A stretch of 64,000 bases of DNA from Acidobacteriota bacterium (lineage in GTDB: Bacteria > Acidobacteriota > Blastocatellia > Pyrinomonadales > Pyrinomonadaceae). Location of the stretch: assembly GCA_025463135.1 (NCBI GenBank), contig JAOAPY010000024.1, positions 62,001 through 126,000 of the forward strand, read 5' to 3'. The notes under the pieces were generated by a model, which saw only the letters and a program-made list of their open reading frames with translations, made no database searches and was not told the origin of the DNA. Numbering within the stretch: the stretch's first letter is position 1; every line of letters starts with the position of its first letter. Positions 1 through 64,000 of this stretch are shown here, in pieces. The translations under genes and the position numbers were made by a program.

Positions 1-422
1 TCATAAAATAGAAACGCATTTGTAGCGCCTGACACGGGCCAGCCAATGCGTTCCTTTAGACCATCGGCGTTGAGATCAAAGTCGACACCGTTCGCGGCGT
101 TAGTGAACTGGAAGCCACTGCCGTCGACGTCAATCAAAATTGGTGATCCTCCCTTAGCCTCACACTCGCAAATATTGGGACGCCACAGTTGGTCCTTCTC
201 GCAATGTGTTGCACCGTTTCCATTACGGCACACGCACGCCCCCGAAACCGGGTCCCGAATATTGTAAGTCGGATTGGTACACGGGATTGGCGTCGGGCTG
301 GGAGCCGCACTCGGAGATTGAGTGGAGGGATTGCCAGTAATTTCAGGTGTGGCCTGATAGGGGTCAATAAACAAGCAAAGCACCCAAAGTACGCTGAGGG
401 CTGGAAGGAATACCATTCGCAT
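1..422 (-). CDS. secreted Cys-rich protein with EF-hand-like loop, C-terminus cut by window edge
   Basis: The reading frame opens at ATG 422 and runs without a stop off the left edge, giving 140 codons. An AGGAG sits about 7 bases upstream of the ATG. Residues 1-24 form a signal-peptide-like segment (MRMVFLPALSVLW followed by hydrophobic residues). A Pro/Ser/Thr-rich linker (about 25-47) follows, then a Cys-rich stretch with Cys 48, 63, 65, 74, 85 and 87. Next come acidic, glycine-containing loops (DVDGSGFQFT near 98-107, DLNADG near 116-121) and the start of an ERIGW...AFL pattern. That pattern resembles the C-terminal Asp-rich repeat found in many secreted proteins of environmental bacteria, where such loops often bind calcium. 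The function is unknown. The protein is probably exported. Confidence 0.75.
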   Translation of the reverse strand, partial: MRMVFLPALSVLWVLCLFIDPYQATPEITGNPSTQSPSAAPSPTPIPCTNPTYNIRDPVSGACVCRNGNGATHCEKDQLWRPNICECEAKGGSPILIDVDGSGFQFTNAANGVDFDLNADGLKERIGWPVSGATNAFLFY

Positions 423-447
423 ACGAGGCTCCTATAATGTTAGCAAG

Positions 448-744
448 CTACGCCGAGGTATTGAGTGGTGGTAACTCCGAAAAACTATCCTGGCGGATTG
501 TTAAGCGATCGTATTCCTCGAACCCATTGACAGCGACACGTTGTGAGATTAGCGGGAGCAGAGCCTTATTACAGCGGAACCCCATGCTAAAAACGACTAT
601 TTCCACGCGCTCATACCCTGCTTCTGGAGGGTAACTCGTCGACATATCTACATGTGGTGCCGCTCTGAGGAGGTCTTGCTCATTTTGCTGGGGCTGGTAG
701 GTAAAGCGTAGCGTCACGGTTATTGCACCGAATAACTTTTGCAT
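448..744 (-). CDS. hypothetical small protein
   Basis: An ATG-initiated 98-residue frame lies 25 bases upstream of the truncated secreted-protein gene on the same strand, so the two could be co-transcribed. No family is recognised. The sequence is mixed, with no signal peptide, no membrane span and no low complexity. No clear Shine-Dalgarno precedes the ATG, which weakens the call. Nothing overlaps it on the other strand that looks better. It is either a real lineage-specific gene or a chance frame. Confidence 0.4.
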   Translation of the reverse strand: MQKLFGAITVTLRFTYQPQQNEQDLLRAAPHVDMSTSYPPEAGYERVEIVVFSMGFRCNKALLPLISQRVAVNGFEEYDRLTIRQDSFSELPPLNTSA

Positions 745-763
745 TGCTTAAAAGGCTGGGACT

Positions 764-1465
764 CTAGACGCCTGACTCAATGCGGGTCTGGCTTGATCGT
801 GCAGAGACTTTCGGGCGACCGAACAAATGCTCGCGCACCGGCTTGGGAAAGCGACTGGCGCAAATGACATCCCAAAAACTATTGGTTATGCCGTAGCCCC
901 GGTGCATGCCTTTGGAAGTATGGTGATAGAGATGGTACTTCTTGATGTGTCGGAAGTAACGATTTCGGAAGTTGTAAAAGTGTTCGCAGTGGTGAATCCA
1001 CTCTTCAGCGACATAGAACTGCACCACCCCGGCCAGCAGCATAGGCGCAGAGTACAAAGGAAACAAGAGACTCACCGGGACCGCAACGACAAAAATAGGC
1101 ATCAGGTCTTTTAGCCGCCCATTGATGTGGGTGCCATCAAAAGGTCGTTCATGATGTCCAAAGTGAGTCGGATCGAGATACTTGTTCGAGAGATAGGTGA
1201 AATACTTCTTGTACTTTCGGTTGGACACCTTCCAGTGACGATGAAAAACAAAGCGGTGCGAAAAGTATTCAACCATCGTCCACACGGGGATCCCGAAAAG
1301 AAAGAAAGCCAGGGACCGAAAGGGATGTACCGAGCGCAAACCGATGGTTAACAGGATGGCAGCATACGCGGTGTAGAAAATAGTTACCGGGTAGAGCGTG
1401 CCACGCGAAATGGCAGCCTGCTCTCGCTTATAAGGACTGTGGGGAAGAAAGGAAGGGCGTGACAT
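764..1465 (-). CDS. fatty acid hydroxylase / sterol desaturase superfamily membrane protein
   Basis: A 233-residue integral membrane protein with the histidine-box layout of the FA_hydroxylase superfamily: HRFVFH (70-75), HFGHH (101-105), HH (158-159) and HLYHH (178-182), which would ligate a di-iron centre. Hydrophobic segments lie near 28-45, 50-66 and 122-152. Members hydroxylate or desaturate lipid acyl chains, sterols or sphingoid bases using O2. The spacing resembles the catalytic domain of yeast Scs7-type fatty acid 2-hydroxylases, but the substrate cannot be read from sequence. GAGAGAGG precedes the ATG closely. There is no cytochrome b5 domain. It could act on the unusual membrane lipids of this phylum, which is an inference only. 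Confidence 0.85.
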   Translation of the reverse strand: MSRPSFLPHSPYKREQAAISRGTLYPVTIFYTAYAAILLTIGLRSVHPFRSLAFFLFGIPVWTMVEYFSHRFVFHRHWKVSNRKYKKYFTYLSNKYLDPTHFGHHERPFDGTHINGRLKDLMPIFVVAVPVSLLFPLYSAPMLLAGVVQFYVAEEWIHHCEHFYNFRNRYFRHIKKYHLYHHTSKGMHRGYGITNSFWDVICASRFPKPVREHLFGRPKVSARSSQTRIESGV

Positions 1466-1680
1466 AAACCTCTCTCTTTTCGCTTAATTAGGACTGTCTG
1501 GCGACGACGCGACATCCTATCACATCAGGAACTATTGGCAATTCCTTTTTGACCTGGGGTAGTGCCCGAGCTTGGCTACAGGCGTTCTGAGTACCGACTT
1601 CAGTCTGACACTTTTTGCCCGGTTTCAAAAACATGCGTAAAAGGCGGTACTCTAAAGGCCTGAGATGGAACTGCCGAAAG

Positions 1681-2337
1681 TTAGCGAGCGTGGCCTGCAG
1701 CGCCTGCTTTGTCATCCTTCAAATGTTTCAAATGGCGTCTGACCCACCAGATAATTGCGAGCACACCGATGATGCCAATCACAAAATCAAACCTGTGAAA
1801 CAGCGTTTTGAGGGTCTCGTCTTTGTTCCACTTCTCGCCGAGCTTTTGGCCGACGTAGGCCAAACCCAAACACCACGGCAGTGAACCCGCGAAGGTGTAG
1901 AGCACAAAGCGCGTCAAATTCATGCGCGCCACGCCCGCCGGAAAAGCAATAAAAGTTCGGACAGCCGGCAGTAGACGGCTCGTAAATATGATCGCCTCAC
2001 CATAACGACTGAACCAGCGATCAGCCAGCTCCAGATCCTGACGTGAGATCAGTACATACCGGCCGTACTTCTCGATCAACGGTCGCCCGCCATACATTCC
2101 CACCCAGTAGGCTACGAGGGAACCGAGCACGCAACCGATGGCCCCGGCAATGCCTACGCCCCAGATATTCATTTCCCCGCGAGATACCAGGTAACCGGCA
2201 AACGGCATGATGATTTCTGAGGGAAGAGGTATGCACGCCGACTCAATCGCCATCAACAGCGCGACGCCCCAGTAACCGAGTGCGGAGATCACCGCTACGA
2301 TAAGGACCGAAAGAAATTCAATTATTTTTGCGATCAT
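1681..2337 (-). CDS. DedA family membrane protein
   Basis: A 218-residue polytopic inner-membrane protein of the DedA/VTT family. The sequence shows the family hallmarks: an N-terminal hydrophobic stretch, the segment SACIPLPSEIIMPFAGYL near 34-51, a Gly-rich GCVLGSLVAYWVGMYGGRPL segment split across helices, and FTSRLLPAVRTFIAFPAG near 118-135 with the conserved F-x-R-x-x-P-x-x-R pattern. The C-terminus is basic and His/Lys-rich. DedA proteins are linked to phospholipid (undecaprenyl phosphate or phosphatidylethanolamine) flipping and envelope homeostasis. No strong Shine-Dalgarno is visible before the ATG. It stands apart from its neighbours, with repeat-filled DNA upstream. Confidence 0.9.
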   Translation of the reverse strand: MIAKIIEFLSVLIVAVISALGYWGVALLMAIESACIPLPSEIIMPFAGYLVSRGEMNIWGVGIAGAIGCVLGSLVAYWVGMYGGRPLIEKYGRYVLISRQDLELADRWFSRYGEAIIFTSRLLPAVRTFIAFPAGVARMNLTRFVLYTFAGSLPWCLGLAYVGQKLGEKWNKDETLKTLFHRFDFVIGIIGVLAIIWWVRRHLKHLKDDKAGAAGHAR

Positions 2338-2352
2338 TAATTACGGATGGGA

Positions 2353-2400
2353 GGTCTTTGGTCTTTGGCTTTTGATTTTTGGTCTTTGGTCTTTGGTTGT
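2353..2400. repeat. degenerate 7-bp tandem repeat, TTTGGTC type
   Basis: About seven consecutive copies of a 7-base unit close to TTTGGTC (variants TTTGGCT, TTTGATT, TTTGGTT) lie between the DedA gene and the pcm gene. The same unit, or its complement GACCAAA, recurs near 13.2, 50.6, 50.7, 52.3 and 52.4 kb. Confidence 0.85.
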
Positions 2401-2441
2401 TGAACCTTGGTGCTGTATTTGATCTGCCTTTTGGCACTTCC

Positions 2442-2495
2442 GATCTCAGATCTCAGATCTCAGATCTCAGATCTCAGATCTCAGATCTCAGATCT
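2442..2495. repeat. 7-bp tandem repeat, AGATCTC type
   Basis: Almost eight exact copies of the heptamer GATCTCA run head to tail. Each junction contains the palindrome AGATCT. The array sits about 30 bases downstream of the pcm stop codon. A second array of the same heptamer is at 47.4-47.5 kb. Confidence 0.95.
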
Positions 2496-2525
2496 AAAAT
2501 TGGCAATCGTAAACGCAATCGAAAC

Positions 2526-3221
2526 TCACTTGTCTTCTTTCCAGCCATGCTGCCCGATCAGCGGCACAAACGCGCAGGGACCGTGATCCTCTTCGCGGCT
2601 TCCCTTCTCCGTCTTGATAACACGCACAAGCTGCTGCGATTCGCGTGCGGCTCCGACCGGGACCACCAGCTTGCCACCAACTTTCAGTTGCGCTACCAAT
2701 GGCGCAGGAATGTTCGGTCCTCCCGCCGCCACGAGAATTCCGTCATAGGGTGCATTGGCAGCCCAGCCGAGCGTGCCGTCAAAGCACTTTACCGTGGCGT
2801 TATAGATCCCCAACTGGCGAATGCGAGATTGTGCCTGCCGCGCCAGATCCGCAATTCGCTCGATGGCGTACAGCTGTGCGGCAACTTTGGAAAGCACCGC
2901 AGTCTGGTAACCCGAGCCGGCCCCTATCTCCAGCACGCGGCTGTTCTCGTCGAGCTCGAGCAGTTCGGTCATGCGCGCCACAATATAGGGCTGAGATATC
3001 GTTTGATTGGCGCTGATGGGAAGGGCGTGATCACCATAAGCCCGGCCGCGCAAGGCTTCGGGCACAAAGAAGTGTCGCGGCACAGCGCGCATCGCCTCCA
3101 GCACGCGTGGATCCTGGATGCGATAGTAGTCCCTGAGCCGGGCGACCATGCGCTCGCGCGGAATTGCGTATTCCTGGCTCATGTCAGGCGGCTTGGGAGT
3201 GATGGGTGGCACCGTTTCCAA
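2526..3221 (-). CDS. pcm: protein-L-isoaspartate O-methyltransferase
   Basis: A 231-residue class I SAM-dependent methyltransferase. It methylates the abnormal carboxyl of L-isoaspartyl residues so that damaged proteins can be repaired in the cytoplasm. Visible features are the N-terminal RERMVARLRDYYRIQDPRVLEAM region, the PRHFFVPEALRGRAYGDHALPI segment (split, about 49-69), the family signature TISQPYIVARM (74-84) and the SAM-binding motif VLEIGAGSGYQT (96-107). The listed start is a TTG at 3221, 4 bases after the surE stop. An ATG at 3182 is an alternative start that would remove 13 residues. Pairing with surE is conserved across many bacteria, so the two are probably one operon. Confidence 0.93.
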   Translation of the reverse strand: METVPPITPKPPDMSQEYAIPRERMVARLRDYYRIQDPRVLEAMRAVPRHFFVPEALRGRAYGDHALPISANQTISQPYIVARMTELLELDENSRVLEIGAGSGYQTAVLSKVAAQLYAIERIADLARQAQSRIRQLGIYNATVKCFDGTLGWAANAPYDGILVAAGGPNIPAPLVAQLKVGGKLVVPVGAARESQQLVRVIKTEKGSREEDHGPCAFVPLIGQHGWKEDK

Positions 3222-3225
3222 TGAC

Positions 3226-3996
3226 TCAGCTCTTCTGCAACAGTTCCGGAGTGCTGATGTCGTTCCAGGATTCGATCGCGGCTAACGCCTGATGGTCGGT
3301 CATATCACTTTTGAGCGGCGTCACCGAAATATAACCGCGCTCGATGGCATTGTAGTCCGTGCCGTCCGCTGAGTTCGATCTGAAATACTCTTCTCCGATC
3401 CAAAAGTAGGGTTTGCCGCGCGGATCGATGTGTTCAGAAATGACAGGCCGCGCGTTCTTGATTCCCTGGCGCGTAACCAATGCGCCCTTGATCTCGCCAC
3501 GCGGAATGTTGATGTTCAGCAACGTTCCTTCAGGCAGTCCTTCAGCGAGAACTTTACGAACGGCAAGTACCGCGAAATTCGCCGCTTCCGAAAAATTAAA
3601 ATTATCACGCGCTACGAGACTGAAAGCCAGACCTTGCACGCCCAGAATCGTTGCCTCGAGCGCGCCGGCCACAGTACCCGAATAGGTCGCATCATCGCCC
3701 AGGTTGCCGCCGTGGTTGATACCTGAAGCACAAATATGTGGGTGTTCTTCTACGGGAAGGATCTTGTTCAAAGCGAGAGTAACGCAATCGGTGGGAGTAC
3801 CATCGACGGTCCAATGTCGCTCGTCGAGCTGTCGGATGCGCAAGGGTCGGGCGAGGGTCAAACTGTGAGAGGCGCCGCTCATCTCTGACGCGGGCGCCAC
3901 CACATAGACGTCACCCACCTCGCGCAGCGCCTGTTCCAGCTTGATCAGGCCGTCAGACTGGATGCCATCGTCGTTGGTAAGAAGAATCCGGGTCAT
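3226..3996 (-). CDS. surE: 5'/3'-nucleotidase SurE
   Basis: A 256-residue metal-dependent nucleoside monophosphatase. It begins with the diagnostic MTRILLTNDDG motif, whose D9-D10 bind the divalent metal. The phosphate and metal loop PASEMSGASHS (35-45) and the SGINHGGNLGDDATYSGT region near 90-108 follow. Length and motif order match the SurE family. It lies immediately upstream of pcm with a 4-base gap, the classic stress-survival pair. SurE hydrolyses nucleoside monophosphates and may also act on short polyphosphate. Confidence 0.96.
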   Translation of the reverse strand: MTRILLTNDDGIQSDGLIKLEQALREVGDVYVVAPASEMSGASHSLTLARPLRIRQLDERHWTVDGTPTDCVTLALNKILPVEEHPHICASGINHGGNLGDDATYSGTVAGALEATILGVQGLAFSLVARDNFNFSEAANFAVLAVRKVLAEGLPEGTLLNINIPRGEIKGALVTRQGIKNARPVISEHIDPRGKPYFWIGEEYFRSNSADGTDYNAIERGYISVTPLKSDMTDHQALAAIESWNDISTPELLQKS

Positions 3997-4144
3997 CGAA
4001 AACAGCTCTTAGCGTTTAGCCTTGACTCTCAAAGTGGCGCTGAATTCCGGCACACCACTCTGAGGTGGGCGCTCTTTCACGAGCGTCCACTTCCCTTCTT
4101 CAAACTGTGAACGGCAAGTGAGAGAAGAGCGCGGTAACGATATC

Positions 4145-4357
4145 CTAATCACGGGCTGGGCGTGGAGTGCGCATACGGCTCTTCTTCTTGTTGCGCTTGC
4201 GCGCGAGAGCTGATTTGAGCTTCGCCTTTTGACCGGGCGGGATAAAGAACGCGTGTTTTTTCGCGTCCTTGATGATTTCTTCGGTCATCACCTTGCGTTT
4301 AAAGCGTCGCAGGGCACTTTCAATTGACTCACCGGGATTAATAGTAACTATCGCCAT
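4145..4357 (-). CDS. rpsU: 30S ribosomal protein S21
   Basis: A 70-residue basic protein with the S21 pattern: an N-terminal beta segment MAIVTINPGESIESALRRFKR (first 21 residues described in part), a conserved basic helix, then a Lys/Arg-rich tail rich in KRNKKKSRMRT. S21 sits on the platform of the small subunit near the anti-Shine-Dalgarno and affects initiation. GGAGAG lies upstream of the ATG. A plausible sigma-70 promoter is placed about 50-85 bases upstream of the gene, so rpsU seems to be transcribed on its own rather than with surE. Confidence 0.96.
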   Translation of the reverse strand: MAIVTINPGESIESALRRFKRKVMTEEIIKDAKKHAFFIPPGQKAKLKSALARKRNKKKSRMRTPRPARD

Positions 4358-4413
4358 TCTTTGTCCGCCTAACTCTCCTATTAAAATCTCTGCAGGTTAA
4401 TTCAAACTCGCCT

Positions 4414-4442
4414 ATTTAAACGCCCAGAAGGCCTCTGGTCAA
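4414..4442 (-). promoter_or_regulatory. predicted sigma-70 promoter of rpsU
   Basis: On the minus strand TTGACC (4437-4442) is followed after exactly 17 bases by TTAAAT (4414-4419). This would start transcription near 4407, about 50 bases before the rpsU ATG. It is a pattern match, not proven. Confidence 0.5.
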
Positions 4443-4467
4443 GTTGCCAGCACCTCAACATAGTTGA

Positions 4468-4498
4468 ACCCCGCGAATTTGGAGCCCTTTCGCGGGGT
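4468..4498. terminator. GC-rich hairpin between the radical SAM gene and rpsU
   Basis: Perfect 10-bp arms ACCCCGCGAA and TTCGCGGGGT surround an 11-base loop. It lies downstream of the radical SAM stop (4615) and upstream of the rpsU promoter, where a terminator would be expected. No strong T-run follows on the minus strand, so it may be a repeat palindrome or need Rho. Confidence 0.45.
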
Positions 4499-4526
4499 CC
4501 CTGACTCTAATATCAGCCACGAAATG

Positions 4527-4605
4527 AATAACAGGCTGCCAGCCTTTGGTGGTTGATATGCGGCAACGTCATCTGCAAGCAGGCGGCCTGCAGTACAAGC
4601 TCGAC
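4527..4605. repeat. CAGGCTGCCAGCCTG-type palindromic repeat
   Basis: Contains AACAGGCTGCCAGCCT followed by a second palindrome around GCAGGCGGCCTGC, just downstream of the radical SAM stop codon. Related CAGGCTGGCAGCCTG motifs occur near 18.1 and 46.2 kb, consistent with a REP-like family. Confidence 0.6.
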
Positions 4606-4614
4606 GGTGTCGTA

Positions 4615-6657
4615 CTAAACTCCGACCGCTTCCGGCACGGGCGCTGCTTTCTTCGCCCCCAGACCCTGAATCTGCACTGGCTTATCAGCTTCCTTGGTAT
4701 CCATCTGCTGCTTCATTACCAATTCCTGATAGAGCTTGCGCATCATCACGGCCTCTTCGTGCGCTGTCTTCGGACCTTCCATTTCGGGTTTATGGGGTCG
4801 CTTAAGGTCGACCGGGTTGAGCACCATATTGTGGCTGGCATCGCTCAACGTCACTTCCTTGCCATGCGCAAAGATTTCGTGGCGGCCGTGATCTTCATAC
4901 CACTTCGCCACCGTCGCGTTCTGGTGCATGTTTTCAATAATGTTCCGCCAACCGATGCCGGTGTTGTAAGCGCAGAAGGAAATCTCACCTTCCTGGGTTC
5001 CATAGGGGATAATGCACATTTCCGTGCGACGGAAATCGTAATTGAACAAGTCCTGGAACCACATGCCGGCGATGAACAGAAAGTTCCAGCGATCGGCGCG
5101 GCGCTTTTCGATGTCGCTTTGTGTTCGGTCGCCGCTGACCTTGCCGTAGTTCTTGCCGGTCAGGCCAAATGACTTGTCAAATTTCTTGAAGAGCTCGTAC
5201 AGCGTGAATTGCGATGGTGATTTGTACGGATTGTAGTGCTTTAGAAGCGCCAGGCCCATCATGATGTTGGACGCCCACTTGCCGCGAGCCGCGTCAGTGA
5301 TTTTGCGCATGTCCTTGACCAATCCGGGAATGCTAAGAAATTCCGGCACCGGGCTCATTTCACGCGTTTCCTTGTCAACCATAACGGCTGTGCCCACGCC
5401 GCAGTTGGGATGGCATCCACACGATACCTGGCCCCATTCAGCATCTGGTCCATGGACCAGATCGGCGAAATCCGCGAACGCACCCATCAGGGAAAGCGGG
5501 AACCAGTCGCGCGTCGGCTCGGTGATGCCAACCTGATTTTTGACGTCATGCGCCAGGTGCGAGAGTGTGTAGCGCTGTTGTAAACGACGCTGAGCGGTAA
5601 TCTCCTCATCACGCCCGGTAAATGAAACCGGTTGAAATGAGAGGAACGCAATCTTCTTGGGATTGTCGAGAGCGAAGCGAATAATTGAACCAACCTGATC
5701 GTTGTTAATGCCGTTGACCAGGGTCGTAACCAAAACGATCTCAACGCCGGCTTCGTGCAAATTATTAATCGCGCGCAGCTTCACATCGAAAAGGTTGCCG
5801 ACCTGGCGGTGGCTGTTGGCATCGTTGCCAATGCCGTCGAATTGGAAATAGACATAACGCAGACCAGCCTCGGCAGCTTCGCGACAGAATTCTTTGCTCT
5901 TCGCGAACTCGATACCATTCGTCGCGGCCTGGACGCTGTTATAGCCTACTTTGCGCGAGTATCTGATGGCTTCGAGGAAGTGGGGAGATATGGTCGGCTC
6001 GCCGCCGGAAAACTGAACCGACATCTGTCGTCGAGGCTTGATGGAGATGGCATTATCGAGGATCTCTTTGATCTCGTCCATGCTCAACTCGTGAACAAAG
6101 CCAACCTGATTGGCATCCATGAAGCACGGGTCGCACATCATGTTGCAGCGATTTGTCAGGTCGACGGTTAGGACCGCGCCGCGACCGTACTTGATAGTGC
6201 TCGTGCCGTGGTTATGAAGTTTCTCATCATTGTGCGACTGGATATCGCGGCCGGGGAACATCTTTTCGATGTGCGTGAGAAACTTGGAGTCGATGGCCAT
6301 CATATCTTCGAAGTGGCCATGGATGGCGCAATCCTTGATCATCCAAATCTCGCCATCACGCTCAATAATCTGAGCTTTGATCTCGCCGACTTTTTCGTTG
6401 ATCAAGATGCTGACATCCTGCTTGCCGCTCAAAATCGATTCTCTGGCCTCGATTACGCAATTCGGGCAAAGTGAGTCCGTGGTGCGAGGATAGCCAAGTG
6501 TTGGCTTGGTCTTTTGCCAGGATTTGAGCAAGGGTTTGTCCGACCACTTGGGCGTGAAAGACGGATTCGGTTTGTACTTATTTACTACTTGAATTGCGTC
6601 AAAAGCAGCGCCCGCCAGCAGGGTCAGCCCTCTCTCCGCATGTTTAATAGGTCGCAT
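4615..6657 (-). CDS. radical SAM protein of the Tes/MJ0619 family (putative membrane-spanning lipid synthase)
   Basis: A 680-residue radical SAM enzyme. The N-terminal Cys pair CPNC (64-67) and C110 precede the SAM-cluster motif CNMMCDPC (C171, C175, C178; CX3CX2C) and the GGE motif (218-220). Further cysteines cluster at 413, 415 and 419 (CGCHPNC), with C548 and C562 in NYDFRRTEMCIIPYG and ISFCAYN. This multi-cluster layout and the C-terminal N-Y-D-x-x-R...C-A-Y-N pattern match, from memory, the MJ0619/Tes family whose archaeal member joins lipid tails to make membrane-spanning tetraethers. Bacterial relatives have been proposed to build iso-diabolic acid and branched GDGTs in Acidobacteria. 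It is longer than MJ0619 (about 500 residues), with N- and C-terminal extensions. A GAGG lies upstream of the ATG. Family confidence is high, the exact reaction is inferred. Confidence 0.85.
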   Translation of the reverse strand: MRPIKHAERGLTLLAGAAFDAIQVVNKYKPNPSFTPKWSDKPLLKSWQKTKPTLGYPRTTDSLCPNCVIEARESILSGKQDVSILINEKVGEIKAQIIERDGEIWMIKDCAIHGHFEDMMAIDSKFLTHIEKMFPGRDIQSHNDEKLHNHGTSTIKYGRGAVLTVDLTNRCNMMCDPCFMDANQVGFVHELSMDEIKEILDNAISIKPRRQMSVQFSGGEPTISPHFLEAIRYSRKVGYNSVQAATNGIEFAKSKEFCREAAEAGLRYVYFQFDGIGNDANSHRQVGNLFDVKLRAINNLHEAGVEIVLVTTLVNGINNDQVGSIIRFALDNPKKIAFLSFQPVSFTGRDEEITAQRRLQQRYTLSHLAHDVKNQVGITEPTRDWFPLSLMGAFADFADLVHGPDAEWGQVSCGCHPNCGVGTAVMVDKETREMSPVPEFLSIPGLVKDMRKITDAARGKWASNIMMGLALLKHYNPYKSPSQFTLYELFKKFDKSFGLTGKNYGKVSGDRTQSDIEKRRADRWNFLFIAGMWFQDLFNYDFRRTEMCIIPYGTQEGEISFCAYNTGIGWRNIIENMHQNATVAKWYEDHGRHEIFAHGKEVTLSDASHNMVLNPVDLKRPHKPEMEGPKTAHEEAVMMRKLYQELVMKQQMDTKEADKPVQIQGLGAKKAAPVPEAVGV

Positions 6658-6930
6658 CTCTTTGCCTCGTTAAGTTTGGTTTGAATTAAGACTACTGAAC
6701 GCACAGGTCACAGGTTCGCACGACGATACCCATAGAATACCAGTGAAGCAATGGCAATGACCGTGCCGCTATGTATTGGAAAAGGTAACTGAGGAAATAA
6801 TAGAAGTTAACTACCGAATCACGTGTATTACCGATCTAAGAAGACGGCCAACCCGCGTGTCGTCAGGGCCCACGCTCATCATGCCAAGCTCATGCGTATC
6901 ATTCTGTCCGGGCCAGGAGCGGGTTGTTAA

Positions 6931-8001
6931 TTATTTAGGAGCATAGTAACCGGCGCGAGAGCTGACGCGCTGATCCGGTGATGCAACTTGCACCCGAACC
7001 CTTCGAAAACGTCCATCGCGCAGCTTGTTAACTGGAGAATAGTAGAGTGCGTATTGGTGGCGCAATTCGCTTGCGACTTCCGCATAAGTCGCTTCCAAAT
7101 CGTCGAAGGACTTTGGTTCGTAGAGTCGCCCACCGGTCGCCCTCGTCAATTCGTCCAAATTTCGTTCGCTCGCCGTGAGCGCGGCCAGTCCCAACCTGAG
7201 GTCATCTATTCGCAATTGATTGAAACGGACACTCGCGGGTTCGCCGGCGAGCAGGTCATTGGCTTGCGCTTGTTTGATGGTGCGCTCAATTTCAATATTA
7301 CTAATCACGTAGATCGCCGCTTGCGCTCCCAGCGCGGCCTGCAGCGCCTTATCAAAGGTTGTTCCCCGTCCGCTGTCGATCCCGTCGGTAAGAATAATTA
7401 TCGCGCGCCGCGAACTGCTCCGTTGAAACTGTTCATTGGAGGTCAACACAATGGCGTCATTGAATCGCGTGAACATCCCCGGCGCCACACGATCCAGCGA
7501 GCGACGAAATTGCACGCGACTTCTGGTCCAATCCTGAAGCAGCAAGACCCGGTCGTCGAACTGGATAAGGCTGACTCGATCATCAGAGGCAAGCGCTTTC
7601 GCAAATCCGTCTGCCGCTTTGCGAAAGTCATCAAGGTTGCCGGCCACCGATGATGACGTGTCCACCATCAGCACCACGTCAACTGCAACCTGGCGCAGGC
7701 TTAAATCACTTAGAGGCTGTTCGATATTCTCTTCGAAGACCCGGAAGTCTTTCCGCGTCAGACCCTCTACCAATTTACCGTTGCGATCACGCACTGTAAC
7801 CGGCAACAGCACCTCGGTGGTATCCACCTTGATAATGTCATCGGGATCGATCTCCTGAGCGCGAGAATCACCTTGGATGGGAGTCGGAGGTGTCCTCGGG
7901 TTCTGGGGCAGGACATCCGGGACGATGGCGAAGCTCGCCACCAGGAAGAGTGCAACCCCGAAAGAGAGGGAGATGCCTGGAAGCCGTGACTCTGGCAGCA
8001 T
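6931..8001 (-). CDS. secreted VWA-domain protein (acidobacterial VWFA-related family)
   Basis: A 356-residue protein with an N-terminal hydrophobic signal segment (about 10-28) and then a von Willebrand A domain. The metal-ion-dependent adhesion motif DTSSS is at 114-118 and LTDGIDSG near 206. A pre-domain segment VTVRDRNGKLVEGLTRKDF (68-86) is typical of the VWFA-related family that is abundant in Acidobacteria. The C-terminus ends in the YSP...R+RVRV...AGYYAPK pattern also usual there. It is probably periplasmic or surface-exposed, with an unknown ligand. The stop of the preceding duplicated-domain gene lies 5 bases upstream, so the two are likely one transcript. The AAAGGAG abuts the ATG, so the exact start is uncertain. 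Confidence 0.88.
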   Translation of the reverse strand: MLPESRLPGISLSFGVALFLVASFAIVPDVLPQNPRTPPTPIQGDSRAQEIDPDDIIKVDTTEVLLPVTVRDRNGKLVEGLTRKDFRVFEENIEQPLSDLSLRQVAVDVVLMVDTSSSVAGNLDDFRKAADGFAKALASDDRVSLIQFDDRVLLLQDWTRSRVQFRRSLDRVAPGMFTRFNDAIVLTSNEQFQRSSSRRAIIILTDGIDSGRGTTFDKALQAALGAQAAIYVISNIEIERTIKQAQANDLLAGEPASVRFNQLRIDDLRLGLAALTASERNLDELTRATGGRLYEPKSFDDLEATYAEVASELRHQYALYYSPVNKLRDGRFRRVRVQVASPDQRVSSRAGYYAPK

Positions 8002-8006
8002 CTCCT

Positions 8007-8765
8007 TTAGTTCTCCCTGGATTTTTCGGGCGTCGCGGTCTTTGGTATCGGTGACTCGCCCATTGCCGCTGACATGGCGGCAATAACAGGTTCAGTAACG
8101 CGATGCTTGCGCAGTTCGGTAAGTTTGGCAGGTGAGAGATCAAACTCTACCGGAGATTTCTCAATGCGCTTGACTATTGTTCCTTCCGAAAATCCTGCTT
8201 CGACGAGTTGCATGACCGACTCATTATTTAGCGTCGGGGTCCTTTCAAGTTTGACGGGTGCCCCGCCTTCCTCAACGGGCGGACGAAGAATGCGCACCGT
8301 GGCGCTCCCAGCCGTTTGGGTATTACCCTGATTTGCGCCGCTCATGCCGCGGCCATGTGATTCACTCTGCGAAGAACCACCAGAGCCGAAAATTGATGTG
8401 CTCTGATCTTTCTGTGCGTCATCGTTGTCACCAGCCGGGGTTGTGCTGTTCTTGAAAAAAACATCGTCACTCAAATCGTCGGCGCCCAACACGTCCGCTC
8501 CGCCCTGAGAAAGCATGGCAAGAATAGTATTCTCGGTGACGCCGTTGTGCTTAAGCTCAATCAGGCGGTCTGCGTTGAGCTCAAAAGTATTCGCGCGTGA
8601 ATGAATGATGGCGATGATGGTCTTTTCCTTGAAGCCGGCGCGCACCAACTTGATCACCGAAGCATTAGTCAACGGCTCGGGGCGACGCTGCGCAAAGGCT
8701 GACGCCGTTGCCAGGAAAAGACAAATGGCGACGACTGTAATGGCTTTGATTGAAAAGGCTTTCAT
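8007..8765 (-). CDS. secreted protein with two copies of an unnamed ~54-residue domain
   Basis: A 252-residue protein with a signal peptide (cleavage near AFAQ, residue 26). Two similar domains lie at about 32-85 and 179-231. Each follows the order N-x-S-V-x-x-L-V-x-A-G-F, then (K/G)TI, then F-(E/D)-L, then L-x-E-L-(K/R), then G/R-V-T-E, ending near A-M. They are joined by a Gly/Ser/Gln-rich low-complexity linker (110-155). The domain looks helical and may bind a peptide or another copy of itself. I do not recognise a named family. The VWA gene follows 5 bases after the stop, which suggests a functional pair at the cell surface. Confidence 0.75.
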   Translation of the reverse strand: MKAFSIKAITVVAICLFLATASAFAQRRPEPLTNASVIKLVRAGFKEKTIIAIIHSRANTFELNADRLIELKHNGVTENTILAMLSQGGADVLGADDLSDDVFFKNSTTPAGDNDDAQKDQSTSIFGSGGSSQSESHGRGMSGANQGNTQTAGSATVRILRPPVEEGGAPVKLERTPTLNNESVMQLVEAGFSEGTIVKRIEKSPVEFDLSPAKLTELRKHRVTEPVIAAMSAAMGESPIPKTATPEKSREN

Positions 8766-8797
8766 TCTTCTGATGGTGGGGCCATTCCTTCCTGCTT

Positions 8798-9820
8798 TCA
8801 GAGCGCCGGCATCCCAGCGGCGACAGTACCACGCGCCGCCGGTGCTTTCGCGCGACGATATCGATAACTGATGCGACGAACGTAGTCGCGCGTCTCGCGA
8901 TAAGGCGGCACCCGATGACCGAACTTGACTACTGCGCCTTCGCCGGCGTTATAACTCGCGAGCACCAGGTCCACTCGGCCGTTGAATTGGGTCATCAATT
9001 GCTTCAAGTACCGAGTGCCGGCGGCGATGTTTTCGGCCGGACTGAAAGGGTTTCGCACGCCAAAGCGCGCGCCGGTACCCGGCATCAATTGCATAAGACC
9101 GCGAGCCCCTTTCGGAGAGACAGCCCGCGCGCTGAAATGTGATTCCTGCTCCATCACACAAAAGACTAAATAAGGATCGACTCCGTGTTTCACGCCATTC
9201 TGCTTGATTAGCGAATCAATCTTTGCGTTTCCTGTAGTCCAGCCACGTTCTTTAGTAGACTGGGATTGCGCCGCACTTTCCAGGTCTTCCCGCTCAATTC
9301 GCTCGATGCGGCTGCGTTCGATATAAATATTTAGCGAACCGCGGCTATACCAGACACCGGCTAACGATTCATTTGCGCTGTCAGCTTCCACCCGCGCGCC
9401 GCCGATCAGGTAGATCCAAACCGGCTGGGCCGTTGCGATTGTCGGTGAAGAATTAACGACCGCCGCTTTTGCAATTTGATGAGGCGCAGTCTGTGCCACG
9501 ACTGGCGGACGACTGATCGACTTCACTCGGTCTCGGGAGATCAGGTAAGTGACGCCGCTTCGCGTATACCAAAAGCCGTTTTCATTCTCCCCGGCGTCGT
9601 CCACGATCGCGTCGGTGCCGTCAATCAATCTGAGCCGCATTTGCGTGTCCTGCTTCAAATTATCATCAGACTCGTCTGCTTCCGGAATTGACTTCGAAGC
9701 TGTGTGCTTTCTCGCACGCGCCTTGGAGCGATGCCCTCGCTGCGCCGCCGTCACGCCGTAACCTGTCAGAAAGATGATCAGGATAACTATCAGATGCCGC
9801 GTTGTATTTAGGTTCTTCAT
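8798..9820 (-). CDS. lytic transglycosylase, SLT domain (GH23)
   Basis: A 340-residue exported protein from ATG 9820; a longer frame starts at 9838 but its first six codons fall in a palindromic repeat. The signal segment LIVILIIFLTGYGVTAAQ is near the N-terminus. Two copies of a ~45-residue segment (around 62-102 and 134-175 in this numbering) each end in G-x-W-Y-(T/S)-R-x-x-(V/L)-x-x-(L/Y)-I. The C-terminal SLT domain carries EQESHFSARA (catalytic Glu in the QES motif), GARGLMQLMPGT and the ASYNAGEGAV motif. It cleaves murein glycan strands with formation of anhydromuramic ends. The neighbouring Tad pilus operon suggests a possible role in opening the wall for the machine, but SLT proteins are common elsewhere too. 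Confidence 0.9.
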   Translation of the reverse strand: MKNLNTTRHLIVILIIFLTGYGVTAAQRGHRSKARARKHTASKSIPEADESDDNLKQDTQMRLRLIDGTDAIVDDAGENENGFWYTRSGVTYLISRDRVKSISRPPVVAQTAPHQIAKAAVVNSSPTIATAQPVWIYLIGGARVEADSANESLAGVWYSRGSLNIYIERSRIERIEREDLESAAQSQSTKERGWTTGNAKIDSLIKQNGVKHGVDPYLVFCVMEQESHFSARAVSPKGARGLMQLMPGTGARFGVRNPFSPAENIAAGTRYLKQLMTQFNGRVDLVLASYNAGEGAVVKFGHRVPPYRETRDYVRRISYRYRRAKAPAARGTVAAGMPAL

Positions 9821-9835
9821 TGCTGAGCGATGTGG

Positions 9836-9925
9836 CATCGGCAGCTTGCCGATGTTCTGTGCAGAAATACTTTCTGCTTCACTTGACTCTTGCGTAACTT
9901 ACATGGGCGGGACGCCCGTGCTACG
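9836..9925. repeat. two palindromic repeats between the SLT and AAA+ genes
   Basis: CATCGGCAGCTTGCCGATG is a palindrome at about 9836-9854. GGGCGGGACGCCCGTGCTAC at about 9904-9923 is a second type that recurs near 56.21 kb. Both resemble REP-like intergenic elements. Confidence 0.6.
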
Positions 9926-9940
9926 TGTCCGCCGTGCCAC

Positions 9941-11257
9941 TCAGCCAACCACTACCGAGGGCGGAGGAGCAAAGGCGTGCGACGTGCCGAAATAATTTCG
10001 CCAGGCCACATCCACGATTTCGGCAGTAAGTTCCAAGGACCGTCCTTCAAACACACACAGGTCCGTCGCTCGATCCAACAAATCGCGCGGCTCGCAACCC
10101 TTCATTTGTCGTTCCTCGATCCGGTACTTGGCGAGTACATGGTCCAGGCAAGTCTGGTCGCAAGTAATACCGCGGGCGGCGGTTGCGGCCTTGAAGATTT
10201 CTGAATAGGCCGCCGCGGTGGGCGGCTCGACGCGCGCTCGATAACCCATGCGTCGCAGGAATGCCTGATCGGCCAGGTCGTTCTCGTCGAGATTCGTTGA
10301 GAACACCACCAACTGTTCGAACGGGACCTCGATCTTTTTACCGGTATGTAAGGCGAGGTAATCTACTCGGCGCTCGAGGGGTACAATCCAGCGATTCAAG
10401 AGATCCTGTGGCGGCACTCGCTGTCGTCCAAAATCATCAATGACGAGCGTCCCGCCATTCGACTTCATTTGAAATGGCGCTTCATAGAACTTTGCCGCCG
10501 TGCTCCAGGTGAGATCCGTGTTCTCCAAAGTTAACTCACCTCCGACGATCACCAGGGGCCGCCCAATCAGCACCCAGCGATGGTCGTATCCGACCGGCGT
10601 TACCTCGTCGGAAGCAGCCTGATGACAGTGCGCGTCGAACACGCGAATGATTTGGCCGTCGATTTCGACCGCGTAGGGAATCCAGATTGCTCCTGACAAC
10701 GCGCTATTGATCCGTTCAGCCACGGCAGTCTTTCCCGTTCCCGGCAGACCGGTCAGAAACAATGACCTTCTGGAGTTAATGACGCAACCCAGTGTTTGCA
10801 AGAGCGATCCCGGCAGCACCAAATCCTTGAACGCGTCGCGCACAGTTTCCATCGCGGCGGGATGAGCAGGTATCGACTGCAGCTTCATCATGTGCGTGTA
10901 ATCATCCAGTGATACCGGGGCCGGACCGACATAACCGCAAACCGATAGCAGGCGCGTCAGGCGATCCCAGCCATGGTCCAGCATCGCGTATCGGGTTGAT
11001 CCGAGCGTCGCCTGCTGACGCACTTCGATGAGCTTTTCGCGATAGAGCTGCTGCAATAACTCCTCGGTGAGAGTACGCGGCAAACGGAGACGCTCCGCGA
11101 CTGTGGCGGTCGTCGGCTCAGCCATCATCGCAACGTGTTTTAAAGCGAGATCGCCCAGGAACGCTTCCGCGATTCCGGTCTCAGCCAGCTCTTCCGGGAC
11201 CACCGGCCCCATCGTCTCGATTTCACAGCGAGAGAGTATTGCGGTTTGTGACATCAT
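9941..11257 (-). CDS. AAA+ ATPase at the end of the Tad locus
   Basis: A 438-residue cytoplasmic ATPase from the ATG at 11257 (ATG 11254 is equally possible; a TTG at 11287 is less likely). The N-terminal ~90 residues look like a winged helix (TTATVAERLRLPRTLTEELL). The AAA+ module has Walker A GLPGTGKT (170-177), Walker B TLVIDDFGR near 273-281, and a sensor-like VVFSTNLDENDL segment. The downstream part is helical with EPRDLLDRATD. Similar ATPases accompany Tad-like secretion genes in this phylum as far as I recall, but no specific function is known. It follows the TPR gene by about 30 bases and is the last clear gene of the pilus operon. It could remodel the pilus machine or act as a regulator. 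Confidence 0.75.
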   Translation of the reverse strand: MMSQTAILSRCEIETMGPVVPEELAETGIAEAFLGDLALKHVAMMAEPTTATVAERLRLPRTLTEELLQQLYREKLIEVRQQATLGSTRYAMLDHGWDRLTRLLSVCGYVGPAPVSLDDYTHMMKLQSIPAHPAAMETVRDAFKDLVLPGSLLQTLGCVINSRRSLFLTGLPGTGKTAVAERINSALSGAIWIPYAVEIDGQIIRVFDAHCHQAASDEVTPVGYDHRWVLIGRPLVIVGGELTLENTDLTWSTAAKFYEAPFQMKSNGGTLVIDDFGRQRVPPQDLLNRWIVPLERRVDYLALHTGKKIEVPFEQLVVFSTNLDENDLADQAFLRRMGYRARVEPPTAAAYSEIFKAATAARGITCDQTCLDHVLAKYRIEERQMKGCEPRDLLDRATDLCVFEGRSLELTAEIVDVAWRNYFGTSHAFAPPPSVVVG

Positions 11258-11289
11258 AGTTTTTCTTTCGCAGGGATATGTCAGCAACG

Positions 11290-12249
11290 TCAGGTCATTT
11301 TGTGGGTGCTGGCGACCTCGGTTGATTCGGCTGTGGCCGTATTTCCAGCTGCGGGCGCCAGTCTCCCCGTTCTTTGATAAAGAGCGATTAAGCGGCGCGA
11401 GGCAATCGCGCTGTGTGGATCGATTCGATAGGCGGCCTGGTAGTACTTGATCGCTTCGTCGTCACGTCCCAGACGTTCCAGCATGGTAGCCACGTTGATG
11501 TTGCCGGTAACTTCGCCGCCGGCGCGTGCAAAGTGCTTATAAGCTTCTTCAAACTTGCCCAAGCGACACAATGCCAGGGCCAGGTTGTTCAAGATGCGTT
11601 CATCGCCGGGCGCCAGCTTCGCGGCCCTCTTCAAACGGTCGACCGCCGCGCGGTAATTACCATTTTGATAAAGAGAAAACCCGAGGTTGTTGAGACTCTG
11701 TGCATCTTCGGGCTCGAATTTAACCGCCTTTTCATAGGACTCTTTCGCGCGATCCGCAAAGCCCTTTCGCTCAAAAGCCACTCCTAAAAGGCTGTGGGCC
11801 GCTGAGAGTCTGGGATCAAGCGAGACTGCCAGGGAAAGCTCGGCAATTGCTTCGTTCGTTTGCCCGCTCTCCAGAAGCGCGCGGCCGGCGGCCAGATGTT
11901 CTTTCGCAGAGCCGGCACTCATATGCGCCTTTGGCGCGGAGCGAGCATCATCGACGTTCTCCACCCCGACGCTGGCAAAGTTTTCGGAGTCCTTCTCCGT
12001 CATTCTTTCAAGCTTCCCATGTTTATGCTCGAACAGACTGCCCAATGCCTTAAAGGGAGCGGCCATGATCCGCGCAACCTTATTGCCTTTCTTTGTGTCG
12101 CCGGTTTTTCCAGCAGTCGAACCGGAGTCCTCAATCACGTTCGCTTCCGTATCGCCGTCGCGCCCGGTAGTGCCGGCGCTCCATACCGCTGTCGCGGCGA
12201 TCGTCAGTATGAAAGCGATAAAGATGGCGATGATGGTTCGCGTACGCAT
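11290..12249 (-). CDS. TPR-repeat protein, TadD-like pilus assembly factor
   Basis: A 319-residue protein with one N-terminal membrane or signal segment (MRTRTIIAIFIAFILTIAAT). A charged linker follows, then at least five tetratricopeptide repeats between about 110 and 300 (for example AAHSLLGVAFERKGFADRA, SLNNLGFSLYQNGNYRAAV, ILNNLALALCRLGKFEEAY). There is no lipobox cysteine, unlike canonical TadD lipoproteins. Its place between tadC and the AAA+ gene, with short gaps, supports a role as the TadD/pilotin-type component. TPR proteins are generic, so the assignment rests on context. Confidence 0.8.
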   Translation of the reverse strand: MRTRTIIAIFIAFILTIAATAVWSAGTTGRDGDTEANVIEDSGSTAGKTGDTKKGNKVARIMAAPFKALGSLFEHKHGKLERMTEKDSENFASVGVENVDDARSAPKAHMSAGSAKEHLAAGRALLESGQTNEAIAELSLAVSLDPRLSAAHSLLGVAFERKGFADRAKESYEKAVKFEPEDAQSLNNLGFSLYQNGNYRAAVDRLKRAAKLAPGDERILNNLALALCRLGKFEEAYKHFARAGGEVTGNINVATMLERLGRDDEAIKYYQAAYRIDPHSAIASRRLIALYQRTGRLAPAAGNTATAESTEVASTHKMT

Positions 12250-12267
12250 AGCTTTTCTCCTTTTCTT

Positions 12268-13206
12268 CTACTGCATCTTGCCGAGTGTATCCATCAGGTT
12301 AATGGCCGCGGGGCCAAGGATGGCGATGAACAAAGTGGGAAAAAGAAACAGGGCAAGGGGAATCAGCAGTTTGACCGCTGCTTTCTGTGCGGCTTGTTCA
12401 GCGCGTTGGCGGCGCTTAGTCCGCAGTGAATCAGAAAACACTCTGATAGCGCGCGTAATCGACGTACCGAATTTGTCGGTCTGAATCAACATCGCCACCA
12501 GGCTGCGCAAGTCGTCAACTCCGGTGCGCTCCGCAAGATTGCGGAGAGCTTCATCACGTTCCCGACCAACGCGAATTTCGAGATTAGCCATCTCAAACTC
12601 TTCACTGACGTCCGGATGAACGTCTTTGAGTTCGGAGGCTACTCGCAGCATTGCCGCATTTAGTCCCAGTCCCGCTTCGATGGAGATGACCATCAGATCC
12701 AGCGCGTCCGCTAAGCCCCAACGGATTTGCAGCTGGCGCGAGTTGATCATTCGACGAAGCACGTAACGCGGCAGAAAGAAGCCGATGATGAATCCAAAAA
12801 GAATCCAGAGCATTGCCGAACCCATCGGTCGTTGCGCGGCGGCACAGCCGATTGCCACCAACACCGGAAATCCCGCCATGGACACGAAGTGCACGGCGCG
12901 AAAAATAACCGCCGCGCTTGGCTGGCGATAGCCGGCATGCATCAATTGCTTCTGCAGCTTCTTTGCTTCGGAGGCAGAAGGCGGAAGGAGACGGCTGAAC
13001 GGAGACGCGAGACGCTCGGCAAGTTCGCTGGCCGCTCCCTGATCCTCAGTAATTGAAAATGATGGCGCCGCAGCGCTCGACGTTGAGCCGCCCAGTTTCT
13101 TCAGTCGTTCGGTCGCCGCACTTTGCGGTCGGACTACCAACCAGTAAAGGCCCATCAGGACCAAAGAAATACAAACGAAGGTTGAAAGGGCGATGATTAA
13201 AAGCAT
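12268..13206 (-). CDS. tadC: Tad pilus inner-membrane platform protein TadC (T2SF domain)
   Basis: A 312-residue protein of the type II secretion F family. An N-terminal membrane span (about 3-24) is followed by two further spans near 110-150 and one near the C-terminus (about 278-305). The T2SF core is visible as ALDLMVISIEAGLGLNAAM near 165-183 and FEMANLEIRVGRERDEAL. TadC pairs with TadB to form the platform that couples ATPase TadA to pilin assembly. It is separated from tadB by 137 bases that hold a facing heptamer-repeat hairpin, which is odd inside an operon. Confidence 0.9.
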   Translation of the reverse strand: MLLIIALSTFVCISLVLMGLYWLVVRPQSAATERLKKLGGSTSSAAAPSFSITEDQGAASELAERLASPFSRLLPPSASEAKKLQKQLMHAGYRQPSAAVIFRAVHFVSMAGFPVLVAIGCAAAQRPMGSAMLWILFGFIIGFFLPRYVLRRMINSRQLQIRWGLADALDLMVISIEAGLGLNAAMLRVASELKDVHPDVSEEFEMANLEIRVGRERDEALRNLAERTGVDDLRSLVAMLIQTDKFGTSITRAIRVFSDSLRTKRRQRAEQAAQKAAVKLLIPLALFLFPTLFIAILGPAAINLMDTLGKMQ

Positions 13207-13210
13207 GGGG

Positions 13211-13341
13211 TTGGTCTTTGGCCTTTTGTTTTTGGTCTTTGGTTTTTGATCTTTTGTTTTGATCTTCGGTTTCGCTCAGCGGGTCGTAACTCTTTACCTA
13301 TACAAAAAGCCAAAGACCCAAGACCAAAGTCCAAAGACCAT
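13211..13341. repeat. facing heptamer-repeat arms (hairpin) between tadB and tadC
   Basis: Left arm 13211-13272 consists of degenerate TTTGGTC/TTTTGAT heptamers. Right arm 13304-13341 consists of the complementary CCAAAGA/ACCAAAG heptamers. About 30 bases separate them. The arms could pair into a long imperfect hairpin in the mRNA. Confidence 0.85.
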
Positions 13342-13343
13342 CT

Positions 13344-14309
13344 TTAGATTTTTATGTTGAGTATCTTCCTCACCACCAACATCCCCGAGACTTGCAGGAC
13401 CATGGCAGCGGCGATCAGATAATGACCTCGTTGGTCCTTCCAGAGAACACTCATGTAATCCGGATTCATGATGCTTACGGCGAGTGCCACAAAGATCGGC
13501 AAGCCGCACAGTATCCAGGCAGACATCCGCGAACTGGTTGTTAATGTCTTCAGATCTCCCATAATGCGAAAACGCTCGCGAATCGTATAAGCGACCTTCT
13601 CGAGAATCTCCGCAAGATTGCCGCCGGTTTCGCGTTGAATGAGCACGGCAGTCACACACATGCGCAAGTCGAGCAACGGAATTCGATCAGTCAGGTTTTC
13701 CAAAGCCAGCTTGAGCGACAGTCCCAGATTCTGCTCTTCATAAGTCTTGCGAAATTCCGTCGCGATGGGTTCCGGCATTTCGGTGGACACCATGTGCAGC
13801 GCCTCCGCGAAACCATGACCGGCGGAGAGGGCGCGGCTCATGAGTTCCAGCGCATCCGGCAAGTTCTCGAGAAATGCGTCAAAGCGTTTCCTGCGTGTCC
13901 ACCATACGTGGATGAAGGGCACCGCCGCCGCCGCCAGTCCGCCCAGAATGACCAGAAGAAAATTAGCGCTGATCATAGAGACGGCCAGCGCCCCCAGGAT
14001 CCCGGCCATGCCGGCAAACATCATCAAGCGCGAGGGAGTGATGTGAAGATCCGCCTGGTCCAGCATCCTCTTCAAACGCAGGGTCGCTTGCAAATCCACC
14101 AGCACGCGATTGAGCCACGGTATCTCGCTCATCAGCTCGGTACGCGCGAGGATCACTTCGACATCTTCGGTGTGCGCCGAGTGCAACAGGGCTTCGCTTA
14201 GCCGCATGCGCAGTCGTTTACGTTTAGCATCGGAACCGCGCGTAGCGGCCAGGTACGCTCCAAGCACGACCAGCAAGCCAAAAACAAAAACGAGAAAGGA
14301 GATGAGCAT
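13344..14309 (-). CDS. tadB: Tad pilus inner-membrane platform protein TadB (T2SF domain)
   Basis: A 321-residue T2SF-family protein: N-terminal span (3-20), two central spans near 97-135 (LMMFAGMAGILGALAVSMI, FLLVILGGLAAAAVPFI) and C-terminal spans near 262-300. The T2SF core DALELMSRALSAGHGFAEAL (about 147-166) and the TGGNLAEILEKVAYTIRERFR segment are typical of TadB. It acts with TadC as the pilus assembly platform. The start lies 3 bases after the tadA stop, so translation is likely coupled. Confidence 0.92.
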   Translation of the reverse strand: MLISFLVFVFGLLVVLGAYLAATRGSDAKRKRLRMRLSEALLHSAHTEDVEVILARTELMSEIPWLNRVLVDLQATLRLKRMLDQADLHITPSRLMMFAGMAGILGALAVSMISANFLLVILGGLAAAAVPFIHVWWTRRKRFDAFLENLPDALELMSRALSAGHGFAEALHMVSTEMPEPIATEFRKTYEEQNLGLSLKLALENLTDRIPLLDLRMCVTAVLIQRETGGNLAEILEKVAYTIRERFRIMGDLKTLTTSSRMSAWILCGLPIFVALAVSIMNPDYMSVLWKDQRGHYLIAAAMVLQVSGMLVVRKILNIKI

Positions 14310-14312
14310 TTC

Positions 14313-15659
14313 TTACATGTCCTCGAAAAAGACGCGTGGCAATTGCATGCCGCAGGCTTTAAGTTTTTCGGCAAAGCGCGGCCGAATGCCGGTGGCGCGG
14401 AAGCGACCCAGAACCTGGCCCTGCGAGTCCATGCCGGTGCGCTCATAGAGAAAGATTTCCTGCATCGTAATCGTGTCGCCTTCCATTCCCGTGATCTCTG
14501 AAATGGAAGTAACCCGCCGCGAGCCGTCGGGATGTCGGGCGGCCTGCAGCACGAGGTCCAGCGCTGAAGCGATCTGCTGCCGCATTGCGCGATCCGAAAG
14601 CCTCATGCCGGTCATTTGAATCATGGTTTCAATTCGGGAAAGCGCGTCGCGCGGCGTGTTCGCGTGAATCGTCGTCAAGCTGCCATCGTGGCCGGTGTTC
14701 ATCGCCTGGAGCATGTCGATCGCTTCTCCGCCGCGCACCTCACCGATGACGATGCGATCCGGCCTCATGCGCAAAGCGTTTCGCACCAGGTCCCGCTGCG
14801 TGACTTCCCCGCGCCCTTCGATGTTGGGCGGCCTGGTTTCCAGGCGCACCACGTGGGGTTGTTGCAACTGCAATTCTGCTGAGTCTTCAATGGTTACAAT
14901 ACGTTCGTCTTCGGGTATGTATGCGGAAAGAGAGTTCAAAAGAGTGGTTTTGCCGGCGCCGGTACCACCGGAAATCAGAACATTGAGCCGGGCCTTGACA
15001 CACATCTCGAGCATGTCGGCGATGTCTTTGGTCAAGGCGCGTTTTTCAATTAGCTGTGTCATGCGCAGGGGTTCTGCTCCGAAACGACGGATCGAAAGCA
15101 CCGGCCCATCGATTGACAACGGCGGAATGATCGCATTGACACGCGATCCATCCTTGAGCCTGGCGTCGACCATTGGTGATGACTCGTCGATACGCCGGCC
15201 AACGGAAGAAACGATCCGCTCGATCACACGCATCAAATGCTCATCGTCTTTGAAAGCTACGTTTGTAGCTTCAAGTTTCCCCCGGCGTTCGACATAGATC
15301 GTGTGGTGTGAATTAACGAGAATGTCCGAGATGGTCGAGTCGGCGAGCAGCGGTTCAAGCGGCCCCAGGCCAAACAGTTCGTGCTGCACCTCATTGACTA
15401 AGCGATCGCGCTCGGCTGCCGACAGGGGCATCGCCTCTTCGACCAGCACGGTCTCTGCCAGGCGCGAGACTTCGGCATGAAGCTGGTCTGGTGCCAGCGA
15501 CGTCAACTTCGTCAAATCCATTCGGTTGATGAGCGCGCGGTGCAGACGCGACTTCATTTCCTGAAATGTATGTTGACCGCTTACCTCGCCGCTGTTGCCG
15601 TTACCGATGACGGCGCCAGGCAGACTTGCTTCCTTTATGAATCTTTCACGCAGTGCCAT
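14313..15659 (-). CDS. tadA: Tad pilus assembly ATPase TadA/CpaF
   Basis: A 448-residue hexameric secretion ATPase of the GspE/CpaF family. The N-terminal domain (about 40-200) includes [12 protein letters not shown] and [17 protein letters not shown]. Walker [10 protein letters not shown] is at 231-239, the Asp box near [15 protein letters not shown], Walker B in [15 protein letters not shown], and the His box in [12 protein letters not shown]. It powers Flp pilin polymerisation from the cytoplasmic face. It stands between tadZ and tadB with very short gaps. Confidence 0.96.
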
Positions 15660-15674
15660 GGTAGTTGTGACCTA

Positions 15675-16895
15675 TTAAACTTTTCCCATTGTGGTCTGCA
15701 GATCGAATTGCGGCTGATCGCGACGTAGTAGTGAACCCCAGAAACCGCGCTGCGGTTTGGGCTCAGCCACCGGCATTGATGCGCCCCCAATCACCTTCGC
15801 AAGGCGTCTGATCTCCTGGGCCAGTTTCGAGTTTGAATCTGACTGCACCAGCGGCTGGCCCAGATTTATCGAGGTCACCGCCGTTTGGTAATCGCTGGGA
15901 ATGAAACCGCTGACCGCTTCGCCCAGAAACTTCTCGACCTGCTGCAGATCAAGGTCGATCTGCTTGCTCCAGCGATTCACAACCACGCGGATCTTCTTGC
16001 GCGGATAGCCCAGCCGGTCAAAGATTTCCAGCGCCCGCTGGGTGCTGCGAATGGCTGGTATATCCAGAGTCAGAACCAAAATGATCTCGTCAGATTGGTC
16101 CAACGCGGCCAGGGTGATCGCATCAAAGGTGTGTTGTGGATCAAGCACAACCAGCTCGTAAGAATCTCGCAAACGCTGCAGCACTTCGAAAATGTGTTCC
16201 GGCTCTACCTCGTCGGCGGCGTCGACTTCTTTGGGGGCAGCCAGCAAAGAGAGCGTGGACGAGTAAGGAGTGATAAAGCTGTTCACCAACGACTCATCCA
16301 GACGGGCGCGGTGTTCGGCCATGTCAGCGATTGAATATTTTGGATCTACACCCAGAAACAGCGGCAGGTCTCCGGCCTGAAGATTCAGATCGACAAGCAC
16401 TGTCCGACCTGCCATTGCCGCCGCCAGGTTGGTCGCGAGAAAGGAAGTACCGCAGCCGCCTTTGCTGGAAAACACGGAAATCATGCGGCCTTTCTTTCGG
16501 GGTGCTTCAACTTGATCGTCACTGAATGCCACTGTGCGATCCAGGACTGTCTTCAACTCCTGGGCAAAGATGGGAATTCGCAGAAAGTCCCGGGCCCCTG
16601 CCCTCAGACTGCGCAGGATCAAATCCGAAGAGTCGCTGCGCGCCGCGGAGATGATTGCCATCGTCGGTCGTTCCCTGGCCAGGCGCTTGATCATCTCAAT
16701 GCCCTGCTCTGGATTAGAGTCGAGTGTGATTAAGGCTGCGGCCGGTTTGAGCCGAACGATTTCATCATAAAGTTGTTCTGCATCGTTCCCACCGGCGAGC
16801 AGGCGCGTGCGCTCGTCCGCGGACAGCGCCTGCCGGATCTCTTTGAAGTTCTCGAGACCGGCGCTAAGAACCACCATGGTGATCGTTTGTGTCAT
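15675..16895 (-). CDS. tadZ: Tad pilus localisation ATPase TadZ/CpaE
   Basis: A 406-residue protein. The N-terminal ~120 residues adopt a receiver-like layout (VVLSAG..., AAALITLD, AIISAA, FLRIPI) without a clear phospho-acceptor set. The C-terminal part is a ParA/MinD-type ATPase with deviant Walker A SKGGCGTS (144-151) and VVLDPQHTFDA as the Walker B-like region. TadZ/CpaE proteins place the pilus machine at a cell pole. The gap upstream to tadE contains a 25-bp inverted repeat. Confidence 0.9.
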   Translation of the reverse strand: MTQTITMVVLSAGLENFKEIRQALSADERTRLLAGGNDAEQLYDEIVRLKPAAALITLDSNPEQGIEMIKRLARERPTMAIISAARSDSSDLILRSLRAGARDFLRIPIFAQELKTVLDRTVAFSDDQVEAPRKKGRMISVFSSKGGCGTSFLATNLAAAMAGRTVLVDLNLQAGDLPLFLGVDPKYSIADMAEHRARLDESLVNSFITPYSSTLSLLAAPKEVDAADEVEPEHIFEVLQRLRDSYELVVLDPQHTFDAITLAALDQSDEIILVLTLDIPAIRSTQRALEIFDRLGYPRKKIRVVVNRWSKQIDLDLQQVEKFLGEAVSGFIPSDYQTAVTSINLGQPLVQSDSNSKLAQEIRRLAKVIGGASMPVAEPKPQRGFWGSLLRRDQPQFDLQTTMGKV

Positions 16896-16901
16896 AAGTA
16901 A

Positions 16902-17007
16902 GTGTCCGACGAACTTTAGTTTGTCGTCGCTGCCAACAGATGAGCTCTCAAGTTAAGAATTCGCTCGTCCTTTCAAGGTCACGACAAACTGAAGTTCGTC
17001 GGACATC
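16902..17007. repeat. inverted repeat TGTCCGACGAACTT... between tadE and tadZ
   Basis: Two 25-base arms, at about 16903-16927 and 16982-17006, are reverse complements with about one mismatch and a 54-base spacer. The motif CGACAAACT-AAGTT-CGTCGGACA belongs to the same family as the palindromes at 18.05-18.16 kb. Confidence 0.85.
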
Positions 17008-17012
17008 GACGC

Positions 17013-17519
17013 CTAATTGGGAATGATGTTGCAGGGTGCATAGGGTGCGGCGCTGGGAATATCACAAGGTACATAGCCGGCACTTTCACCCGTCTGCGAT
17101 GTCCTGTAAGCCGGCAGATTTATGGTGGTGCCGACGAGTGGCACAGCGAATTTGAATTGATAGTTGATGATGCTGACGCTGGCCCTGGCGCTCAATTGAA
17201 TCCCATTAAAGTTGACATAATCGACCTGCACGTTACTCGTCGTCAGTCCCGCGGCGACGGGTGCCGCGGTCGCCGGATTCGCGTTGGGATCGCCATAGAC
17301 CACCATGTTCTTGACCGCGGCAATGCCGGCCGCATCATTCTTTCTCACCACAGCGTAACGAGCACCACGCCGAGCGGCATCTCTTAGCGTGTTGTGGATC
17401 CAAAGCAAACGACCGAACTCGAGCACGCCAAACAGCGATGTAAAAAAGATTGACGCGACAATGGCGAGCTCTAACAGGCTGGCGCCTCGTTCATATCTTT
17501 TGGAATTGCGGCTAATCAT
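17013..17519 (-). CDS. tadE: TadE-family pseudopilin-like protein (first of two)
   Basis: A 168-residue protein from the ATG at 17519, preceded by GAGGAG at a proper distance; a TTG two codons upstream is the alternative. The TadE signature is clear: RYERGASLLELAIVASIFFTSLFGVLEFGRLLW near the N-terminus (residues about 8-40, quoted in part), with the prepilin-type G-A-S-L-x-E site. It then shows NTLRDAARRGARYAVV. A short Cys-containing tail (VPCDIPSAAPYAPC) ends the protein. It is a minor pilin of the Flp machine. Confidence 0.9.
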   Translation of the reverse strand: MISRNSKRYERGASLLELAIVASIFFTSLFGVLEFGRLLWIHNTLRDAARRGARYAVVRKNDAAGIAAVKNMVVYGDPNANPATAAPVAAGLTTSNVQVDYVNFNGIQLSARASVSIINYQFKFAVPLVGTTINLPAYRTSQTGESAGYVPCDIPSAAPYAPCNIIPN

Positions 17520-17531
17520 GATCAAAACTCC

Positions 17532-18029
17532 TCACCCCTGATTAGGACCGTTGAACAGCTGATGCATTGTCGAGCTCGCATTCATGTTGATCTTCAATGA
17601 CAACGCGGGAATGCCTGTCAGTTTGCCCACATCAAATATCGGCTGATACTGGTAATTAATAATCTTTACCGTCACGGAATCGATGGTGTTCTGTGATGGT
17701 CCATTGGCGGTAATTGAGACGTTGGCCGTACTCAGACCCGGAAGGATTGGCCCTTTGGAGGTATCGGAAAAATCTCCATAGACCACCATGCGACTAGTCT
17801 CGGGAAACTCCCAGGGTTCGCTGATGCGCCATTTGGAAGCATGCCTGGCTCCGGCCCGGACCGCATTCTCCAACGTGCTGTAGGTGTAGAAGAACCGTCC
17901 GAACTCGGCCGCGGCTCCCATAAGGACAAGCATGACTGGAAGCACCAGGGCGAGTTCAACAAGCTGCGAGCCCCGCTCTTGACGAAAGAAGCGCTTGATA
18001 AGAGAAGCCGGCTTAAACTGAATCCTCAT
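17532..18029 (-). CDS. tadE: TadE-family pseudopilin-like protein (second)
   Basis: A 165-residue protein from ATG 18029 with GAGGT upstream. The longer frame to 18083 would translate a palindromic repeat and is rejected. Signature RQERGSQLVELALVLPVML near 14-32, with Glu at the +5-like position after Gly, then EFGRFFYTYSTLENAVRAGARHA. It is 12 bases upstream of the first tadE. Two tadE genes in tandem probably act as minor pilins, or fill the TadE and TadF roles. Confidence 0.9.
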   Translation of the reverse strand: MRIQFKPASLIKRFFRQERGSQLVELALVLPVMLVLMGAAAEFGRFFYTYSTLENAVRAGARHASKWRISEPWEFPETSRMVVYGDFSDTSKGPILPGLSTANVSITANGPSQNTIDSVTVKIINYQYQPIFDVGKLTGIPALSLKINMNASSTMHQLFNGPNQG

Positions 18030-18050
18030 TGGTTTTACCTCGCTTAACGT

Positions 18051-18160
18051 TCGACAAACTTCAGTTTGTCGATTGAGTCGCACAGGCTAACAGTCCGTGC
18101 GGCATGCCCCACAGGCTGGCAGCCTGTAGTACAGTCGACGACAAACTCAAGTTTGTCGGA
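18051..18160. repeat. palindrome cluster between tadG-like and tadE genes
   Basis: Three palindromes in about 110 bases: TCGACAAACTTCAGTTTGTCGA (22 bases, described here only as positions 18051-18072), ACAGGCTGGCAGCCTGT (18111-18127) and CGACAAACTCAAGTTTGTCG (18139-18158). The first and third share the core of the inverted repeat at 16.9 kb. Confidence 0.85.
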
Positions 18161-18175
18161 CTCTTCTTGGCGGAC

Positions 18176-19387
18176 TTACTTATAAAGAACCGGTATTGAA
18201 AGGCCGGCCATCTGCGGCGAGCCCGGTGAGTAAGTGCCAACAGGAACCGCGACCCGATTGGGGATGTACTCGACGACTAACTGGCAACTGGCATCGACTT
18301 TCTTACGAATGAAAAACGCCCCGAGGTCATTGGCTGTGACCGAGCCGCCCGCTGTGTCATAGGCAGTGTTCAAGGCGATAGGCAAGGTCATGATGCGGCG
18401 ATTGGGCATGCCGTCGGCTCGTTCCACCGACCCACTGCCCTGCTTCGCTGTGTACTGTGCATAGGTAATGGTCTCATCGACGATCGTGTCGGGAGGCTCG
18501 TCAATATTGTTCGATCCGGGGTGGACCGAATAGTCACCGAACCTCGTGTTCGTTCCAATCTGAGCATAGCGGCACATGCTGGGCGCGCTGAGATTGCCCG
18601 CTGGTGATGTACCGGTCAGGCGCGCCACGGTATAGCCGCTGTCCATGTAGCCATACGCATGGATCGATCCGGTCGCTACCATGTCGCCGCCCTGATAGGA
18701 AAGAATGCGATAGCTGGTGGCAGAGTTGTTGTTCCAATCTTTGGGAGTGAGCGTGTACACACCCCCAGGCTGGATCGGCGCCGCCGCGGATTCAATGAAG
18801 GTGTAGGCCGAGTAGAACTTATTCATGGTCAGGCCCACCGAGATACCAGCCGTCGCGGTCGCCCCGAGATTCTGCGTTTTGTTGATGACCATCGACGCGA
18901 AGGTGATGTTAAAAGGCTTGGGAGGAATCGTGACCTTTACAAAGCGAATATTGGTTGCGTTTCCCTCGGCAGTCGTCTGGTCCACATAGGGCCCATTGAG
19001 ATTGACAGCATAGGTCAGGTCAAGATTGGCCACGGTCACGTTGTTGTTATTGAAATCGTATTTGTTGAGGACCTTGGTTGCCTCGAGGACTGCCGAACGG
19101 ATGCCGCCAGAGGTGGAGTTAAGACGCGCGGCCGCACCGAGGGCCGCCGTGTCCGCCGCGTTCTGCATTTCTGCCTTCACGGTATAGAAGTGGCTGATGT
19201 CTACGGCCAGTCCCGTGGCTAATAAGAGTGAGAGCATGGCAACCGCGGATAAAGCCATGACTGCGCCGCGCTCGCCTTTTCGATGATCGGGCATGCGATG
19301 GCGTGGCACGGACGTCTCGCCCGTGTTCGTCGCGCCCGAGGGACCTTTCATACTCTGTCCGGCGTCGCTTGCTGTCTTAACTTTCAT
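18176..19387 (-). CDS. TadG-like Flp pilus assembly protein
   Basis: A 403-residue protein from ATG 19387, with AGGAGAG upstream; the in-frame extension to 19459 is rejected because it lacks a Shine-Dalgarno. Residues about 35-65 carry the Flp/Tad N-terminal signature RKGERGAVMALSAVAMLSLL followed by ATGLAVDISHFYTVKAEMQNAADTAALGAAA (quoted in parts). The remaining ~330 residues are a secreted beta-rich, Asn/Thr-rich region with no VWA motif. TadG-like proteins anchor or extend the pilus base in the envelope. The C-terminal domain is lineage-specific. Confidence 0.85.
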   Translation of the reverse strand: MKVKTASDAGQSMKGPSGATNTGETSVPRHRMPDHRKGERGAVMALSAVAMLSLLLATGLAVDISHFYTVKAEMQNAADTAALGAAARLNSTSGGIRSAVLEATKVLNKYDFNNNNVTVANLDLTYAVNLNGPYVDQTTAEGNATNIRFVKVTIPPKPFNITFASMVINKTQNLGATATAGISVGLTMNKFYSAYTFIESAAAPIQPGGVYTLTPKDWNNNSATSYRILSYQGGDMVATGSIHAYGYMDSGYTVARLTGTSPAGNLSAPSMCRYAQIGTNTRFGDYSVHPGSNNIDEPPDTIVDETITYAQYTAKQGSGSVERADGMPNRRIMTLPIALNTAYDTAGGSVTANDLGAFFIRKKVDASCQLVVEYIPNRVAVPVGTYSPGSPQMAGLSIPVLYK

Positions 19388-19457
19388 CGTCGCTCTCCTG
19401 AATTTCACTGCTGTGGTCGCAGCCTGTTTCCTGTATTGGGTTTTCCTGGGTAACCAC

Positions 19458-19478
19458 ACGCAAGCTGGCAGCTTGCGT
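19458..19478. repeat. palindrome ACGCAAGCTGGCAGCTTGCGT
   Basis: A 21-base near-perfect palindrome in the gap between the secretin gene and the TadG-like gene. A relative with GCAAGCTGCCGGCTTGC is at 52.63-52.66 kb. Confidence 0.75.
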
Positions 19479-19491
19479 TACACCGATGTGT

Positions 19492-21078
19492 TCATTGCAG
19501 GAGCACCGCCAATGCATCTGCTAACTTGATTCGCGTCGCTCGCAGTGCCGGCAACGAGTCATTCATCGCTGTCGCCTTCGCGCCCACGGCATCACTCTTT
19601 GTTGCCGGACTGCTGTCCTTCTTGTCTTCTGTTTGCTGTTCCTTCTCTGTCTTTTTCGACTCAATCGACTTCGGTTCGGCGGGTGCAACCGTCTGAATCG
19701 ACCCGGAAATCGATGACCCGCTCTTGCCCTGTATGCCTTCCCCCTTCGGCTCAACTCCCAGTGGTGATCCGGTTTTCAACCCATCGATGCCGCGCATTTG
19801 CGGCAGATCGTCACGGTTAACAGGTTTGACCAGATTGGCCGTGACTATGAACATCAGCTCGGTCTCATTTTTCTGAAAAGACTTTGACTTGAAGAGCTCA
19901 CCGAGGATAGGAATGCTGCTGATCACGGGCACGCTCGAGAGCGAACGCGTCTCGCTGTTATCCAGCAAGCCGGCAAGCGCAAACGATTGCCCGTCGCGTA
20001 ATTCAACGCCCGTCTTGGCGCGACGTGTGCGCAGACCGGGAATCAGGAAGCCGTCGAACTTCACTCCGTTGGCAAAGTCGATGGTCGAGACTTCGGGCTC
20101 GAGTATGAGCCGGATGTGATCTTCATCAATGATGGTGGGCTTAAAGGTCAGCCGCACGCCATATTCTTTGAAAATGATGCTGACGGTATTCTGTCCGCCG
20201 CCGCCGCCCTGGACGATGGGCACAGGAAACTCGCCGCCCGCCAGGAAACTCGCCTGCTCGCCGTCCATGGCAATCAGGTTCGGCTCCGCTAAGTCGCGCA
20301 CCGCTCCCTGTGTTTGCAACGCGCGAATCATTGCCGCTGTGTTACCACCGAGGACGAAGAGGTTAAGCGCGCTGGAGAGACTGCCCCCCAGAACACCATT
20401 CGTAACGCTGGTAAGCGAGCTGGGTCCACCGCCGCTATTCGCGTACGTGCCGGTGCCGGCGCCTTGGTAAGCATAAGAAGTTCCGAAGTCTTTCATCCGG
20501 TTCTTGCTCACCTCGGCAACTCGAACCTGCAATTGCACCTGCGCCATGGCCTTCACCGGCGATGCCAGCATGTTGACTACTTTGAATCCTGCTGCTTCGA
20601 CGACGCTTTGAACCTGCGCTGAGACTTTCGGATCGCTCACGTTCCCGGAGAGCACGACCGAGCCGTTAGCCTGGCTCAAGCGAATATCGTCTTTGGGAAA
20701 GAGCGCGCGGATTTGCGAATCGATCAGCGACAGGTTGGTTCGCACATAAACATCAAAGACCAGGTATGAGCCGCTGCCCTGCTCCCAGGCAATGAAGTTG
20801 ACCTGCCCAAACGCTTTGCCATTCACGATCACCTGATCCGGCGTAACCAACACCGCCTCAGCAATCTCCGGATTCGAAACTGAGAACCGTCCCACCGGCC
20901 GGTCAAAGTTGATGACCCTCGACTGGCCGACCAGGACATTCACCGCGATCGGCTCTTTCTCTTTGAAAGACGCCTTGTACGAGGTCTCCTGAGCCTGTGC
21001 GACGCCGCCGGCGAAAACCAAAAGAAGGGACGCCAGTGTCAAATAGTTGGGGCGCCAAATAAGGGAACGCTTTTGCAT
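19492..21078 (-). CDS. rcpA: Tad pilus outer-membrane secretin RcpA/CpaC
   Basis: A 528-residue protein with a signal peptide (cleavage near AQAQ, 31). A pilus-type N domain contains VNVLVGQSRVINFDRPVGRFSV. A BON domain spans about 118-180 (SVVLSGNVSDPKVSAQVQSVV). The secretin core spans about 185-430, with LAEPNLIAMDGEQASFLAGGE and the C-terminal VPVISSIPILGELFKS. The tail of about 95 residues is Ser/Lys/Glu-rich. It forms the outer-membrane channel for the Flp pilus, which shows that the organism is diderm. GAGGAG precedes the ATG. Confidence 0.94.
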   Translation of the reverse strand: MQKRSLIWRPNYLTLASLLLVFAGGVAQAQETSYKASFKEKEPIAVNVLVGQSRVINFDRPVGRFSVSNPEIAEAVLVTPDQVIVNGKAFGQVNFIAWEQGSGSYLVFDVYVRTNLSLIDSQIRALFPKDDIRLSQANGSVVLSGNVSDPKVSAQVQSVVEAAGFKVVNMLASPVKAMAQVQLQVRVAEVSKNRMKDFGTSYAYQGAGTGTYANSGGGPSSLTSVTNGVLGGSLSSALNLFVLGGNTAAMIRALQTQGAVRDLAEPNLIAMDGEQASFLAGGEFPVPIVQGGGGGQNTVSIIFKEYGVRLTFKPTIIDEDHIRLILEPEVSTIDFANGVKFDGFLIPGLRTRRAKTGVELRDGQSFALAGLLDNSETRSLSSVPVISSIPILGELFKSKSFQKNETELMFIVTANLVKPVNRDDLPQMRGIDGLKTGSPLGVEPKGEGIQGKSGSSISGSIQTVAPAEPKSIESKKTEKEQQTEDKKDSSPATKSDAVGAKATAMNDSLPALRATRIKLADALAVLLQ

Positions 21079-21100
21079 GATTAGCTCCTCTGCCGAGTGC

Positions 21101-21216
21101 GGATTTCTGATTTCTGATTTCGGAATTTTTCGTTGCCTGTTGGCCCCATTCCAAAATCAGAATTTTCAATTCTCAAATCGTTGATCCCACCCGCTAACGC
21201 CGGTGGTACTGACAGG
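21101..21216. repeat. heptamer-repeat hairpin plus CCCACCCGCTAACGC repeat
   Basis: ATTTCTG heptamers (about 21102-21130) face complementary A-rich heptamers (21158-21180). Immediately after comes CCCACCCGCTAACGCCGGTG (about 21186-21205), which recurs at 22202-22221 in the next gap of the same operon. Confidence 0.75.
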
Positions 21217-21228
21217 GCTGCCGCTGTC

Positions 21229-22128
21229 TTAGGGAAAGTCGACGTTGCGTCGCTTGGCGCCTTCGATCATTTCAACTGACGCGCGCGGGGGATGGGGCAT
21301 GGGTGCGGCAACTGGTTTTACTTCCGTTTGCGGACGCGGTCGCGGCGCCGACTTGGCAACGGGTTTGGGTTGCTCGCTCTTAAGTGAACCGGGATCGGGT
21401 TGTGTGGTCGCATGTTCACCAGTGAGGAGTCCGTGCTTGTTCACACCTGTCGTTTGCTCATCACCCTGGTCGATGGAGTTGCGCATGACGAGCTGCAACT
21501 TGCCTTCGGAGGAAGCGAGCGCGAGCTTTTCCGCCTGCTCTGGTGTCACCAGCAGAGTGACAACTTTGACGCTGTTGGCGTCACGCTGATTTTCCGGTTT
21601 ATCGATGTTCTGACCGTTGGCGAGTACCTTGATATTCTGCAAAACGATCTTGGAGATGGGACCCTGAGAGCTGCTGCTGTCATCCGGCCGAATCACTACT
21701 ACGACATCGACAAGCGTGCCAGGCATAATGAAGCCGGAAATCCCGACCACATCGTCAACCTTCACAGTCATCGCCCGGTAACCTTCCGGAATGACGGCCG
21801 ACAAGCCGCCGGCGGTTCCTTCCGGCGCCAGCCGCGATTCGGTTATCGGTTCGCGCGCTGCGATGTTAACCACCGCTACTCGGTCGGTCAGTTTCGCAGC
21901 GGCTTCGAACGTACCGTCGGGCGTAGACTCTTTGGGAAACTGAACCATCATTACCTGTTCGGGAATGATCTTGGTTCCTACAGGAATCGCGACCTTCGCC
22001 ACGGCAACCATGTTCAGATTTTTTGTGTAGGCCTGGGCACTCGACAGATACCGGCTGACAGACACAGCTGCGAGTAACCCAAATACCAGGGCCCCCGCCA
22101 AAACGAATAGAAAACGTTTGTTGCGCAT
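21229..22128 (-). CDS. rcpC: Flp pilus assembly protein RcpC/CpaB
   Basis: A 299-residue protein from ATG 22128 with AGGAGAA upstream; the longer frame to 22206 is rejected. One N-terminal membrane segment (FLFVLAGALVFGLLAAVSVS) is followed by an SAF domain, VAVAKVAIPVGTKIIPEQV, then the RcpC domain with VIPEGYRAMTVKVDDVVG and GFIMPGTLVDVVVVI. The C-terminal ~70 residues are Pro/Lys-rich and probably disordered. It works in the periplasm with the secretin and may bind peptidoglycan. Confidence 0.92.
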   Translation of the reverse strand: MRNKRFLFVLAGALVFGLLAAVSVSRYLSSAQAYTKNLNMVAVAKVAIPVGTKIIPEQVMMVQFPKESTPDGTFEAAAKLTDRVAVVNIAAREPITESRLAPEGTAGGLSAVIPEGYRAMTVKVDDVVGISGFIMPGTLVDVVVVIRPDDSSSSQGPISKIVLQNIKVLANGQNIDKPENQRDANSVKVVTLLVTPEQAEKLALASSEGKLQLVMRNSIDQGDEQTTGVNKHGLLTGEHATTQPDPGSLKSEQPKPVAKSAPRPRPQTEVKPVAAPMPHPPRASVEMIEGAKRRNVDFP

Positions 22129-22201
22129 TGGTTCATTCTCCTGCCGGCTGACTTCCGAGCCGGCCATAAGTTTTATTCTGTCTTCCAGGTCCTGCCGTTG
22201 G

Positions 22202-22230
22202 CCCACCCGCTAACGCAGGTGGTAGTGACC
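22202..22230. repeat. CCCACCCGCTAACGC(A/C)GGTGGTA repeat, second copy
   Basis: Nearly identical to the element at 21186-21213, both between genes of the Tad operon. The unit contains the palindromic pair CCACC...GGTGG. Confidence 0.75.
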
Positions 22231-22252
22231 GGCCTACTGCCTTCTCCCTCGT

Positions 22253-22783
22253 CTACCAGCCATGAAAGAGGAACAGCGAAATCAAACTACCGAATGTGAT
22301 TGCCACGCCATAAGGGATCGTGAGCCGGCGGTCATTGGGTACGGCAAAGCGAGGCACACGCTGACCCGGTAAGAGCCCGAACACGATCTGGAGCACGCGC
22401 ATCATCGTTACCTTCATTTGACCTGCTCGCAGCATCGAAACGATTCCCAGCACCCCGCCGGTTAAGGTAACGACGATGAACATCGGCAACACCAGATGCG
22501 CGCCGGCAACTGCTCCGATGGCCGCGAATAATTTGACGTCGCCCGCGCCCATGGCCCCAAAGATGTGCAGTACGAACATTAGAAAAAAGGCGAGAGCACA
22601 ACCACCCAGGCTGGCGAGCGCGCCCCCAAAACCGGCGAAGGCGACATTAAGAAAAAAACCAACGATCAAAGTAGCGAGCACAAAGGGGTTCGGTATGCGG
22701 CGATAACAGATGTCGTAGTAAGAAATGATGAACGCCAGCGGGATCAGAAATGCTGCGCTTATGAGCGTCAATGGACCAGACAT
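22253..22783 (-). CDS. tadV: prepilin peptidase TadV/CpaA (A24 family)
   Basis: A 176-residue polytopic aspartic peptidase. The two catalytic Asp motifs are visible: YYDICYRRIPNP near 22-33 and GAGDVKLFAAIG near 78-89. It cleaves the leader of Flp pilins and TadE-type pseudopilins at the inner face of the membrane. The short size without a methylase domain is typical for the TadV/CpaA branch. It directly follows the two flp genes in transcription. Confidence 0.94.
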   Translation of the reverse strand: MSGPLTLISAAFLIPLAFIISYYDICYRRIPNPFVLATLIVGFFLNVAFAGFGGALASLGGCALAFFLMFVLHIFGAMGAGDVKLFAAIGAVAGAHLVLPMFIVVTLTGGVLGIVSMLRAGQMKVTMMRVLQIVFGLLPGQRVPRFAVPNDRRLTIPYGVAITFGSLISLFLFHGW

Positions 22784-22881
22784 CTTGTTTCTTCCGCCCT
22801 CTTTCTGTAAGGCAACCTGTTAGTTGGCGCAGGTTCAAGCCTTCGCGAGTCTCGCGGCGGCCTTGCTTGCTTTACAATTGC

Positions 22882-23037
22882 CTACTTGATGTTGTTGGCC
22901 AGATTGGTGATAACGCCGCCGATGTTCTTGCCAATCGCGGTGAAGGCCACGACTACTGCGAGCGCAACCAAAGCCGCGGCTACAGCGTATTCAGACATTT
23001 CAAGTCCCGTTTCATCCTGAAAGAATGCTTGAATCAC
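22882..23037 (-). CDS. flp: Flp-family type IVb pilin 1
   Basis: A 51-codon gene starting at GTG 23037, with AAGGAGG ideally spaced upstream. The sequence begins MIQAFFQDETGLEMSEYAVA. The prepilin site is TG / LEMSEY, with Glu at +5 and Tyr at +6 after the cleaved Gly, as in all Flp pilins. A hydrophobic helix follows, and the tail is GGVITNLANNIK. This is a major pilus subunit. It is nearly identical in its tail to the second flp gene, which points to a local duplication. Confidence 0.95.
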   Translation of the reverse strand: MIQAFFQDETGLEMSEYAVAAALVALAVVVAFTAIGKNIGGVITNLANNIK

Positions 23038-23114
23038 GACAAACCTCCTTGCGAAGATGGAGGTGCGCGCTTTGCTCGTGTGGCCCGGCGCGCCCTCCGC
23101 TTCGCTATCTTTTT

Positions 23115-23270
23115 CTACTTGATGTTGTTAGCCAGGTTGGTGATCACGCCGCCGATGTTCTTGCCCAGGGTGCCGAACACAAGAACGACTGCCAACGCGA
23201 TCAAAGCCGCTGCTACTGCGTACTCTGAAAGTTCCAGACCTGTCTCGTCACGAAGAAAATTCTTAATCAT
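23115..23270 (-). CDS. flp: Flp-family type IVb pilin 2
   Basis: A 51-codon gene from ATG 23270 with AAGGAG upstream. It begins MIKNFLRDETGLELSEYAVA, with the G / LELSEY processing site. It differs from pilin 1 mainly in the first eight residues and in the middle of the helix (VVLVFGTLGKN against VVVAFTAIGKN). The 77-base gap to pilin 1 can fold as a hairpin (GGAGGGCGCGC...CACCTCC), which may tune the relative expression of the two pilins. Confidence 0.95.
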   Translation of the reverse strand: MIKNFLRDETGLELSEYAVAAALIALAVVLVFGTLGKNIGGVITNLANNIK

Positions 23271-23367
23271 TTCAATTGCTCCTTGTAGATTTGGTTTAAG
23301 AGTTGGTGTTTCGTCCTCCGCCGTGCGGTTGCAAGTCCGCCTTTAGGAAGGACAGTTTGCTGAAGTT

Positions 23368-23652
23368 TCAGTAACCATGATTCAGCGTGGATACACCGCG
23401 CAGATCTGAATCGCCTTCGGTCTCGACGCGGCCGCGCTTCGTAGTGACGCTTTCGCAACTGAGACCGAGACGGCCCTCACCTAAGCTTGCCACGACACTT
23501 GCCAACCCCAGCACAACGACCAGCAGGTCACCTTGCAGACTGTCGGCGAGTGCGGTCGCCCGAATGCCTGCAACTAAAGCGATGACCAGGAATGGTGTTG
23601 CGACGGCGATGCCGAGTAACGAAAAGAAGACTTTGCGGTTTACACTTTTCAT
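23368..23652 (-). CDS. small membrane protein at the head of the Tad operon
   Basis: A 94-residue protein with two hydrophobic segments (about 8-28 and 42-60) and a polar C-terminal tail ending CESVTTKRGRVETEGDSD and beyond. GGACAAG lies upstream of the ATG. It is the first gene after the predicted sigma-54 promoter and precedes the two flp genes. I recognise no family. It is about 100 bases upstream of pilin 2, so co-transcription is likely. It could be a pilus accessory protein or a small membrane chaperone. Confidence 0.65.
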   Translation of the reverse strand: MKSVNRKVFFSLLGIAVATPFLVIALVAGIRATALADSLQGDLLVVVLGLASVVASLGEGRLGLSCESVTTKRGRVETEGDSDLRGVSTLNHGY

Positions 23653-23733
23653 GGTTCTTGTCCTTGCCCTCCGGCTCGCCTCTTGGCTGACTTGCCCTGC
23701 GGCTCGTTTGCCTTGCGGACGAATCAGGTCATT

Positions 23734-23748
23734 ACAAGAGGCGTGCCA
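23734..23748 (-). promoter_or_regulatory. predicted sigma-54 (-24/-12) promoter of the Tad pilus operon
   Basis: On the minus strand TGGCACG (23742-23748), 4 bases, then TTGT (23734-23737). This matches the sigma-54 consensus TGGCACG-N4-TTGC at all but the last base, with the invariant GG and the correct spacing. It would give a transcript start about 70 bases before the first pilus gene. A sigma-54 activator gene lies about 5 kb upstream at 28.4-30.0 kb. Confidence 0.65.
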
Positions 23749-23777
23749 CCGCTCGCTAATTATTCAATCTTTGATTT

Positions 23778-23796
23778 TGTTGAAGTATTGTTGAAG
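23778..23796. promoter_or_regulatory. direct repeat TGTTGAAG, 11-bp period, upstream of sigma-54 promoter
   Basis: TGTTGAAG occurs at 23778-23785 and 23789-23796, one helical turn apart, 30-48 bases upstream of the -24 element. This could be an activator or IHF-like binding site. A TTGTTG-containing palindrome also occurs at 28379-28391. Confidence 0.3.
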
Positions 23797-24089
23797 TTCG
23801 AGCGTGAATTGGCCCTGCACTTGTCGCCCTCAGTTGACAACGAAGGCGTGGCGAAAGAGCGAACTGCCCGGCAAGAAGCAAGGAATGAGTTGTTCGGCTG
23901 GGGTTATTACGCTGTCGCCGTGAGGTTACAACAATGGGTGAGCGATTTAACCGCGGGATGCGGGGAGTGAGGTCACCTTTCCATCAGGTTTCTGTTGGAT
24001 GTCTCTTATGTTCTCGTTAGTTCTTGCTGCTCCATGGTCGAAAAGTATAGGGCGACGTTGGGCCTCGGGTGATGAGGACTCCTGGAGGA

Positions 24090-25679
24090 TCACCGTCTCG
24101 TAAAAATCACAGCCTGATTGTCTTCAAAAACTTTTTGCCATCTCTGATCTTGCCGCAACAGGCTGGCGAGCGCGGCGTCGGGAGTGATCAGCACCGTACG
24201 CACACCATACTTGTCGAGTGAGTCCGACCATTGTGGTTCACCGGCGTGAGTGGCCATGAACTCTGAGAAGAATGCGTCGCCGTAGACATCAGCGCGGCCG
24301 TCAATGAAGACGCGATAGTCCGGATAGAGTTTCCAGATCAGATAACCACCCCAGTGGTATTCGTTGTAGACGGGTTGCGAAAGTTTATTAGCACGCATGA
24401 ACTCCAGGGCCGCCCTGGGAAACTTCTGCGCTTCAACCGCGGGCTGGTTGGCGATGGTCCGCTGCACCCGCACGAGCATCAACCCGAGAGGCACGACAAC
24501 CAGCAATAATATGTTGAGCGCGATCTTCAAACCGGCCTGCGCACCTACTGCTCGCACTTCCGGTTTGGTAAGCCACCGGCCCCAACGTTGTGATGTCAGC
24601 CAGATCCACGAATGCTCGGCGAATATCGGCACTGCGACCAAAACAAAGAAAGGAGCGTTACGTCCCGATCGCAGCATGGCCCAGGCAGTGCTCATCAACA
24701 ACAGCACCTGCGTAAACGTGATTCGCTTCCCTGACAACGCCAGCGCGCTAAAGGTCGCGAGAATTAACAGCGCCAGCGGCTGAAACATCAACTCGTGAAA
24801 GTTTGGCGTGCGCCACTCTTCGATGAACTTCATCATCGCCTGCGAGGTAAGGGTTTCGAAGGGATAAGAGTAGAGGCGCGCGCCGCTCGGATTCGCCAGC
24901 ACCGCCAGTCCACAGCTGAGTAATACCCAGACAAGCGGGCGTACACGATGCCAGACTTCGCTGAACGACTCGTGATCTACGAGCACTGCGTCCAACGACC
25001 TGCCGATGATCATCAACAATATAAGGACGAGACCGACTGCGAATCCCGCGTGCAGGTTTACCCAGAGAGCCATTAACGGAACGAGCCACCAAGTTGAACG
25101 GTTGTTGTGATCTCTGTGGGAGCGTTCCAGCAGGACAAGAAAGACGCTGGCAAAGAGAAATGAGAACACCTGTGGTCGTACGCCCCAGGTCGGCCCGGCG
25201 GCTAAGGCTCCGAGCAGTACCGCCGCACCGGCAATGTACACGTGACCGGCTCGCCTGGCACATTGGCGATAGGTAAGAGTGAACCCGGCGGTGATCAGCA
25301 GAGAGAAGGTGACAATCAAACCGCCGAAGCCAACCGCGCGGTAGACTGAATAGATGAATACTTCGGCTAGCCATTCATGAGTGATCCACTTTTTCCCGGC
25401 GAATATCGTCGAGAAGATGTCCGTCTTTGGGATGCTCCCGCTTTCCACCAGGTACTGTCCAGTCTTTAGGTGCCACCAGAAATCAGGATCGATGATCTGA
25501 CGTGTAGCCAGCGTAAAGATCAACAGCATGAATACGAAAGCCAGCAGCGCCCGCGCAGAGAGATAGGATTCGATGCCCTTTTCCTGACCCGCCTCCGAAG
25601 CGATCATCGGCCGCACTGCCACATCAAGCAGCTCTAACGGGGCATCTTGCGAGATATTTTGTAAGTTGGCAGGCGTCAT
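24090..25679 (-). CDS. large polytopic membrane protein, possible GT-C-like glycosyltransferase
   Basis: A 529-residue protein with about ten to twelve hydrophobic segments from residue 42 to about 410, followed by a soluble C-terminal part of about 110 residues. An early loop reads IIDPDFWWHLKTGQYLVESG (62-81), containing an Asp-rich D-P-D-x-W-W-H motif like the first loop of GT-C enzymes. The C-terminus has VFIDGRADVYGD, common to this uncharacterised membrane family. Lipid-linked sugar transfer is the most natural guess, not shown. The downstream end faces the Tad control region. Confidence 0.7.
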   Translation of the reverse strand: MTPANLQNISQDAPLELLDVAVRPMIASEAGQEKGIESYLSARALLAFVFMLLIFTLATRQIIDPDFWWHLKTGQYLVESGSIPKTDIFSTIFAGKKWITHEWLAEVFIYSVYRAVGFGGLIVTFSLLITAGFTLTYRQCARRAGHVYIAGAAVLLGALAAGPTWGVRPQVFSFLFASVFLVLLERSHRDHNNRSTWWLVPLMALWVNLHAGFAVGLVLILLMIIGRSLDAVLVDHESFSEVWHRVRPLVWVLLSCGLAVLANPSGARLYSYPFETLTSQAMMKFIEEWRTPNFHELMFQPLALLILATFSALALSGKRITFTQVLLLMSTAWAMLRSGRNAPFFVLVAVPIFAEHSWIWLTSQRWGRWLTKPEVRAVGAQAGLKIALNILLLVVVPLGLMLVRVQRTIANQPAVEAQKFPRAALEFMRANKLSQPVYNEYHWGGYLIWKLYPDYRVFIDGRADVYGDAFFSEFMATHAGEPQWSDSLDKYGVRTVLITPDAALASLLRQDQRWQKVFEDNQAVIFTRR

Positions 25680-25951
25680 GTACAGATTGATTTACTGATG
25701 CGGTCCCTTCATGTCCGACTGGAATCGCTTCTCGCCGCAGAGCGGCGGAATGTTTATAGATCGCGTTAGAAGAAGGGGCCTTCGCTCCGGAGAAGCGCAA
25801 TGTGTCTCCGCGCATCCAGGTATTTCGCACCGGAGCTTTAATGTCGTTTGGCGTCCTGGTTCGATAAACATTGCGTCCCTCCGGGACTAAAGCAATCTCG
25901 CTCTATTAGGTGAAACGTCCTCACCAGTGTCGAGAATTTTGAGAGATAGAA
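25680..25951. repeat. gap with CATTGCGTCCCTCCGGGAC-type palindromic repeat
   Basis: The gap holds paired sequences around GCATTGCG / CGCAATG and GTCCCTCCGGGAC (about 25873-25886), typical of a degraded REP-like element. No gene is credible here. Confidence 0.45.
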
Positions 25952-27841
25952 CTAACGAAGGCTGCTCCTGATCATTTGGACATTCACGCTCGCCTCGCCG
26001 GCGCGCAACTTCAGCCGATAAAGCCTGTAATGACCTACTTGTTCGCCGCCATCGCGCTCATACCAGCGATCCAGGTTCGTAAGATTTCGCTCCTCAGCGA
26101 CTGGCATTACCAAATAGGAAAGCTCTGTCCGGGTCGCACAGTCAAGAGTGAATGAGGCGCAATAGTCCGCGTACTGCTTTAGCTCGTTTTCGAGTTCGGC
26201 GGCGCTGATGGGCTTCGGATTCAGACTTAACCCTTTGATGGTGCGCTCGAAACCAAAGAGGCCGGCAGTGAAGCCATATTGCCGTTCGTTTCCGAGAATA
26301 TTCCGCAGTTGGGCGGGCGTAATTCCGGTGTAGTAAAGATATTGATAAAAACGTTCCTTGCTTTCAGAGACAGTGACGCCGGAGAAAACCAACATATGCG
26401 GCGCCCAAAGCACCGCTTGCGAGGAACTCGTGGGCAAACCATCAGCGGCTAATAAGTCCGTCAACAGAATCGTCGACTGAGGCTGTTCTCGTTTTCTTTG
26501 ACCCAGGTTGGCGAGCGTCTCAAGCCGTAAGCTAACTACCCTGGCGTCGTCGAGACTCCGATCAAATTCCATACTGCGCCTGGTCGCCACAACCGTTTCA
26601 TAACTGCCCCATTCAAATGCCGCTATGGCCAGCCACAGAACCGCCTTGCGACGCATCCTGACGGACGAGCCTGCCGGTGTCTTCACTACCATAGCCAGGA
26701 CCAGCATCAGCGAGATGAGTGCCGAGTAATTAGCCACAAACATTTCATAGTGAAGCGGCTGTAACGATCTTCCCGTGATCATCTGCTGATTGAATACGAC
26801 GAAGGGCAGCAGCGCGAACGACATGGCAAAGAGAGTTCTTATGTCTCGCCCACCTACTACTTTGCGACGCATTAACCACGCCAGCAGTACTAGAACTGCA
26901 AGCGAAATCAATTCCGGAAGGCGGAATAAGTCGGGCCGGTGGGATAACTCGAGGGCCTGCACTGCATCCAGACTCGCAGCGCGATGCGCATACAAGCCAG
27001 CCAGTGGAATCAGCGTCAGAAGAGAAACAAACCCGGTGATGCCGAAGGTTTTTAGATGGCCTTGCCAGCCTGGCGGCCTGGCTATCACCCACAACAGAAA
27101 TACACAAGCAAGCCAGGCTGCGGCACCGGTCCAAAGATAAACGTACGAATAGACCAGCAGGCCAAACACAATACCCGCACCGGTCGCGAAGGCGGCCGCT
27201 GCCAATCTGTTCTTCAGGGTGACGGTCTGCCAAATGATGACGAAAAAAAGCAGGAACAACGGAAACGCCGCGGCCGGTTGATAGCGCCGCAGAAACATCA
27301 AGTAGTTGTAAAGCGGCTCTCCGCCAACTATTCCTGCCGGCAATCCGTGTCCACCCGCCACAGTCCCCAAACACAAGACGACGATCGTTCCGGCGGCCGC
27401 CACACCATCGTCACGCGTCGCCAGCGCCAATAACCAGAAGAGGACCAGTGAAGCTGCTCCGGCAGTCAGGGGCGTGAGTACAATGAAAGCTGTCGCCGCC
27501 GAAACACCGAACGCGCGCGCCGTAAAGGCGATCAGATAAGCCGGAACAAACTGAATTGAGAACAATGACTCGGGCTGTTGATTCCCGGCTGTGTCATCGC
27601 GTCCGCTGTAGGGATCGTTTCGTCTTGGCCGGCCCGCCATCAACGCGTTGACATACGCGGAATAGGCAACCTCATCGCCCACGCCTTCGATGGCCGCATA
27701 GGAACCGTTCCATTCCGCGCCCCTGCTTAGGCGGAAGTGAGTATGCGGGTAAAGAGAGAGCGCTATCATCGCCAACATGGCCAGCACGCCCCAACGCCAA
27801 CGAATATGCGTTTCTTCTCTCAAAGAAATTCCTGTCGTCAA
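25952..27841 (-). CDS. large polytopic membrane protein of unknown function
   Basis: A 629-residue protein with about twelve hydrophobic segments between residues 18 and 425, then a soluble C-terminal domain of about 200 residues. The first loop contains GVGDEVAYSAYVNALMAGRP (53-72), with Asp/Glu positions reminiscent of GT-C-type membrane glycosyltransferases. The start is TTG 27841, whose TTGA overlaps the stop of the upstream M50 gene, so translation is coupled. The neighbouring 529-residue membrane protein is similar in architecture. I cannot assign a substrate. Confidence 0.75.
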   Translation of the reverse strand: MTTGISLREETHIRWRWGVLAMLAMIALSLYPHTHFRLSRGAEWNGSYAAIEGVGDEVAYSAYVNALMAGRPRRNDPYSGRDDTAGNQQPESLFSIQFVPAYLIAFTARAFGVSAATAFIVLTPLTAGAASLVLFWLLALATRDDGVAAAGTIVVLCLGTVAGGHGLPAGIVGGEPLYNYLMFLRRYQPAAAFPLFLLFFVIIWQTVTLKNRLAAAAFATGAGIVFGLLVYSYVYLWTGAAAWLACVFLLWVIARPPGWQGHLKTFGITGFVSLLTLIPLAGLYAHRAASLDAVQALELSHRPDLFRLPELISLAVLVLLAWLMRRKVVGGRDIRTLFAMSFALLPFVVFNQQMITGRSLQPLHYEMFVANYSALISLMLVLAMVVKTPAGSSVRMRRKAVLWLAIAAFEWGSYETVVATRRSMEFDRSLDDARVVSLRLETLANLGQRKREQPQSTILLTDLLAADGLPTSSSQAVLWAPHMLVFSGVTVSESKERFYQYLYYTGITPAQLRNILGNERQYGFTAGLFGFERTIKGLSLNPKPISAAELENELKQYADYCASFTLDCATRTELSYLVMPVAEERNLTNLDRWYERDGGEQVGHYRLYRLKLRAGEASVNVQMIRSSLR

Positions 27842-28341
27842 TGAACGCGCAATACCCTAATTAACAGCGCCGAGAATAGGACCAGGCTCAGCACGCTGCC
27901 GGCGATGGTGAAGGTCCACTCAACCAGCGGGCTCTTGCGACCCAATGCACCCCGCAGCATGACCATGCCGCACTTCCACCCATCCTGCTGATAAAGTGGC
28001 AGAATGTTCGTGGCTGCTAATAGAAAGTTCATCAGGCTGAAACGAGTGCCGCTGGTGGCAGTCGCCGCCAACAGATTAGCGATTATGCCGGCCAAAAGAA
28101 TCAAGACCTGCTGAGGAAGCGGCCGCTGCTGCAGTTCACTCAAATCAAAACGTACATACGCACCAACCGGTAAAAGACGCACTCCAAAATCTATCTTTCG
28201 GCATTGAAACCCGAAGAGGATTCGGCCCCAGCCCAGACCAAATTCGGTTACGGTCACGCCGCAAGCGCGCGCGGCTGCTAAGTGTGCCGCTTCATGGAGC
28301 AGGAGGGCGAGCAGGAAATATGCGAGGCTGGAAATGATCAT
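27838..28341 (-). CDS. minimal M50-type membrane metallopeptidase homologue
   Basis: A 167-residue integral membrane protein with the zinc motif HEAAH (16-20) in the first helix. NILPLYQQDGWK near 111-122 stands where site-2 proteases carry the N-P-x-x-D-G motif. Three to four membrane segments are present and no PDZ domain. Genuine S2P proteases cut membrane-bound substrates in the bilayer. The short form could be an active mini-protease or a degenerate one. It overlaps the next gene by 4 bases, so it probably works with that large membrane protein. Confidence 0.75.
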   Translation of the reverse strand: MIISSLAYFLLALLLHEAAHLAAARACGVTVTEFGLGWGRILFGFQCRKIDFGVRLLPVGAYVRFDLSELQQRPLPQQVLILLAGIIANLLAATATSGTRFSLMNFLLAATNILPLYQQDGWKCGMVMLRGALGRKSPLVEWTFTIAGSVLSLVLFSALLIRVLRVH

Positions 28342-28372
28342 TTGTAAATTCGGGGACAGGCCTATTCATCAA

Positions 28373-28391
28373 GTTGCGCAACAAATTGTTG
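28373..28391. promoter_or_regulatory. overlapping palindromes GTTGCGCAAC and CAACAAATTGTTG
   Basis: Two overlapping perfect palindromes (28373-28382 and 28379-28391) lie between the activator stop codon and the M50 gene start, in a position fit for an operator of the M50 gene. Low certainty. Confidence 0.3.
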
Positions 28392-28416
28392 GGAAGCTAA
28401 CCGACGTGGTCAAAGG

Positions 28417-29961
28417 TCAGATATGCGGGGTGCGGAATTGCAAGCCGGGCTCAGTATCTTCCTGCAGAAATTCACCTACATCGATTGCCAGTCGCTTCAG
28501 CTTTTTATAGAGCGTCTGGCGCGAGCCCAACCCCAGGGCCGCACTTGTGCGGGCGACATTACAGTCGTGCTCTTTGAGTGTTTGGGTTATTACTCGTCGT
28601 TCGTAATCGTCCAGCAACTGCTCCAAACTGCGTTCAGCTTCATTCACTTCTCCCGGCTGTGCGTTGACCGGTAGAATCCGCGGGTTAATGTGATTTCTTC
28701 CGATGTAACTATTTTCTTCCGCATACAGCACCAGCCGCTCAATCTCCGCGGCCAGCTCACGCACATTTCCCGGCCACGAATATGCCTCGAGCGCGCGAAT
28801 AGCATCACCGGTGATGCCTGCAATCCGGCGATCATTGCGCCGCGAATAGTGGGTCAGGAAATGCGAGATGAGCACTGCCGCGTCCTCAGGGCGGTCGCGC
28901 AGAGGGGGCACTGAGATTTGCAGGCTCGCGATGCGATAGTAAAGGTCCTCGCGAAAGACCCTTTGACGAATCAACCCCTCGAGTCCTTTGTGGGTGGCAG
29001 CTATTACCCGCACGTTTACTTTTCTCGGCGCACTCTCACCGAGCGTATGAACTTCGCCCTCCTGCAAAAAGCGGAGCAGCTTTGGCTGCAAAGGCAGAGG
29101 CAGATCGCCAATCTCATCCAGAAACAGCGTGCCATTCTCGGCAGCTCGGATCAGACCCTGACTCTCGTTGAGCGCGCCGGTAAAGCTTCCCTTCCGGTGA
29201 CCAAACAGGATGCTCTCCACCAGTTCGGCAGGGACCGCTGAGCAGTTAAAGGGAATGAACTCCCGGTCAGATCTCTTGCTCAACCGATGAATCGCCCGGG
29301 CGATCAATTCTTTTCCGGTTCCCGACTCGCCGGTTATGAGGACTGCCGATTCAGAATCCTTGATGCGCTCCACCGCCAGGGCGACGGTCGCCATTGATCG
29401 GCTGGCGAAGATCATTCCCGGAAGACGCGCTGGCTGAAGCGGAAGCTGTGGTTCGCACTGGATCGCCAGGGGCGGTTCAGCTTTTGTTACCGCATATGCG
29501 TGCGCGAGTTGGGTAACATTGATTATTGATCTGAGACTTCGCGCCTGTGGCGCGTTGAGTGGCCGCACACAACGAGCATAAATCGCCGCACCCTCACGGA
29601 AGGATGACGTCGCCGCCAGGGGTAAACATATTGCCAGGTCCCCGGCCTTTATTTCCGTTCTGCTGCTGCTCACAGCCAGAGTGTCAGCCACCACCTGAGC
29701 AGCTTCGTCGAGCTCATCGCTATTTAGACCTTCGGCCCACTTCACTCGCGGTCGTTCGCCAAGCGGGACTGCCCAGATGGAAAGCCCATAGGTGGGAGTC
29801 AAAGCCTCTACGGCGAGGCTAAGCTTCAACATCGCCTCGTAAAGGAACTCCGGACCGGCGAGCGCTGCTTCGCATACGGATCTGACGATGGCATCGACCG
29901 GCAGAATGCTACGATCGCTTAAGACGGAATCGGAAGTCGCGGAATCAGGGGAATCGAACAT
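28417..29961 (-). CDS. sigma-54-dependent transcriptional activator with N-terminal GAF-like domain
   Basis: A 514-residue bacterial enhancer-binding protein. Residues about 20-160 look like a GAF-type sensor with no receiver phospho-site. The AAA+ domain has Walker A GESGTGKE (211-218), the sigma-54 contact loop GSFTGA (258-263; the usual loop is GAFTGA), Walker B LFLDE (280-284) and the SWPGNVREL motif. A Fis-type helix-turn-helix, CNVARTSAALGLGSRQTLYKK (quoted in part, about 470-490), ends the regulatory core. It should switch on sigma-54 promoters in response to a small ligand or redox signal. The only good -24/-12 site I see in the window is in front of the Tad operon 5 kb away. Confidence 0.92.
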   Translation of the reverse strand: MFDSPDSATSDSVLSDRSILPVDAIVRSVCEAALAGPEFLYEAMLKLSLAVEALTPTYGLSIWAVPLGERPRVKWAEGLNSDELDEAAQVVADTLAVSSSRTEIKAGDLAICLPLAATSSFREGAAIYARCVRPLNAPQARSLRSIINVTQLAHAYAVTKAEPPLAIQCEPQLPLQPARLPGMIFASRSMATVALAVERIKDSESAVLITGESGTGKELIARAIHRLSKRSDREFIPFNCSAVPAELVESILFGHRKGSFTGALNESQGLIRAAENGTLFLDEIGDLPLPLQPKLLRFLQEGEVHTLGESAPRKVNVRVIAATHKGLEGLIRQRVFREDLYYRIASLQISVPPLRDRPEDAAVLISHFLTHYSRRNDRRIAGITGDAIRALEAYSWPGNVRELAAEIERLVLYAEENSYIGRNHINPRILPVNAQPGEVNEAERSLEQLLDDYERRVITQTLKEHDCNVARTSAALGLGSRQTLYKKLKRLAIDVGEFLQEDTEPGLQFRTPHI

Positions 29962-30629
29962 TTAAAGCCCTTCATGGACCTTTGGCCATTCATAGTTGAT
30001 TTGCCTGGCGAGAGGGAAGGGGGCAGGGTCAAACAAACCTGGCTTCTTACGAGTACAACTTACTATGAGTCGGGATTTCCAAGACACGCGAATAGCCGGC
30101 AGCGGCCACTGGTCAGCGAGTCTAGAGCCAACAGAATCACGTGTCAACAAGTTTCAACACAAGCCTGGTAAAAGGAACTTCCTGTACGCCTTGCGTTCGC
30201 CCTCTCCATGCTTAAGCGCGCTTAAGTTGAAGTAACTATTCAGCTTACAGCCCTCAAACACTACCCCAAAAATAACTTTACAGCCTTAAGCACTGGTGCT
30301 AACCTCCGGCAACCTTGCCGCTAACTTATTGACAGGCAACGGATTGGCAATTGAACTCCGGCACACTCCATTGGGGTCTGGAGATTTCAAAGACGCGTTA
30401 TCTTGTGGTTTTTGCGAATAGTGAATTAAGCAGCTCCTTAAATGCTAAACGACTATTTAGCTCGCAATTCCAGGATAGCAGCGAAATTGCCATCGAACCG
30501 ACGCCTTCCGGCTCTCAGTTGGACAAGGTAAACCGCTCTTCAATTTGAAAACCACCGCGAATCAGGTTTCGAGCGCGAAACCATCGTTCGCGTTGAGTAA
30601 TTCGGACCGCACGGACATGGAGGTGCTCC
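29962..30629. other. 668-base gap, no gene supported
   Basis: The gap separates the divergent sigma-54 activator and the FtsB-like gene. Short frames on both strands lack ribosome sites and overlap each other. A TTGACA at 30329-30334 has no good -10 partner. TTAAGCGCGCTTAA is a 14-base palindrome near 30213-30226. Promoters of both flanking genes must lie here but I cannot place them firmly. Confidence 0.5.
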
Positions 30630-31046
30630 TTGAGCAGGGTAGCGAATACTTACTGGGTTGACGACCGCATTCGTTCGCAGCGTGTAGTGCCGCGAACCGC
30701 ATCAACTCTGCCAACAGTAAAGGAACTCTCAATCGAGATCATCGGTACGCGGGCTGAGGTCCGGCGGCGAGGCGGGATCATACCTTCCTGGGTAATCCTG
30801 GGAATGATCATGTTGGCTACTTTCAGCGTCTGCGTGACAGTGACCATTCGCACTCATGGAGAAGCATCGGCGGCTTCGTCGCAATTTGCAAAAGTACAGC
30901 AGGACGTTGACGCGCTGCGTCGCGGGAATGCAGTCCTGCAGAGTGAAATAAGGCGCTTGAGCTCTGATCCAAAGGCTATTGAGTCCGCCGCCCGGTCGCA
31001 GCTTAACATGGCGCGAGCTAATGAGATTATTGTACCGGTCGAATGA
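30630..31046 (+). CDS. FtsB/FtsL-like septum formation protein
   Basis: A 138-residue single-pass membrane protein starting at TTG 30630, with GGAGG 6 bases upstream. A basic cytoplasmic N-terminus of ~50 residues is followed by one membrane span (IPSWVILGMIMLATFSVCVTVTI split, about 51-73). A coiled coil follows (FAKVQQDVDALRRGNAVLQSEIRR, about 84-107), then the motif DPKAIESAARSQLNMARANEIIV, which matches the DivIC/FtsB pattern of D-P-x-x-I-E-x-x-A-R-x-x-L-x-M. These proteins link early and late divisome proteins. It is followed by a hairpin terminator. Confidence 0.75.
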   Translation: MSRVANTYWVDDRIRSQRVVPRTASTLPTVKELSIEIIGTRAEVRRRGGIIPSWVILGMIMLATFSVCVTVTIRTHGEASAASSQFAKVQQDVDALRRGNAVLQSEIRRLSSDPKAIESAARSQLNMARANEIIVPVE

Positions 31047-31155
31047 GCAATTGGGGTGCTCGTTCGCAGCCCGGCGCGGCAATCATTTTCATCCGCCCGT
31101 TGCCTACCGTAAGTCCCCTGCTTGAAGCCACGTATCTCGGGTCCCTGCCGTTGTG

Positions 31156-31188
31156 GCGCGGCTGTGATGAAGTCATCACGGCCGCGCT
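31156..31188 (+). terminator. hairpin terminator after the FtsB-like gene
   Basis: GCGCGGCTGTGATGA and TCATCACGGCCGCGC form a 15-bp stem with one G-T pair and a very short loop, followed by CTCCTTTCC. The T-run is weak. It lies about 110 bases after the FtsB-like stop and before the mutase promoter. Confidence 0.6.
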
Positions 31189-31225
31189 CCTTTCCTGCAA
31201 GTCATACAACTCAGATAATTGCAAT

Positions 31226-31254
31226 TTGACACTCAAATAGTCGTCATCTAATAT
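31226..31254 (+). promoter_or_regulatory. predicted sigma-70 promoter of the methylmalonyl-CoA mutase operon
   Basis: A perfect TTGACA (31226-31231), exactly 17 bases, then TAATAT (31249-31254). Expected start near 31261, about 32 bases before the mutase ATG, with GAGAGG as the ribosome site. Confidence 0.65.
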
Positions 31255-31292
31255 CGAACTCCGCCTTATTCGCACAATCACCAGAGAGGTTT

Positions 31293-32975
31293 ATGGCTGA
31301 AATCAAAGAGATCTCTTCTCCGGAGCAAGCCGAACTCGAACGCTGGGAAAGGGAGACACTTGCGCCGGCTCTAAAGAAGACGCCGGAAGCTAAGAAGCGA
31401 TTTGAAAGTGTCTCACTCGATGAAGTAAACCGCCTCTATAGTCCCGCGGATCTAATCGAGAACGATACAGCGCGCGATATTTCCTTTCCTGGGGAGTTCC
31501 CCTACACCCGCGGCATTCATCCCACCGGTTATCGCGGCAAGCTTTGGACGATGCGGCAATTCGCCGGCTTCAGCACGCCGGAAGAAACCAATGCGCGCTT
31601 CAAATACCTGCTTGCCCAGGGTCAAACAGGTCTTTCGGTAGCTTACGATCTGCCCACGTTGATGGGCTACGACGCTGATTCACCACTAGCCGAAGGTGAA
31701 GTAGGAAAGTGCGGGGTCGCGGTGTCATCACTCGCAGACATGGAAGCGTTGTTCGACGGCATTCCGCTCGAGGGGGTGACGGTTTCGCAAACGATCAATG
31801 CGCCAGCCTCTGTGTTTCTCGCCATGTATCTGGTGGTCGCCGAAAAACAAGGCGCTGACTGGAAGAAGATTTCGGGAACGTTACAGAACGATATTCTCAA
31901 GGAATACATAGCTCAGAAGGAGTGGATCTATCCGATTCGGCCGGCGATGAAGCTGGTAACGGACACTTTTGAGTTCTGCACCCAGCAGGTGCCCCGTTAC
32001 AATCCGGTATCGGTGAGCGGGTATCACATTCGTGAAGCAGGTGCGACAGCCACCCAGGAACTCGCGTTTACCTTGCGGGATGGAATTGAGTATGTGGACT
32101 GGGGCGTGAAGGCCGGCTTGCCAACGGACGAGTTCGTTCCCCGTATATCGTTCTTTTTCAATGCCCACAACGATTTTTTTGAAGAGATCGCGAAGTACCG
32201 GGCTGCCCGGCGTATTTGGTCCCGCGCAATGCGCGATCGGTTTGGCTCCTCCAATGAACGAACTCTCAAGATGCGCTTTCACACGCAGACTGCGGGAGTC
32301 TCGCTCACGGTGCAACAGCCGCTGAATAACATCGTGCGGGTAGCCATCCAGGCGTTGGCAGGTGTGCTTGGCGGCACACAGAGTCTGCACACGGATTCCT
32401 ATGACGAGGCGCTCGCGCTGCCGACGGATCGCGCGGCACTGATTGCCTTGCGCACACAACAGATAATCGCCGAAGAAACCGGCGTGGCAAATACGATCGA
32501 TCCTTTGGGCGGCTCATATTTCATTGAAGCATTGACGGATAAGATGGAGAGCGCAGCGCTTGATTACTTTGAAAAGATCGATGCCATGGGTGGCATGGTC
32601 GAGGCTATTGAAAAGGGATTTCCACAACGTGAAATCCAGGATTCAGCTTATCGCTATCAAAAGGCTGTCGAGCGCGGCGAGCAAACCATCGTGGGAGTCA
32701 ACAAGTATCAGATGGACGGAGAGTCGACAGAGATTACCACTTTGGTAATCGATGAATCGGTGCGCGAGCATCAAATTGAGCGATTGCAGAAGACTCGCGA
32801 CCGGCGCGACGGCGGCGCCGTCGCAAACGCTCTGAACAGGTTGCGAACTGCCGCGCAACAGAACGAGAACACAATGCCCGCGACGATTGAAGCGGTCCGC
32901 GCTTATGCTTCGCTTGGTGAGATTTGCTCCGCGTTGCGAGATATTTACGGAGTGTATGAGGAACCCGCGTTCTAA
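31293..32975 (+). CDS. mcmA1: methylmalonyl-CoA mutase, catalytic (large) subunit
   Basis: A 560-residue TIM-barrel subunit of the B12-dependent mutase, which converts (R)-methylmalonyl-CoA to succinyl-CoA. The substrate and barrel signature [21 protein letters not shown] (about 66-86) is followed by [44 protein letters not shown] and [17 protein letters not shown]. The active-site Tyr and His contexts (YDLPT, HIREAG) are present. It lacks the B12-binding domain, which is encoded by a separate gene 0.8 kb downstream, as in the two-subunit type. It may also be another acyl-CoA mutase such as isobutyryl-CoA mutase, but the RGIHPTMY-like start fits MCM. Confidence 0.92.
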
Positions 32976-32982
32976 TTTTGCA

Positions 32983-33777
32983 ATGAGCAAGATGCCCCTC
33001 AGAAAATTCATTTGTCTGACCTTCCTGGCAACCATTCTCGGCAATACGGCGCACAGTCAGAATACAATTCAACCCGGCACTGCCGTCATTCAACAACGCA
33101 GAATCGTATTAACTCGCTCTCGCACGGTTGCGAGGGAATTTCCGGATCGCAAGACAGCTATTATTCGCTACCCGGTCGTAAAAGGACTCGAAGATGCCGA
33201 AGTGCTGCGTAAGGTTCAAAAGCTTCTGGCAGTGGAAAATGCGTTTGGATCCACGCTAAAAGAATATCGCGAAGATGCCTGGCTGACCGATATCAACTAC
33301 AAAGTCGGATACAACCGGAACTACTTACTGGACGTCATGTTTTCGCAGAGTGGCATGGGCGCTTATCCGGATACACAAACAAAGCACTTTCTTATTGATC
33401 TGAAGAGCGGTTCAGTAATAAAGGCGGCCGACGCTTTCAACGCTAATCTGTTGGCAAGGCTGGCCTCGTTGGTAAACGCAAAATTGCAGAATGAAGTACG
33501 GGCCACTATTCGGCGATTTGAAGGTGACAAGGACTCCTCGGCGGAGGAAAAAGAATCTCTACGCTCAACGTTCGCGGACTTGAGATTTACAGAAGAGAAC
33601 CTCGACGAATTTTCGGTAAGTCCCCGGGGAATTACATTCTTATTCGACGCCGGCTTTCCCCACGCAATCCGGGCACTGCAACCTGCCGGACAGTATTTCT
33701 TTCCTTTTTCAACACTTCAGACGTATATCAAGCGCGATGGACCTCTCGGTGTCCTTCGTGCGGGAAACTTGAAATGA
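32983..33777 (+). CDS. secreted protein of unknown function, between the mutase subunits
   Basis: A 264-residue protein from ATG 32983, 7 bases after the mutase stop; a longer frame overlapping the mutase end is rejected. It has a signal peptide ([18 protein letters not shown], ending near residue 23). The mature part includes [37 protein letters not shown] (about 107-143, quoted in part), the layout of the DUF3298/RsiV-like extracytoplasmic fold. Its stop overlaps the next gene by ATGA, so it is tightly coupled to the B12-binding subunit. Its presence between two cytoplasmic enzyme subunits is surprising and unexplained. Confidence 0.75.
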
Positions 33778-34178
33778 CAGAAACGAAGATTCGGGTGCTG
33801 GTAGCAAAACCCGGCCTCGACGGACACGATCGCGGCGCCAAGGTAATTGCGCGCGCGCTCCGAGACGCGGGCATGGAAGTTATCTACACGGGTCTGCGGC
33901 AAACTCCGGAGATGATCGCAGCGGCGGCCCTGCAGGAAGATGTCGATGCAGTCGGCGTCTCCATTCTCAGTGGCGCGCACAACACGCTGTGCCCCCGGAT
34001 TGTTCAGTTGCTTCGCGATCAGGGCATGAATGATTGTTTGGTTTTGGTAGGTGGCATTGTTCCCCAGGAAGACATCCCGAAATTGAAAGAACTGGGCGTT
34101 GCCGGCATTTTTCTGCCGGGCACTTCAACTGAAGACATTGTCACGTTTCTACGCGCTAACGTTAAGCCACGCGAATGA
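33774..34178 (+). CDS. mcmA2: methylmalonyl-CoA mutase, cobalamin-binding (small) subunit
   Basis: A 134-residue B12-binding domain. It shows the base-off/His-on signature DGHDRG (16-21), with His18 as lower axial ligand of cobalt. SILSGAHN (about 58-65) and VGGIVPQED (about 84-92) are the remaining cofactor-contact loops. It completes the mutase with the catalytic subunit upstream. Both ends overlap neighbouring genes by 4 bases (ATGA), so its amount is set by coupled translation. Confidence 0.94.
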
Positions 34179-34822
34179 CTAAGGACGAAATGCCTGGGGT
34201 GGTCCTTGAGTTCATCGACACCGCTGCCATCATTCGATTCAATCGACCCGCCAGTCGCAATTCCCTCTCCAGCAGAACTCTAACCGGGCTCGACTCAATA
34301 TTCTCAGAGGCAACATCACGTAGCGACGTGCGTGCGATTATCTTCACGGGCACAGACGATGTCTTCGCCTCGGGAGCAGATATTCGCGAGCTGGCCAAAC
34401 TCGATCAAGTATCGGCGCGGGCCTTTTCCGAACGCGGTCAAAGACTCTTCCAGAGAATTGCCGACGCACCGCAACTGACAGTGGCCGCGATTAATGGTTA
34501 CTGCATGGGCGGGGCTCTTGATCTGAGTCTTGCATGCGATGTTCGCCTGGCCGCCGGCAGCGCAATCTTCGCCCATCCCGGATCGCAGCTTGGCATTATC
34601 ACCGGCTGGGGTGGCACGCAAAGACTGCCAAGATTAATCGGCAAGTCCCGGGCGCTTGAATTGTTCTTCACTGGGCGCCGCTTCAGCGCCGCCGAAGCTC
34701 TGCGCATCGGCCTCATATCCGCCATCGAGGATTCGGTACTCGACGCCGCGATCAAATTCTCCAGGAAAACAAAAAAAGAGGCGGCAGACTGCTCTGCCAC
34801 CCCTCATGTGACTTCGAACTAA
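34175..34822 (+). CDS. enoyl-CoA hydratase/isomerase family protein, C-terminally short
   Basis: A 215-residue crotonase-fold protein; full members have about 255-265 residues. The N-terminal half is normal: [14 protein letters not shown], the oxyanion-hole segment [10 protein letters not shown] and [44 protein letters not shown] follows (quoted here in part), with the Gly-rich second oxyanion loop. The C-terminal helices that build the trimer and part of the CoA site end abruptly. The final codons run through the hairpin terminator of the convergent receptor gene. It overlaps the mcmA2 stop. It may still fold or may be a remnant. Confidence 0.8.
34771..34805 (-). terminator. intrinsic terminator of the Oar-like receptor gene
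   Basis: On the minus strand a stem of GGCAGA / TCTGCC extended by GAGGGGT / GCCTC-type pairs is followed by TTTTTTT. It lies 22 bases downstream of the receptor stop and inside the last codons of the convergent hydratase gene. Confidence 0.85.
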
Positions 34823-34826
34823 TTCG

Positions 34827-37800
34827 TCAGAACGAGAATCGCACACCCAGTTCCGCCGACAAGCTGTGCGGCACAGTCACGCCACTCGGTGTCAGGAAAT
34901 TAGTAGGCGTGGCAAAAGTCGCCAGCCGAATATCGGTACCGAAATTGTTTCCAAAGTTCGCCCTGTTGGTCAGATCGAACACCTGGAAGATCACGGCGAT
35001 ATTCGTCCGCTCTTTTAGCTTGAAGTTCTTAGTGATGCGCGTATCAAGCTGGAAGTATGGTTGGCCGCGTATGTTGTCGAAGGGGGCATTCATGCACTGC
35101 CCAGCTCGAAAACAGTTTCTATATTTCACCGCGTTGCTTATCATGAGCGGGACTCCATTCACTACATTAATGAAGTTGACGCCCGGATCTCCAAAGGCAT
35201 TTAAAGCACTCCTTAAATCATTGGGACTGGTGGTAAGAACTGTTACGTGAGCAGTGCCCCTACCGGCTCCCACTCCCAAGATGTCAATCGAAGCGCCATA
35301 GCCGGCAGTATAGGGACGCCCTGATTCCAACTGCATGACGGGCGCGAATTGCAATCCAAAGGGCAGATTAACAACTCCGCTCATTGAGAACCTGTGACGT
35401 GAATCACTCGGAGTCGGTCCCAACTCTGATGGATCGAATAAGGCATACGGATTCCATGCGCGATTGCGGAACGCTGCCGAATTGCCGTTGTAAGCCAAAG
35501 CACGCGCCAATGTGTAATTGGCATTTACGCTGAAGTGGCGATAGAGACGCTGTCGATAAGAAATGTTCAGGCCATCGTAGCGAGACCTGCCCGTCGAAGC
35601 TTCCAGATCGATACGGCCCAAAACCGGCTTACCAGCGGCAATGAACGCGGGAGTGAGTACCCGGGCGCTAATTTCAGGGCCGTTTGCGTCGCCCAAACCG
35701 CAGACTTTGCCGCCGTTCGCACAAAAAATCTTTAGCGTGGGATTAATATTGACGGTCTTGGACTCGTGGAGTCCGAGAACGTGTGTGTATTCAATCTCGA
35801 GCACTGAGTGCGAGTTCAGCTGCCATGAGTAGCCCAGGTTCCATTGCTGGGTATAGGGGTTTCGATAGTCCGGATCCATGATGCGACCGGTATTCCCTGC
35901 GGCCAATTGAGTCTGAGGTGCCGGAATCGTCGGTAAGGGATCAACTCCGAAGCGCCAGGCGGACAGAAGAATATTCGTGCCGGGCACCAAATCTCCGCTA
36001 GCGATACTAAAAGCGCTGGCAAAAATTGTCGGGTTAATCTGTTGAATCATGAACAGCGGCACATTCAAAAACGTCTGACCGTAATAGAGCCCATACCCGC
36101 CGCGTAGAATGTGGCGACCAGTTCCGCGCAGGTCCCACGCAAATCCAACCCGCGGACTGAAGTCGCGGTTGTCGTCGTGTGGTAAACGGGCGGCGGCCGG
36201 ATAATTGATGGCCTTCAATAGCAGGTAGGTCCTATTTTTCTCCTGGGCCTGCGTGCCGATAAGATTGAAGTCCTTGTCCCAACGCATGCCGAGATTCAGC
36301 GTCAAATTCTTTCGCGCTTTCCAGTCGTCCTGGAAATAAACTCCGAACATTTTCGCTCCACCAGGAAGATTGAAATAAGGATCTCCAATTGCGATCGTCA
36401 TACCACCAACCGCACCTGCTTGAGCGAATTTGTTCGGATAATTCTGGGCATCGTTGAGTATCCTGCTGGGAAGGTCTTTAAAATCGATTTCCAGAGTAGG
36501 ATTGAATTCAAAGAAGCCGCCCAGTTTTGGTTCCTTCAGATAATCAAAGCCCATTCTGAAAGTATGCTTACCACGGTTAATCGAGAGGTCATCTTTGAAT
36601 TGATACTTTGTCTGGTAAGACTGCTGCGGCACATTGGCATTGGTGCCAAAGCTAATGCCGTTGGGAAATGTGAAGAGTGGCACTTTAGTGTCAGTATCGA
36701 TCAGATTGTTCCAGTAGGAATAACCGACCGTTGCCGCGTTAACGATCGACGGAGTCAAAACCGAGTTCAGAGTGATGTTTCCCAGCAGAAGCCTGTTCTT
36801 GGTGAAGTTCCCTTCGCTAAGGTCGTTGCGCTGGCCTGACTGATCATTGAGACCGAGGTTTTTCTGATCGCTAAAGCTGGCGAAGATGTTGTGGTTCGAA
36901 TTGAAGGTATGATCGAATCTCAGATTCCAGCGCCGATCATTGTAGGGAGTTGGCAGCACCGCGGCCGGATCCGCTCCCAAAGTCTTGACCAGATTCAGTT
37001 CCGCCAGCGCGGAAGAGTCCACCGGGATAGAGGTCGCTTCCTTCTGCTTTTCAAAAGCGAAGAAAAAGAAGGTTGGATGATCGCCCTTGTTGATTGGTCC
37101 ACCAATCGATCCGCCGTACTGCTTGCGATTGAAAGGCGGCTTTGACTTAATGGCCGTGTTACTCGGCGAGACTTCGGCCGCGTTCAATTTACGGTCGCGC
37201 AGAAAAAAGAAAGCAGAACCATGGTACTGGCTGCCGCCGGATTTGGTCACCACGTTAACGGCAGCACCTTCGCTGCGACCGTTGACGGCCGAGAAGCGTT
37301 GCGTGCTGATCACGAATTCCTGAATGGCCTCCAGCGGGAACTGCATCACCGGGCCGCCTACCGTGTTGTCTTTGTTATCGATGCCGTTGACGGTTACGTT
37401 CACATTACGTCCGCTCGATCCATTGACGGCAAAGACCGCGATGCGGCGTTTGGTGGGATCGTACGAATCAACCGGTTTGACGCCGGGCGCGAGATAAGCC
37501 AGGTTGCCGAGGTCTCGTCCGTTGAGCGGCAGATCCTGCACCTCGCGCGGGGTAATATTCATACTGATATCGGTCTTCTCTCTGCTGACCAGTTCAGTCT
37601 CACCTGTAGTCACCGTAACATTAGCGGTCTGAACGCCAGGGCTCATATTAAAGTCGTGGTTATTGGTCTGCCCAACCAGCAACTGCACATTCTCAGAGGT
37701 TACATCACCAAATCCAGTGGCAGTCACTTTGATGTCATACAGACCCGCGGGCAGTAAGTCGATCCTGTACTCTCCATTGTCGTTTGTGGTAGCCGTGCGG

Positions 37801-38003
37801 GTTTGCCCGTTGGCTTTGTTGGTTACAGTCACGGTGCCGCCTTTGATGACCGCCCCGTTCTTGTCCAGAACAGTACCACTCAAGCCGCTACTGGCAGTTC
37901 CCTGCCCCAGGGCAGCACTACACAAAAGCAGCAACGATAAAAGACAGAGCCACACTTTGACAGTCGGTCGCGCCGACCTGTCGACGGAATCTTTCCTGGT
38001 CAT
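34827..38003 (-). CDS. Oar-like TonB-dependent outer-membrane receptor with carboxypeptidase-regulatory domain
   Basis: A 1058-residue outer-membrane beta-barrel protein. A signal peptide ends near AALGQG (34). Residues about 38-115 form the carboxypeptidase-regulatory-like domain (LSGTVLDKNGAVIKGGTVTVTN, quoted in part). A plug domain contains DLPLNGRDLGNLAYLAPGVK, and GSSGRNVNVTVNGIDNKD follows. The barrel has many YG..GP-type turns and ends in aromatic F (VRFSF). This architecture is highly expanded in Acidobacteria and usually takes up oligosaccharides or peptides. AGGAGG precedes the ATG and an intrinsic terminator follows. Confidence 0.93.
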   Translation of the reverse strand: MTRKDSVDRSARPTVKVWLCLLSLLLLCSAALGQGTASSGLSGTVLDKNGAVIKGGTVTVTNKANGQTRTATTNDNGEYRIDLLPAGLYDIKVTATGFGDVTSENVQLLVGQTNNHDFNMSPGVQTANVTVTTGETELVSREKTDISMNITPREVQDLPLNGRDLGNLAYLAPGVKPVDSYDPTKRRIAVFAVNGSSGRNVNVTVNGIDNKDNTVGGPVMQFPLEAIQEFVISTQRFSAVNGRSEGAAVNVVTKSGGSQYHGSAFFFLRDRKLNAAEVSPSNTAIKSKPPFNRKQYGGSIGGPINKGDHPTFFFFAFEKQKEATSIPVDSSALAELNLVKTLGADPAAVLPTPYNDRRWNLRFDHTFNSNHNIFASFSDQKNLGLNDQSGQRNDLSEGNFTKNRLLLGNITLNSVLTPSIVNAATVGYSYWNNLIDTDTKVPLFTFPNGISFGTNANVPQQSYQTKYQFKDDLSINRGKHTFRMGFDYLKEPKLGGFFEFNPTLEIDFKDLPSRILNDAQNYPNKFAQAGAVGGMTIAIGDPYFNLPGGAKMFGVYFQDDWKARKNLTLNLGMRWDKDFNLIGTQAQEKNRTYLLLKAINYPAAARLPHDDNRDFSPRVGFAWDLRGTGRHILRGGYGLYYGQTFLNVPLFMIQQINPTIFASAFSIASGDLVPGTNILLSAWRFGVDPLPTIPAPQTQLAAGNTGRIMDPDYRNPYTQQWNLGYSWQLNSHSVLEIEYTHVLGLHESKTVNINPTLKIFCANGGKVCGLGDANGPEISARVLTPAFIAAGKPVLGRIDLEASTGRSRYDGLNISYRQRLYRHFSVNANYTLARALAYNGNSAAFRNRAWNPYALFDPSELGPTPSDSRHRFSMSGVVNLPFGLQFAPVMQLESGRPYTAGYGASIDILGVGAGRGTAHVTVLTTSPNDLRSALNAFGDPGVNFINVVNGVPLMISNAVKYRNCFRAGQCMNAPFDNIRGQPYFQLDTRITKNFKLKERTNIAVIFQVFDLTNRANFGNNFGTDIRLATFATPTNFLTPSGVTVPHSLSAELGVRFSF

Positions 38004-38198
38004 GAGATCCTCCTAAGGTGGTGTGACAGTGAGCAAGCTCACCGCCTGGGGAAAATCAAGATGGACTAGTTTGTTTGCAACGACCCTGTGGGATGTCCGA
38101 GGTCAGACTCAAAAACGGGAAAATGGGGTGGTGTATTTTGGTGGCCCAGATTCCAAACTCTTGAATCCAGCAACGGACTTTTGGAAGACGCGCGTATG

Positions 38199-38969
38199 CT
38201 ACTCCTTCCGCAGGAATCGTGCAATTCCTTTTTGGCACTCTTCAGTCATGCGCGCGATGACGTTTATGTCGAGGCCCGCGTGAAGTCCTTCGCGGAAATT
38301 CAATCCGTCCATTTGATAGAGGAGTTGTTTGGAGAGAGCTACAGCTGAGGAGCTTACTTTTTCAAAAGCACGCAGATAATCTTCGATCGCCTGCTCGAAT
38401 CTCTCATCAGGCAATACCTGGTTGATGAGGCCCATTTGCATGGCCTCGTCGGCGTCAATTTCGCCGCCACGTGTGATCAATTCAAAGGCCCGCTTTTCAG
38501 AAACGTTGCGACGCAATATTGCCATCACCATCGCCGGGACAAATCCGATCTTAACTTCCGGATAACCAAAGCGGGCAGAGGCTGAAGCCAGCACAAGATC
38601 ACAAGCAGTGGCGAGACCACACCCTCCGGCCAGCGCCCTGCCTTGCACAGCAGCGATCACCGGTAGTGGCAAGTTGCGAATCAGCAGGAACAGTTCCAGT
38701 AATGAACCTGCGTCTTCCACGTTTTCCCCGACTGAGGCTCCGGAAATTTTCTGCAGGGCGGAAAGGTCGGCTCCCGAACAGAAATCTTTTCCGGCTCCAG
38801 TTATCAATACCACACGCACGGCCTTGTCTTGCGTCGCGGCCCTCAACGCTGCGGCCAATCCGCTGACGATCGCCTGGTTCAGGGCGTTTCTCTTCTCCGG
38901 ACGATTTAGCGTGATGCGTCCAACCGGACCATCGGCTACATAAATCACGCTTTCGATTTCTGCCGTCAT
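38199..38969 (-). CDS. enoyl-CoA hydratase/isomerase family protein (LiuC-like)
   Basis: A 256-residue full-length crotonase-fold enzyme. Motifs include ITLNRPEKRNALN (18-30), KDFCSGADLSAL (65-76) and GRALAGGCGLATACDLVLAS (107-126). The Glu positions used by hydratases are not fully clear, so it could be a methylglutaconyl-CoA hydratase as in leucine breakdown. Its ATG overlaps the upstream hydrolase stop by 4 bases. It is the last gene of the carboxylase-AtuA operon. The spacing supports a catabolic acyl-CoA pathway. Confidence 0.9.
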   Translation of the reverse strand: MTAEIESVIYVADGPVGRITLNRPEKRNALNQAIVSGLAAALRAATQDKAVRVVLITGAGKDFCSGADLSALQKISGASVGENVEDAGSLLELFLLIRNLPLPVIAAVQGRALAGGCGLATACDLVLASASARFGYPEVKIGFVPAMVMAILRRNVSEKRAFELITRGGEIDADEAMQMGLINQVLPDERFEQAIEDYLRAFEKVSSSAVALSKQLLYQMDGLNFREGLHAGLDINVIARMTEECQKGIARFLRKE

Positions 38970-39886
38970 GCAAGTCCCCTTTTTGCCGAGGTATTACTGT
39001 GGGCGGTCTCTTCATTAAGAAAATCCAACAACGCTGCATTAACTTCGGCAACGGCTTCATTCTGCACCCAGTGGCCGCTATCGGGAATGCGCACCTCGGA
39101 ATACGGAGCGTCGACAAATCTCTCAAGCCCACGCACTGTGGTTGGAAGAACAGCCATGTCGAGTTCACCATAGATAAAAAGCGTGGGCACCTGAATCTTC
39201 TCTTCGCTTCGAGTGCTTTTGTCCTTGCGGGCAAAGAGTGAACGGAAAACATTCGCGCGATAGTAGTTTAGAGAACTCGTGAGCGCACCCGGTTGGCCCA
39301 GTGCTTCCTTGTAGACGGCGAGGTCGGCAGCCGTGAACGCGCCCGAACGGAAGCTGGTTTCCCTGTACATCTGCTCAACCCTGGCAAAGTCGTTTGCGCG
39401 CGCCCACCATTCAGGTATGCGTGGCAATTGAAAGAAGAACATATACCAACTGGACAGGAACTGGCGCACCGTGAAGTTCGCCTGCCAGGCTTTGGGTGGC
39501 GGTACCTGTAATGCAGCCAGTTTGGAGACAACTTCCGGATGTCGCTGCGCGACGGCCCACGCCACTGCTGCTCCCCAATCATGTCCCACGACTACTGCTT
39601 GCTCCTTACCGAAGTATTTGATCAATCCCAACACATCCTGCGCCAGGATTTCGATTTGATAGTCCTCAATGTTAGAGGGCTTGTCACTAAGATTATAGCC
39701 ACGCATATCAGGCGCGACCACGTGATACTTTTCGCCCAGCGCCGGCAATTGATGACGCCAGGAATACCAGCATTCAGGGAAGCCATGGAGCAGTATGACG
39801 AGTTCATCGCCCGCGCCGCATTCAGCGTAATGAAGACGAACGTCGCCTACCTGAGCATAGTCATGTCGGATGGGTGGTGAAGCCAT
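38966..39886 (-). CDS. alpha/beta hydrolase, epoxide hydrolase-like
   Basis: A 306-residue alpha/beta hydrolase. The oxyanion motif HGFPE is at 34-38 and VGHDWGA at 100-106, with Asp103 as the nucleophile. The order APDMRGYNLSDKP and a C-terminal DSGHW with the catalytic His near 274 also fit. An Asp nucleophile followed by Trp, as here, is the mark of epoxide hydrolases and haloalkane dehalogenases rather than serine esterases. Substrate unknown. Its 3' end overlaps the hydratase gene by ATGA, so it probably belongs to the same pathway. Confidence 0.9.
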   Translation of the reverse strand: MASPPIRHDYAQVGDVRLHYAECGAGDELVILLHGFPECWYSWRHQLPALGEKYHVVAPDMRGYNLSDKPSNIEDYQIEILAQDVLGLIKYFGKEQAVVVGHDWGAAVAWAVAQRHPEVVSKLAALQVPPPKAWQANFTVRQFLSSWYMFFFQLPRIPEWWARANDFARVEQMYRETSFRSGAFTAADLAVYKEALGQPGALTSSLNYYRANVFRSLFARKDKSTRSEEKIQVPTLFIYGELDMAVLPTTVRGLERFVDAPYSEVRIPDSGHWVQNEAVAEVNAALLDFLNEETAHSNTSAKRGLA

Positions 39887-39896
39887 AGAACAAAAG

Positions 39897-39972
39897 TAGG
39901 GGCGGACAAGGTGTGTCCGCCCGCGTCACAAATTCCATCGACCAGGGCGGACACATAGGTCCGCCCCAAGGT
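39897..39972. repeat. GGGCGGACA-type palindromic repeats
   Basis: GGGCGGACAAGGTGTGTCCGCCC (39900-39922, palindrome) and a similar unit AGGGCGGACACATAGGTCCGCCCC (about 39952-39975) fill the gap between the hydrolase and the AtuA C-terminal gene. Confidence 0.75.
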
Positions 39973-39979
39973 TCCTTTC

Positions 39980-40324
39980 TCAGGCTAATCCCAACTCTTG
40001 CGCCTCTTGATCCGGTATCTCAATTTCCATTCTTAGCAGCGCCGTGGAAAAAGTTTTACCTTGCGCATCGGTCATCAAGGACAGAGTGCCGCCGCCGCCA
40101 AGACTCTCATGCAGCAGAAAATTAAGCGCGCCAAGATTCGGCAACTCAAACCGTTCGACTTTACCTTTGCAGATTCCCGCGAAATGTTTTTTTACTCGAT
40201 CGTTGGTCACTTCACGCACCAGCAACGGATAGTACTTGTCCTCGAGCGCAATCAGTCCCACGTTTGCCGTGTCGCCTTTGTCGCCTGAACGCGCATGCGC
40301 CAGGTTAAGCAGTTGAATTCGCAT
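39980..40324 (-). CDS. AtuA C-terminal-like domain protein
   Basis: A 114-residue protein matching the small C-terminal domain that follows the main body of AtuA (DUF1446) proteins. It shows LAHARSGDKGDTANVGLIA (8-26) and a Gly-rich turn LGGGGTLSL near 75-83. Here it is a separate gene, 6 bases downstream of the AtuA body gene, so the two are co-translated. It probably binds the body to form one unit. No enzyme activity is established for the family. Confidence 0.88.
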   Translation of the reverse strand: MRIQLLNLAHARSGDKGDTANVGLIALEDKYYPLLVREVTNDRVKKHFAGICKGKVERFELPNLGALNFLLHESLGGGGTLSLMTDAQGKTFSTALLRMEIEIPDQEAQELGLA

Positions 40325-40330
40325 ACGTGT

Positions 40331-41698
40331 TTACGCTTCGACTATCTCAACTCGCGGCGTGATCTCGCCCTTTGGAATCAGTGCGGGCCAGTAGGCGACG
40401 ATTTCTTCGACCTTCGGCCTGCCGCCGGCAAATCCGGTCACTCCCGGTGGACCAGTCAACACCAGCGGTGCAATTTCTTTGGTGAATCTCTCGACTGCCG
40501 CCCGATCATCGCTGCGCACGGCCACACGCAATTGAACTTCCGGCAAATCATCTCTCGGTTGGCCGGCCAGCGGGCCATGCGTCGCATTGACGCCCAGAAA
40601 CTCGGTAAGGATCTGGTCAAATTTCAAACCCAGGCGGTCCAACCGCGTGCGCAGTATGCGATCGGCGGCCTTTGCTTTCTCGTAAGCCTCAGGCCAGGAA
40701 TAGACAAGCGTGCCGACAGCCTTGTAACCGGCCGAATAACTGATCGAGACCTTAAGAAATTGAGTTGCCGGTCTGCCCTCGATACCAAAGACGCGCACGC
40801 GATCGGTGCCTTCATATTCGAGCTGTACGGTCGTGAAATCCGCTACACAATCCGGCGTAAGATATTCACGCGGGTCGCCCATTTCATAAACCAACTGTTC
40901 TTTGATAGAAGGGATGATCACCCATCCGCCAGTGCCCTTGTGTTTCGTAACCACGAAGGTACCATCCGGCAACGCCTCGACAATGGGGAACCCGACGGTG
41001 GCGAGGTTGGGAATGCTGCGCCACTCGTATTGGCAATTGCCACCCGAAGCCTGAGCGCCACACTCAATGATGTGCCCGGCAATAGTTCCCGACGCCAGCC
41101 GGTCCCAATCGTCGACCGCCCAACCAAACTCATGAATCATGGGCGCCAGGGTCAGACCCGTGTCGGTGGCTCGGCCTGTAATAACAATCTGCGCGCCGCG
41201 ATTGAGCGCCTCAACCATGGGCCAGGCCCCGAGGTAAACATTCGCACTTTGGATGCGATCGCGCACTATGGATAACGGCTCGTCCGTATCCATATTACGC
41301 AACTCAATGCCGCGCGAGATAAAGTCGTCAAGACGCTGCATTATGTCGTCACCGGTAACAATACCCAGTTGGAATTTTCCCGCCAGACCAAGCTCCCGCG
41401 CCACCCCCTGTACCGCCGCGGCACAACCTTCGACATTCACGCCGCCGGCGTTGGCTGTAACTTTAATATTCTTCTCTATACAGGTGGGCAAGATCTGCCG
41501 CATTAATCCCACAAAGTCTTTGGCGTAGCCGGCAGCTGGATCGCGAGACCGTTGCTTCTGCATGATCGACATAGTTACCTCAGCGAGGTAGTCGAGCATC
41601 AGATAATCGATGGGTCCTTCTTCAACCTGGCGCACCGGCGCCTCAGGCAGATCCCCCCAGAACCCTTGTCCGCCCGCAATACGAATTGATTCCTTCAT
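40331..41698 (-). CDS. atuA: AtuA-family protein, main domain (acyclic terpene utilization)
   Basis: A 455-residue protein of the AtuA/DUF1446 family. Motifs are [16 protein letters not shown] (5-20), [15 protein letters not shown] and [33 protein letters not shown] follows near 175-193. AtuA genes sit in the Pseudomonas citronellol/geraniol degradation cluster and in many branched acyl-CoA clusters. The reaction is unknown. Canonical versions are single chains of about 570-600 residues, so this one has been split from its C-terminal domain. Neighbouring carboxylase and hydratase genes support a branched acyl-CoA role. Confidence 0.88.
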
Positions 41699-41742
41699 TG
41701 AATTTAGGTGCCTGCTGACAAGGAAAGCCCCGCGAGATCGCC

Positions 41743-42489
41743 TTACTTCTTTTGTGCCGAGTCAAACGAAAACACGCGCCGTTCACTGGCTGAAGGCATC
41801 AAGCTCAACTGATCTCCCTTTTTGGTAGCCCGCAGGGAAAGCATGGGAAGCGGTGGCAGCACGGGCTCGCCGGGTTGCGGCGTTTTCCATTCTCCAAACA
41901 TCATCGCGACTGCCGTGTAGTTACAAGTCGTCACGGCGGTGAAATTGCCGGTTTTGGTGTTCGAACCTGAGTTGAGCGTGAAATGATTTCCGATAATAGT
42001 CAGCGTGGCATCCCCGACCAGGCCGGCGTCGGGATAATCAACTTTCCCGTTATAAGTGCCCGACAGATCCGTCCGATCCTCCTTCTCTGGATCGCACCGT
42101 CCGGGCTTTGGCGACGTCGCCGCCGCCGCAGTGCTTTTATCCTCGGACTTCTTTGTTGGAACTTCGGCATTCTTTGCGGCTGCTTTGTTATTTACGCGCC
42201 GCTCGCGAGTGCCTTTTTTCGCGGGGCTGTCGGTGCTCGCTCCGGCAACTGTCGCAGTTTTCTTCGCTGTTCCTGCAGCTGTCATCTTTGTTCCCGTTGA
42301 CGCAGCCGCCGTCTTTCCGCTTTTCGCTGTTTTTTCCGCCGGCTTAACGGACTTGCTGACGCCTGGTGATTTAGCCGACTTCCCGCCGGATATCCAGCCC
42401 TGACCCGATACCCCGGTCGCGAAGGTACAGGCGGTCAATAGCATGCCAAGCACCGTACTTCTGAAAATAGTTTTCCCCTCAATGTACAT
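41743..42489 (-). CDS. secreted Lys/Ala/Thr-rich protein with C-terminal beta domain
   Basis: A 248-residue protein. Residues 1-28 look like a signal peptide ([19 protein letters not shown]). Residues 33-128 are low complexity, rich in Lys, Ala, Ser and Thr. The C-terminal ~115 residues ([16 protein letters not shown]... [16 protein letters not shown]) resemble a small beta barrel with two Cys. No family is recognised. It lies inside the operon between carboxylase and AtuA, yet is predicted to be exported, like the secreted protein between the mutase subunits. Confidence 0.8.
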
Positions 42490-42523
42490 GACTCTACCTC
42501 CCTCTGAGCGTCAATCGGTTTGT

Positions 42524-44167
42524 TCAACCGAACTTAGTCGAAAGCACAAACTGTCCCAGATGCGGCCCACTATAATTCAACGCCGTTCTTAACGAAAGTT
42601 CCAGCGCATCACGCGTATTCTCAGGCGTAATTACCGCGTCGACAAAACCGCGCGCCGCCGCATACTTTGCGTCAAGCTCCCGCTCGTACGTCTCTCGCAC
42701 TCGGTCCATTTCAGCTTTTAGTGCGTCGTCCGGACTTTCTGATCGCCGTTTTAATTTTTCCAGCTCAGTGCCAAAGGTTGCCTGCACTGCTGAGTCACCT
42801 TCCATCACGCCCATGCGACCCGTGGGCCAACTGTAAATAAAGTCGGGATCAAACCCCTGACCAGCCATCGCGTAGTAGCCGGCACCCGACGCGTGATTCA
42901 CGGTGAGCACAATCTTTGGCACCGCGGCCGTCGCCATCGCTTCAACAAAGCGAGCCCCGGCCCGAATGATGCCCGAGTGTTCAGCTTCGGCGCCGACCAT
43001 AAATCCTGATACGTCCTGAATGAACAGCAAGGGTATTTGATGCCGGTTGCACGTGTCGATGAAGTAAGCAACCTTCTCTGCCGATTCGGTATACACGATA
43101 CCGCCAAAGCGCGGTGGTCCTCCTCCGGGCGCGCGGGTCATGCCTCGATTATTCGCGATGACTCCCACCGGAATTCCGCGAATGCGAGCGCGTCCCGTGA
43201 TCATCTCTTTGGCATAGTCCGCCTGAAATTCGTCCAGATGGCCGGCGTCCAACAAACAATCAAGCAACTCTCGAACTTCGTAGGGCTGCCGATGATCTTC
43301 GGGAATGATGTCGTAGAGACTGTTCGCCGTTCGCGCGGCTTTAACGCCTTCCGAAATCGCCACGGCTGCCGGAGGTCGGGGCGGCAGCTCAGAGACGAAC
43401 TCCCTAATCTTCTCGAGACAGGCTGGGTCGTCTTTAACTCGATAGTGCGCAACACCGGAAAGCTCGTTATGCGCGCGCGCACCTCCCAGCGTTTCATTGT
43501 CGATGGTCTGTCCGGTCGCGCCCTTAACCAGGTTCGCGCCGCCGAGCCCCATGAACGACGTACCCTCAACCATGATAATGAAATCGGAGAGTGCCGGGAG
43601 ATACGCTCCGCCGGCAATACACGGGCCCATCACGGCTGATATCTGCGGCACCTTCAGATAGTGACGCATGATCGAGTTGTAATAGAAAATTCGCGAAGCG
43701 CCATACTGTCCTGGAAATACACCGCCCTGATAGGGAAGATTGACGCCGGCGGAATCGACCAGATAAATGATCGGAACGCGCGAGCGCATGGCGATCTCCT
43801 GGGCGCGCAGAATTTTCTTGATAGTTTCCGGCCACCAGGATCCCGCTTTGACGGTGGCATCGTTGGCGACGATGACGACTTCACGCCCGCTGACACTTCC
43901 GATGACAGTTACAACTCCCGCCGAGGGCGAACCACCGTCATATTGATCATAAGCAACGAGCAAGCCGATCTCCTGTGAGTAGGAATCTTTATCGAGCAGC
44001 AGGTCGATACGCTCTCGGGCGGTGAGCTTGCCCTGCTTGTGTTGCCGATCAATCTTGTCGGGCCCGCCGCCACGCCGCAGCTTTGCCTCGAGACGTTCGA
44101 GGTCGGCGGTCAATTCGCGGAGCCGTGTGCCCGATTCCTTGACTGATGGGGATGGAGATCTCTTCAT
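42524..44167 (-). CDS. acyl-CoA carboxylase beta (carboxyltransferase) subunit
   Basis: A 547-residue biotin-dependent carboxyltransferase. The N-terminal half has GKLTARERIDLLLD and GREVVIVANDATVKAGSW. The acyl-CoA loops are GGAYLPALSDFIIMV and GLGGANLVKGATGQ. The C-terminal half has TRAPGGGPPRFGGIVYTESA, FIQDVSGFMVGAEAE and SGAGYYAMAGQGFDPDFIYSWP (quoted in part). These favour the methylcrotonyl/geranyl-CoA carboxylase branch more than propionyl-CoA carboxylase. The biotin-carrying alpha subunit is not in the window. It is the first gene of the operon that continues to the hydratase. Confidence 0.92.
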   Translation of the reverse strand: MKRSPSPSVKESGTRLRELTADLERLEAKLRRGGGPDKIDRQHKQGKLTARERIDLLLDKDSYSQEIGLLVAYDQYDGGSPSAGVVTVIGSVSGREVVIVANDATVKAGSWWPETIKKILRAQEIAMRSRVPIIYLVDSAGVNLPYQGGVFPGQYGASRIFYYNSIMRHYLKVPQISAVMGPCIAGGAYLPALSDFIIMVEGTSFMGLGGANLVKGATGQTIDNETLGGARAHNELSGVAHYRVKDDPACLEKIREFVSELPPRPPAAVAISEGVKAARTANSLYDIIPEDHRQPYEVRELLDCLLDAGHLDEFQADYAKEMITGRARIRGIPVGVIANNRGMTRAPGGGPPRFGGIVYTESAEKVAYFIDTCNRHQIPLLFIQDVSGFMVGAEAEHSGIIRAGARFVEAMATAAVPKIVLTVNHASGAGYYAMAGQGFDPDFIYSWPTGRMGVMEGDSAVQATFGTELEKLKRRSESPDDALKAEMDRVRETYERELDAKYAAARGFVDAVITPENTRDALELSLRTALNYSGPHLGQFVLSTKFG

Positions 44168-44319
44168 GAATTAAGCCGGACAGCCGGCAACCGCCCAACG
44201 CATGTTTATTGTTTTGAACTCGTGTGTGATTTCAAAATATCATGGGCGGAAGGGTAAGACAATTAGCGTGGTCTCTTGGTGCGTGGTCAAGTGACAGTTC
44301 GAGCATCCCCGCGTAAAGA

Positions 44320-45633
44320 CTACTGCCAAAGTACTTTCGTCAGTTCCCGATCGCTAACTGTAGCCGGTATCCCCTCAACGATTAGCGCACGCTTACCGAT
44401 CAACTCCATCACTACTCCACCTTCATTGGTGGTCCATTGCCGGCGGCTGGCTGAGGAGGACTCTAATTCCTTAACCTGAGAGTTAGCATAGCGAAGCCTG
44501 GTACGTTTGATGTAAGCGTCAAAAAACTCCTGCGCGTCTTTCTCTGTGTCCCAGACGCTCATTTGCGTTAAGAAGACCTCACCAGGCTGAGTTCCTTCGT
44601 AGACCTCGTAACGATCGCCGGCCCAACCTGCCGCCGCCCGCTTCGATTCGGCCTCCGCATTCAGAAACTGATCCAGAATCAGGTAGTAACTCCACTCGCC
44701 GTTCACATCGTAATCAACCCGCTTCCATTTTGAGCCCAGCTCCGCGCGCACATCAGGAAGACTGACTTTGACCGGCGCCTCGTTCGCAAAGTATTTCTCC
44801 GGATGCAGAATTTGTTCTGAAGATTGCGGCAGCGCTGAGAACGCCTGTGACACCGCGGTCCAGCCACCCTTTTTGTACACGGCAGTGGCCCACTCCAGTC
44901 CCTCTTCATAAGGAAACACCAGCGACTCACGCAAAGATCGTGGAGCTTGTTTGTACTGTTCCGTGGGCATGGCGCTTGAGCCGAAGGCCCGCATGAACGC
45001 GAAAGCAATCATCGGGTTCCTGGCCATATAGACCTTCATCGCCAGCGTTGCATCGCCTTCGATCAGTGCATGGGCCGCCAACTCCGCGTCAGAATCTCCT
45101 TTGGGCCAGCGTTCAAAACGTCGCAGATTGAAATGCTGATCCTGCAAGGCATGGGTCAGTTCATGAGCCATGACCGGCTTCTGACCTTCGAGGTCGATCC
45201 AATCAGCGATAAAGAAATGCTGTTGTTTAGGATCAAAATAGCCGGCAACCTGTTCGGTTAGAAGCTTGATAAGAAAAGCCCGGTATTGAAAGTCGGGCGG
45301 CACCATGCCCAGTTTTTTCAGTGTCAGCTCAGTTGCATGCGTTTCGGCGGGAGTGGTTTCTTCATCCAGATTGCGAATCACCATGCGTTCAATTTCGGCG
45401 CGCGACTGGGCGCCGCTTTTGACGGGGCGCAGAATCGGCAGCTCTCTGATTTCGCTCGTCTCTTTCAAGACCGCGGCGGTCGTCGCCACGATGGCGGCAT
45501 TCTTGGCGTTCTCGGCTGCGACCACGGCCCCTTTCCGTTGCGACGCAGACGCTGGGTTGCCCGCTAAAATAGAGATCCCAAGCAGACTTAGAGTAGCGGA
45601 AAGGACCAGCAGGATTCGGATTCTCTTTGACAT
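44320..45633 (-). CDS. exported zincin-like metallopeptidase homologue
   Basis: A 437-residue protein. A signal peptide ends near NPASASQ (31). The zinc motif HELTH is at 157-161 in MAHELTHALQDQHF, and the likely third ligand Glu192 lies in LIEGDATLAM. After that come FPYEEGLEWATAVYKKGGW, typical of this uncharacterised family, and a C-terminal part with QFLNAEAESKRAAAGWAGDRYEVY. It is probably a periplasmic peptidase, or a proteolysis-deficient relative. No partner gene is adjacent. Confidence 0.82.
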   Translation of the reverse strand: MSKRIRILLVLSATLSLLGISILAGNPASASQRKGAVVAAENAKNAAIVATTAAVLKETSEIRELPILRPVKSGAQSRAEIERMVIRNLDEETTPAETHATELTLKKLGMVPPDFQYRAFLIKLLTEQVAGYFDPKQQHFFIADWIDLEGQKPVMAHELTHALQDQHFNLRRFERWPKGDSDAELAAHALIEGDATLAMKVYMARNPMIAFAFMRAFGSSAMPTEQYKQAPRSLRESLVFPYEEGLEWATAVYKKGGWTAVSQAFSALPQSSEQILHPEKYFANEAPVKVSLPDVRAELGSKWKRVDYDVNGEWSYYLILDQFLNAEAESKRAAAGWAGDRYEVYEGTQPGEVFLTQMSVWDTEKDAQEFFDAYIKRTRLRYANSQVKELESSSASRRQWTTNEGGVVMELIGKRALIVEGIPATVSDRELTKVLWQ

Positions 45634-45731
45634 CTTCGACCCTCCGCTCTTATATTCCGCTACGTTGCTGAGTTAGTTTAGTCAGGCTAATTAATTCTCT
45701 GTCGGACAGAGTGTGGGAGGCATTTACTCAA

Positions 45732-46226
45732 ATGACAAGTCCGGCCCAACAAGATCCGCCGATCGATGACTGGCACGAGACCCTGATTCGGGTACGTTAT
45801 TCTGAGACGGACAAGATGGGCATAGTCTATTATGCCAACTACCTAATCTGGTTCGAGATTGGCCGGACCGAGTACTGCCGCGTGCGCGGCTTTTCTTATA
45901 AAGATATGGAAGCGAATGACGATGCCTTTCTGGTGGTTGCCGAAAGTTATTGCCGCTACAAAGCTCCCGCTTATTACGATGACGAGTTGTTGATCCGGAC
46001 CCACATCACCGAGATGCGACGACGCTCGCTGCGATTTGGTTATGAAATCGTCAGAGATGCAGATGGTCAGATCATCGCCGAAGGAGAAACCGGGCATGTA
46101 GTTACCGATGGCGACGGACGCGTTCGCTCCTTCCCGGAAGGCTATTCGCAACGCTTGCTGGCCCCACCGATAGTTAAAACTACGACGACCTCCAATCTGG
46201 TCCCCGACGGCGAGGGGCCGAATTAA
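45732..46226 (+). CDS. acyl-CoA thioesterase, 4HBT hot-dog family (YbgC/FadM-like)
   Basis: A 164-residue hot-dog-fold protein from ATG 45732, with GGGAGG about 9 bases upstream; the in-frame GTG at 45711 is an unlikely alternative. Motifs are VRYSETDKMGIVYYANYLIWFEIGR (split; the Asp of ETDKMGI is catalytic in the 4HBT family), GRTEYCR, and the RRRSLRFGYEI strand. It hydrolyses acyl-CoA thioesters. Position between two unlinked genes suggests an independent unit. Confidence 0.92.
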   Translation: MTSPAQQDPPIDDWHETLIRVRYSETDKMGIVYYANYLIWFEIGRTEYCRVRGFSYKDMEANDDAFLVVAESYCRYKAPAYYDDELLIRTHITEMRRRSLRFGYEIVRDADGQIIAEGETGHVVTDGDGRVRSFPEGYSQRLLAPPIVKTTTTSNLVPDGEGPN

Positions 46227-46308
46227 TAGGCCAGTACAACAGGCAGCCAGTCTGTTGCTCTTCCGTTAAGATTCGAGTAAACAAACGCCGCGGGCAGCCT
46301 GCAGTAGC
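46227..46308. repeat. CAGGCAGCC-type palindrome cluster
   Basis: CAACAGGCAGCCAGTCTGTTG (about 46233-46253) and GGGCAGCCTGCAGTAGCTC (about 46291-46309) fill the 82-base gap between the convergent thioesterase and YmdB genes. Confidence 0.6.
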
Positions 46309-47091
46309 TCAGGACTCATGACTTAAATTCAGCCGCTGAATCTCACGGGCACGCCCCGTAACCTCATCAATGTTTATCACCACCGCGCAAATTCTTGCCT
46401 CGCCACTGGCGTGTTCGGCGCGCCGAAACGTAACCGAGGTGAAACGTTTGATGACATCAGCCGCGTTCATGCCTATCACCCCCGCATAGCTGCCAGTCAT
46501 GCCGATGTCGGTCAGATAAGCAGTGCCGTTGGGTAAGATGGTCTCGTCGGCCGTCTGCACATGGGTGTGCGTCCCCACGACCGCTGAAACGCGGCCATCG
46601 AGATATCTTCCCATCGCAACTTTCTCCGATGTAGCCTCAGCATGTATGTCGACAATGCGCACTCTCACTTCAGAGGGCACCGACTGGAGCACCTGGTCGG
46701 CGGTGCGAAAAGGATCATCGGAAGGCGGCATAAAAACCCTTCCCATTACATTTAGAACGGCGACGTCGATGCCCTTGACCTGTCCAACCCACAAGCCACT
46801 CCCCGGTGTATTGGGAGGGTAATTAGCCGGCCGCAGCAAACGCGGTTGCTTTTCGATGTAGTCGATGGCTTCACGCTTATCAAAAATATGATTGCCTGAC
46901 GTCATTACATCGATACCCGCAGCGAACAGTTGTTCGCCCAGTGACGGTGTGATAGAGAAACCGCCGGCCAGGTTTTCGGCGTTCATGATGGCGAGATCGA
47001 TACCGTGCTGCTCACGCAGATCCTGGAGCCGCTCAAGCACCGCCAGCCGGCCGGGCTTGGCCACTACATCTCCGATAACGAGTACTTTCAT
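46309..47091 (-). CDS. ymdB: YmdB-family metallophosphoesterase (TIGR00282)
   Basis: A 260-residue metallophosphoesterase. Asp8 in VIGDVVAKPGR, Glu39-Asn40 in NAENLAGG, and Asn67-His68 in SGNHIF are family positions. The distal ligand cluster GTHTHVQTADE lies near 174-184. YmdB hydrolyses 2',3'-cyclic nucleotides and influences RNA turnover and biofilm choice in Bacillus. Length and motif order match closely. The upstream 477-base gap is repeat-filled. Confidence 0.93.
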   Translation of the reverse strand: MKVLVIGDVVAKPGRLAVLERLQDLREQHGIDLAIMNAENLAGGFSITPSLGEQLFAAGIDVMTSGNHIFDKREAIDYIEKQPRLLRPANYPPNTPGSGLWVGQVKGIDVAVLNVMGRVFMPPSDDPFRTADQVLQSVPSEVRVRIVDIHAEATSEKVAMGRYLDGRVSAVVGTHTHVQTADETILPNGTAYLTDIGMTGSYAGVIGMNAADVIKRFTSVTFRRAEHASGEARICAVVINIDEVTGRAREIQRLNLSHES

Positions 47092-47100
47092 AACAAAATA

Positions 47101-47170
47101 GTAAACCGCGGACTGTTAACCGTGAATAGTAACATGGGTCCTGTTCACGATTGACGGTTCACGGTTTAGG
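47101..47170. repeat. inverted repeat with GGTTCAC/ACCGTGA heptamer character
   Basis: Left arm begins TAAACCGCGGACTG and right arm ends ACGGTTCACGGTTTA. They pair imperfectly over about 25 bases just upstream of the ymdB start codon. Confidence 0.65.
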
Positions 47171-47431
47171 AAAGGTTGGCAGGAGGAAAATCCGCGAGGT
47201 CGTTCCGAAGCCGAGATTGAACCTGCTTAGCAGGTGGGTGACCTGTGTCTACCGCAGCCTCTGGCAATTCTTAACAATGAAGAACTGCACTGGCAGATGC
47301 GGCTTCGGTCTCCCTTTTCTTCGGCGTTGGCTCAATCATCGTAACTCGGTGACGAGCCCTGCAGATATTTCCCTCCGCCGGAATGGATACTAGCATATGC
47401 GAGTACTCTGGTGAAGCGACTTGTTTTAGGG

Positions 47432-47508
47432 ATTCTCAGATCTCAGATCTCAGATCTCAGATCTCAAATCTCAGATCTCAGATCTCAGATCTCTGATCTC
47501 TGATCTCG
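47432..47508. repeat. 7-bp tandem repeat, AGATCTC type (second array)
   Basis: About eleven heptamers ATCTCAG with two variant units (AATCTC, CTGATCT). It lies 61 bases downstream of the zapA stop. The same heptamer array is present at 2442-2495, 45 kb away. Confidence 0.93.
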
Positions 47509-47568
47509 TTGGAAATCCTGAGAGATTCTATTTGTCAGGAAAAACAAGGAAGAAAGCCGCAGAGGTGA

Positions 47569-47940
47569 CTAGCTAAACGAAATGTTACCCGAATTGCCCT
47601 TTTCCTGTTCCAGGCTTGACCGCACCTTGAGCAACCGATCAAGCATTTCCGCACACTCACCGCTGCGCGCGGCCAGTTGGGAATCCGCTTGCTCATGAAG
47701 GTGCTTCAACCGATGCAGTTCGTCGGCAATGTGCAGGGCCGCGAGGATTGCTACTTTCAGCGAGTCGACCGTGAGGGTCCCTGACGAAATTTCGCGCATG
47801 CGGCCGTCGACAAACTCGGCCAGTTGAATAATGTATTCAGTGTCGCCGTCAGAGCGAATGTTGTAGGTCTGATTATAAATCTCGACCCGCACTGTGGGGG
47901 TGGCTGTGGGTGCTTCCATTCCGGTCTTACTCAGATTCAT
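47569..47940 (-). CDS. zapA: cell division protein ZapA
   Basis: A 123-residue protein from ATG 47940; a TTG four codons upstream is an alternative but falls in a repeat. TVRVEIYNQTYNIRSDGDTEYIIQLAEFVDGRMREI (split in family pattern) is the ZapA core, followed by a long helical coiled coil LHIADELHRLKHLHEQAD. ZapA bundles FtsZ filaments at the division ring. It lies at the end of the translation block, next to a ZapB-like gene. The upstream repeat element may influence its start. Confidence 0.85.
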   Translation of the reverse strand: MNLSKTGMEAPTATPTVRVEIYNQTYNIRSDGDTEYIIQLAEFVDGRMREISSGTLTVDSLKVAILAALHIADELHRLKHLHEQADSQLAARSGECAEMLDRLLKVRSSLEQEKGNSGNISFS

Positions 47941-47944
47941 CTTG

Positions 47945-48004
47945 TAACGCAAACTGTAAGGCCACCCCAGTCGAGCTGCGCCGCCGGGGACCCCGGGTTT
48001 GCGT
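47945..48004 (+). repeat. inverted-end element copy 1 (ACGCAAACT ... GGGTTTGCGT)
   Basis: About 60 bases beginning TAACGCAAACTGTAAGGCCA and ending GGGTTTGCGT, with terminal inverted repeats of about 9 bases. The interior shares CCACCCCAG and GGGGACCCCG with a longer copy at 52681-52779. It lies between zapA and the ZapB-like gene. Confidence 0.8.
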
Positions 48005-48042
48005 GGTGGCGATGGCTTTCAACGTGCAAACTCTGGATCGCC

Positions 48043-48321
48043 TTATCTTAGCTCTTCCGCCATTTCCGGATCGACAGCCGCTACAGCATCGAGCATGGCT
48101 TCGACCTTCATGCGGATCATGTCGCGTTCGGCGAGCAGCTTTTCGACCTGCGTTTCCAGGCGCTCCTTTTCGTTCAGCACGTTGCCTATGTCGCGTCGCA
48201 TCAGCGACAGTTCTTTTTGCAGTCCCTCGTTTTCCTGCCTGAGCGACTTGGTTAATTCGATGGTGCGATAGATCTTGTCCTCAAGATGCGAGAATTTTTC
48301 CAATCCAGATAAACCAACCAT
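48043..48321 (-). CDS. ZapB-like coiled-coil protein
   Basis: A 92-residue protein that is coiled coil over nearly all its length: LEKFSHLEDKIYRTIELTKSL then LRQENEGLQKELSLMRRDIGN and LNEKERLETQVEKLLAERD. No membrane span. GGGGAGAG precedes the ATG. It resembles ZapB-type FtsZ-ring cross-linkers, and its neighbour is zapA. Coiled coils alone are not family-specific, so the name is context-based. Confidence 0.75.
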   Translation of the reverse strand: MVGLSGLEKFSHLEDKIYRTIELTKSLRQENEGLQKELSLMRRDIGNVLNEKERLETQVEKLLAERDMIRMKVEAMLDAVAAVDPEMAEELR

Positions 48322-48439
48322 CTCTTCTCTCCCCGGACAAAAACAAGCAACTTGTTGAAGCCGTCAGATTATGCGACTTCGCGCCCGCAAGCGCAAGACT
48401 CATTTGCCAAACACACCCGATTTATTTTTCGATCAGTTT

Positions 48440-50548
48440 CTAATGAAGCTCGGCGTTAAACTTTTGCGCCAACTTGGCGACGAGGGATCTATGCCGCTCT
48501 TCTACTTCATCGTCGCGCAGTGTGCGCTCATCTGAACGATATTCAAATCGCAAAGTGATCGATCGCTTGTCCTCAGGAATGTTTGCTCCTTCATAGACAC
48601 CGACAAGTTGAACCTTGCGACACTCTGCTTCCTTATCGTCCAACACCGCTTGCAGGAGATCGGCGAACGCAACATCTCTGCTTACCAGGAAAGTGACATC
48701 GCGACTAACCCCCGGGTAACGCGCCAACGGCCGATAAAGGACTGGACGCTCTGCCGAAGCAAGGAAGGCAGTCAAATCCAATTCGCCGACGTAAACAGCC
48801 TGGCGAAATTTGTAAGAGGCGGCAACAGATTCGGAAAGACGTCCCAAGCTGCCAATCACTTCTCCGTGGAGTTTAATCGCGGCCGTTTGGCCTTCGCGCA
48901 AATGCCTGGCGGAGACTTTCTCGAACTGCAGCGGTCCGAACCTCGTGGCGTCGACAGCGGCTTCCAAAGCACCCTTCGCATCATAGAAATCGATTTCACG
49001 CGAGGCCTGGGCCCGGCCTGCTTCCTGCACTCCTCCACTCGCAATAAAGGCCAGCGCCTCGCACTCATGCGGCAATTCAGCACTTTGTTCCGCCGCAAAA
49101 ATACGCCCGATTTCGAATAAACTTACGTCTCTTTCACCGTGATTCAAATTATGGCGCAGCGAACTCAACAAACCCGGGACGAGGCTGGGACGCATGCGTA
49201 CAGCATTCTCGACAATCGGATTCCGCAAAGTAACGAGAAGCTCCTTCGATTTCCTACCACGCAATCGCGTCGCCGCCAATTGTGCCCCCAAATTCGGCAG
49301 CAGCTCAATCTGATCGTCAGTCGCAGTATCGATAAAGCTGAAGTTAATTGCCTCGTCATAACCACTGGCCAAAAACGAGCGGCGCAACGCGCGTCTCGTC
49401 AACTCTTGCGGTTGGTACTCGCCGGCAGCGTGGGCCGCGGGCAGTTCCGAGCCAATCCGGTCATAACCGCTATGACGGGCGATCTCTTCAATAAGATCTT
49501 CTTCGCGCTCGACATCGATGCGCCAGGTGGGAACAATGAACGTCAACGAGCCTTCATTAGACTCAGCCTCATTCGCTATTACAAATCCAAGGCCTTTGAG
49601 AATTCTAAGCATCTCAGGCACGGCCACACGCAGCGAAGTCAGCTCCTCAACTCGCGCGAAGTGAAACTCAATACGCCGTTCGGGCGGAAGATCACCGACG
49701 ACGTCGATGACGTTCTCAGTAGCCACGCCGCCGGCAATTTCACAGATCAGTTCAATACATCTTTGCTGCGCCCGAATCACTCCGCCATAGTCGGCGCCGC
49801 GTTCGAAACGTCTCGAGGCCTCGGTGTCCATGCCCAGGGCCCTGGCAGTTTGGCGAACGGAATCAGGATTGAAGTAGGCGCTCTCTATCAACACATCGGT
49901 CGTCTGACTCGAGATCTCGGAATCTTCGCCACCCATGATCCCAGCCAGAGCTACCGGGCGCTGGGCGTCGGCGATCACCAGCATGCCCGCTTCCAACTTT
50001 CTCTCTACGCCATCCAGCGTCTTGAGCGTTTCTTCACTTGCGGCGCGGCGTACGATTATTCTTTCTTCGTTCAACCGCGCAAGATCGAAAGCGTGCAGTG
50101 GCTGTCCGAGCTCGTGCAAGACGTAATTGGTGATGTCGGCAACATTGTTGATAGGACGTTGACCGATGGCCTCGAGCCGCATTGTCAGCCATTCAGGTGA
50201 TGGCGCGATCTTTACTCCGCGCACGATACGCGCTGCGTAACGAGGACAAAGATGCGGGTCAAGAATCGCGATGGAGGTCAGATCTTCAGTTCGTCCTGCA
50301 ACCGTGGGAGGTTTCGATAGCGGGAACGTCACCTGTCCGGATTCAATTACCGCTACTTCGCGGGCTATGCCGATATGCGAGAGACAATCGGGACGATTGG
50401 AAGGTACCTCAACATCGATAATACTATCGCTGCCCTTATCCTCAACCGCATCGATCGCCAGCCCAACCATAGTTAGGGACTCGCGCAACTCGGCCGGCGT
50501 GAGAATCGTGCCGGTCAGCTCGTATAGCCAGTTGTAGGAAATGTACAT
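48440..50548 (-). CDS. pheT: phenylalanyl-tRNA synthetase beta subunit lacking the N-terminal tRNA-binding domain
   Basis: A 702-residue PheT; bacterial PheT is usually near 790-800. The first ~40 residues (MYISYNWLYELTG) run directly into DSIIDVEVPSNRPDCLSHIGIARE. They skip the ~110-residue OB-fold tRNA-binding region found in E. coli PheT. The rest is full: the B3/B4 editing domain near residues 150-330 (HELGQPLHAFDL), the B5 domain and the C-terminal anticodon-binding RNP domain with RYPGVSRDVTFLVS. It charges tRNA-Phe as an alpha2beta2 complex with PheS. Confidence 0.9.
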   Translation of the reverse strand: MYISYNWLYELTGTILTPAELRESLTMVGLAIDAVEDKGSDSIIDVEVPSNRPDCLSHIGIAREVAVIESGQVTFPLSKPPTVAGRTEDLTSIAILDPHLCPRYAARIVRGVKIAPSPEWLTMRLEAIGQRPINNVADITNYVLHELGQPLHAFDLARLNEERIIVRRAASEETLKTLDGVERKLEAGMLVIADAQRPVALAGIMGGEDSEISSQTTDVLIESAYFNPDSVRQTARALGMDTEASRRFERGADYGGVIRAQQRCIELICEIAGGVATENVIDVVGDLPPERRIEFHFARVEELTSLRVAVPEMLRILKGLGFVIANEAESNEGSLTFIVPTWRIDVEREEDLIEEIARHSGYDRIGSELPAAHAAGEYQPQELTRRALRRSFLASGYDEAINFSFIDTATDDQIELLPNLGAQLAATRLRGRKSKELLVTLRNPIVENAVRMRPSLVPGLLSSLRHNLNHGERDVSLFEIGRIFAAEQSAELPHECEALAFIASGGVQEAGRAQASREIDFYDAKGALEAAVDATRFGPLQFEKVSARHLREGQTAAIKLHGEVIGSLGRLSESVAASYKFRQAVYVGELDLTAFLASAERPVLYRPLARYPGVSRDVTFLVSRDVAFADLLQAVLDDKEAECRKVQLVGVYEGANIPEDKRSITLRFEYRSDERTLRDDEVEERHRSLVAKLAQKFNAELH

Positions 50549-50561
50549 GATCCGAAAAGAT

Positions 50562-50707
50562 GGTCTTTGGTTTTTGGTCTTTGGTTTCAGATTTCAGGTT
50601 TCGAGTTTCAGATCAGTTACCGCTGCCGTGGCATTTGGAAGTCAACGTTACTAGGCCCAACCACCAAAGACCAAAAACCAAAGCCCAAAGCCCAAAGACG
50701 AAAGCCC
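50562..50707. repeat. facing heptamer-repeat arms between pheS and pheT
   Basis: Left arm (50562-50613) has TTTGGTC then TTTCAGG/TTTCGAG heptamers. Right arm (50656-50707) has CCAAAGA, CCAAAAA and CCCAAAG heptamers complementary to the left. The arms can pair across a ~43-base loop in the leader of pheT. Confidence 0.9.
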
Positions 50708-50714
50708 TTCTTTT

Positions 50715-51821
50715 TTACTCAAACTGTTCCAGAAATCGCAAATCGTTTTCGAATAACAACCGAATATCATCAAGCGAATACATCAACCCGCACATGCGAT
50801 CGATACCAAAGCCAAAGGCAAAGCCGGAGAATTCATTCGGATCGACACCCGCGGCGAGTAATACATTGGGATGCACCATGCCGGATCCACCCAACTCAAT
50901 CCAACCTGAGTTCTTGCAAATCCGACACCCCGATCCCCCACACTTAAAACAACTAAAATCAAACTCCGCGCTGGGCTCGGTAAAGGGAAAGTAAGAAGGA
51001 CGAAAACGCGTGACTGTGTTGGGTCCAAACATCCGGCGAAGAAATTCGGCCACCGTGCCCTTCAAATGCGCCATCGAGATACCACGATCTACACACAACC
51101 CTTCGACTTGAAAAAACATTGGGTTATGCGTCGGATCGGGAGTGTCCCGACGAAAGACTCGACCGGGAGCAATCATGCGCACGGGCGCGCCGCGCCGCTG
51201 CATCGCATGAATCTGCACGGTCGACGTCTGCGAGCGCAGGGCAAATCCGTCCGTGGTGTAAAAGGTGTCCTGCGGCGCGCGGGCAGGATGACTTTGCGGA
51301 ATATTCAAAGCATCGAAGTTGTAGAAGTCGGTTTCGATTTCCCGACCGTCCTCGATGGCATACCCGAGGGTGACAAAGATGTCTTCGATTCGCTCTCGCA
51401 CAAGTGTGATCGGGTGAAGATGCCCGCGCCGTGGGTGACGACCGGGTATGGTGACATCAATACTTTCGCGCTGAGTGCGCGCGCTCTCAACCAGTCGATT
51501 CAGAGTCTGTTCGGCCTGTTCGATCTTTTGGCTAAGGTTGGATTCAATCTGCTGGACCAGTTGCCCAAATGCCGCGCGCTCGTCCGGACTGACTCGGCCA
51601 ATTGCCTTCTTACAGGCGGCGAGTGCGCTCTTCTTTCCGAAGTGTCTGGTGCGAACCTCAGCCAGGGCGCGCTGTTCGGACTCGCCTTCGCGCAGACTTA
51701 AAGACGTCTCCGCGACAGCGTCACCGGTAAAGCGTACAAAGCGCTCGAACTCCTGCTCGAACGCTTTGCCTGCCGCTTCAACCTGGAGTTTTGGATCTTC
51801 CTGGCTCTGACCTTCGGCCAT
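50715..51821 (-). CDS. pheS: phenylalanyl-tRNA synthetase alpha subunit
   Basis: A 368-residue class II synthetase subunit from ATG 51821 (GTG 51824 just before). The N-terminal helical arm (10-110) binds tRNA. The catalytic core shows motif 2 and 3 residues in [17 protein letters not shown]-like ([22 protein letters not shown], split) and [16 protein letters not shown] Cys cluster C-x-x-C-x-x-x-x-C-x-x-C ([12 protein letters not shown], about 294-305) makes a probable zinc site near the C-terminus. PheS and PheT are separated by a heptamer hairpin. Confidence 0.95.
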
Positions 51822-51878
51822 CACGACGATTACACCTGCGAGCCGGGCCCGCTTTCAGACGACAATGGAGCTCGACAG

Positions 51879-52262
51879 CTACGCCGCAGCCTGTTCACTC
51901 TGCTTTTCATTCAGAGCGTTCTTGGCCTGGGCGGCAACTTCACTGAACGATTCCGGATGATGTACAGCCAAATCGGCCAAGACCTTGCGGTCCAGTTCGA
52001 TACCAGCCACCTTCAAACCATGCATCAACTGAGAATAGTTGAGACCGTTCAGACGCGCCGCGGCGCCGATGCGCACAATCCACAAGCTACGAAAATCTCG
52101 TTTTTTCAACTTGCGCCCGGTGTAGGCAAAGTTCAATCCGCGCTCAACCGATTCCTTTGCTGAGCGATAGAGTTTTGATTTGGTGCCGCGATAACCTTTC
52201 GCCAGCTTTAATATTTTCTTGCGTCTTTCGAGACGCTTATTTCCACGTTTTGCTCTGGGCAT
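51879..52262 (-). CDS. rplT: 50S ribosomal protein L20
   Basis: A 127-residue basic protein with [20 protein letters not shown] (first 20 residues), the [27 protein letters not shown] segment (split), and the globular part [20 protein letters not shown]20 is an early 50S assembly protein and in many bacteria represses its own operon. AAGGAGG precedes the ATG. It follows rpmI, with a hairpin of heptamer repeats in between. Confidence 0.97.
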
Positions 52263-52287
52263 GATTGCCTCCTTAATAAGTAAAGAC

Positions 52288-52404
52288 GGTCTTTGGGCTT
52301 TGGTCTTGGGTCTTTGTTTTCACATCCAGCAGCGAGCCTTACATATTCACAAGGCCATCTCGCCTGGAAAAAAAACAAAGACCAAAGCCCCAAGACCAAA
52401 GTCC
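52288..52404. repeat. facing heptamer-repeat arms between rpmI and rplT
   Basis: Left arm (52288-52317) has GGTCTTTGGGC and TTTGGTC units. Right arm (52375-52404) has CAAAGAC, CAAAGCC and CAAAGTC. The right arm ends at the rpmI stop codon, so the hairpin replaces the normal tight spacing of the L35-L20 pair. Confidence 0.9.
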
Positions 52405-52607
52405 TAATCCCTGCCATAGGGCAGCATTGCTTCCACCCGCTTTTGATCCGACTTCGACACCAACGCGTCGATATCCAAAAGCCGTTTTCGCTTGTTGGAC
52501 TTCTTCGTCAGAATGTGGCGCGCATGCGAATGGCCGCGCTTGATCTTACCGGTCGCAGTGAGACGAAACCGCTTCGCCGCGCCCTTGTGTGTTTTCAGTT
52601 TTGGCAT
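52404..52607 (-). CDS. rpmI: 50S ribosomal protein L35
   Basis: A 67-residue basic protein: [20 protein letters not shown] then [20 protein letters not shown] and a C-terminal LPYGRD. Matches L35. AAGGGAGG lies upstream of the ATG. Its partner rplT is downstream and infC upstream, in the usual order. Confidence 0.96.
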
Positions 52608-52633
52608 AATTGCCCTCCCTTAAGATATTCGTG

Positions 52634-52779
52634 TAACGCAAGCTGCCGGCTTGCGATTATTGTTGAATGCCATTCCCGCTTACGCAAACCCGAGGTTCCC
52701 GGTGGGACGGACGGGGTCCCCGGCCGAGCATCTCGGCTGGGGCGCCATACCTGCTGGGGTGGCCTTATAGTTTGCGTTA
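52634..52779 (-). repeat. inverted-end element copy 2 (ACGCAAACT...), with adjacent palindrome
   Basis: A palindrome ACGCAAGCTGCCGGCTTGCG (52635-52654) lies next to a ~99-base copy of the element (52681-52779) in reverse orientation to that at 47945. Ends are ACGCAAAC and GTTTGCGT. It fills the gap between infC and rpmI. Confidence 0.8.
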
Positions 52780-52808
52780 AGCCGGCAATGACTATTCGCT
52801 ATAAAATT

Positions 52809-53483
52809 CTAGCTATCACCTTGCGGCGCCGGTCCTGACGATCCGCCCGGAGCAGCAGGTGGCGGAGTGGCCGGCCCGGAACTACCACTGGGTGGTGGCG
52901 CAGCATGCTCAATCTTGCCCGCGGTCTTATGTCGTTTGGGCCCAAAGATGATGAACATCTGATTGCCTTCCATCCGCGGACGCGCCTCTACCTCTCCGAC
53001 GTCAGCGAGATCGCCTTCCAGCTTTGCCAGGATGCGCGAACCCAATTCGCGGTGGGTCATCTCTCGACCGCGAAACCAGATAGTCGCCTTGACCTTATCG
53101 CCTTCCTGTAGCCATTCGCGCGCGTGCTTCATGCGATAGTCGTAATCATGATCGTCGGTGCCGGGGCGAAACTTCACTTCCTTGACGGTGATGGTGACCT
53201 GCTTTTTCTTCGCCTCATTGGCCTTCTTTTTCTGTTCGTACTGGTACTTGCCAAAGTCAATGATTCGACAAACGGGCGGTTGTGCAGTCGCGGCTACTTC
53301 GACCAGGTCCAAGCCCCGGTCACGGGCCGCGCGAATCGCCTCTTGAATTCCCAGCACGCCGAGCTGTTCGCCTTCTTCACCGATGACACGTACTTCGGGC
53401 ACTCGAATTCTCTCGTTGATACGCGTGACCGGCAATCGTCTATGATCTGGTCGCGAACCGCGACCTCGAAAGCCTGTAGCTAT
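52809..53483 (-). CDS. infC: translation initiation factor IF-3, likely starting at ATA
   Basis: A 224-residue IF-3 if the ATA at 53481-53483 is used, or 208 from a TTG at 53435. A perfect AAGGAGGT lies at 53490-53497, six bases before the ATA; nothing similar precedes the TTG. The frame from ATA is open. Domains: N-terminal [22 protein letters not shown], linker helix [15 protein letters not shown]-terminal [20 protein letters not shown] and [15 protein letters not shown] Pro/Gly/Ser-rich tail follows. IF-3 rejects non-standard start codons, and bacteria exploit this for infC autoregulation. Confidence 0.93.
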
Positions 53484-53497
53484 TGCTGCACCTCCTT
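53481..53497 (-). promoter_or_regulatory. infC ribosome site with ATA start codon
   Basis: AAGGAGGT (53490-53497) with a 6-base spacer to ATA (53481-53483), the only well-placed initiation codon. This mirrors the rare AUU start used in E. coli infC, through which IF-3 represses its own translation. Confidence 0.75.
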
Positions 53498-53506
53498 AAG
53501 TTAAAG

Positions 53507-53565
53507 GTTTCAAGTTTCAGGTTCGAGTGTGATTAAGCTCGAAACACTTACCTGACCCTGGAAAC
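53507..53565. repeat. GTTTCAAGTTTCAGG heptamer hairpin between thrS and infC
   Basis: Heptamer-like GTTTCAA, GTTTCAG, GTTCGAG units face CTCGAAAC...ACCTGACCCTGGAAAC. Imperfect arms pair over about 20 bases. The right end touches the thrS stop. Confidence 0.75.
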
Positions 53566-55535
53566 TATGTGTTTGTTAGAGCGCGCGACTCGATCAGCCG
53601 GTGCGCCTTCGTCTTGAATTCTTCCAGCGACATCGCACCGATGTCGCCCTGAACACGCTCGCGCACAGCTACCTGCTGCTGCTCGACCTCGCGATCGCCA
53701 AGCACGAGCATGAACGGCACTTTTTGCATTTGCGCGTCGCGAATCTTGGCGCCTATCTTTTCACTGCGCAGATTTGCTTCCACGCGCAGACCGCTTTTGC
53801 GCAGTTCGGCCGCAACGCCGGCGGCATAGTCATTAACGCGATCCGTAATCGGCAACACGGCCACCTGAACCGGCGCCAGCCACAAAGGAAAAGCGCCGGC
53901 ATAGTGTTCGATTAAGACTCCAAAGAACCGCTCGATCGATCCGAACAGTGCGCGATGGACCATCACCGGCCGATGCGGCTTGTTGTCTTCACCAATATAT
54001 TCCAGCTCGAACCGCTCCGGCAGATTAAAGTCCCACTGCACGGTTCCCAATTGCCACAGGCGACCGATGGCGTCCTCAATCTTAAAATCAATCTTCGGTC
54101 CGTAGAATGCCGCTTCACCCTCAATCCGTTCATAGTCTATTCCGCGCCCATCCAGGCCGGCTGCCATTGCTGCTTCCGCGTTTTTCCATTCCTCATCGGA
54201 GCCCAACCAACTTTTAGAAGTGTCGCTGCCCTTCACTGACAATTCGAACTTTATTTTTTCAAAGCCAAAGGTCTTCAGCACCTGATACGCAAAGTCAACG
54301 CAGCCATCGATCTCATTACGGACCTGTTCCGGCGTGCAGAACAAGTGCGCGTCGTCCACGGTAAAACCGCGCACGCGCATCAAGCCGTGGAGAGTACCGG
54401 ACAACTCTGCCCGATAGACCGTGCCCATTTCGGAATATCGTTGGGGCAAATCGCGATAGGAACGCTGTTGAGATTTATAGATGCCGATGTGAAAAGGACA
54501 ATTCATCGGCTTCAGGCGAAACTCAACTTCTTCGATCGTCGTCGGCGCAAACATCGCGTCGCCATAGCTCTGTTCGTGACCGCTGATGCGCCACAGTTCG
54601 CGCTTGGCGATATGCGGCGTGTAGACAAAGCTGTAATCACGCTTGATCAATTCTTCGCGCAAATAGTTTTCCATCTGCTGGCGGATGATGCCGCCCTTCG
54701 GATGCCAGAAGATCAATCCCTGTCCATACTCTTCCTGAATCGAAAATAGATCGAGCTCGCGGCCCAACCGCCGATGATCGCGCTTTTCCGCTTCCTCACG
54801 TTGCTTCAACCAGGCGTCCAATTCTTCCTGGCTGAAAAACGCGGTGCCATAGATACGTTGCATCTGCGGCTGCTCAGAGTCGCCCATCCAATAGGCGCCC
54901 GCCAGCGAAAGCAATTTGAAAGCGCGCAGTTTGCCGGTGTGGGGCACATGCGGCCCGAGGCAGAAGTCTATGAAAGGCGAGCCATCGATGTAATAGACAC
55001 TGACGGTCTCTCCGCCTTTGTCATCGATGAGCTTGCACTTCAATGGCTCGGCTCGCTCTTCAAAGATACGCAGGGCGTCAGCCTTGGCAATTTCTTCGCG
55101 CCGATACGGCATGCTGCGCTTAACAATCTCGCGCATGCGCTTTTCAATTACGGGAAGGTCCGCCTCGGTCAACGCTCGCGGCGCGATCACGTCATAGAAG
55201 AATCCATAGCGCGGATCGTCGAGCAGCGCCGGCCCAATTCCCAACTGCGTACCCGGGAACAGATCCAGAACGGCCGCCGCCAGCAGGTGCGCAGTTGAAT
55301 GTCGCAGGACTTCCAGGCCGGCCAACGTTTGCGGCAACACCGGTTCGATCTTGAGAACGTTGCCATTTGCTGAATCCAACTCGAAAGCCAGATCCACCTC
55401 AGCACCGTTCACACGAGCCGCGAGCGCCTGTTTGGCAACGTCACGATCCAGGCGCTTCAGGGCTTCTCCGACCGTTACCGGCCCGACAAGCTGCGTTGCG
55501 GCGCCATCATTGAGTTGTACGTTGATTTCGCTCAT
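53565..55535 (-). CDS. thrS: threonyl-tRNA synthetase
   Basis: A 656-residue class II synthetase from ATG 55535 (GAGGT upstream); the in-frame extension to 55604 lacks a ribosome site. It starts with a TGS domain ([23 protein letters not shown]). The SAD editing domain follows, with [18 protein letters not shown] and [15 protein letters not shown]. The catalytic core has [28 protein letters not shown] and ending [21 protein letters not shown] (all split). The C-terminal anticodon domain has [10 protein letters not shown]. It heads the block thrS-infC-rpmI-rplT-pheST. Confidence 0.97.
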
Positions 55536-56360
55536 TACTACCTCACAAACCGTCGTCCTCAGGCTTTGGCGTGGGAACGGATGACCAAATGCACGGCGGC
55601 CCAACAGCGACCTCGCCGGCTTAGGCTCCTACGATTTGTGATTTACCACTTACGATTTACTACTTCTCTGATCGGTTTCGATAGGAGCGCCTTCGTAGCG
55701 AGCCCGCATGGCGGATCGGTTAAAAACTAAAGAATCGTGTTGTTGTTCGATTCATCACGAAGGACTTCCGGAGCTTCTATCAAAATTTGATACTGCGTAA
55801 TCGCTTGCTAACGGGATGAAATGTAACGAATGCGCCTAAATAAGTCAATTCGTGAAGGGTGGCTGCGAGAGTGGCGAGTACTAGTGTCGCGTGATGGTCG
55901 CGAATCCGAACCTGTTTCGTTGCCATAGGCCAATTAGAGCACGACTTGTGCAGCACTCCAAACATTAGCCCGTCAAATCTGAACACTCCTGCAAATGCAT
56001 CTTGAGCATGTATCTTCCAACCAGCCACAGCACTTGCCCTCTCTCATTCACACCCGGTTTCAACCGGGTGATCTAAAGCTCCTTTTGGCGTTCGAACCGT
56101 TTCAACGGTTTCTGGTTCGCTGGCGAGAGGGGTAAGCCGTTACAACGGTTTTCGGAGATACGCCGTTAGTCACCCGGTTCAAACCCGGTGAGAATGAGAT
56201 GCCTGCAACGCGGGCGGGACGCCCGTGCCGCTTTCAGGCCATTCATCACTTTCTACTAGGCAAACTCAGACCTTTCATGTTAATAGATCCGGTCTGCGCG
56301 AAAAGCAACAAGTCGCTGTTACTCCTTAGACTTACGATAGCGCAAAGGATCGCAAAACCT
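55536..56360. other. 825-base gap: heptamer repeat and palindromes, no gene supported
   Basis: ATTTGTG/ATTTACC heptamers occur at about 55631-55664. A minus-strand frame (55780-56028, 82 codons) has no ribosome site and mixed composition, so I do not call it. Palindromes fill 56051-56232. Promoters for thrS (minus) and the DUF3311 gene (plus) must lie here. Confidence 0.6.
56051..56232. repeat. cluster of CACCCGGTTTCAACCGGGTG and related palindromes
   Basis: CACCCGGTTTCAACCGGGTG (56051-56070), CACCCGGTTCAAACCCGGTG (56171-56190), AACCGTTTCAACGGTT (56096-56110), CCGTTACAACGG (about 56138-56149) and GGGCGGGACGCCCG (about 56211-56224). They look like several REP-type families side by side. Confidence 0.85.
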
Positions 56361-56600
56361 ATGTCCCGAACGCTGCTGGTGGTTGTGGTGGTGCTCTTGT
56401 ACGGTCTGCATCAGGACTTCTGGTTCTGGCGTACCGCGCATCCGCTGGTTTTTGGGTTTGTCCCGATAGGGCTTTTCTATCAGGGCTGTTATTCCGTGGC
56501 CGCGGCCCTGCTCATGTGGTTGCTCGTAAAATATGCCTGGCCTTCTCACCTTGAAGAAGACATTGACGAAAGCACAGTTAAGGAGGACGCCAGCGCTTGA
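56361..56600 (+). CDS. DUF3311 small membrane protein, symporter partner
   Basis: A 79-residue protein from ATG 56361. Two membrane segments are visible, about 4-20 and 36-58. The DUF3311 pattern [32 protein letters not shown] (split) is clear. DUF3311 proteins are small subunits of sodium:solute symporters encoded alongside them. The stop overlaps the symporter start as TTGA. The extended frame back to 56199 crosses palindromes and lacks support. Confidence 0.85.
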
Positions 56601-58222
56601 TTCCCGCCATCGTCGTCTTCATTTACCTGGCCACGGTACTCTACATCGGCATCTTCGCGTTTAGAAAAGCTTCGGGAGGAAAGAAGGCCGAGGATTATTT
56701 TCTCGCCAGCCGCTCGCTGGGACCTTTTGTTTTTCTCTTCTCGCTGTTCGGCACCAACATGACGGCCTTTGCGATACTGGGCTCGTCCGGGCATGCCTTC
56801 ACCAACGGTATCGTGACCTTTGGCTTGATGGCCTCGTCGTCCGCGTTGGTTATTCCGCTAACTATCTTTTTCATCGGTACGCGAGTGTGGGCCCTGGGAA
56901 AGAAATATGGCTTCATGACTCCCGTGCAGATGTTTCGCGATCGCTGGGAGTGCGGCCACATCGGAACAGTAATCTTCGTCTTACAGGCGGTCCTGCTGAT
57001 TCCCTACATCATTATCGGAATCATGGGAGGCGGGACGACTCTAAATGCAATTAGCGGCGGAGTGATTCCCTTCTGGTTTGGCGGCGCTATTGTGGCGCTG
57101 GTAGTAATGGGCTATGTCTTTTTCGGCGGCATGCGTGGCACGGCCTGGGTCAACACGTTCCAGACAATTCTTTTTCTCCTGTTCGGCGCTATCGCCATCA
57201 TTGTCATCGGGGCGGGCATGGGGGGATTTCGCAGTGCGGCCCAGGCGATGCTTGCCTCGCCGGCTTTCGCACCATTGCTGACGCGCGAGCGGATCTCGCC
57301 GCTGTATTTCTTCAGCTATACTTTCATTCCTCTTTCGGCCATCGCCTTTCCACACATTTTGATCTTCTGCCTGACGGCAGAGAAGATGAAGCACTTCAAG
57401 AAGACTGTGATCTTCTACCCGCTTTGCATTCTGGCGATCTGGCTGCCCTGTGTGTTTCTCGGAGTGATGGCTAATCGCGTTACCGACGTGCCGCAGATTC
57501 GGGCCAAGCAGGAGGCACGCAGAGTGTTGGCGACCCAGGGGAAGGCCATGGCGCCCGAAGCGCGCGATGAACTGCGCGAGAAAGCGGCGGGCGACGATGT
57601 GATTCTGCTGTTGCTGCAGCGTTATGCACCGCTGTGGCTTGCGGGTCTGCTGGGTGCGGGCATTATGGCGGCCGTGATGGCCAGCGACTCACAGATTCTG
57701 GCCCTGTCGACAATGTTCACCGAGGACTTCTTTGCCTTTTATGGAGGCAAGCGCCGCTTTGGGGAAGCTGTTCAGGTGCAGACCGGAAGGCTCTTCATTG
57801 TACTGATCACGATGGTGGCGTACGCGGTGGCGTTGCGCGCCCCGGAGACCATTTTTGAACTGGCGATCCAGTATGCCTTTTCCGGTTTTGCGGCGCTTTC
57901 ACCACTGCTGGTGGCGGCCCTTTTCTGGAGAGGCAGTACAAAGTGGGGCGCGTTGGCCGTCTCACTTTGGACCGCGAGCGCAGTAATTGCCGTGGCGATT
58001 TATCAACATGCGGTGCCGGCGCCGGCACCCGGACCGCCAATCGTCAGCTGGTCCATCTCAGGTCTGGACGTGCTCTCGCGAACGCCGGGTGGGACCGCCG
58101 TCTTCGGATTCATGCCCGTTGTGCCGATGGTGATTGTTTCGTCACTACTGATGATCGTCGTTTCGCTAATGACCTCGAAGCCAAAACAATCGACGATTCA
58201 GAAGTATTTCCCGCAGGGGTAG
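56597..58222 (+). CDS. sodium:solute symporter (SSS/SLC5 family)
   Basis: A 541-residue protein with about 13 membrane segments, starting at TTG 56597 with AAGGAGG ten bases upstream, coupled to DUF3311. The early segment [23 protein letters not shown] (split) matches the family start. [26 protein letters not shown] (split) is the conserved TM8-9 region with the sodium-site Ser/Asp. Substrate not predicted: pantothenate, proline, urea and carboxylates all fit DUF3311-linked forms. A large internal insertion (about 305-340, [19 protein letters not shown]) is soluble. Confidence 0.92.
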
Positions 58223-58242
58223 GGCGGAAGCAAATCTGTTTC

Positions 58243-58423
58243 GCCGAAGGCGTACGCCAATTCCAGCCCCGGGTAAAACCCTGGGGTTAACGAACTTACA
58301 AAAGAACCTTCAACCCTGAAGGGTTTGGCAAATGACAATCTGGATCCTCGCCAACACCTTCAGTGAAATTCTGCCTTACCCAGGGTGATACCCTGGGCTG
58401 GAATTGACGAACGCCTGCGGCGT
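58243..58423. repeat. long inverted repeat CCAGCCCCGGGTAAAACCCTGG type
   Basis: Left arm (58243-58290) around GGCGTACGCCAATTCCAGCC faces right arm (58377-58423) with GCTGGAATTGACGAACGCC. Inside is AACCCTGAAGGGTT (58311-58324). The gap between symporter and M28 gene is almost all repeat. Confidence 0.85.
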
Positions 58424-58469
58424 AGAAGACAAGAACAAGCCCCTGACAGGGCGGTTCGTAGGCAATTCC

Positions 58470-60206
58470 TCACTGCGTCTTCATCATTTGATCGCGCTTC
58501 GCTTTGAACTCGCTCGTCGCTTTCCATTCGGGAAACCTGTCGCCCTGGGCCACCCGATAACCAATCGTCGTCAACAACTGCGCATCGTCAATCGCACCCG
58601 TCAGGTCCCAGTCCGGTTTAATTTCATCTGAAACTTTGTGATAGTCCTTCTGCGTGTATTCGTCACGTTTCTGCTGGCTGTAGTTCGCGTCCTTGCCCAC
58701 ATAGTCAATACCGGAATCCGGATACAACGCCGGCACGCCCTGCTTGGCAAACTCGAAATGATCGGACCGATAGTAAAATCCCTTCTCGGGTTCCGGGTCC
58801 GGATTGACAACCCTGCCCTGGGCGCTCGCCGTTTCGCGCAACAGATCGATGAGGGTGCTGTTGTCGTCGCCAACCATGGTGATGTCCCTGGTTCGTCCCC
58901 ATTGGTTGACGCCATCCATGTTGATGTTGGCCAGCGTCTTATTTAAGGGATAGAGCGGGTTCGTCGCGTAGTATTTTGAGCCCAGCAAGTTCTTCTCTTC
59001 GGCCGTGACGGACATGAAAAGAATTGAGCGCTTTGGCGGTGTGGGCAATTTTGTGAAAGCCTCGGCCATCTCTAAAAGCGTCGCCACACCAGAAGCGTTA
59101 TCAATGGCGCCGTTGTAAATCTGATCGCCCGGCAATTTCGGATCGCGACCCAGATGATCCCAGTGGGCCGTGTAGATAACATATTCGCTTTTCAAAGTGG
59201 GATCGGACCCTTCGACTTTGGCGATGACGTTGTTTGAATTGATGTTGCGCAGCGTGTTCTTGATGTCGAAATTGGCTTTGGCGTTAAGCTCCACGGGTTT
59301 GAAGTCTTTCCTGACCGCGGCCTTCTTTAATGCGTCAAAGTCCTGACCGCTCGCCGTCAGTAACTCTCTGGCGCGCTCGATAGTGATCCATGCTTCCACG
59401 GCCGGTCGTTTCATATTCTTGTCAGGCGTTTGAATGTCGAAGTTCTCGCGCGACCAGCTGCCGGAGACAACTTCGTAGGGATAACCGGCGGGTCCAGTCT
59501 CGTGAATAATAATCGCGGCGGCGGCGCCCTTCTCTGTTGCCATCTCGTATTTGTAAGTCCAGCGACCGTAATAAGTCATCGCCTTGCCCTTGAACATTTT
59601 CTCATCGAGTTTGTTCGCATCGGTGGCATCGGGCACGGCGGGATCGTTAATTAGCATTACGATTGTCTTGCCTCGCACGTCGACACCTTTGTAATCGTCC
59701 CAGCCGTACTCCGGCGCTACCACGCCGTAACCGACAAAGACGACATCGGAGTCTTCCACTTTCGATTCGGGAACGATGCGGCGCGAGACGGCGACGCAGT
59801 CCTGGGGAAACTTAAGACTAATTGTCTTTCCACCCGCGGTGAAAGAGCCGGTCGGTTGGGCGGTGAAGCCGGCTAGCGGGACTTTCTGCACATATGTTCC
59901 GTCAGGGTTCCCGGGCTTCAGGCCCAGCTTCTGAAACTGCTCAGTTAGATATTTGACGGTAAGCTCTTCACCCTTTGTGCCTGGACCACGTCCTTCCAAC
60001 TCGTCTGCTGAAAGCGCCTTAATGTGCCGCAGAAGATCATCAGAGTTGATGCTATCCAACGCGGGTTTGAGTTCAACCGGGCCGGCGACAAAGGCCGTCG
60101 TCGAGTTTGCATTGGCCGGCTGGTTGCTCGACGGTGTTTTCTCACAGGCGATTGCCAGCGTCAGCAACACGAAGCAAAGAGCGAAAGAAAGAATACGTTT
60201 CTGCAT
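58470..60206 (-). CDS. M28-family zinc aminopeptidase lipoprotein with PA domain
   Basis: A 578-residue lipoprotein from ATG 60206; AAGGAAAA lies upstream. The signal ends in LAIACEKT with a lipobox Cys near residue 21. The PA domain lies about 120-260 ([21 protein letters not shown], quoted in part). The M28 domain has zinc ligands in [45 protein letters not shown] and DYHKVSDE. It removes N-terminal residues from peptides outside the cytoplasm. No substrate is known. The alternative start 60287 gives no signal peptide. Confidence 0.93.
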
Positions 60207-60352
60207 GAGCTTATTTTCCTTGTCATTCGATTCTTGAACGACAGAAAGGTTGACAGAATTCACAGAACTGACAAAAGAAATAAACAAATCAATTCATGAG
60301 AATCAACAAGCCAAATGTGCATCTCGTAAATCCTGTCCATTTCAAACAAAGA

Positions 60353-61525
60353 TCATCCAAAGCAATACAAGCGCCCATCCTGTGAACCGATCACGATGCG
60401 ACCATTGGCGATCGCTGGCGACGCAGAGAGCGGCGCGCCGGCATTAAATTCCCAGAGCTTTGCCCCGTTGGCGAGACTGAGAACGTAGAAGCGTCCATCG
60501 TTCGAGCCTACAAAGACGCGACCGGCGGCAATGGCCGGCGATGATTCCACACGCGCGCGCGTGGCGAAGGTCCAAAGGGCCTTCCCTGTAATGCTGATGC
60601 CATGGACCAGCTTGTCGCGACCGCCCACCACAACTCGATCGTTAGATACCGCGGCAGATGAATAGAAAGGAAACCGGCGCTGCGGATGTTGGTAGCGCCA
60701 GCCGACATTGTGGTCTTTCAGACTCACCATTAACACTTCATTATTGAAGGTACCGTAGTACGCGGCCCCACCCCTGAGCGCAGGCGAGGCACCTGTGTAT
60801 GCACCTGACGAAACACTAAACACTTCCTTGCCGTCAGAGAGGCGAATAGCGTGAAAGACCTCATCGCAGCCGGCAAAATATGCCAGGCCGCCGGCGATAC
60901 CTGGCGTTGAATGCACTGGCCCTTCAGTGCGAAATTTCCACAGCAGTGCTCCGTTGCGCGTTGAGAGACAGTACAGGTGCTGATCGTAAGAACCGATCAG
61001 CACGCGATCACCCACCACTACCGGTGACGATTTGATTTCGTTTCCGGCCTTGAAAGCCCATAGTTTCTTGCCGTCCGGTGCATTGACGGCATGTAAATAG
61101 CCGGCTAAATCTCCAACATACACGACACCATTGCTATATGCGGGCGACGATTCACCAATGGACGATCCCGTCGCGTACTTCCAATAGACCGCGCCGTTAT
61201 CAAGGTTGAGCGCAACCAGGTCGCCTTTTTGGGATCCAACAAAAACAGTACCGCCCACGATGGCCGCTGAAGATTCAATCGAATCCCCGGCTTCAAAAGT
61301 CCATAATTGCTTCAAGGTGCGCGGCACATTGGATTGCGAGACGCCGGTGAGCGATAGATTGCCGCGAAACTGGGCCCAGTTGTTGGCAGGCGCGTCCTGG
61401 GCCCGCAGTGGTGAAGTAAAAAGGCAAAAGTAAAAAGGCAAAAACAGAACTACAGTTAGTTGCCGAAGCAAGCTTTCTTTTTTCCTGTTTCCTTTTTCCT
61501 GTTTCCTTTGCTTCAATACGCCCAC
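60353..61525 (-). CDS. exported PQQ-like beta-propeller protein; N-terminus built from heptamer repeats
   Basis: A 390-residue protein of about seven blades (each with S-(S/A)-P...V-Y/F-V-G-S-x-(D/N)-G and W-x-F-x-(T/A)-G, from residue 50 onward). It starts at GTG 61525, overlapping the dehydrogenase stop. Residues 5-16 ([12 protein letters not shown]) and 27-38 ([12 protein letters not shown]) are encoded by two heptamer-repeat blocks facing each other at the DNA level. They nevertheless form a plausible basic + hydrophobic signal peptide ending near LRAQ (44). The propeller could bind PQQ or serve as a scaffold as in BamB. Confidence 0.87.
61417..61511. repeat. heptamer repeats inside the signal-peptide coding region
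   Basis: Left block (61417-61446) AAAAGGC/AAAAGTA units; right block (61479-61511) TTTTCCT/GTTTCCT units, about 33 bases apart. They partly complement each other. Unlike all other heptamer arrays in the window they are in coding DNA. Confidence 0.8.
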
Positions 61526-62661
61526 TCGTAAACCTCCAGTGCACCCGTCGCGTCGAACGGTCGCGGATTAAAAGTTCCGGTCCACTGCTGCGCGGCCTCA
61601 GCGGCGAGAACCGGGAAATCAGCAGCAGGAATTCCAGCGCTTCGCAGACCGCCGCGCAATCCGCCGGCTGCGGCGAGTGCTGCCAATCTTTGTGCCAGGA
61701 TTTCCGCAGGTTGCTGGTTGTCGCCGTTTCGATTTGCGCTCGACAGTTTCAAAAGTTGCGCGTACAGTTCGCCGGCTACTTCTCCATTCCAACGCACTAC
61801 GGAGGGCAACAGCATGGCGATGGCCGCGCCGTGAGTGGTGCCGTAATGGGCTGTCAATGGATTGGCGCAGGCGTGCGTCGCGCCCAGCATCGAGTTCTCA
61901 ATTGCAGCGCCCGCAAAATGAGCACCGAGTTGCATCGCCCCACGTGCTTCCACATCATTCGGTTGGTTCAACACTCGCTCATAATTCCGTTCCAGCAGTC
62001 GCCACGCTTCGCGCGAAAAAACTGCTGAAAGTGGATTGCGACTGACTGTCACATAGGTCTCAACTGCATGCGCAATCGCATCGAAGCCGGCGGTCGCGGT
62101 AATCGTATTTGGTTGCGAGATCGTCAGCGCCGGATCCAACAACGCCAGTCGAAAGGCAGCCTTGGAATCTCCGCAAGCCATCTTGACGTGTGTGTGCGCA
62201 TCGCAAATCAGGGCATAGCTCTGGGCCTCACTGCCGGTCCCCGCGGCGGTGGGAACACCAATCATCGGCAGAAGAGGTTTGCTCGCCTTCCCATAGCCGA
62301 GATAGTCCTGCATCTCGCCGCCATTTGTTAGGAGCAAGTTAATGCCCTTCGCGCAGTCCAGTGAACTGCCGCCACCGAGGCCGATGATTGAATCAACCTG
62401 ACTCGCCGCCGCGAAGTCCCTGCCGGCTTCGACCATCGTTGTGTCTGGATTAACCTCGAAATCATGGAACGAGGCGACTTCAATCCCGGCCGCGCCTAAG
62501 GGCCCCAACGCTTCAGCGACATGGCCCGAAGCCAGCAGGCCACGGTCTGCTACGAGTAGCGTGCGCCGAAAGCCAAGCTCACGGGCCAACTCGCCCAGTC
62601 GAGTTATGACACCAGCGCCGAAGACCAAACGGGTTCGAGGTTGAAAATCGAAACTTTGCAT
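61513..62661 (-). CDS. iron-containing alcohol dehydrogenase
   Basis: A 382-residue group III ADH. The N-terminal nucleotide-binding part shows [17 protein letters not shown] and the [19 protein letters not shown](P) motif near 96-111. The C-terminal metal domain has the order [27 protein letters not shown] with the first His, and [29 protein letters not shown] (split), where further His ligands lie. It oxidises alcohols or reduces aldehydes. The gene's last codons overlap the propeller gene start. Confidence 0.93.
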
Positions 62662-62701
62662 TCAAAAGATCGTCGGTGCATTCCCAAACAGGTTCATTAA
62701 G

Positions 62702-62785
62702 ACTTTGCGTCTTTGCTCCTTAACGGGAAAGTGCTTCGACTATGTGTGGAAGCTTCCCGCAAAGGCGCAAAGACGCAGAGTCTCA
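62702..62785. repeat. TTTGCGTC heptamer arms facing each other
   Basis: Left arm ACTTTGCGTCTTTGCTCC (62702-62719) and right arm GCAAAGGCGCAAAGACGCAG (about 62759-62778) are complementary and have a 7-base period, in the gap between the alcohol dehydrogenase and the second propeller gene. Confidence 0.8.
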
Positions 62786-62798
62786 ATTGCTAACGCTC

Positions 62799-64000
62799 TC
62801 ACTTCGCGGGAGTGTTAGGTTTCGCTGGGGGAGTTTCCGCAAGAGCGTATAGTTGGTTGCGATTCGAGATATAGAGCGTGCCGTTGGCCGGCACCGGCGT
62901 CGAATATACCGAACTGCCCATGTTCACTTCGCTAAGAACTTTCTTGGTCTTCCCCTCTTGCAGAATCACCACGTCTCCGTCCTCATCGCCCAGATAGATC
63001 TTTCCGTCGATGAGGATCGGCGAACCCCAGATAGCCGCAAAGAGATCATGGGTCCAGAAGGGTTGACCGGTCTTTGCATCAAGTGCATGCAGAAAGCCGC
63101 TGAAGTCTGCTTCATAAACAATGCCGTCTTTGATAGCGGGCGTGGAGATTGAACGACGAATCTTGTCGTAATGCCAAACCAGTCCGTCTTTGGTTATGTC
63201 GCCGCGCTTGGTGGCATCGATGCAGTACATGTGGCCCACACCCTCGCCGTGTTCCGGATCCTGGCCGTTAGCGATATAAACCCTGTCCTCGTATATCACT
63301 GGAGTCGAGATCAGTTCGTTGCGTGTCTTGGGCCATACAGAGTCCTTGGGATTTGTATCGAACTCCCAGAGCTTCTTGCCGGTCAGTGCTTCATAGCCGC
63401 GAATCCAGCCGTCACCCTGCGCATGAATGACCATGTCAACGCCGCCAATCTTGCCCACCGTCGGCGAAGACCATTGGCCGTGCAGGATGCGGTCGAAAAC
63501 CGAATTGTCTTCCCAAACTAATTTCCCTGTTGTCTTACTGACGGCGATTATCGCGGGAGACTTTGGCGAAGGAATGTTGACGTGACTTTCGTCCTGACCG
63601 TTTGAGGTGCTGACATAAAGAAGATCGCCAAAGGACACGGGGGAGGAATTCGCCATGTTGTGCGGCAGCGAACCGACTTCCTCCATCATGTCGAACTTCC
63701 AAAGAACGTCGGCGTCCTTTTCACCCTTTAGCTTCTCGTCGGTGTATGGACCATCGTTCTTGCCGTCGCGAAAGCCCTTCGTATCGAGCGCCACTAACTC
63801 GGCGCGGTTCGTTACGTAATAGAGTTTGTCACCTTCAACCAGCGGCGAAGAACAGACGCCCTGATAAGGCCAATCGTTAACGCGCCCGGCGACCAGTTTG
63901 TCAGAGACTGCCTGCCACAGGAATTCACCATCGGCTTCGCGGAAAGCCATCAAGATGCCCTTGTCGCCGGTCACCTTCGGATCGCGCACGCCTTCATTAT
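62799..64000 (-). CDS. PQQ-like beta-propeller protein, N-terminus cut by window edge
   Basis: At least 400 residues; the frame remains open to the right edge (the GTG at 63989 is only the first start-like codon inside the window). Propeller blades are seen throughout: PLVEGDKLYYVTNRAELVALD, GDLLYVSTSNGQDES, and DRVYIANGQDPEHGEGVGHMY. GKIYLGDEDGDVVILQ and GTLYISNRNQLYALAE are the last blades. The C-terminus is Pro-rich. The first blade and signal peptide are missing. It resembles outer-membrane or periplasmic PQQ-like proteins, not a proven PQQ dehydrogenase. Confidence 0.88.
   Translation of the reverse strand, partial: NEGVRDPKVTGDKGILMAFREADGEFLWQAVSDKLVAGRVNDWPYQGVCSSPLVEGDKLYYVTNRAELVALDTKGFRDGKNDGPYTDEKLKGEKDADVLWKFDMMEEVGSLPHNMANSSPVSFGDLLYVSTSNGQDESHVNIPSPKSPAIIAVSKTTGKLVWEDNSVFDRILHGQWSSPTVGKIGGVDMVIHAQGDGWIRGYEALTGKKLWEFDTNPKDSVWPKTRNELISTPVIYEDRVYIANGQDPEHGEGVGHMYCIDATKRGDITKDGLVWHYDKIRRSISTPAIKDGIVYEADFSGFLHALDAKTGQPFWTHDLFAAIWGSPILIDGKIYLGDEDGDVVILQEGKTKKVLSEVNMGSSVYSTPVPANGTLYISNRNQLYALAETPPAKPNTPAK

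Follow-up and report, generated by a model that had tools for sequence, protein, structure and literature searches.

The closest described relative of the protein analysed here is the archaeal tetraether synthase (Tes, or GDGT-MAS) MJ0619, whose structure has four metal sites, namely a single rubredoxin-type iron besides three [4Fe-4S] clusters (PMC9433317). The rubredoxin-type iron is bound by C9, C12, C33 and H36 and the N-terminal auxiliary cluster, [4Fe-4S]N, by C73, C77, C80 and a histidine, while the C-terminal cluster has a labile Met439, near Tyr459; both Met439 and Tyr459 are completely conserved in 1000 archaeal homologues (PMC9433317). The bacterial enzyme Mss has reported heterologous coupling activity (PMC11604127, PMC13274423) and shows a Tes-like architecture in published models (PMC13274423).

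For Acidobacteria, a lipid-making role of Tes homologues has been a hypothesis in print since 2022 (PMC8941075, PMC10087280). Zeng et al. described homologues in Koribacter (42%) and Solibacter (40%), and a single one, at 32%, in Edaphobacter aggregans (PMC8941075). Of seven SDs tested, four (1, 3, 4 and 6) contained iso-diabolic acid (PMC13274423). SD4 strains have this acid in common (PMC4644332), and it is also made by Chloracidobacterium (PMC12816986).

We analysed a 64,000-nucleotide stretch of DNA (the window) from a bacterium of the Pyrinomonadaceae, Acidobacteriota, with a genome of 6.48 Mb that is 100% complete. Its class, Blastocatellia, is taken here to be SD4. An ORF on the minus strand runs from an ATG, preceded by a plausible ribosome-binding site, to a stop codon and encodes 680 amino acids; the opposite strand holds no comparable open frame at this position. 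The subfamily to which the encoded Tes-like protein belongs is referred to as the window type. The gene and the parts of its product are:

4615..6657, minus strand: window-type Tes-like radical SAM protein, 680 aa
6574..6651, minus strand: residues 3-28, predicted N-terminal helix, moderately amphipathic
6319..6468, minus strand: residues 64-113, rubredoxin-type Fe site with C64, C67, C110 and H113 (Pfam HMPTM zinc ribbon)
6199..6222, minus strand: residues 146-153, KLHNHGTS, cysteine-free, at the position of MJ0619 C73/C77/C80 ([4Fe-4S]N)
6124..6147, minus strand: residues 171-178, CX3CX2C radical SAM cluster motif
5611..5634, minus strand: residues 342-349, QPVSFTGR, SAM-binding loop, equivalent to MJ0619 Q268, S271 and R275
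5401..5421, minus strand: residues 413-419, CxCx3C, with C419 aligned with an MJ0619 cysteine
4972..5064, minus strand: residues 532-562, C-terminal auxiliary cluster region with M532, C548, Y552 and C562

Family placement of the Tes-like protein

An earlier note, made from the DNA letters, had read this ORF (leaving its strand unstated) as a Tes/MJ0619-like radical SAM enzyme and a candidate for making membrane-spanning lipids. The cysteines it listed are exact, with the unconserved C258 in addition (full set 64, 67, 110, 171, 175, 178, 258, 413, 415, 419, 548 and 562), and the NYDFRRTEMC...FCAYN block that it singled out is present. It also gave the length excess over MJ0619, about 170 residues, correctly, MJ0619 being 506 aa long, which is consistent with the offset of 20 used for mapping its residues by the numbering of the 7TOL chain. 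The added segments amount to about 55 residues at the N-terminus and about 80 at the C-terminus.

The profile and structure searches that the note had proposed placed the protein with Tes, far above chance. The top NCBIfam model was tetraether lipid synthase Tes (NF045702; 3.8e-95, 319.3 bits, residues 60-579), with a score under the equivalog cut-off of 450 bits. It was followed by TrsS (NF045646), which has the radical SAM half in common with the protein and matched mainly residues 92-377, at 208.5 bits versus a cut-off of 490. The Pfam search returned Radical_SAM (PF04055, 1.3e-21) and the HMPTM zinc ribbon (8.9e-12), and the sole strong match in the PDB sequence search was GDGT-MAS of M. 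jannaschii (7TOL, E 3.6e-60). An AlphaFold model of moderate quality (mean pLDDT 64.5, pTM 0.71), built from 50 orthologues, had 7TOL (Z 16.1, 415 residues) and 7TOM (Z 16.0, 420 residues) as top fold matches, the alignment spanning residues 54-591 with 27% identity; the next fold family was MoaA (Z 12.5). Foldseek agreed with the GDGT-MAS match (E 7.8e-21). By Pfam, alignment and fold match, the CX3CX2C radical SAM motif lies in a partial TIM barrel. Profile, sequence and fold establish the protein as a homologue of archaeal Tes/GDGT-MAS. The Tes identity suggested in the note holds to that extent; with 319 versus 450 bits and a position outside canonical Tes in the tree, the protein is a non-canonical Tes.

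The second-ranking TrsS model, with its 208 bits, bears on a reading in which the protein belongs to the wider Tes/TrsS/HMPTM group of radical SAM enzymes and acts on a non-lipid substrate, as a seleno-protein-linked TrsS-like enzyme, on a pterin or as a maturase. MJ0619 itself was formerly assigned to pterin methylation, an assignment left uncorroborated by Lloyd et al. (PMC9433317). However, Tes is ahead of TrsS by about 110 bits and matches over the whole length, and the equivalents of QPVSFTGR, M439 and Y459 are kept, whereas they are lost in a divergent homologue (L109) for which the TrsS and Tes scores are almost equal. Furthermore, no maturase-type substrate gene was found conserved beside the window-type gene. 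We consider a non-lipid substrate improbable, and the lipid-coupling reading of the note is the best-supported one.

Metal sites and catalytic residues

The likeness of the Tes-like protein to MJ0619 (7TOL, 7TOM) extends over the fold, the radical SAM core, the rubredoxin-type site, the C-terminal ligands with Met439 and Tyr459, and the SAM loop QPVSFTGR, which is identical in the two proteins. The rubredoxin-type C-X2-C...C-X2-H is kept, with C64, C67, C110 and H113 corresponding to C9, C12, C33 and H36; the match for C9 and C12 is based on CX2C spacing and the Pfam domain, since these residues lie outside the aligned MJ0619 segment. In the C-terminal cluster, C419, C548 (C455 in MJ0619), C562 (C470) and M532 (Met439) are kept as ligands, and Tyr459 is conserved as Y552. 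Because the AlphaFold model is weak at residues 532-584, statements on ligands are based on the alignment and not on the model. Invariant in the 50 orthologues are the rubredoxin ligands, CX3CX2C, Q342, S345, R349, C419, M532, C548, Y552 and C562.

In contrast to MJ0619, the Tes-like protein lacks the [4Fe-4S]N cysteines. In the alignment, K, H and S stand opposite C73, C77 and C80, and an invariant H-x-H-G occupies the site. The stretch between residues 114 and 170 is free of cysteine in each of the 50 orthologues. Across the phylum, none of 40 window-type sequences has the three cysteines; 3 of the 40 have one stray cysteine in this stretch. Since the [4Fe-4S]N cysteines have no counterpart, ligands are present for three of the four metal sites. 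The earlier note had expected four cluster sites and had named their absence, or best matches to another radical SAM class, as grounds against its reading. The rubredoxin, radical SAM and C-terminal ligands are found and those of [4Fe-4S]N are not, while the top matches are still Tes. That the window type forms a distinct acidobacterial subfamily without one cluster is well supported.

Two additional cysteines, C413 and C415, are invariant in the window type and absent from MJ0619; most canonical acidobacterial Tes share C415, while C413 is mostly absent from them. Residue N108 of MJ0619 is replaced by Asp. The N-terminal helix (residues 3-28) is part of the extension of about 55 residues that is common to the window type. 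A contact of this helix with the membrane is a guess, because its hydrophobic moment of 0.4-0.5 is not exceptional inside the protein.

Two kinds of Tes-like protein in one phylum

A maximum-likelihood tree groups the 40 window-type sequences in one acidobacterial clade with a support of 100/100 and a long stem; long branches elsewhere make the deep branching order unsure. Other acidobacterial homologues belong to the same family and occur in the same phylum, but are only 32-37% identical to the Tes-like protein, keep the CX3CX2C of the N-terminal cluster and all four metal sites, and reach 471-619 bits on the Tes model. Examples of these canonical bacterial Tes homologues are:

L071:3821-5632, canonical Tes homologue
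L090:11837-13489, canonical Tes homologue

Judged by identity, the E. aggregans homologue of Zeng et al. is probably of the window type and those of Koribacter and Solibacter are probably canonical. Among 247 acidobacterial genomes with a completeness of at least 90%, canonical Tes above the cut-off was found in 29 and a window-type protein in 117 (the direct orthologue type in 108, the paralogue type alone in 9), and 11 genomes had both. In some Acidobacteriaceae, canonical Tes lies within about 6 kb of a window-type gene (L071:3821-8001, L090:6256-13489 and L091:5988-15478), the two being nearly adjacent in L071. Such pairs may represent a two-step locus.

Within the class of the host, 57 of 60 genomes carry the window type, at least partially, with identities of 67-91%; a 97% complete genome of this class (G055) is among the few near-complete relatives without the gene. 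A search of named genomes gave 80 window-type records, mostly from SD1 and SD3, including Edaphobacter modestus DSM 18101, Granulicella paludicola, G. rosea, G. aggregans, Acidipila rosea and Acidicapsa dinghuensis. The window-type gene is present as a single full-length copy in each of 14 SD1 strains (309-332 bits). A second near-complete homologue occurs among them only in Acidicapsa (256 bits), and two strains have additional partial or broken homologues. Two records labelled Rhodanobacteraceae (L139, L141) contain window-type genes 85-86% identical to an Acidobacteriaceae query and are probably mislabelled bins. The viral contigs searched gave remote radical SAM matches only.

The earlier note had also pointed to a lipid hydroxylase-family gene 3 kb from the Tes-like gene. 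The neighbours concerned are:

764..1465, minus strand: FA_hydroxylase-family protein (Pfam)
3226..3996, minus strand: surE, downstream neighbour, not functionally linked
4145..4357, minus strand: rpsU (ribosomal protein S21), downstream neighbour, no part in the function

The FA_hydroxylase-family gene is real and lies 3.15 kb away, but it is not conserved beside orthologues: no counterpart was found near the orthologue in relatives with enough flanking sequence, and the hydroxylase was dropped as a candidate partner of the Tes-like protein. SurE is kept downstream in many genomes of the host's family, and the order rpsU, surE, pcm is conserved within this family only. Near the SD1 and SD3 orthologues, simple ORF clustering, in which the clusters were only partly annotated, gave no recurrent lipid gene. 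Because no lipid gene recurs and the rpsU/surE/pcm synteny is confined to the host's family, gene context was dropped as evidence. Elsewhere in the window, 12268-16895 encodes two T2SSF proteins, a T2SSE ATPase and a ParA-like ATPase, a locus of the Tad/Flp pilus type.

Link to iso-diabolic acid

Measured contents of iso-diabolic acid in SD1 strains are 12-49% of fatty acids (PMC11354219, PMC12935467), with 27-49% in Occallatibacter and relatives (PMC12935467) and 30.4% in E. modestus DSM 18101 (PMC11354219). In the latter strain, the window-type gene is the only Tes-family gene (313.8 bits; the next match has 52.7). Its genome encodes 27 radical SAM proteins, about half of them housekeeping (MoaA, MiaB, RimO, LipA, RlmN, MqnC, MqnE, HpnH, HpnJ, PqqE and others). 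Since about 10 of the 27 are without a clear NCBIfam match, this elimination narrows the list of candidates without closing it.

These proteins leave room for iso-C15 coupling by another enzyme, either a further radical SAM protein or an Mss homologue, with the window type making some other lipid change, e.g., coupling of other chains or a step toward brGDGTs. Mss is reportedly the membrane-spanning lipid synthase of Thermotoga and Clostridia, said to have been described by Sahonero-Canavesi et al. in 2022. Compared by description only, it shares the proposed product class, iso-diabolic acid, and its heterologous activity is in favour of such an assignment. A search of Thermotoga maritima with the Tes model gave nothing above the cut-off. 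On the other hand, most of the SD1 strains tested have no Tes-family protein besides the window type, in a subdivision with the high contents given above, and the window type keeps the tail-coupling residues. Coupling by another enzyme therefore appears unlikely.

The host also encodes, on contig C21, a paralogue 51% identical to the Tes-like protein. It has the same ligand set in the alignment and occurs in the majority of genomes from the host's family. Both points would fit a scheme in which this paralogue is the iso-diabolic acid synthase of the host and the gene at 4615-6657 a specialised copy. The paralogue type, however, was found in just three families (the host's, f32 and f65), whereas the window type is in nearly all of the class and extends to SD1 and SD3, and E. 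modestus has the window type only. We regard this scheme as very improbable. On contig C9 of the host (C9:13736-13870; L003:1501-1635) there is a remnant of 45 residues that matches residues 25-69 with 71% identity and is soon followed by a stop, which is probably a decayed third copy.

Distribution and residue conservation make it most likely that the Tes-like protein is an iso-C15 coupling enzyme, and it probably joins two iso-C15 acyl tails tail-to-tail to form iso-diabolic acid, the hallmark lipid of the phylum and a C30 membrane-spanning diacid. For this reaction we infer the lipid substrate, the iso-C15 specificity and the chemistry; any contact of the N-terminal helix with membranes is likewise inferred. 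If the enzyme works like GDGT-MAS, SAM would be cleaved at the CX3CX2C cluster, and the resulting 5'-deoxyadenosyl radical would abstract hydrogen from one tail at its terminal carbon. This carbon would then be tethered by a C-S bond to the C-terminal auxiliary cluster (C419, C548, C562, labile M532). Once activated by a second SAM, the other tail would attack the tethered carbon to give the C-C bond. Speaking against the coupling reading are the Tes score under the cut-off, the missing metal site, the Asp in place of N108, the unassigned radical SAM proteins of E. modestus and the 51% paralogue of the host, and the gene neighbourhood offers no link to lipids.

In the host, the ether linkage could then be added by an ElbD-like protein, which is proposed because no PlsA/Ger-type protein was found: a search of the host genome for a DUF2229 protein of this type was negative, with Thermotoga maritima as positive control. 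The DUF2229-type Ger, partner of Mss, is thus absent, a difference from the Mss system. Contig C40 (L206:5711-10135) encodes a 1474-aa fatty-acyl reductase/AMP-ligase/ACP/acyltransferase fusion protein, which we take to resemble ElbD, with a HAD protein and a lactate-racemase-like protein encoded upstream. From its domains it is an ElbD-like candidate for ether lipid formation. An elb operon has been reported for SD4 (PMC10087280), and ether-bound iso-diabolic acid is abundant in most SD4 cultures (PMC13274423). The candidate and the absence of DUF2229 fit such ether-bound iso-diabolic acid.

The two-family split, the lost cluster and the match of genotype and phenotype in the same strain are new; none was found in the literature searched. 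Published surveys lump the two kinds of Tes-like protein that are split here, and the split changes which bacteria are predicted to make brGDGTs. These lipids and iso-diabolic acid underlie widely used temperature and pH proxies for soils and lakes. The near-universal presence of the window type in the iso-diabolic-acid-making groups examined, and its position as the sole Tes-family gene of a strain in which iso-diabolic acid reaches 30%, make the proposal directly testable. If the protein is active, the [4Fe-4S]N cluster would be dispensable for coupling. Taken as a whole, a wider picture seems evenly poised: canonical four-site Tes would be the rarer second system in the phylum, and the window type would be the acidobacterial iso-diabolic acid synthase, a separate and long-kept branch with three metal sites that forms sp3-sp3 C-C bonds in largely aerobic bacteria, the loss of the N-terminal cluster, which is surface-exposed, perhaps being an adaptation to oxygen.
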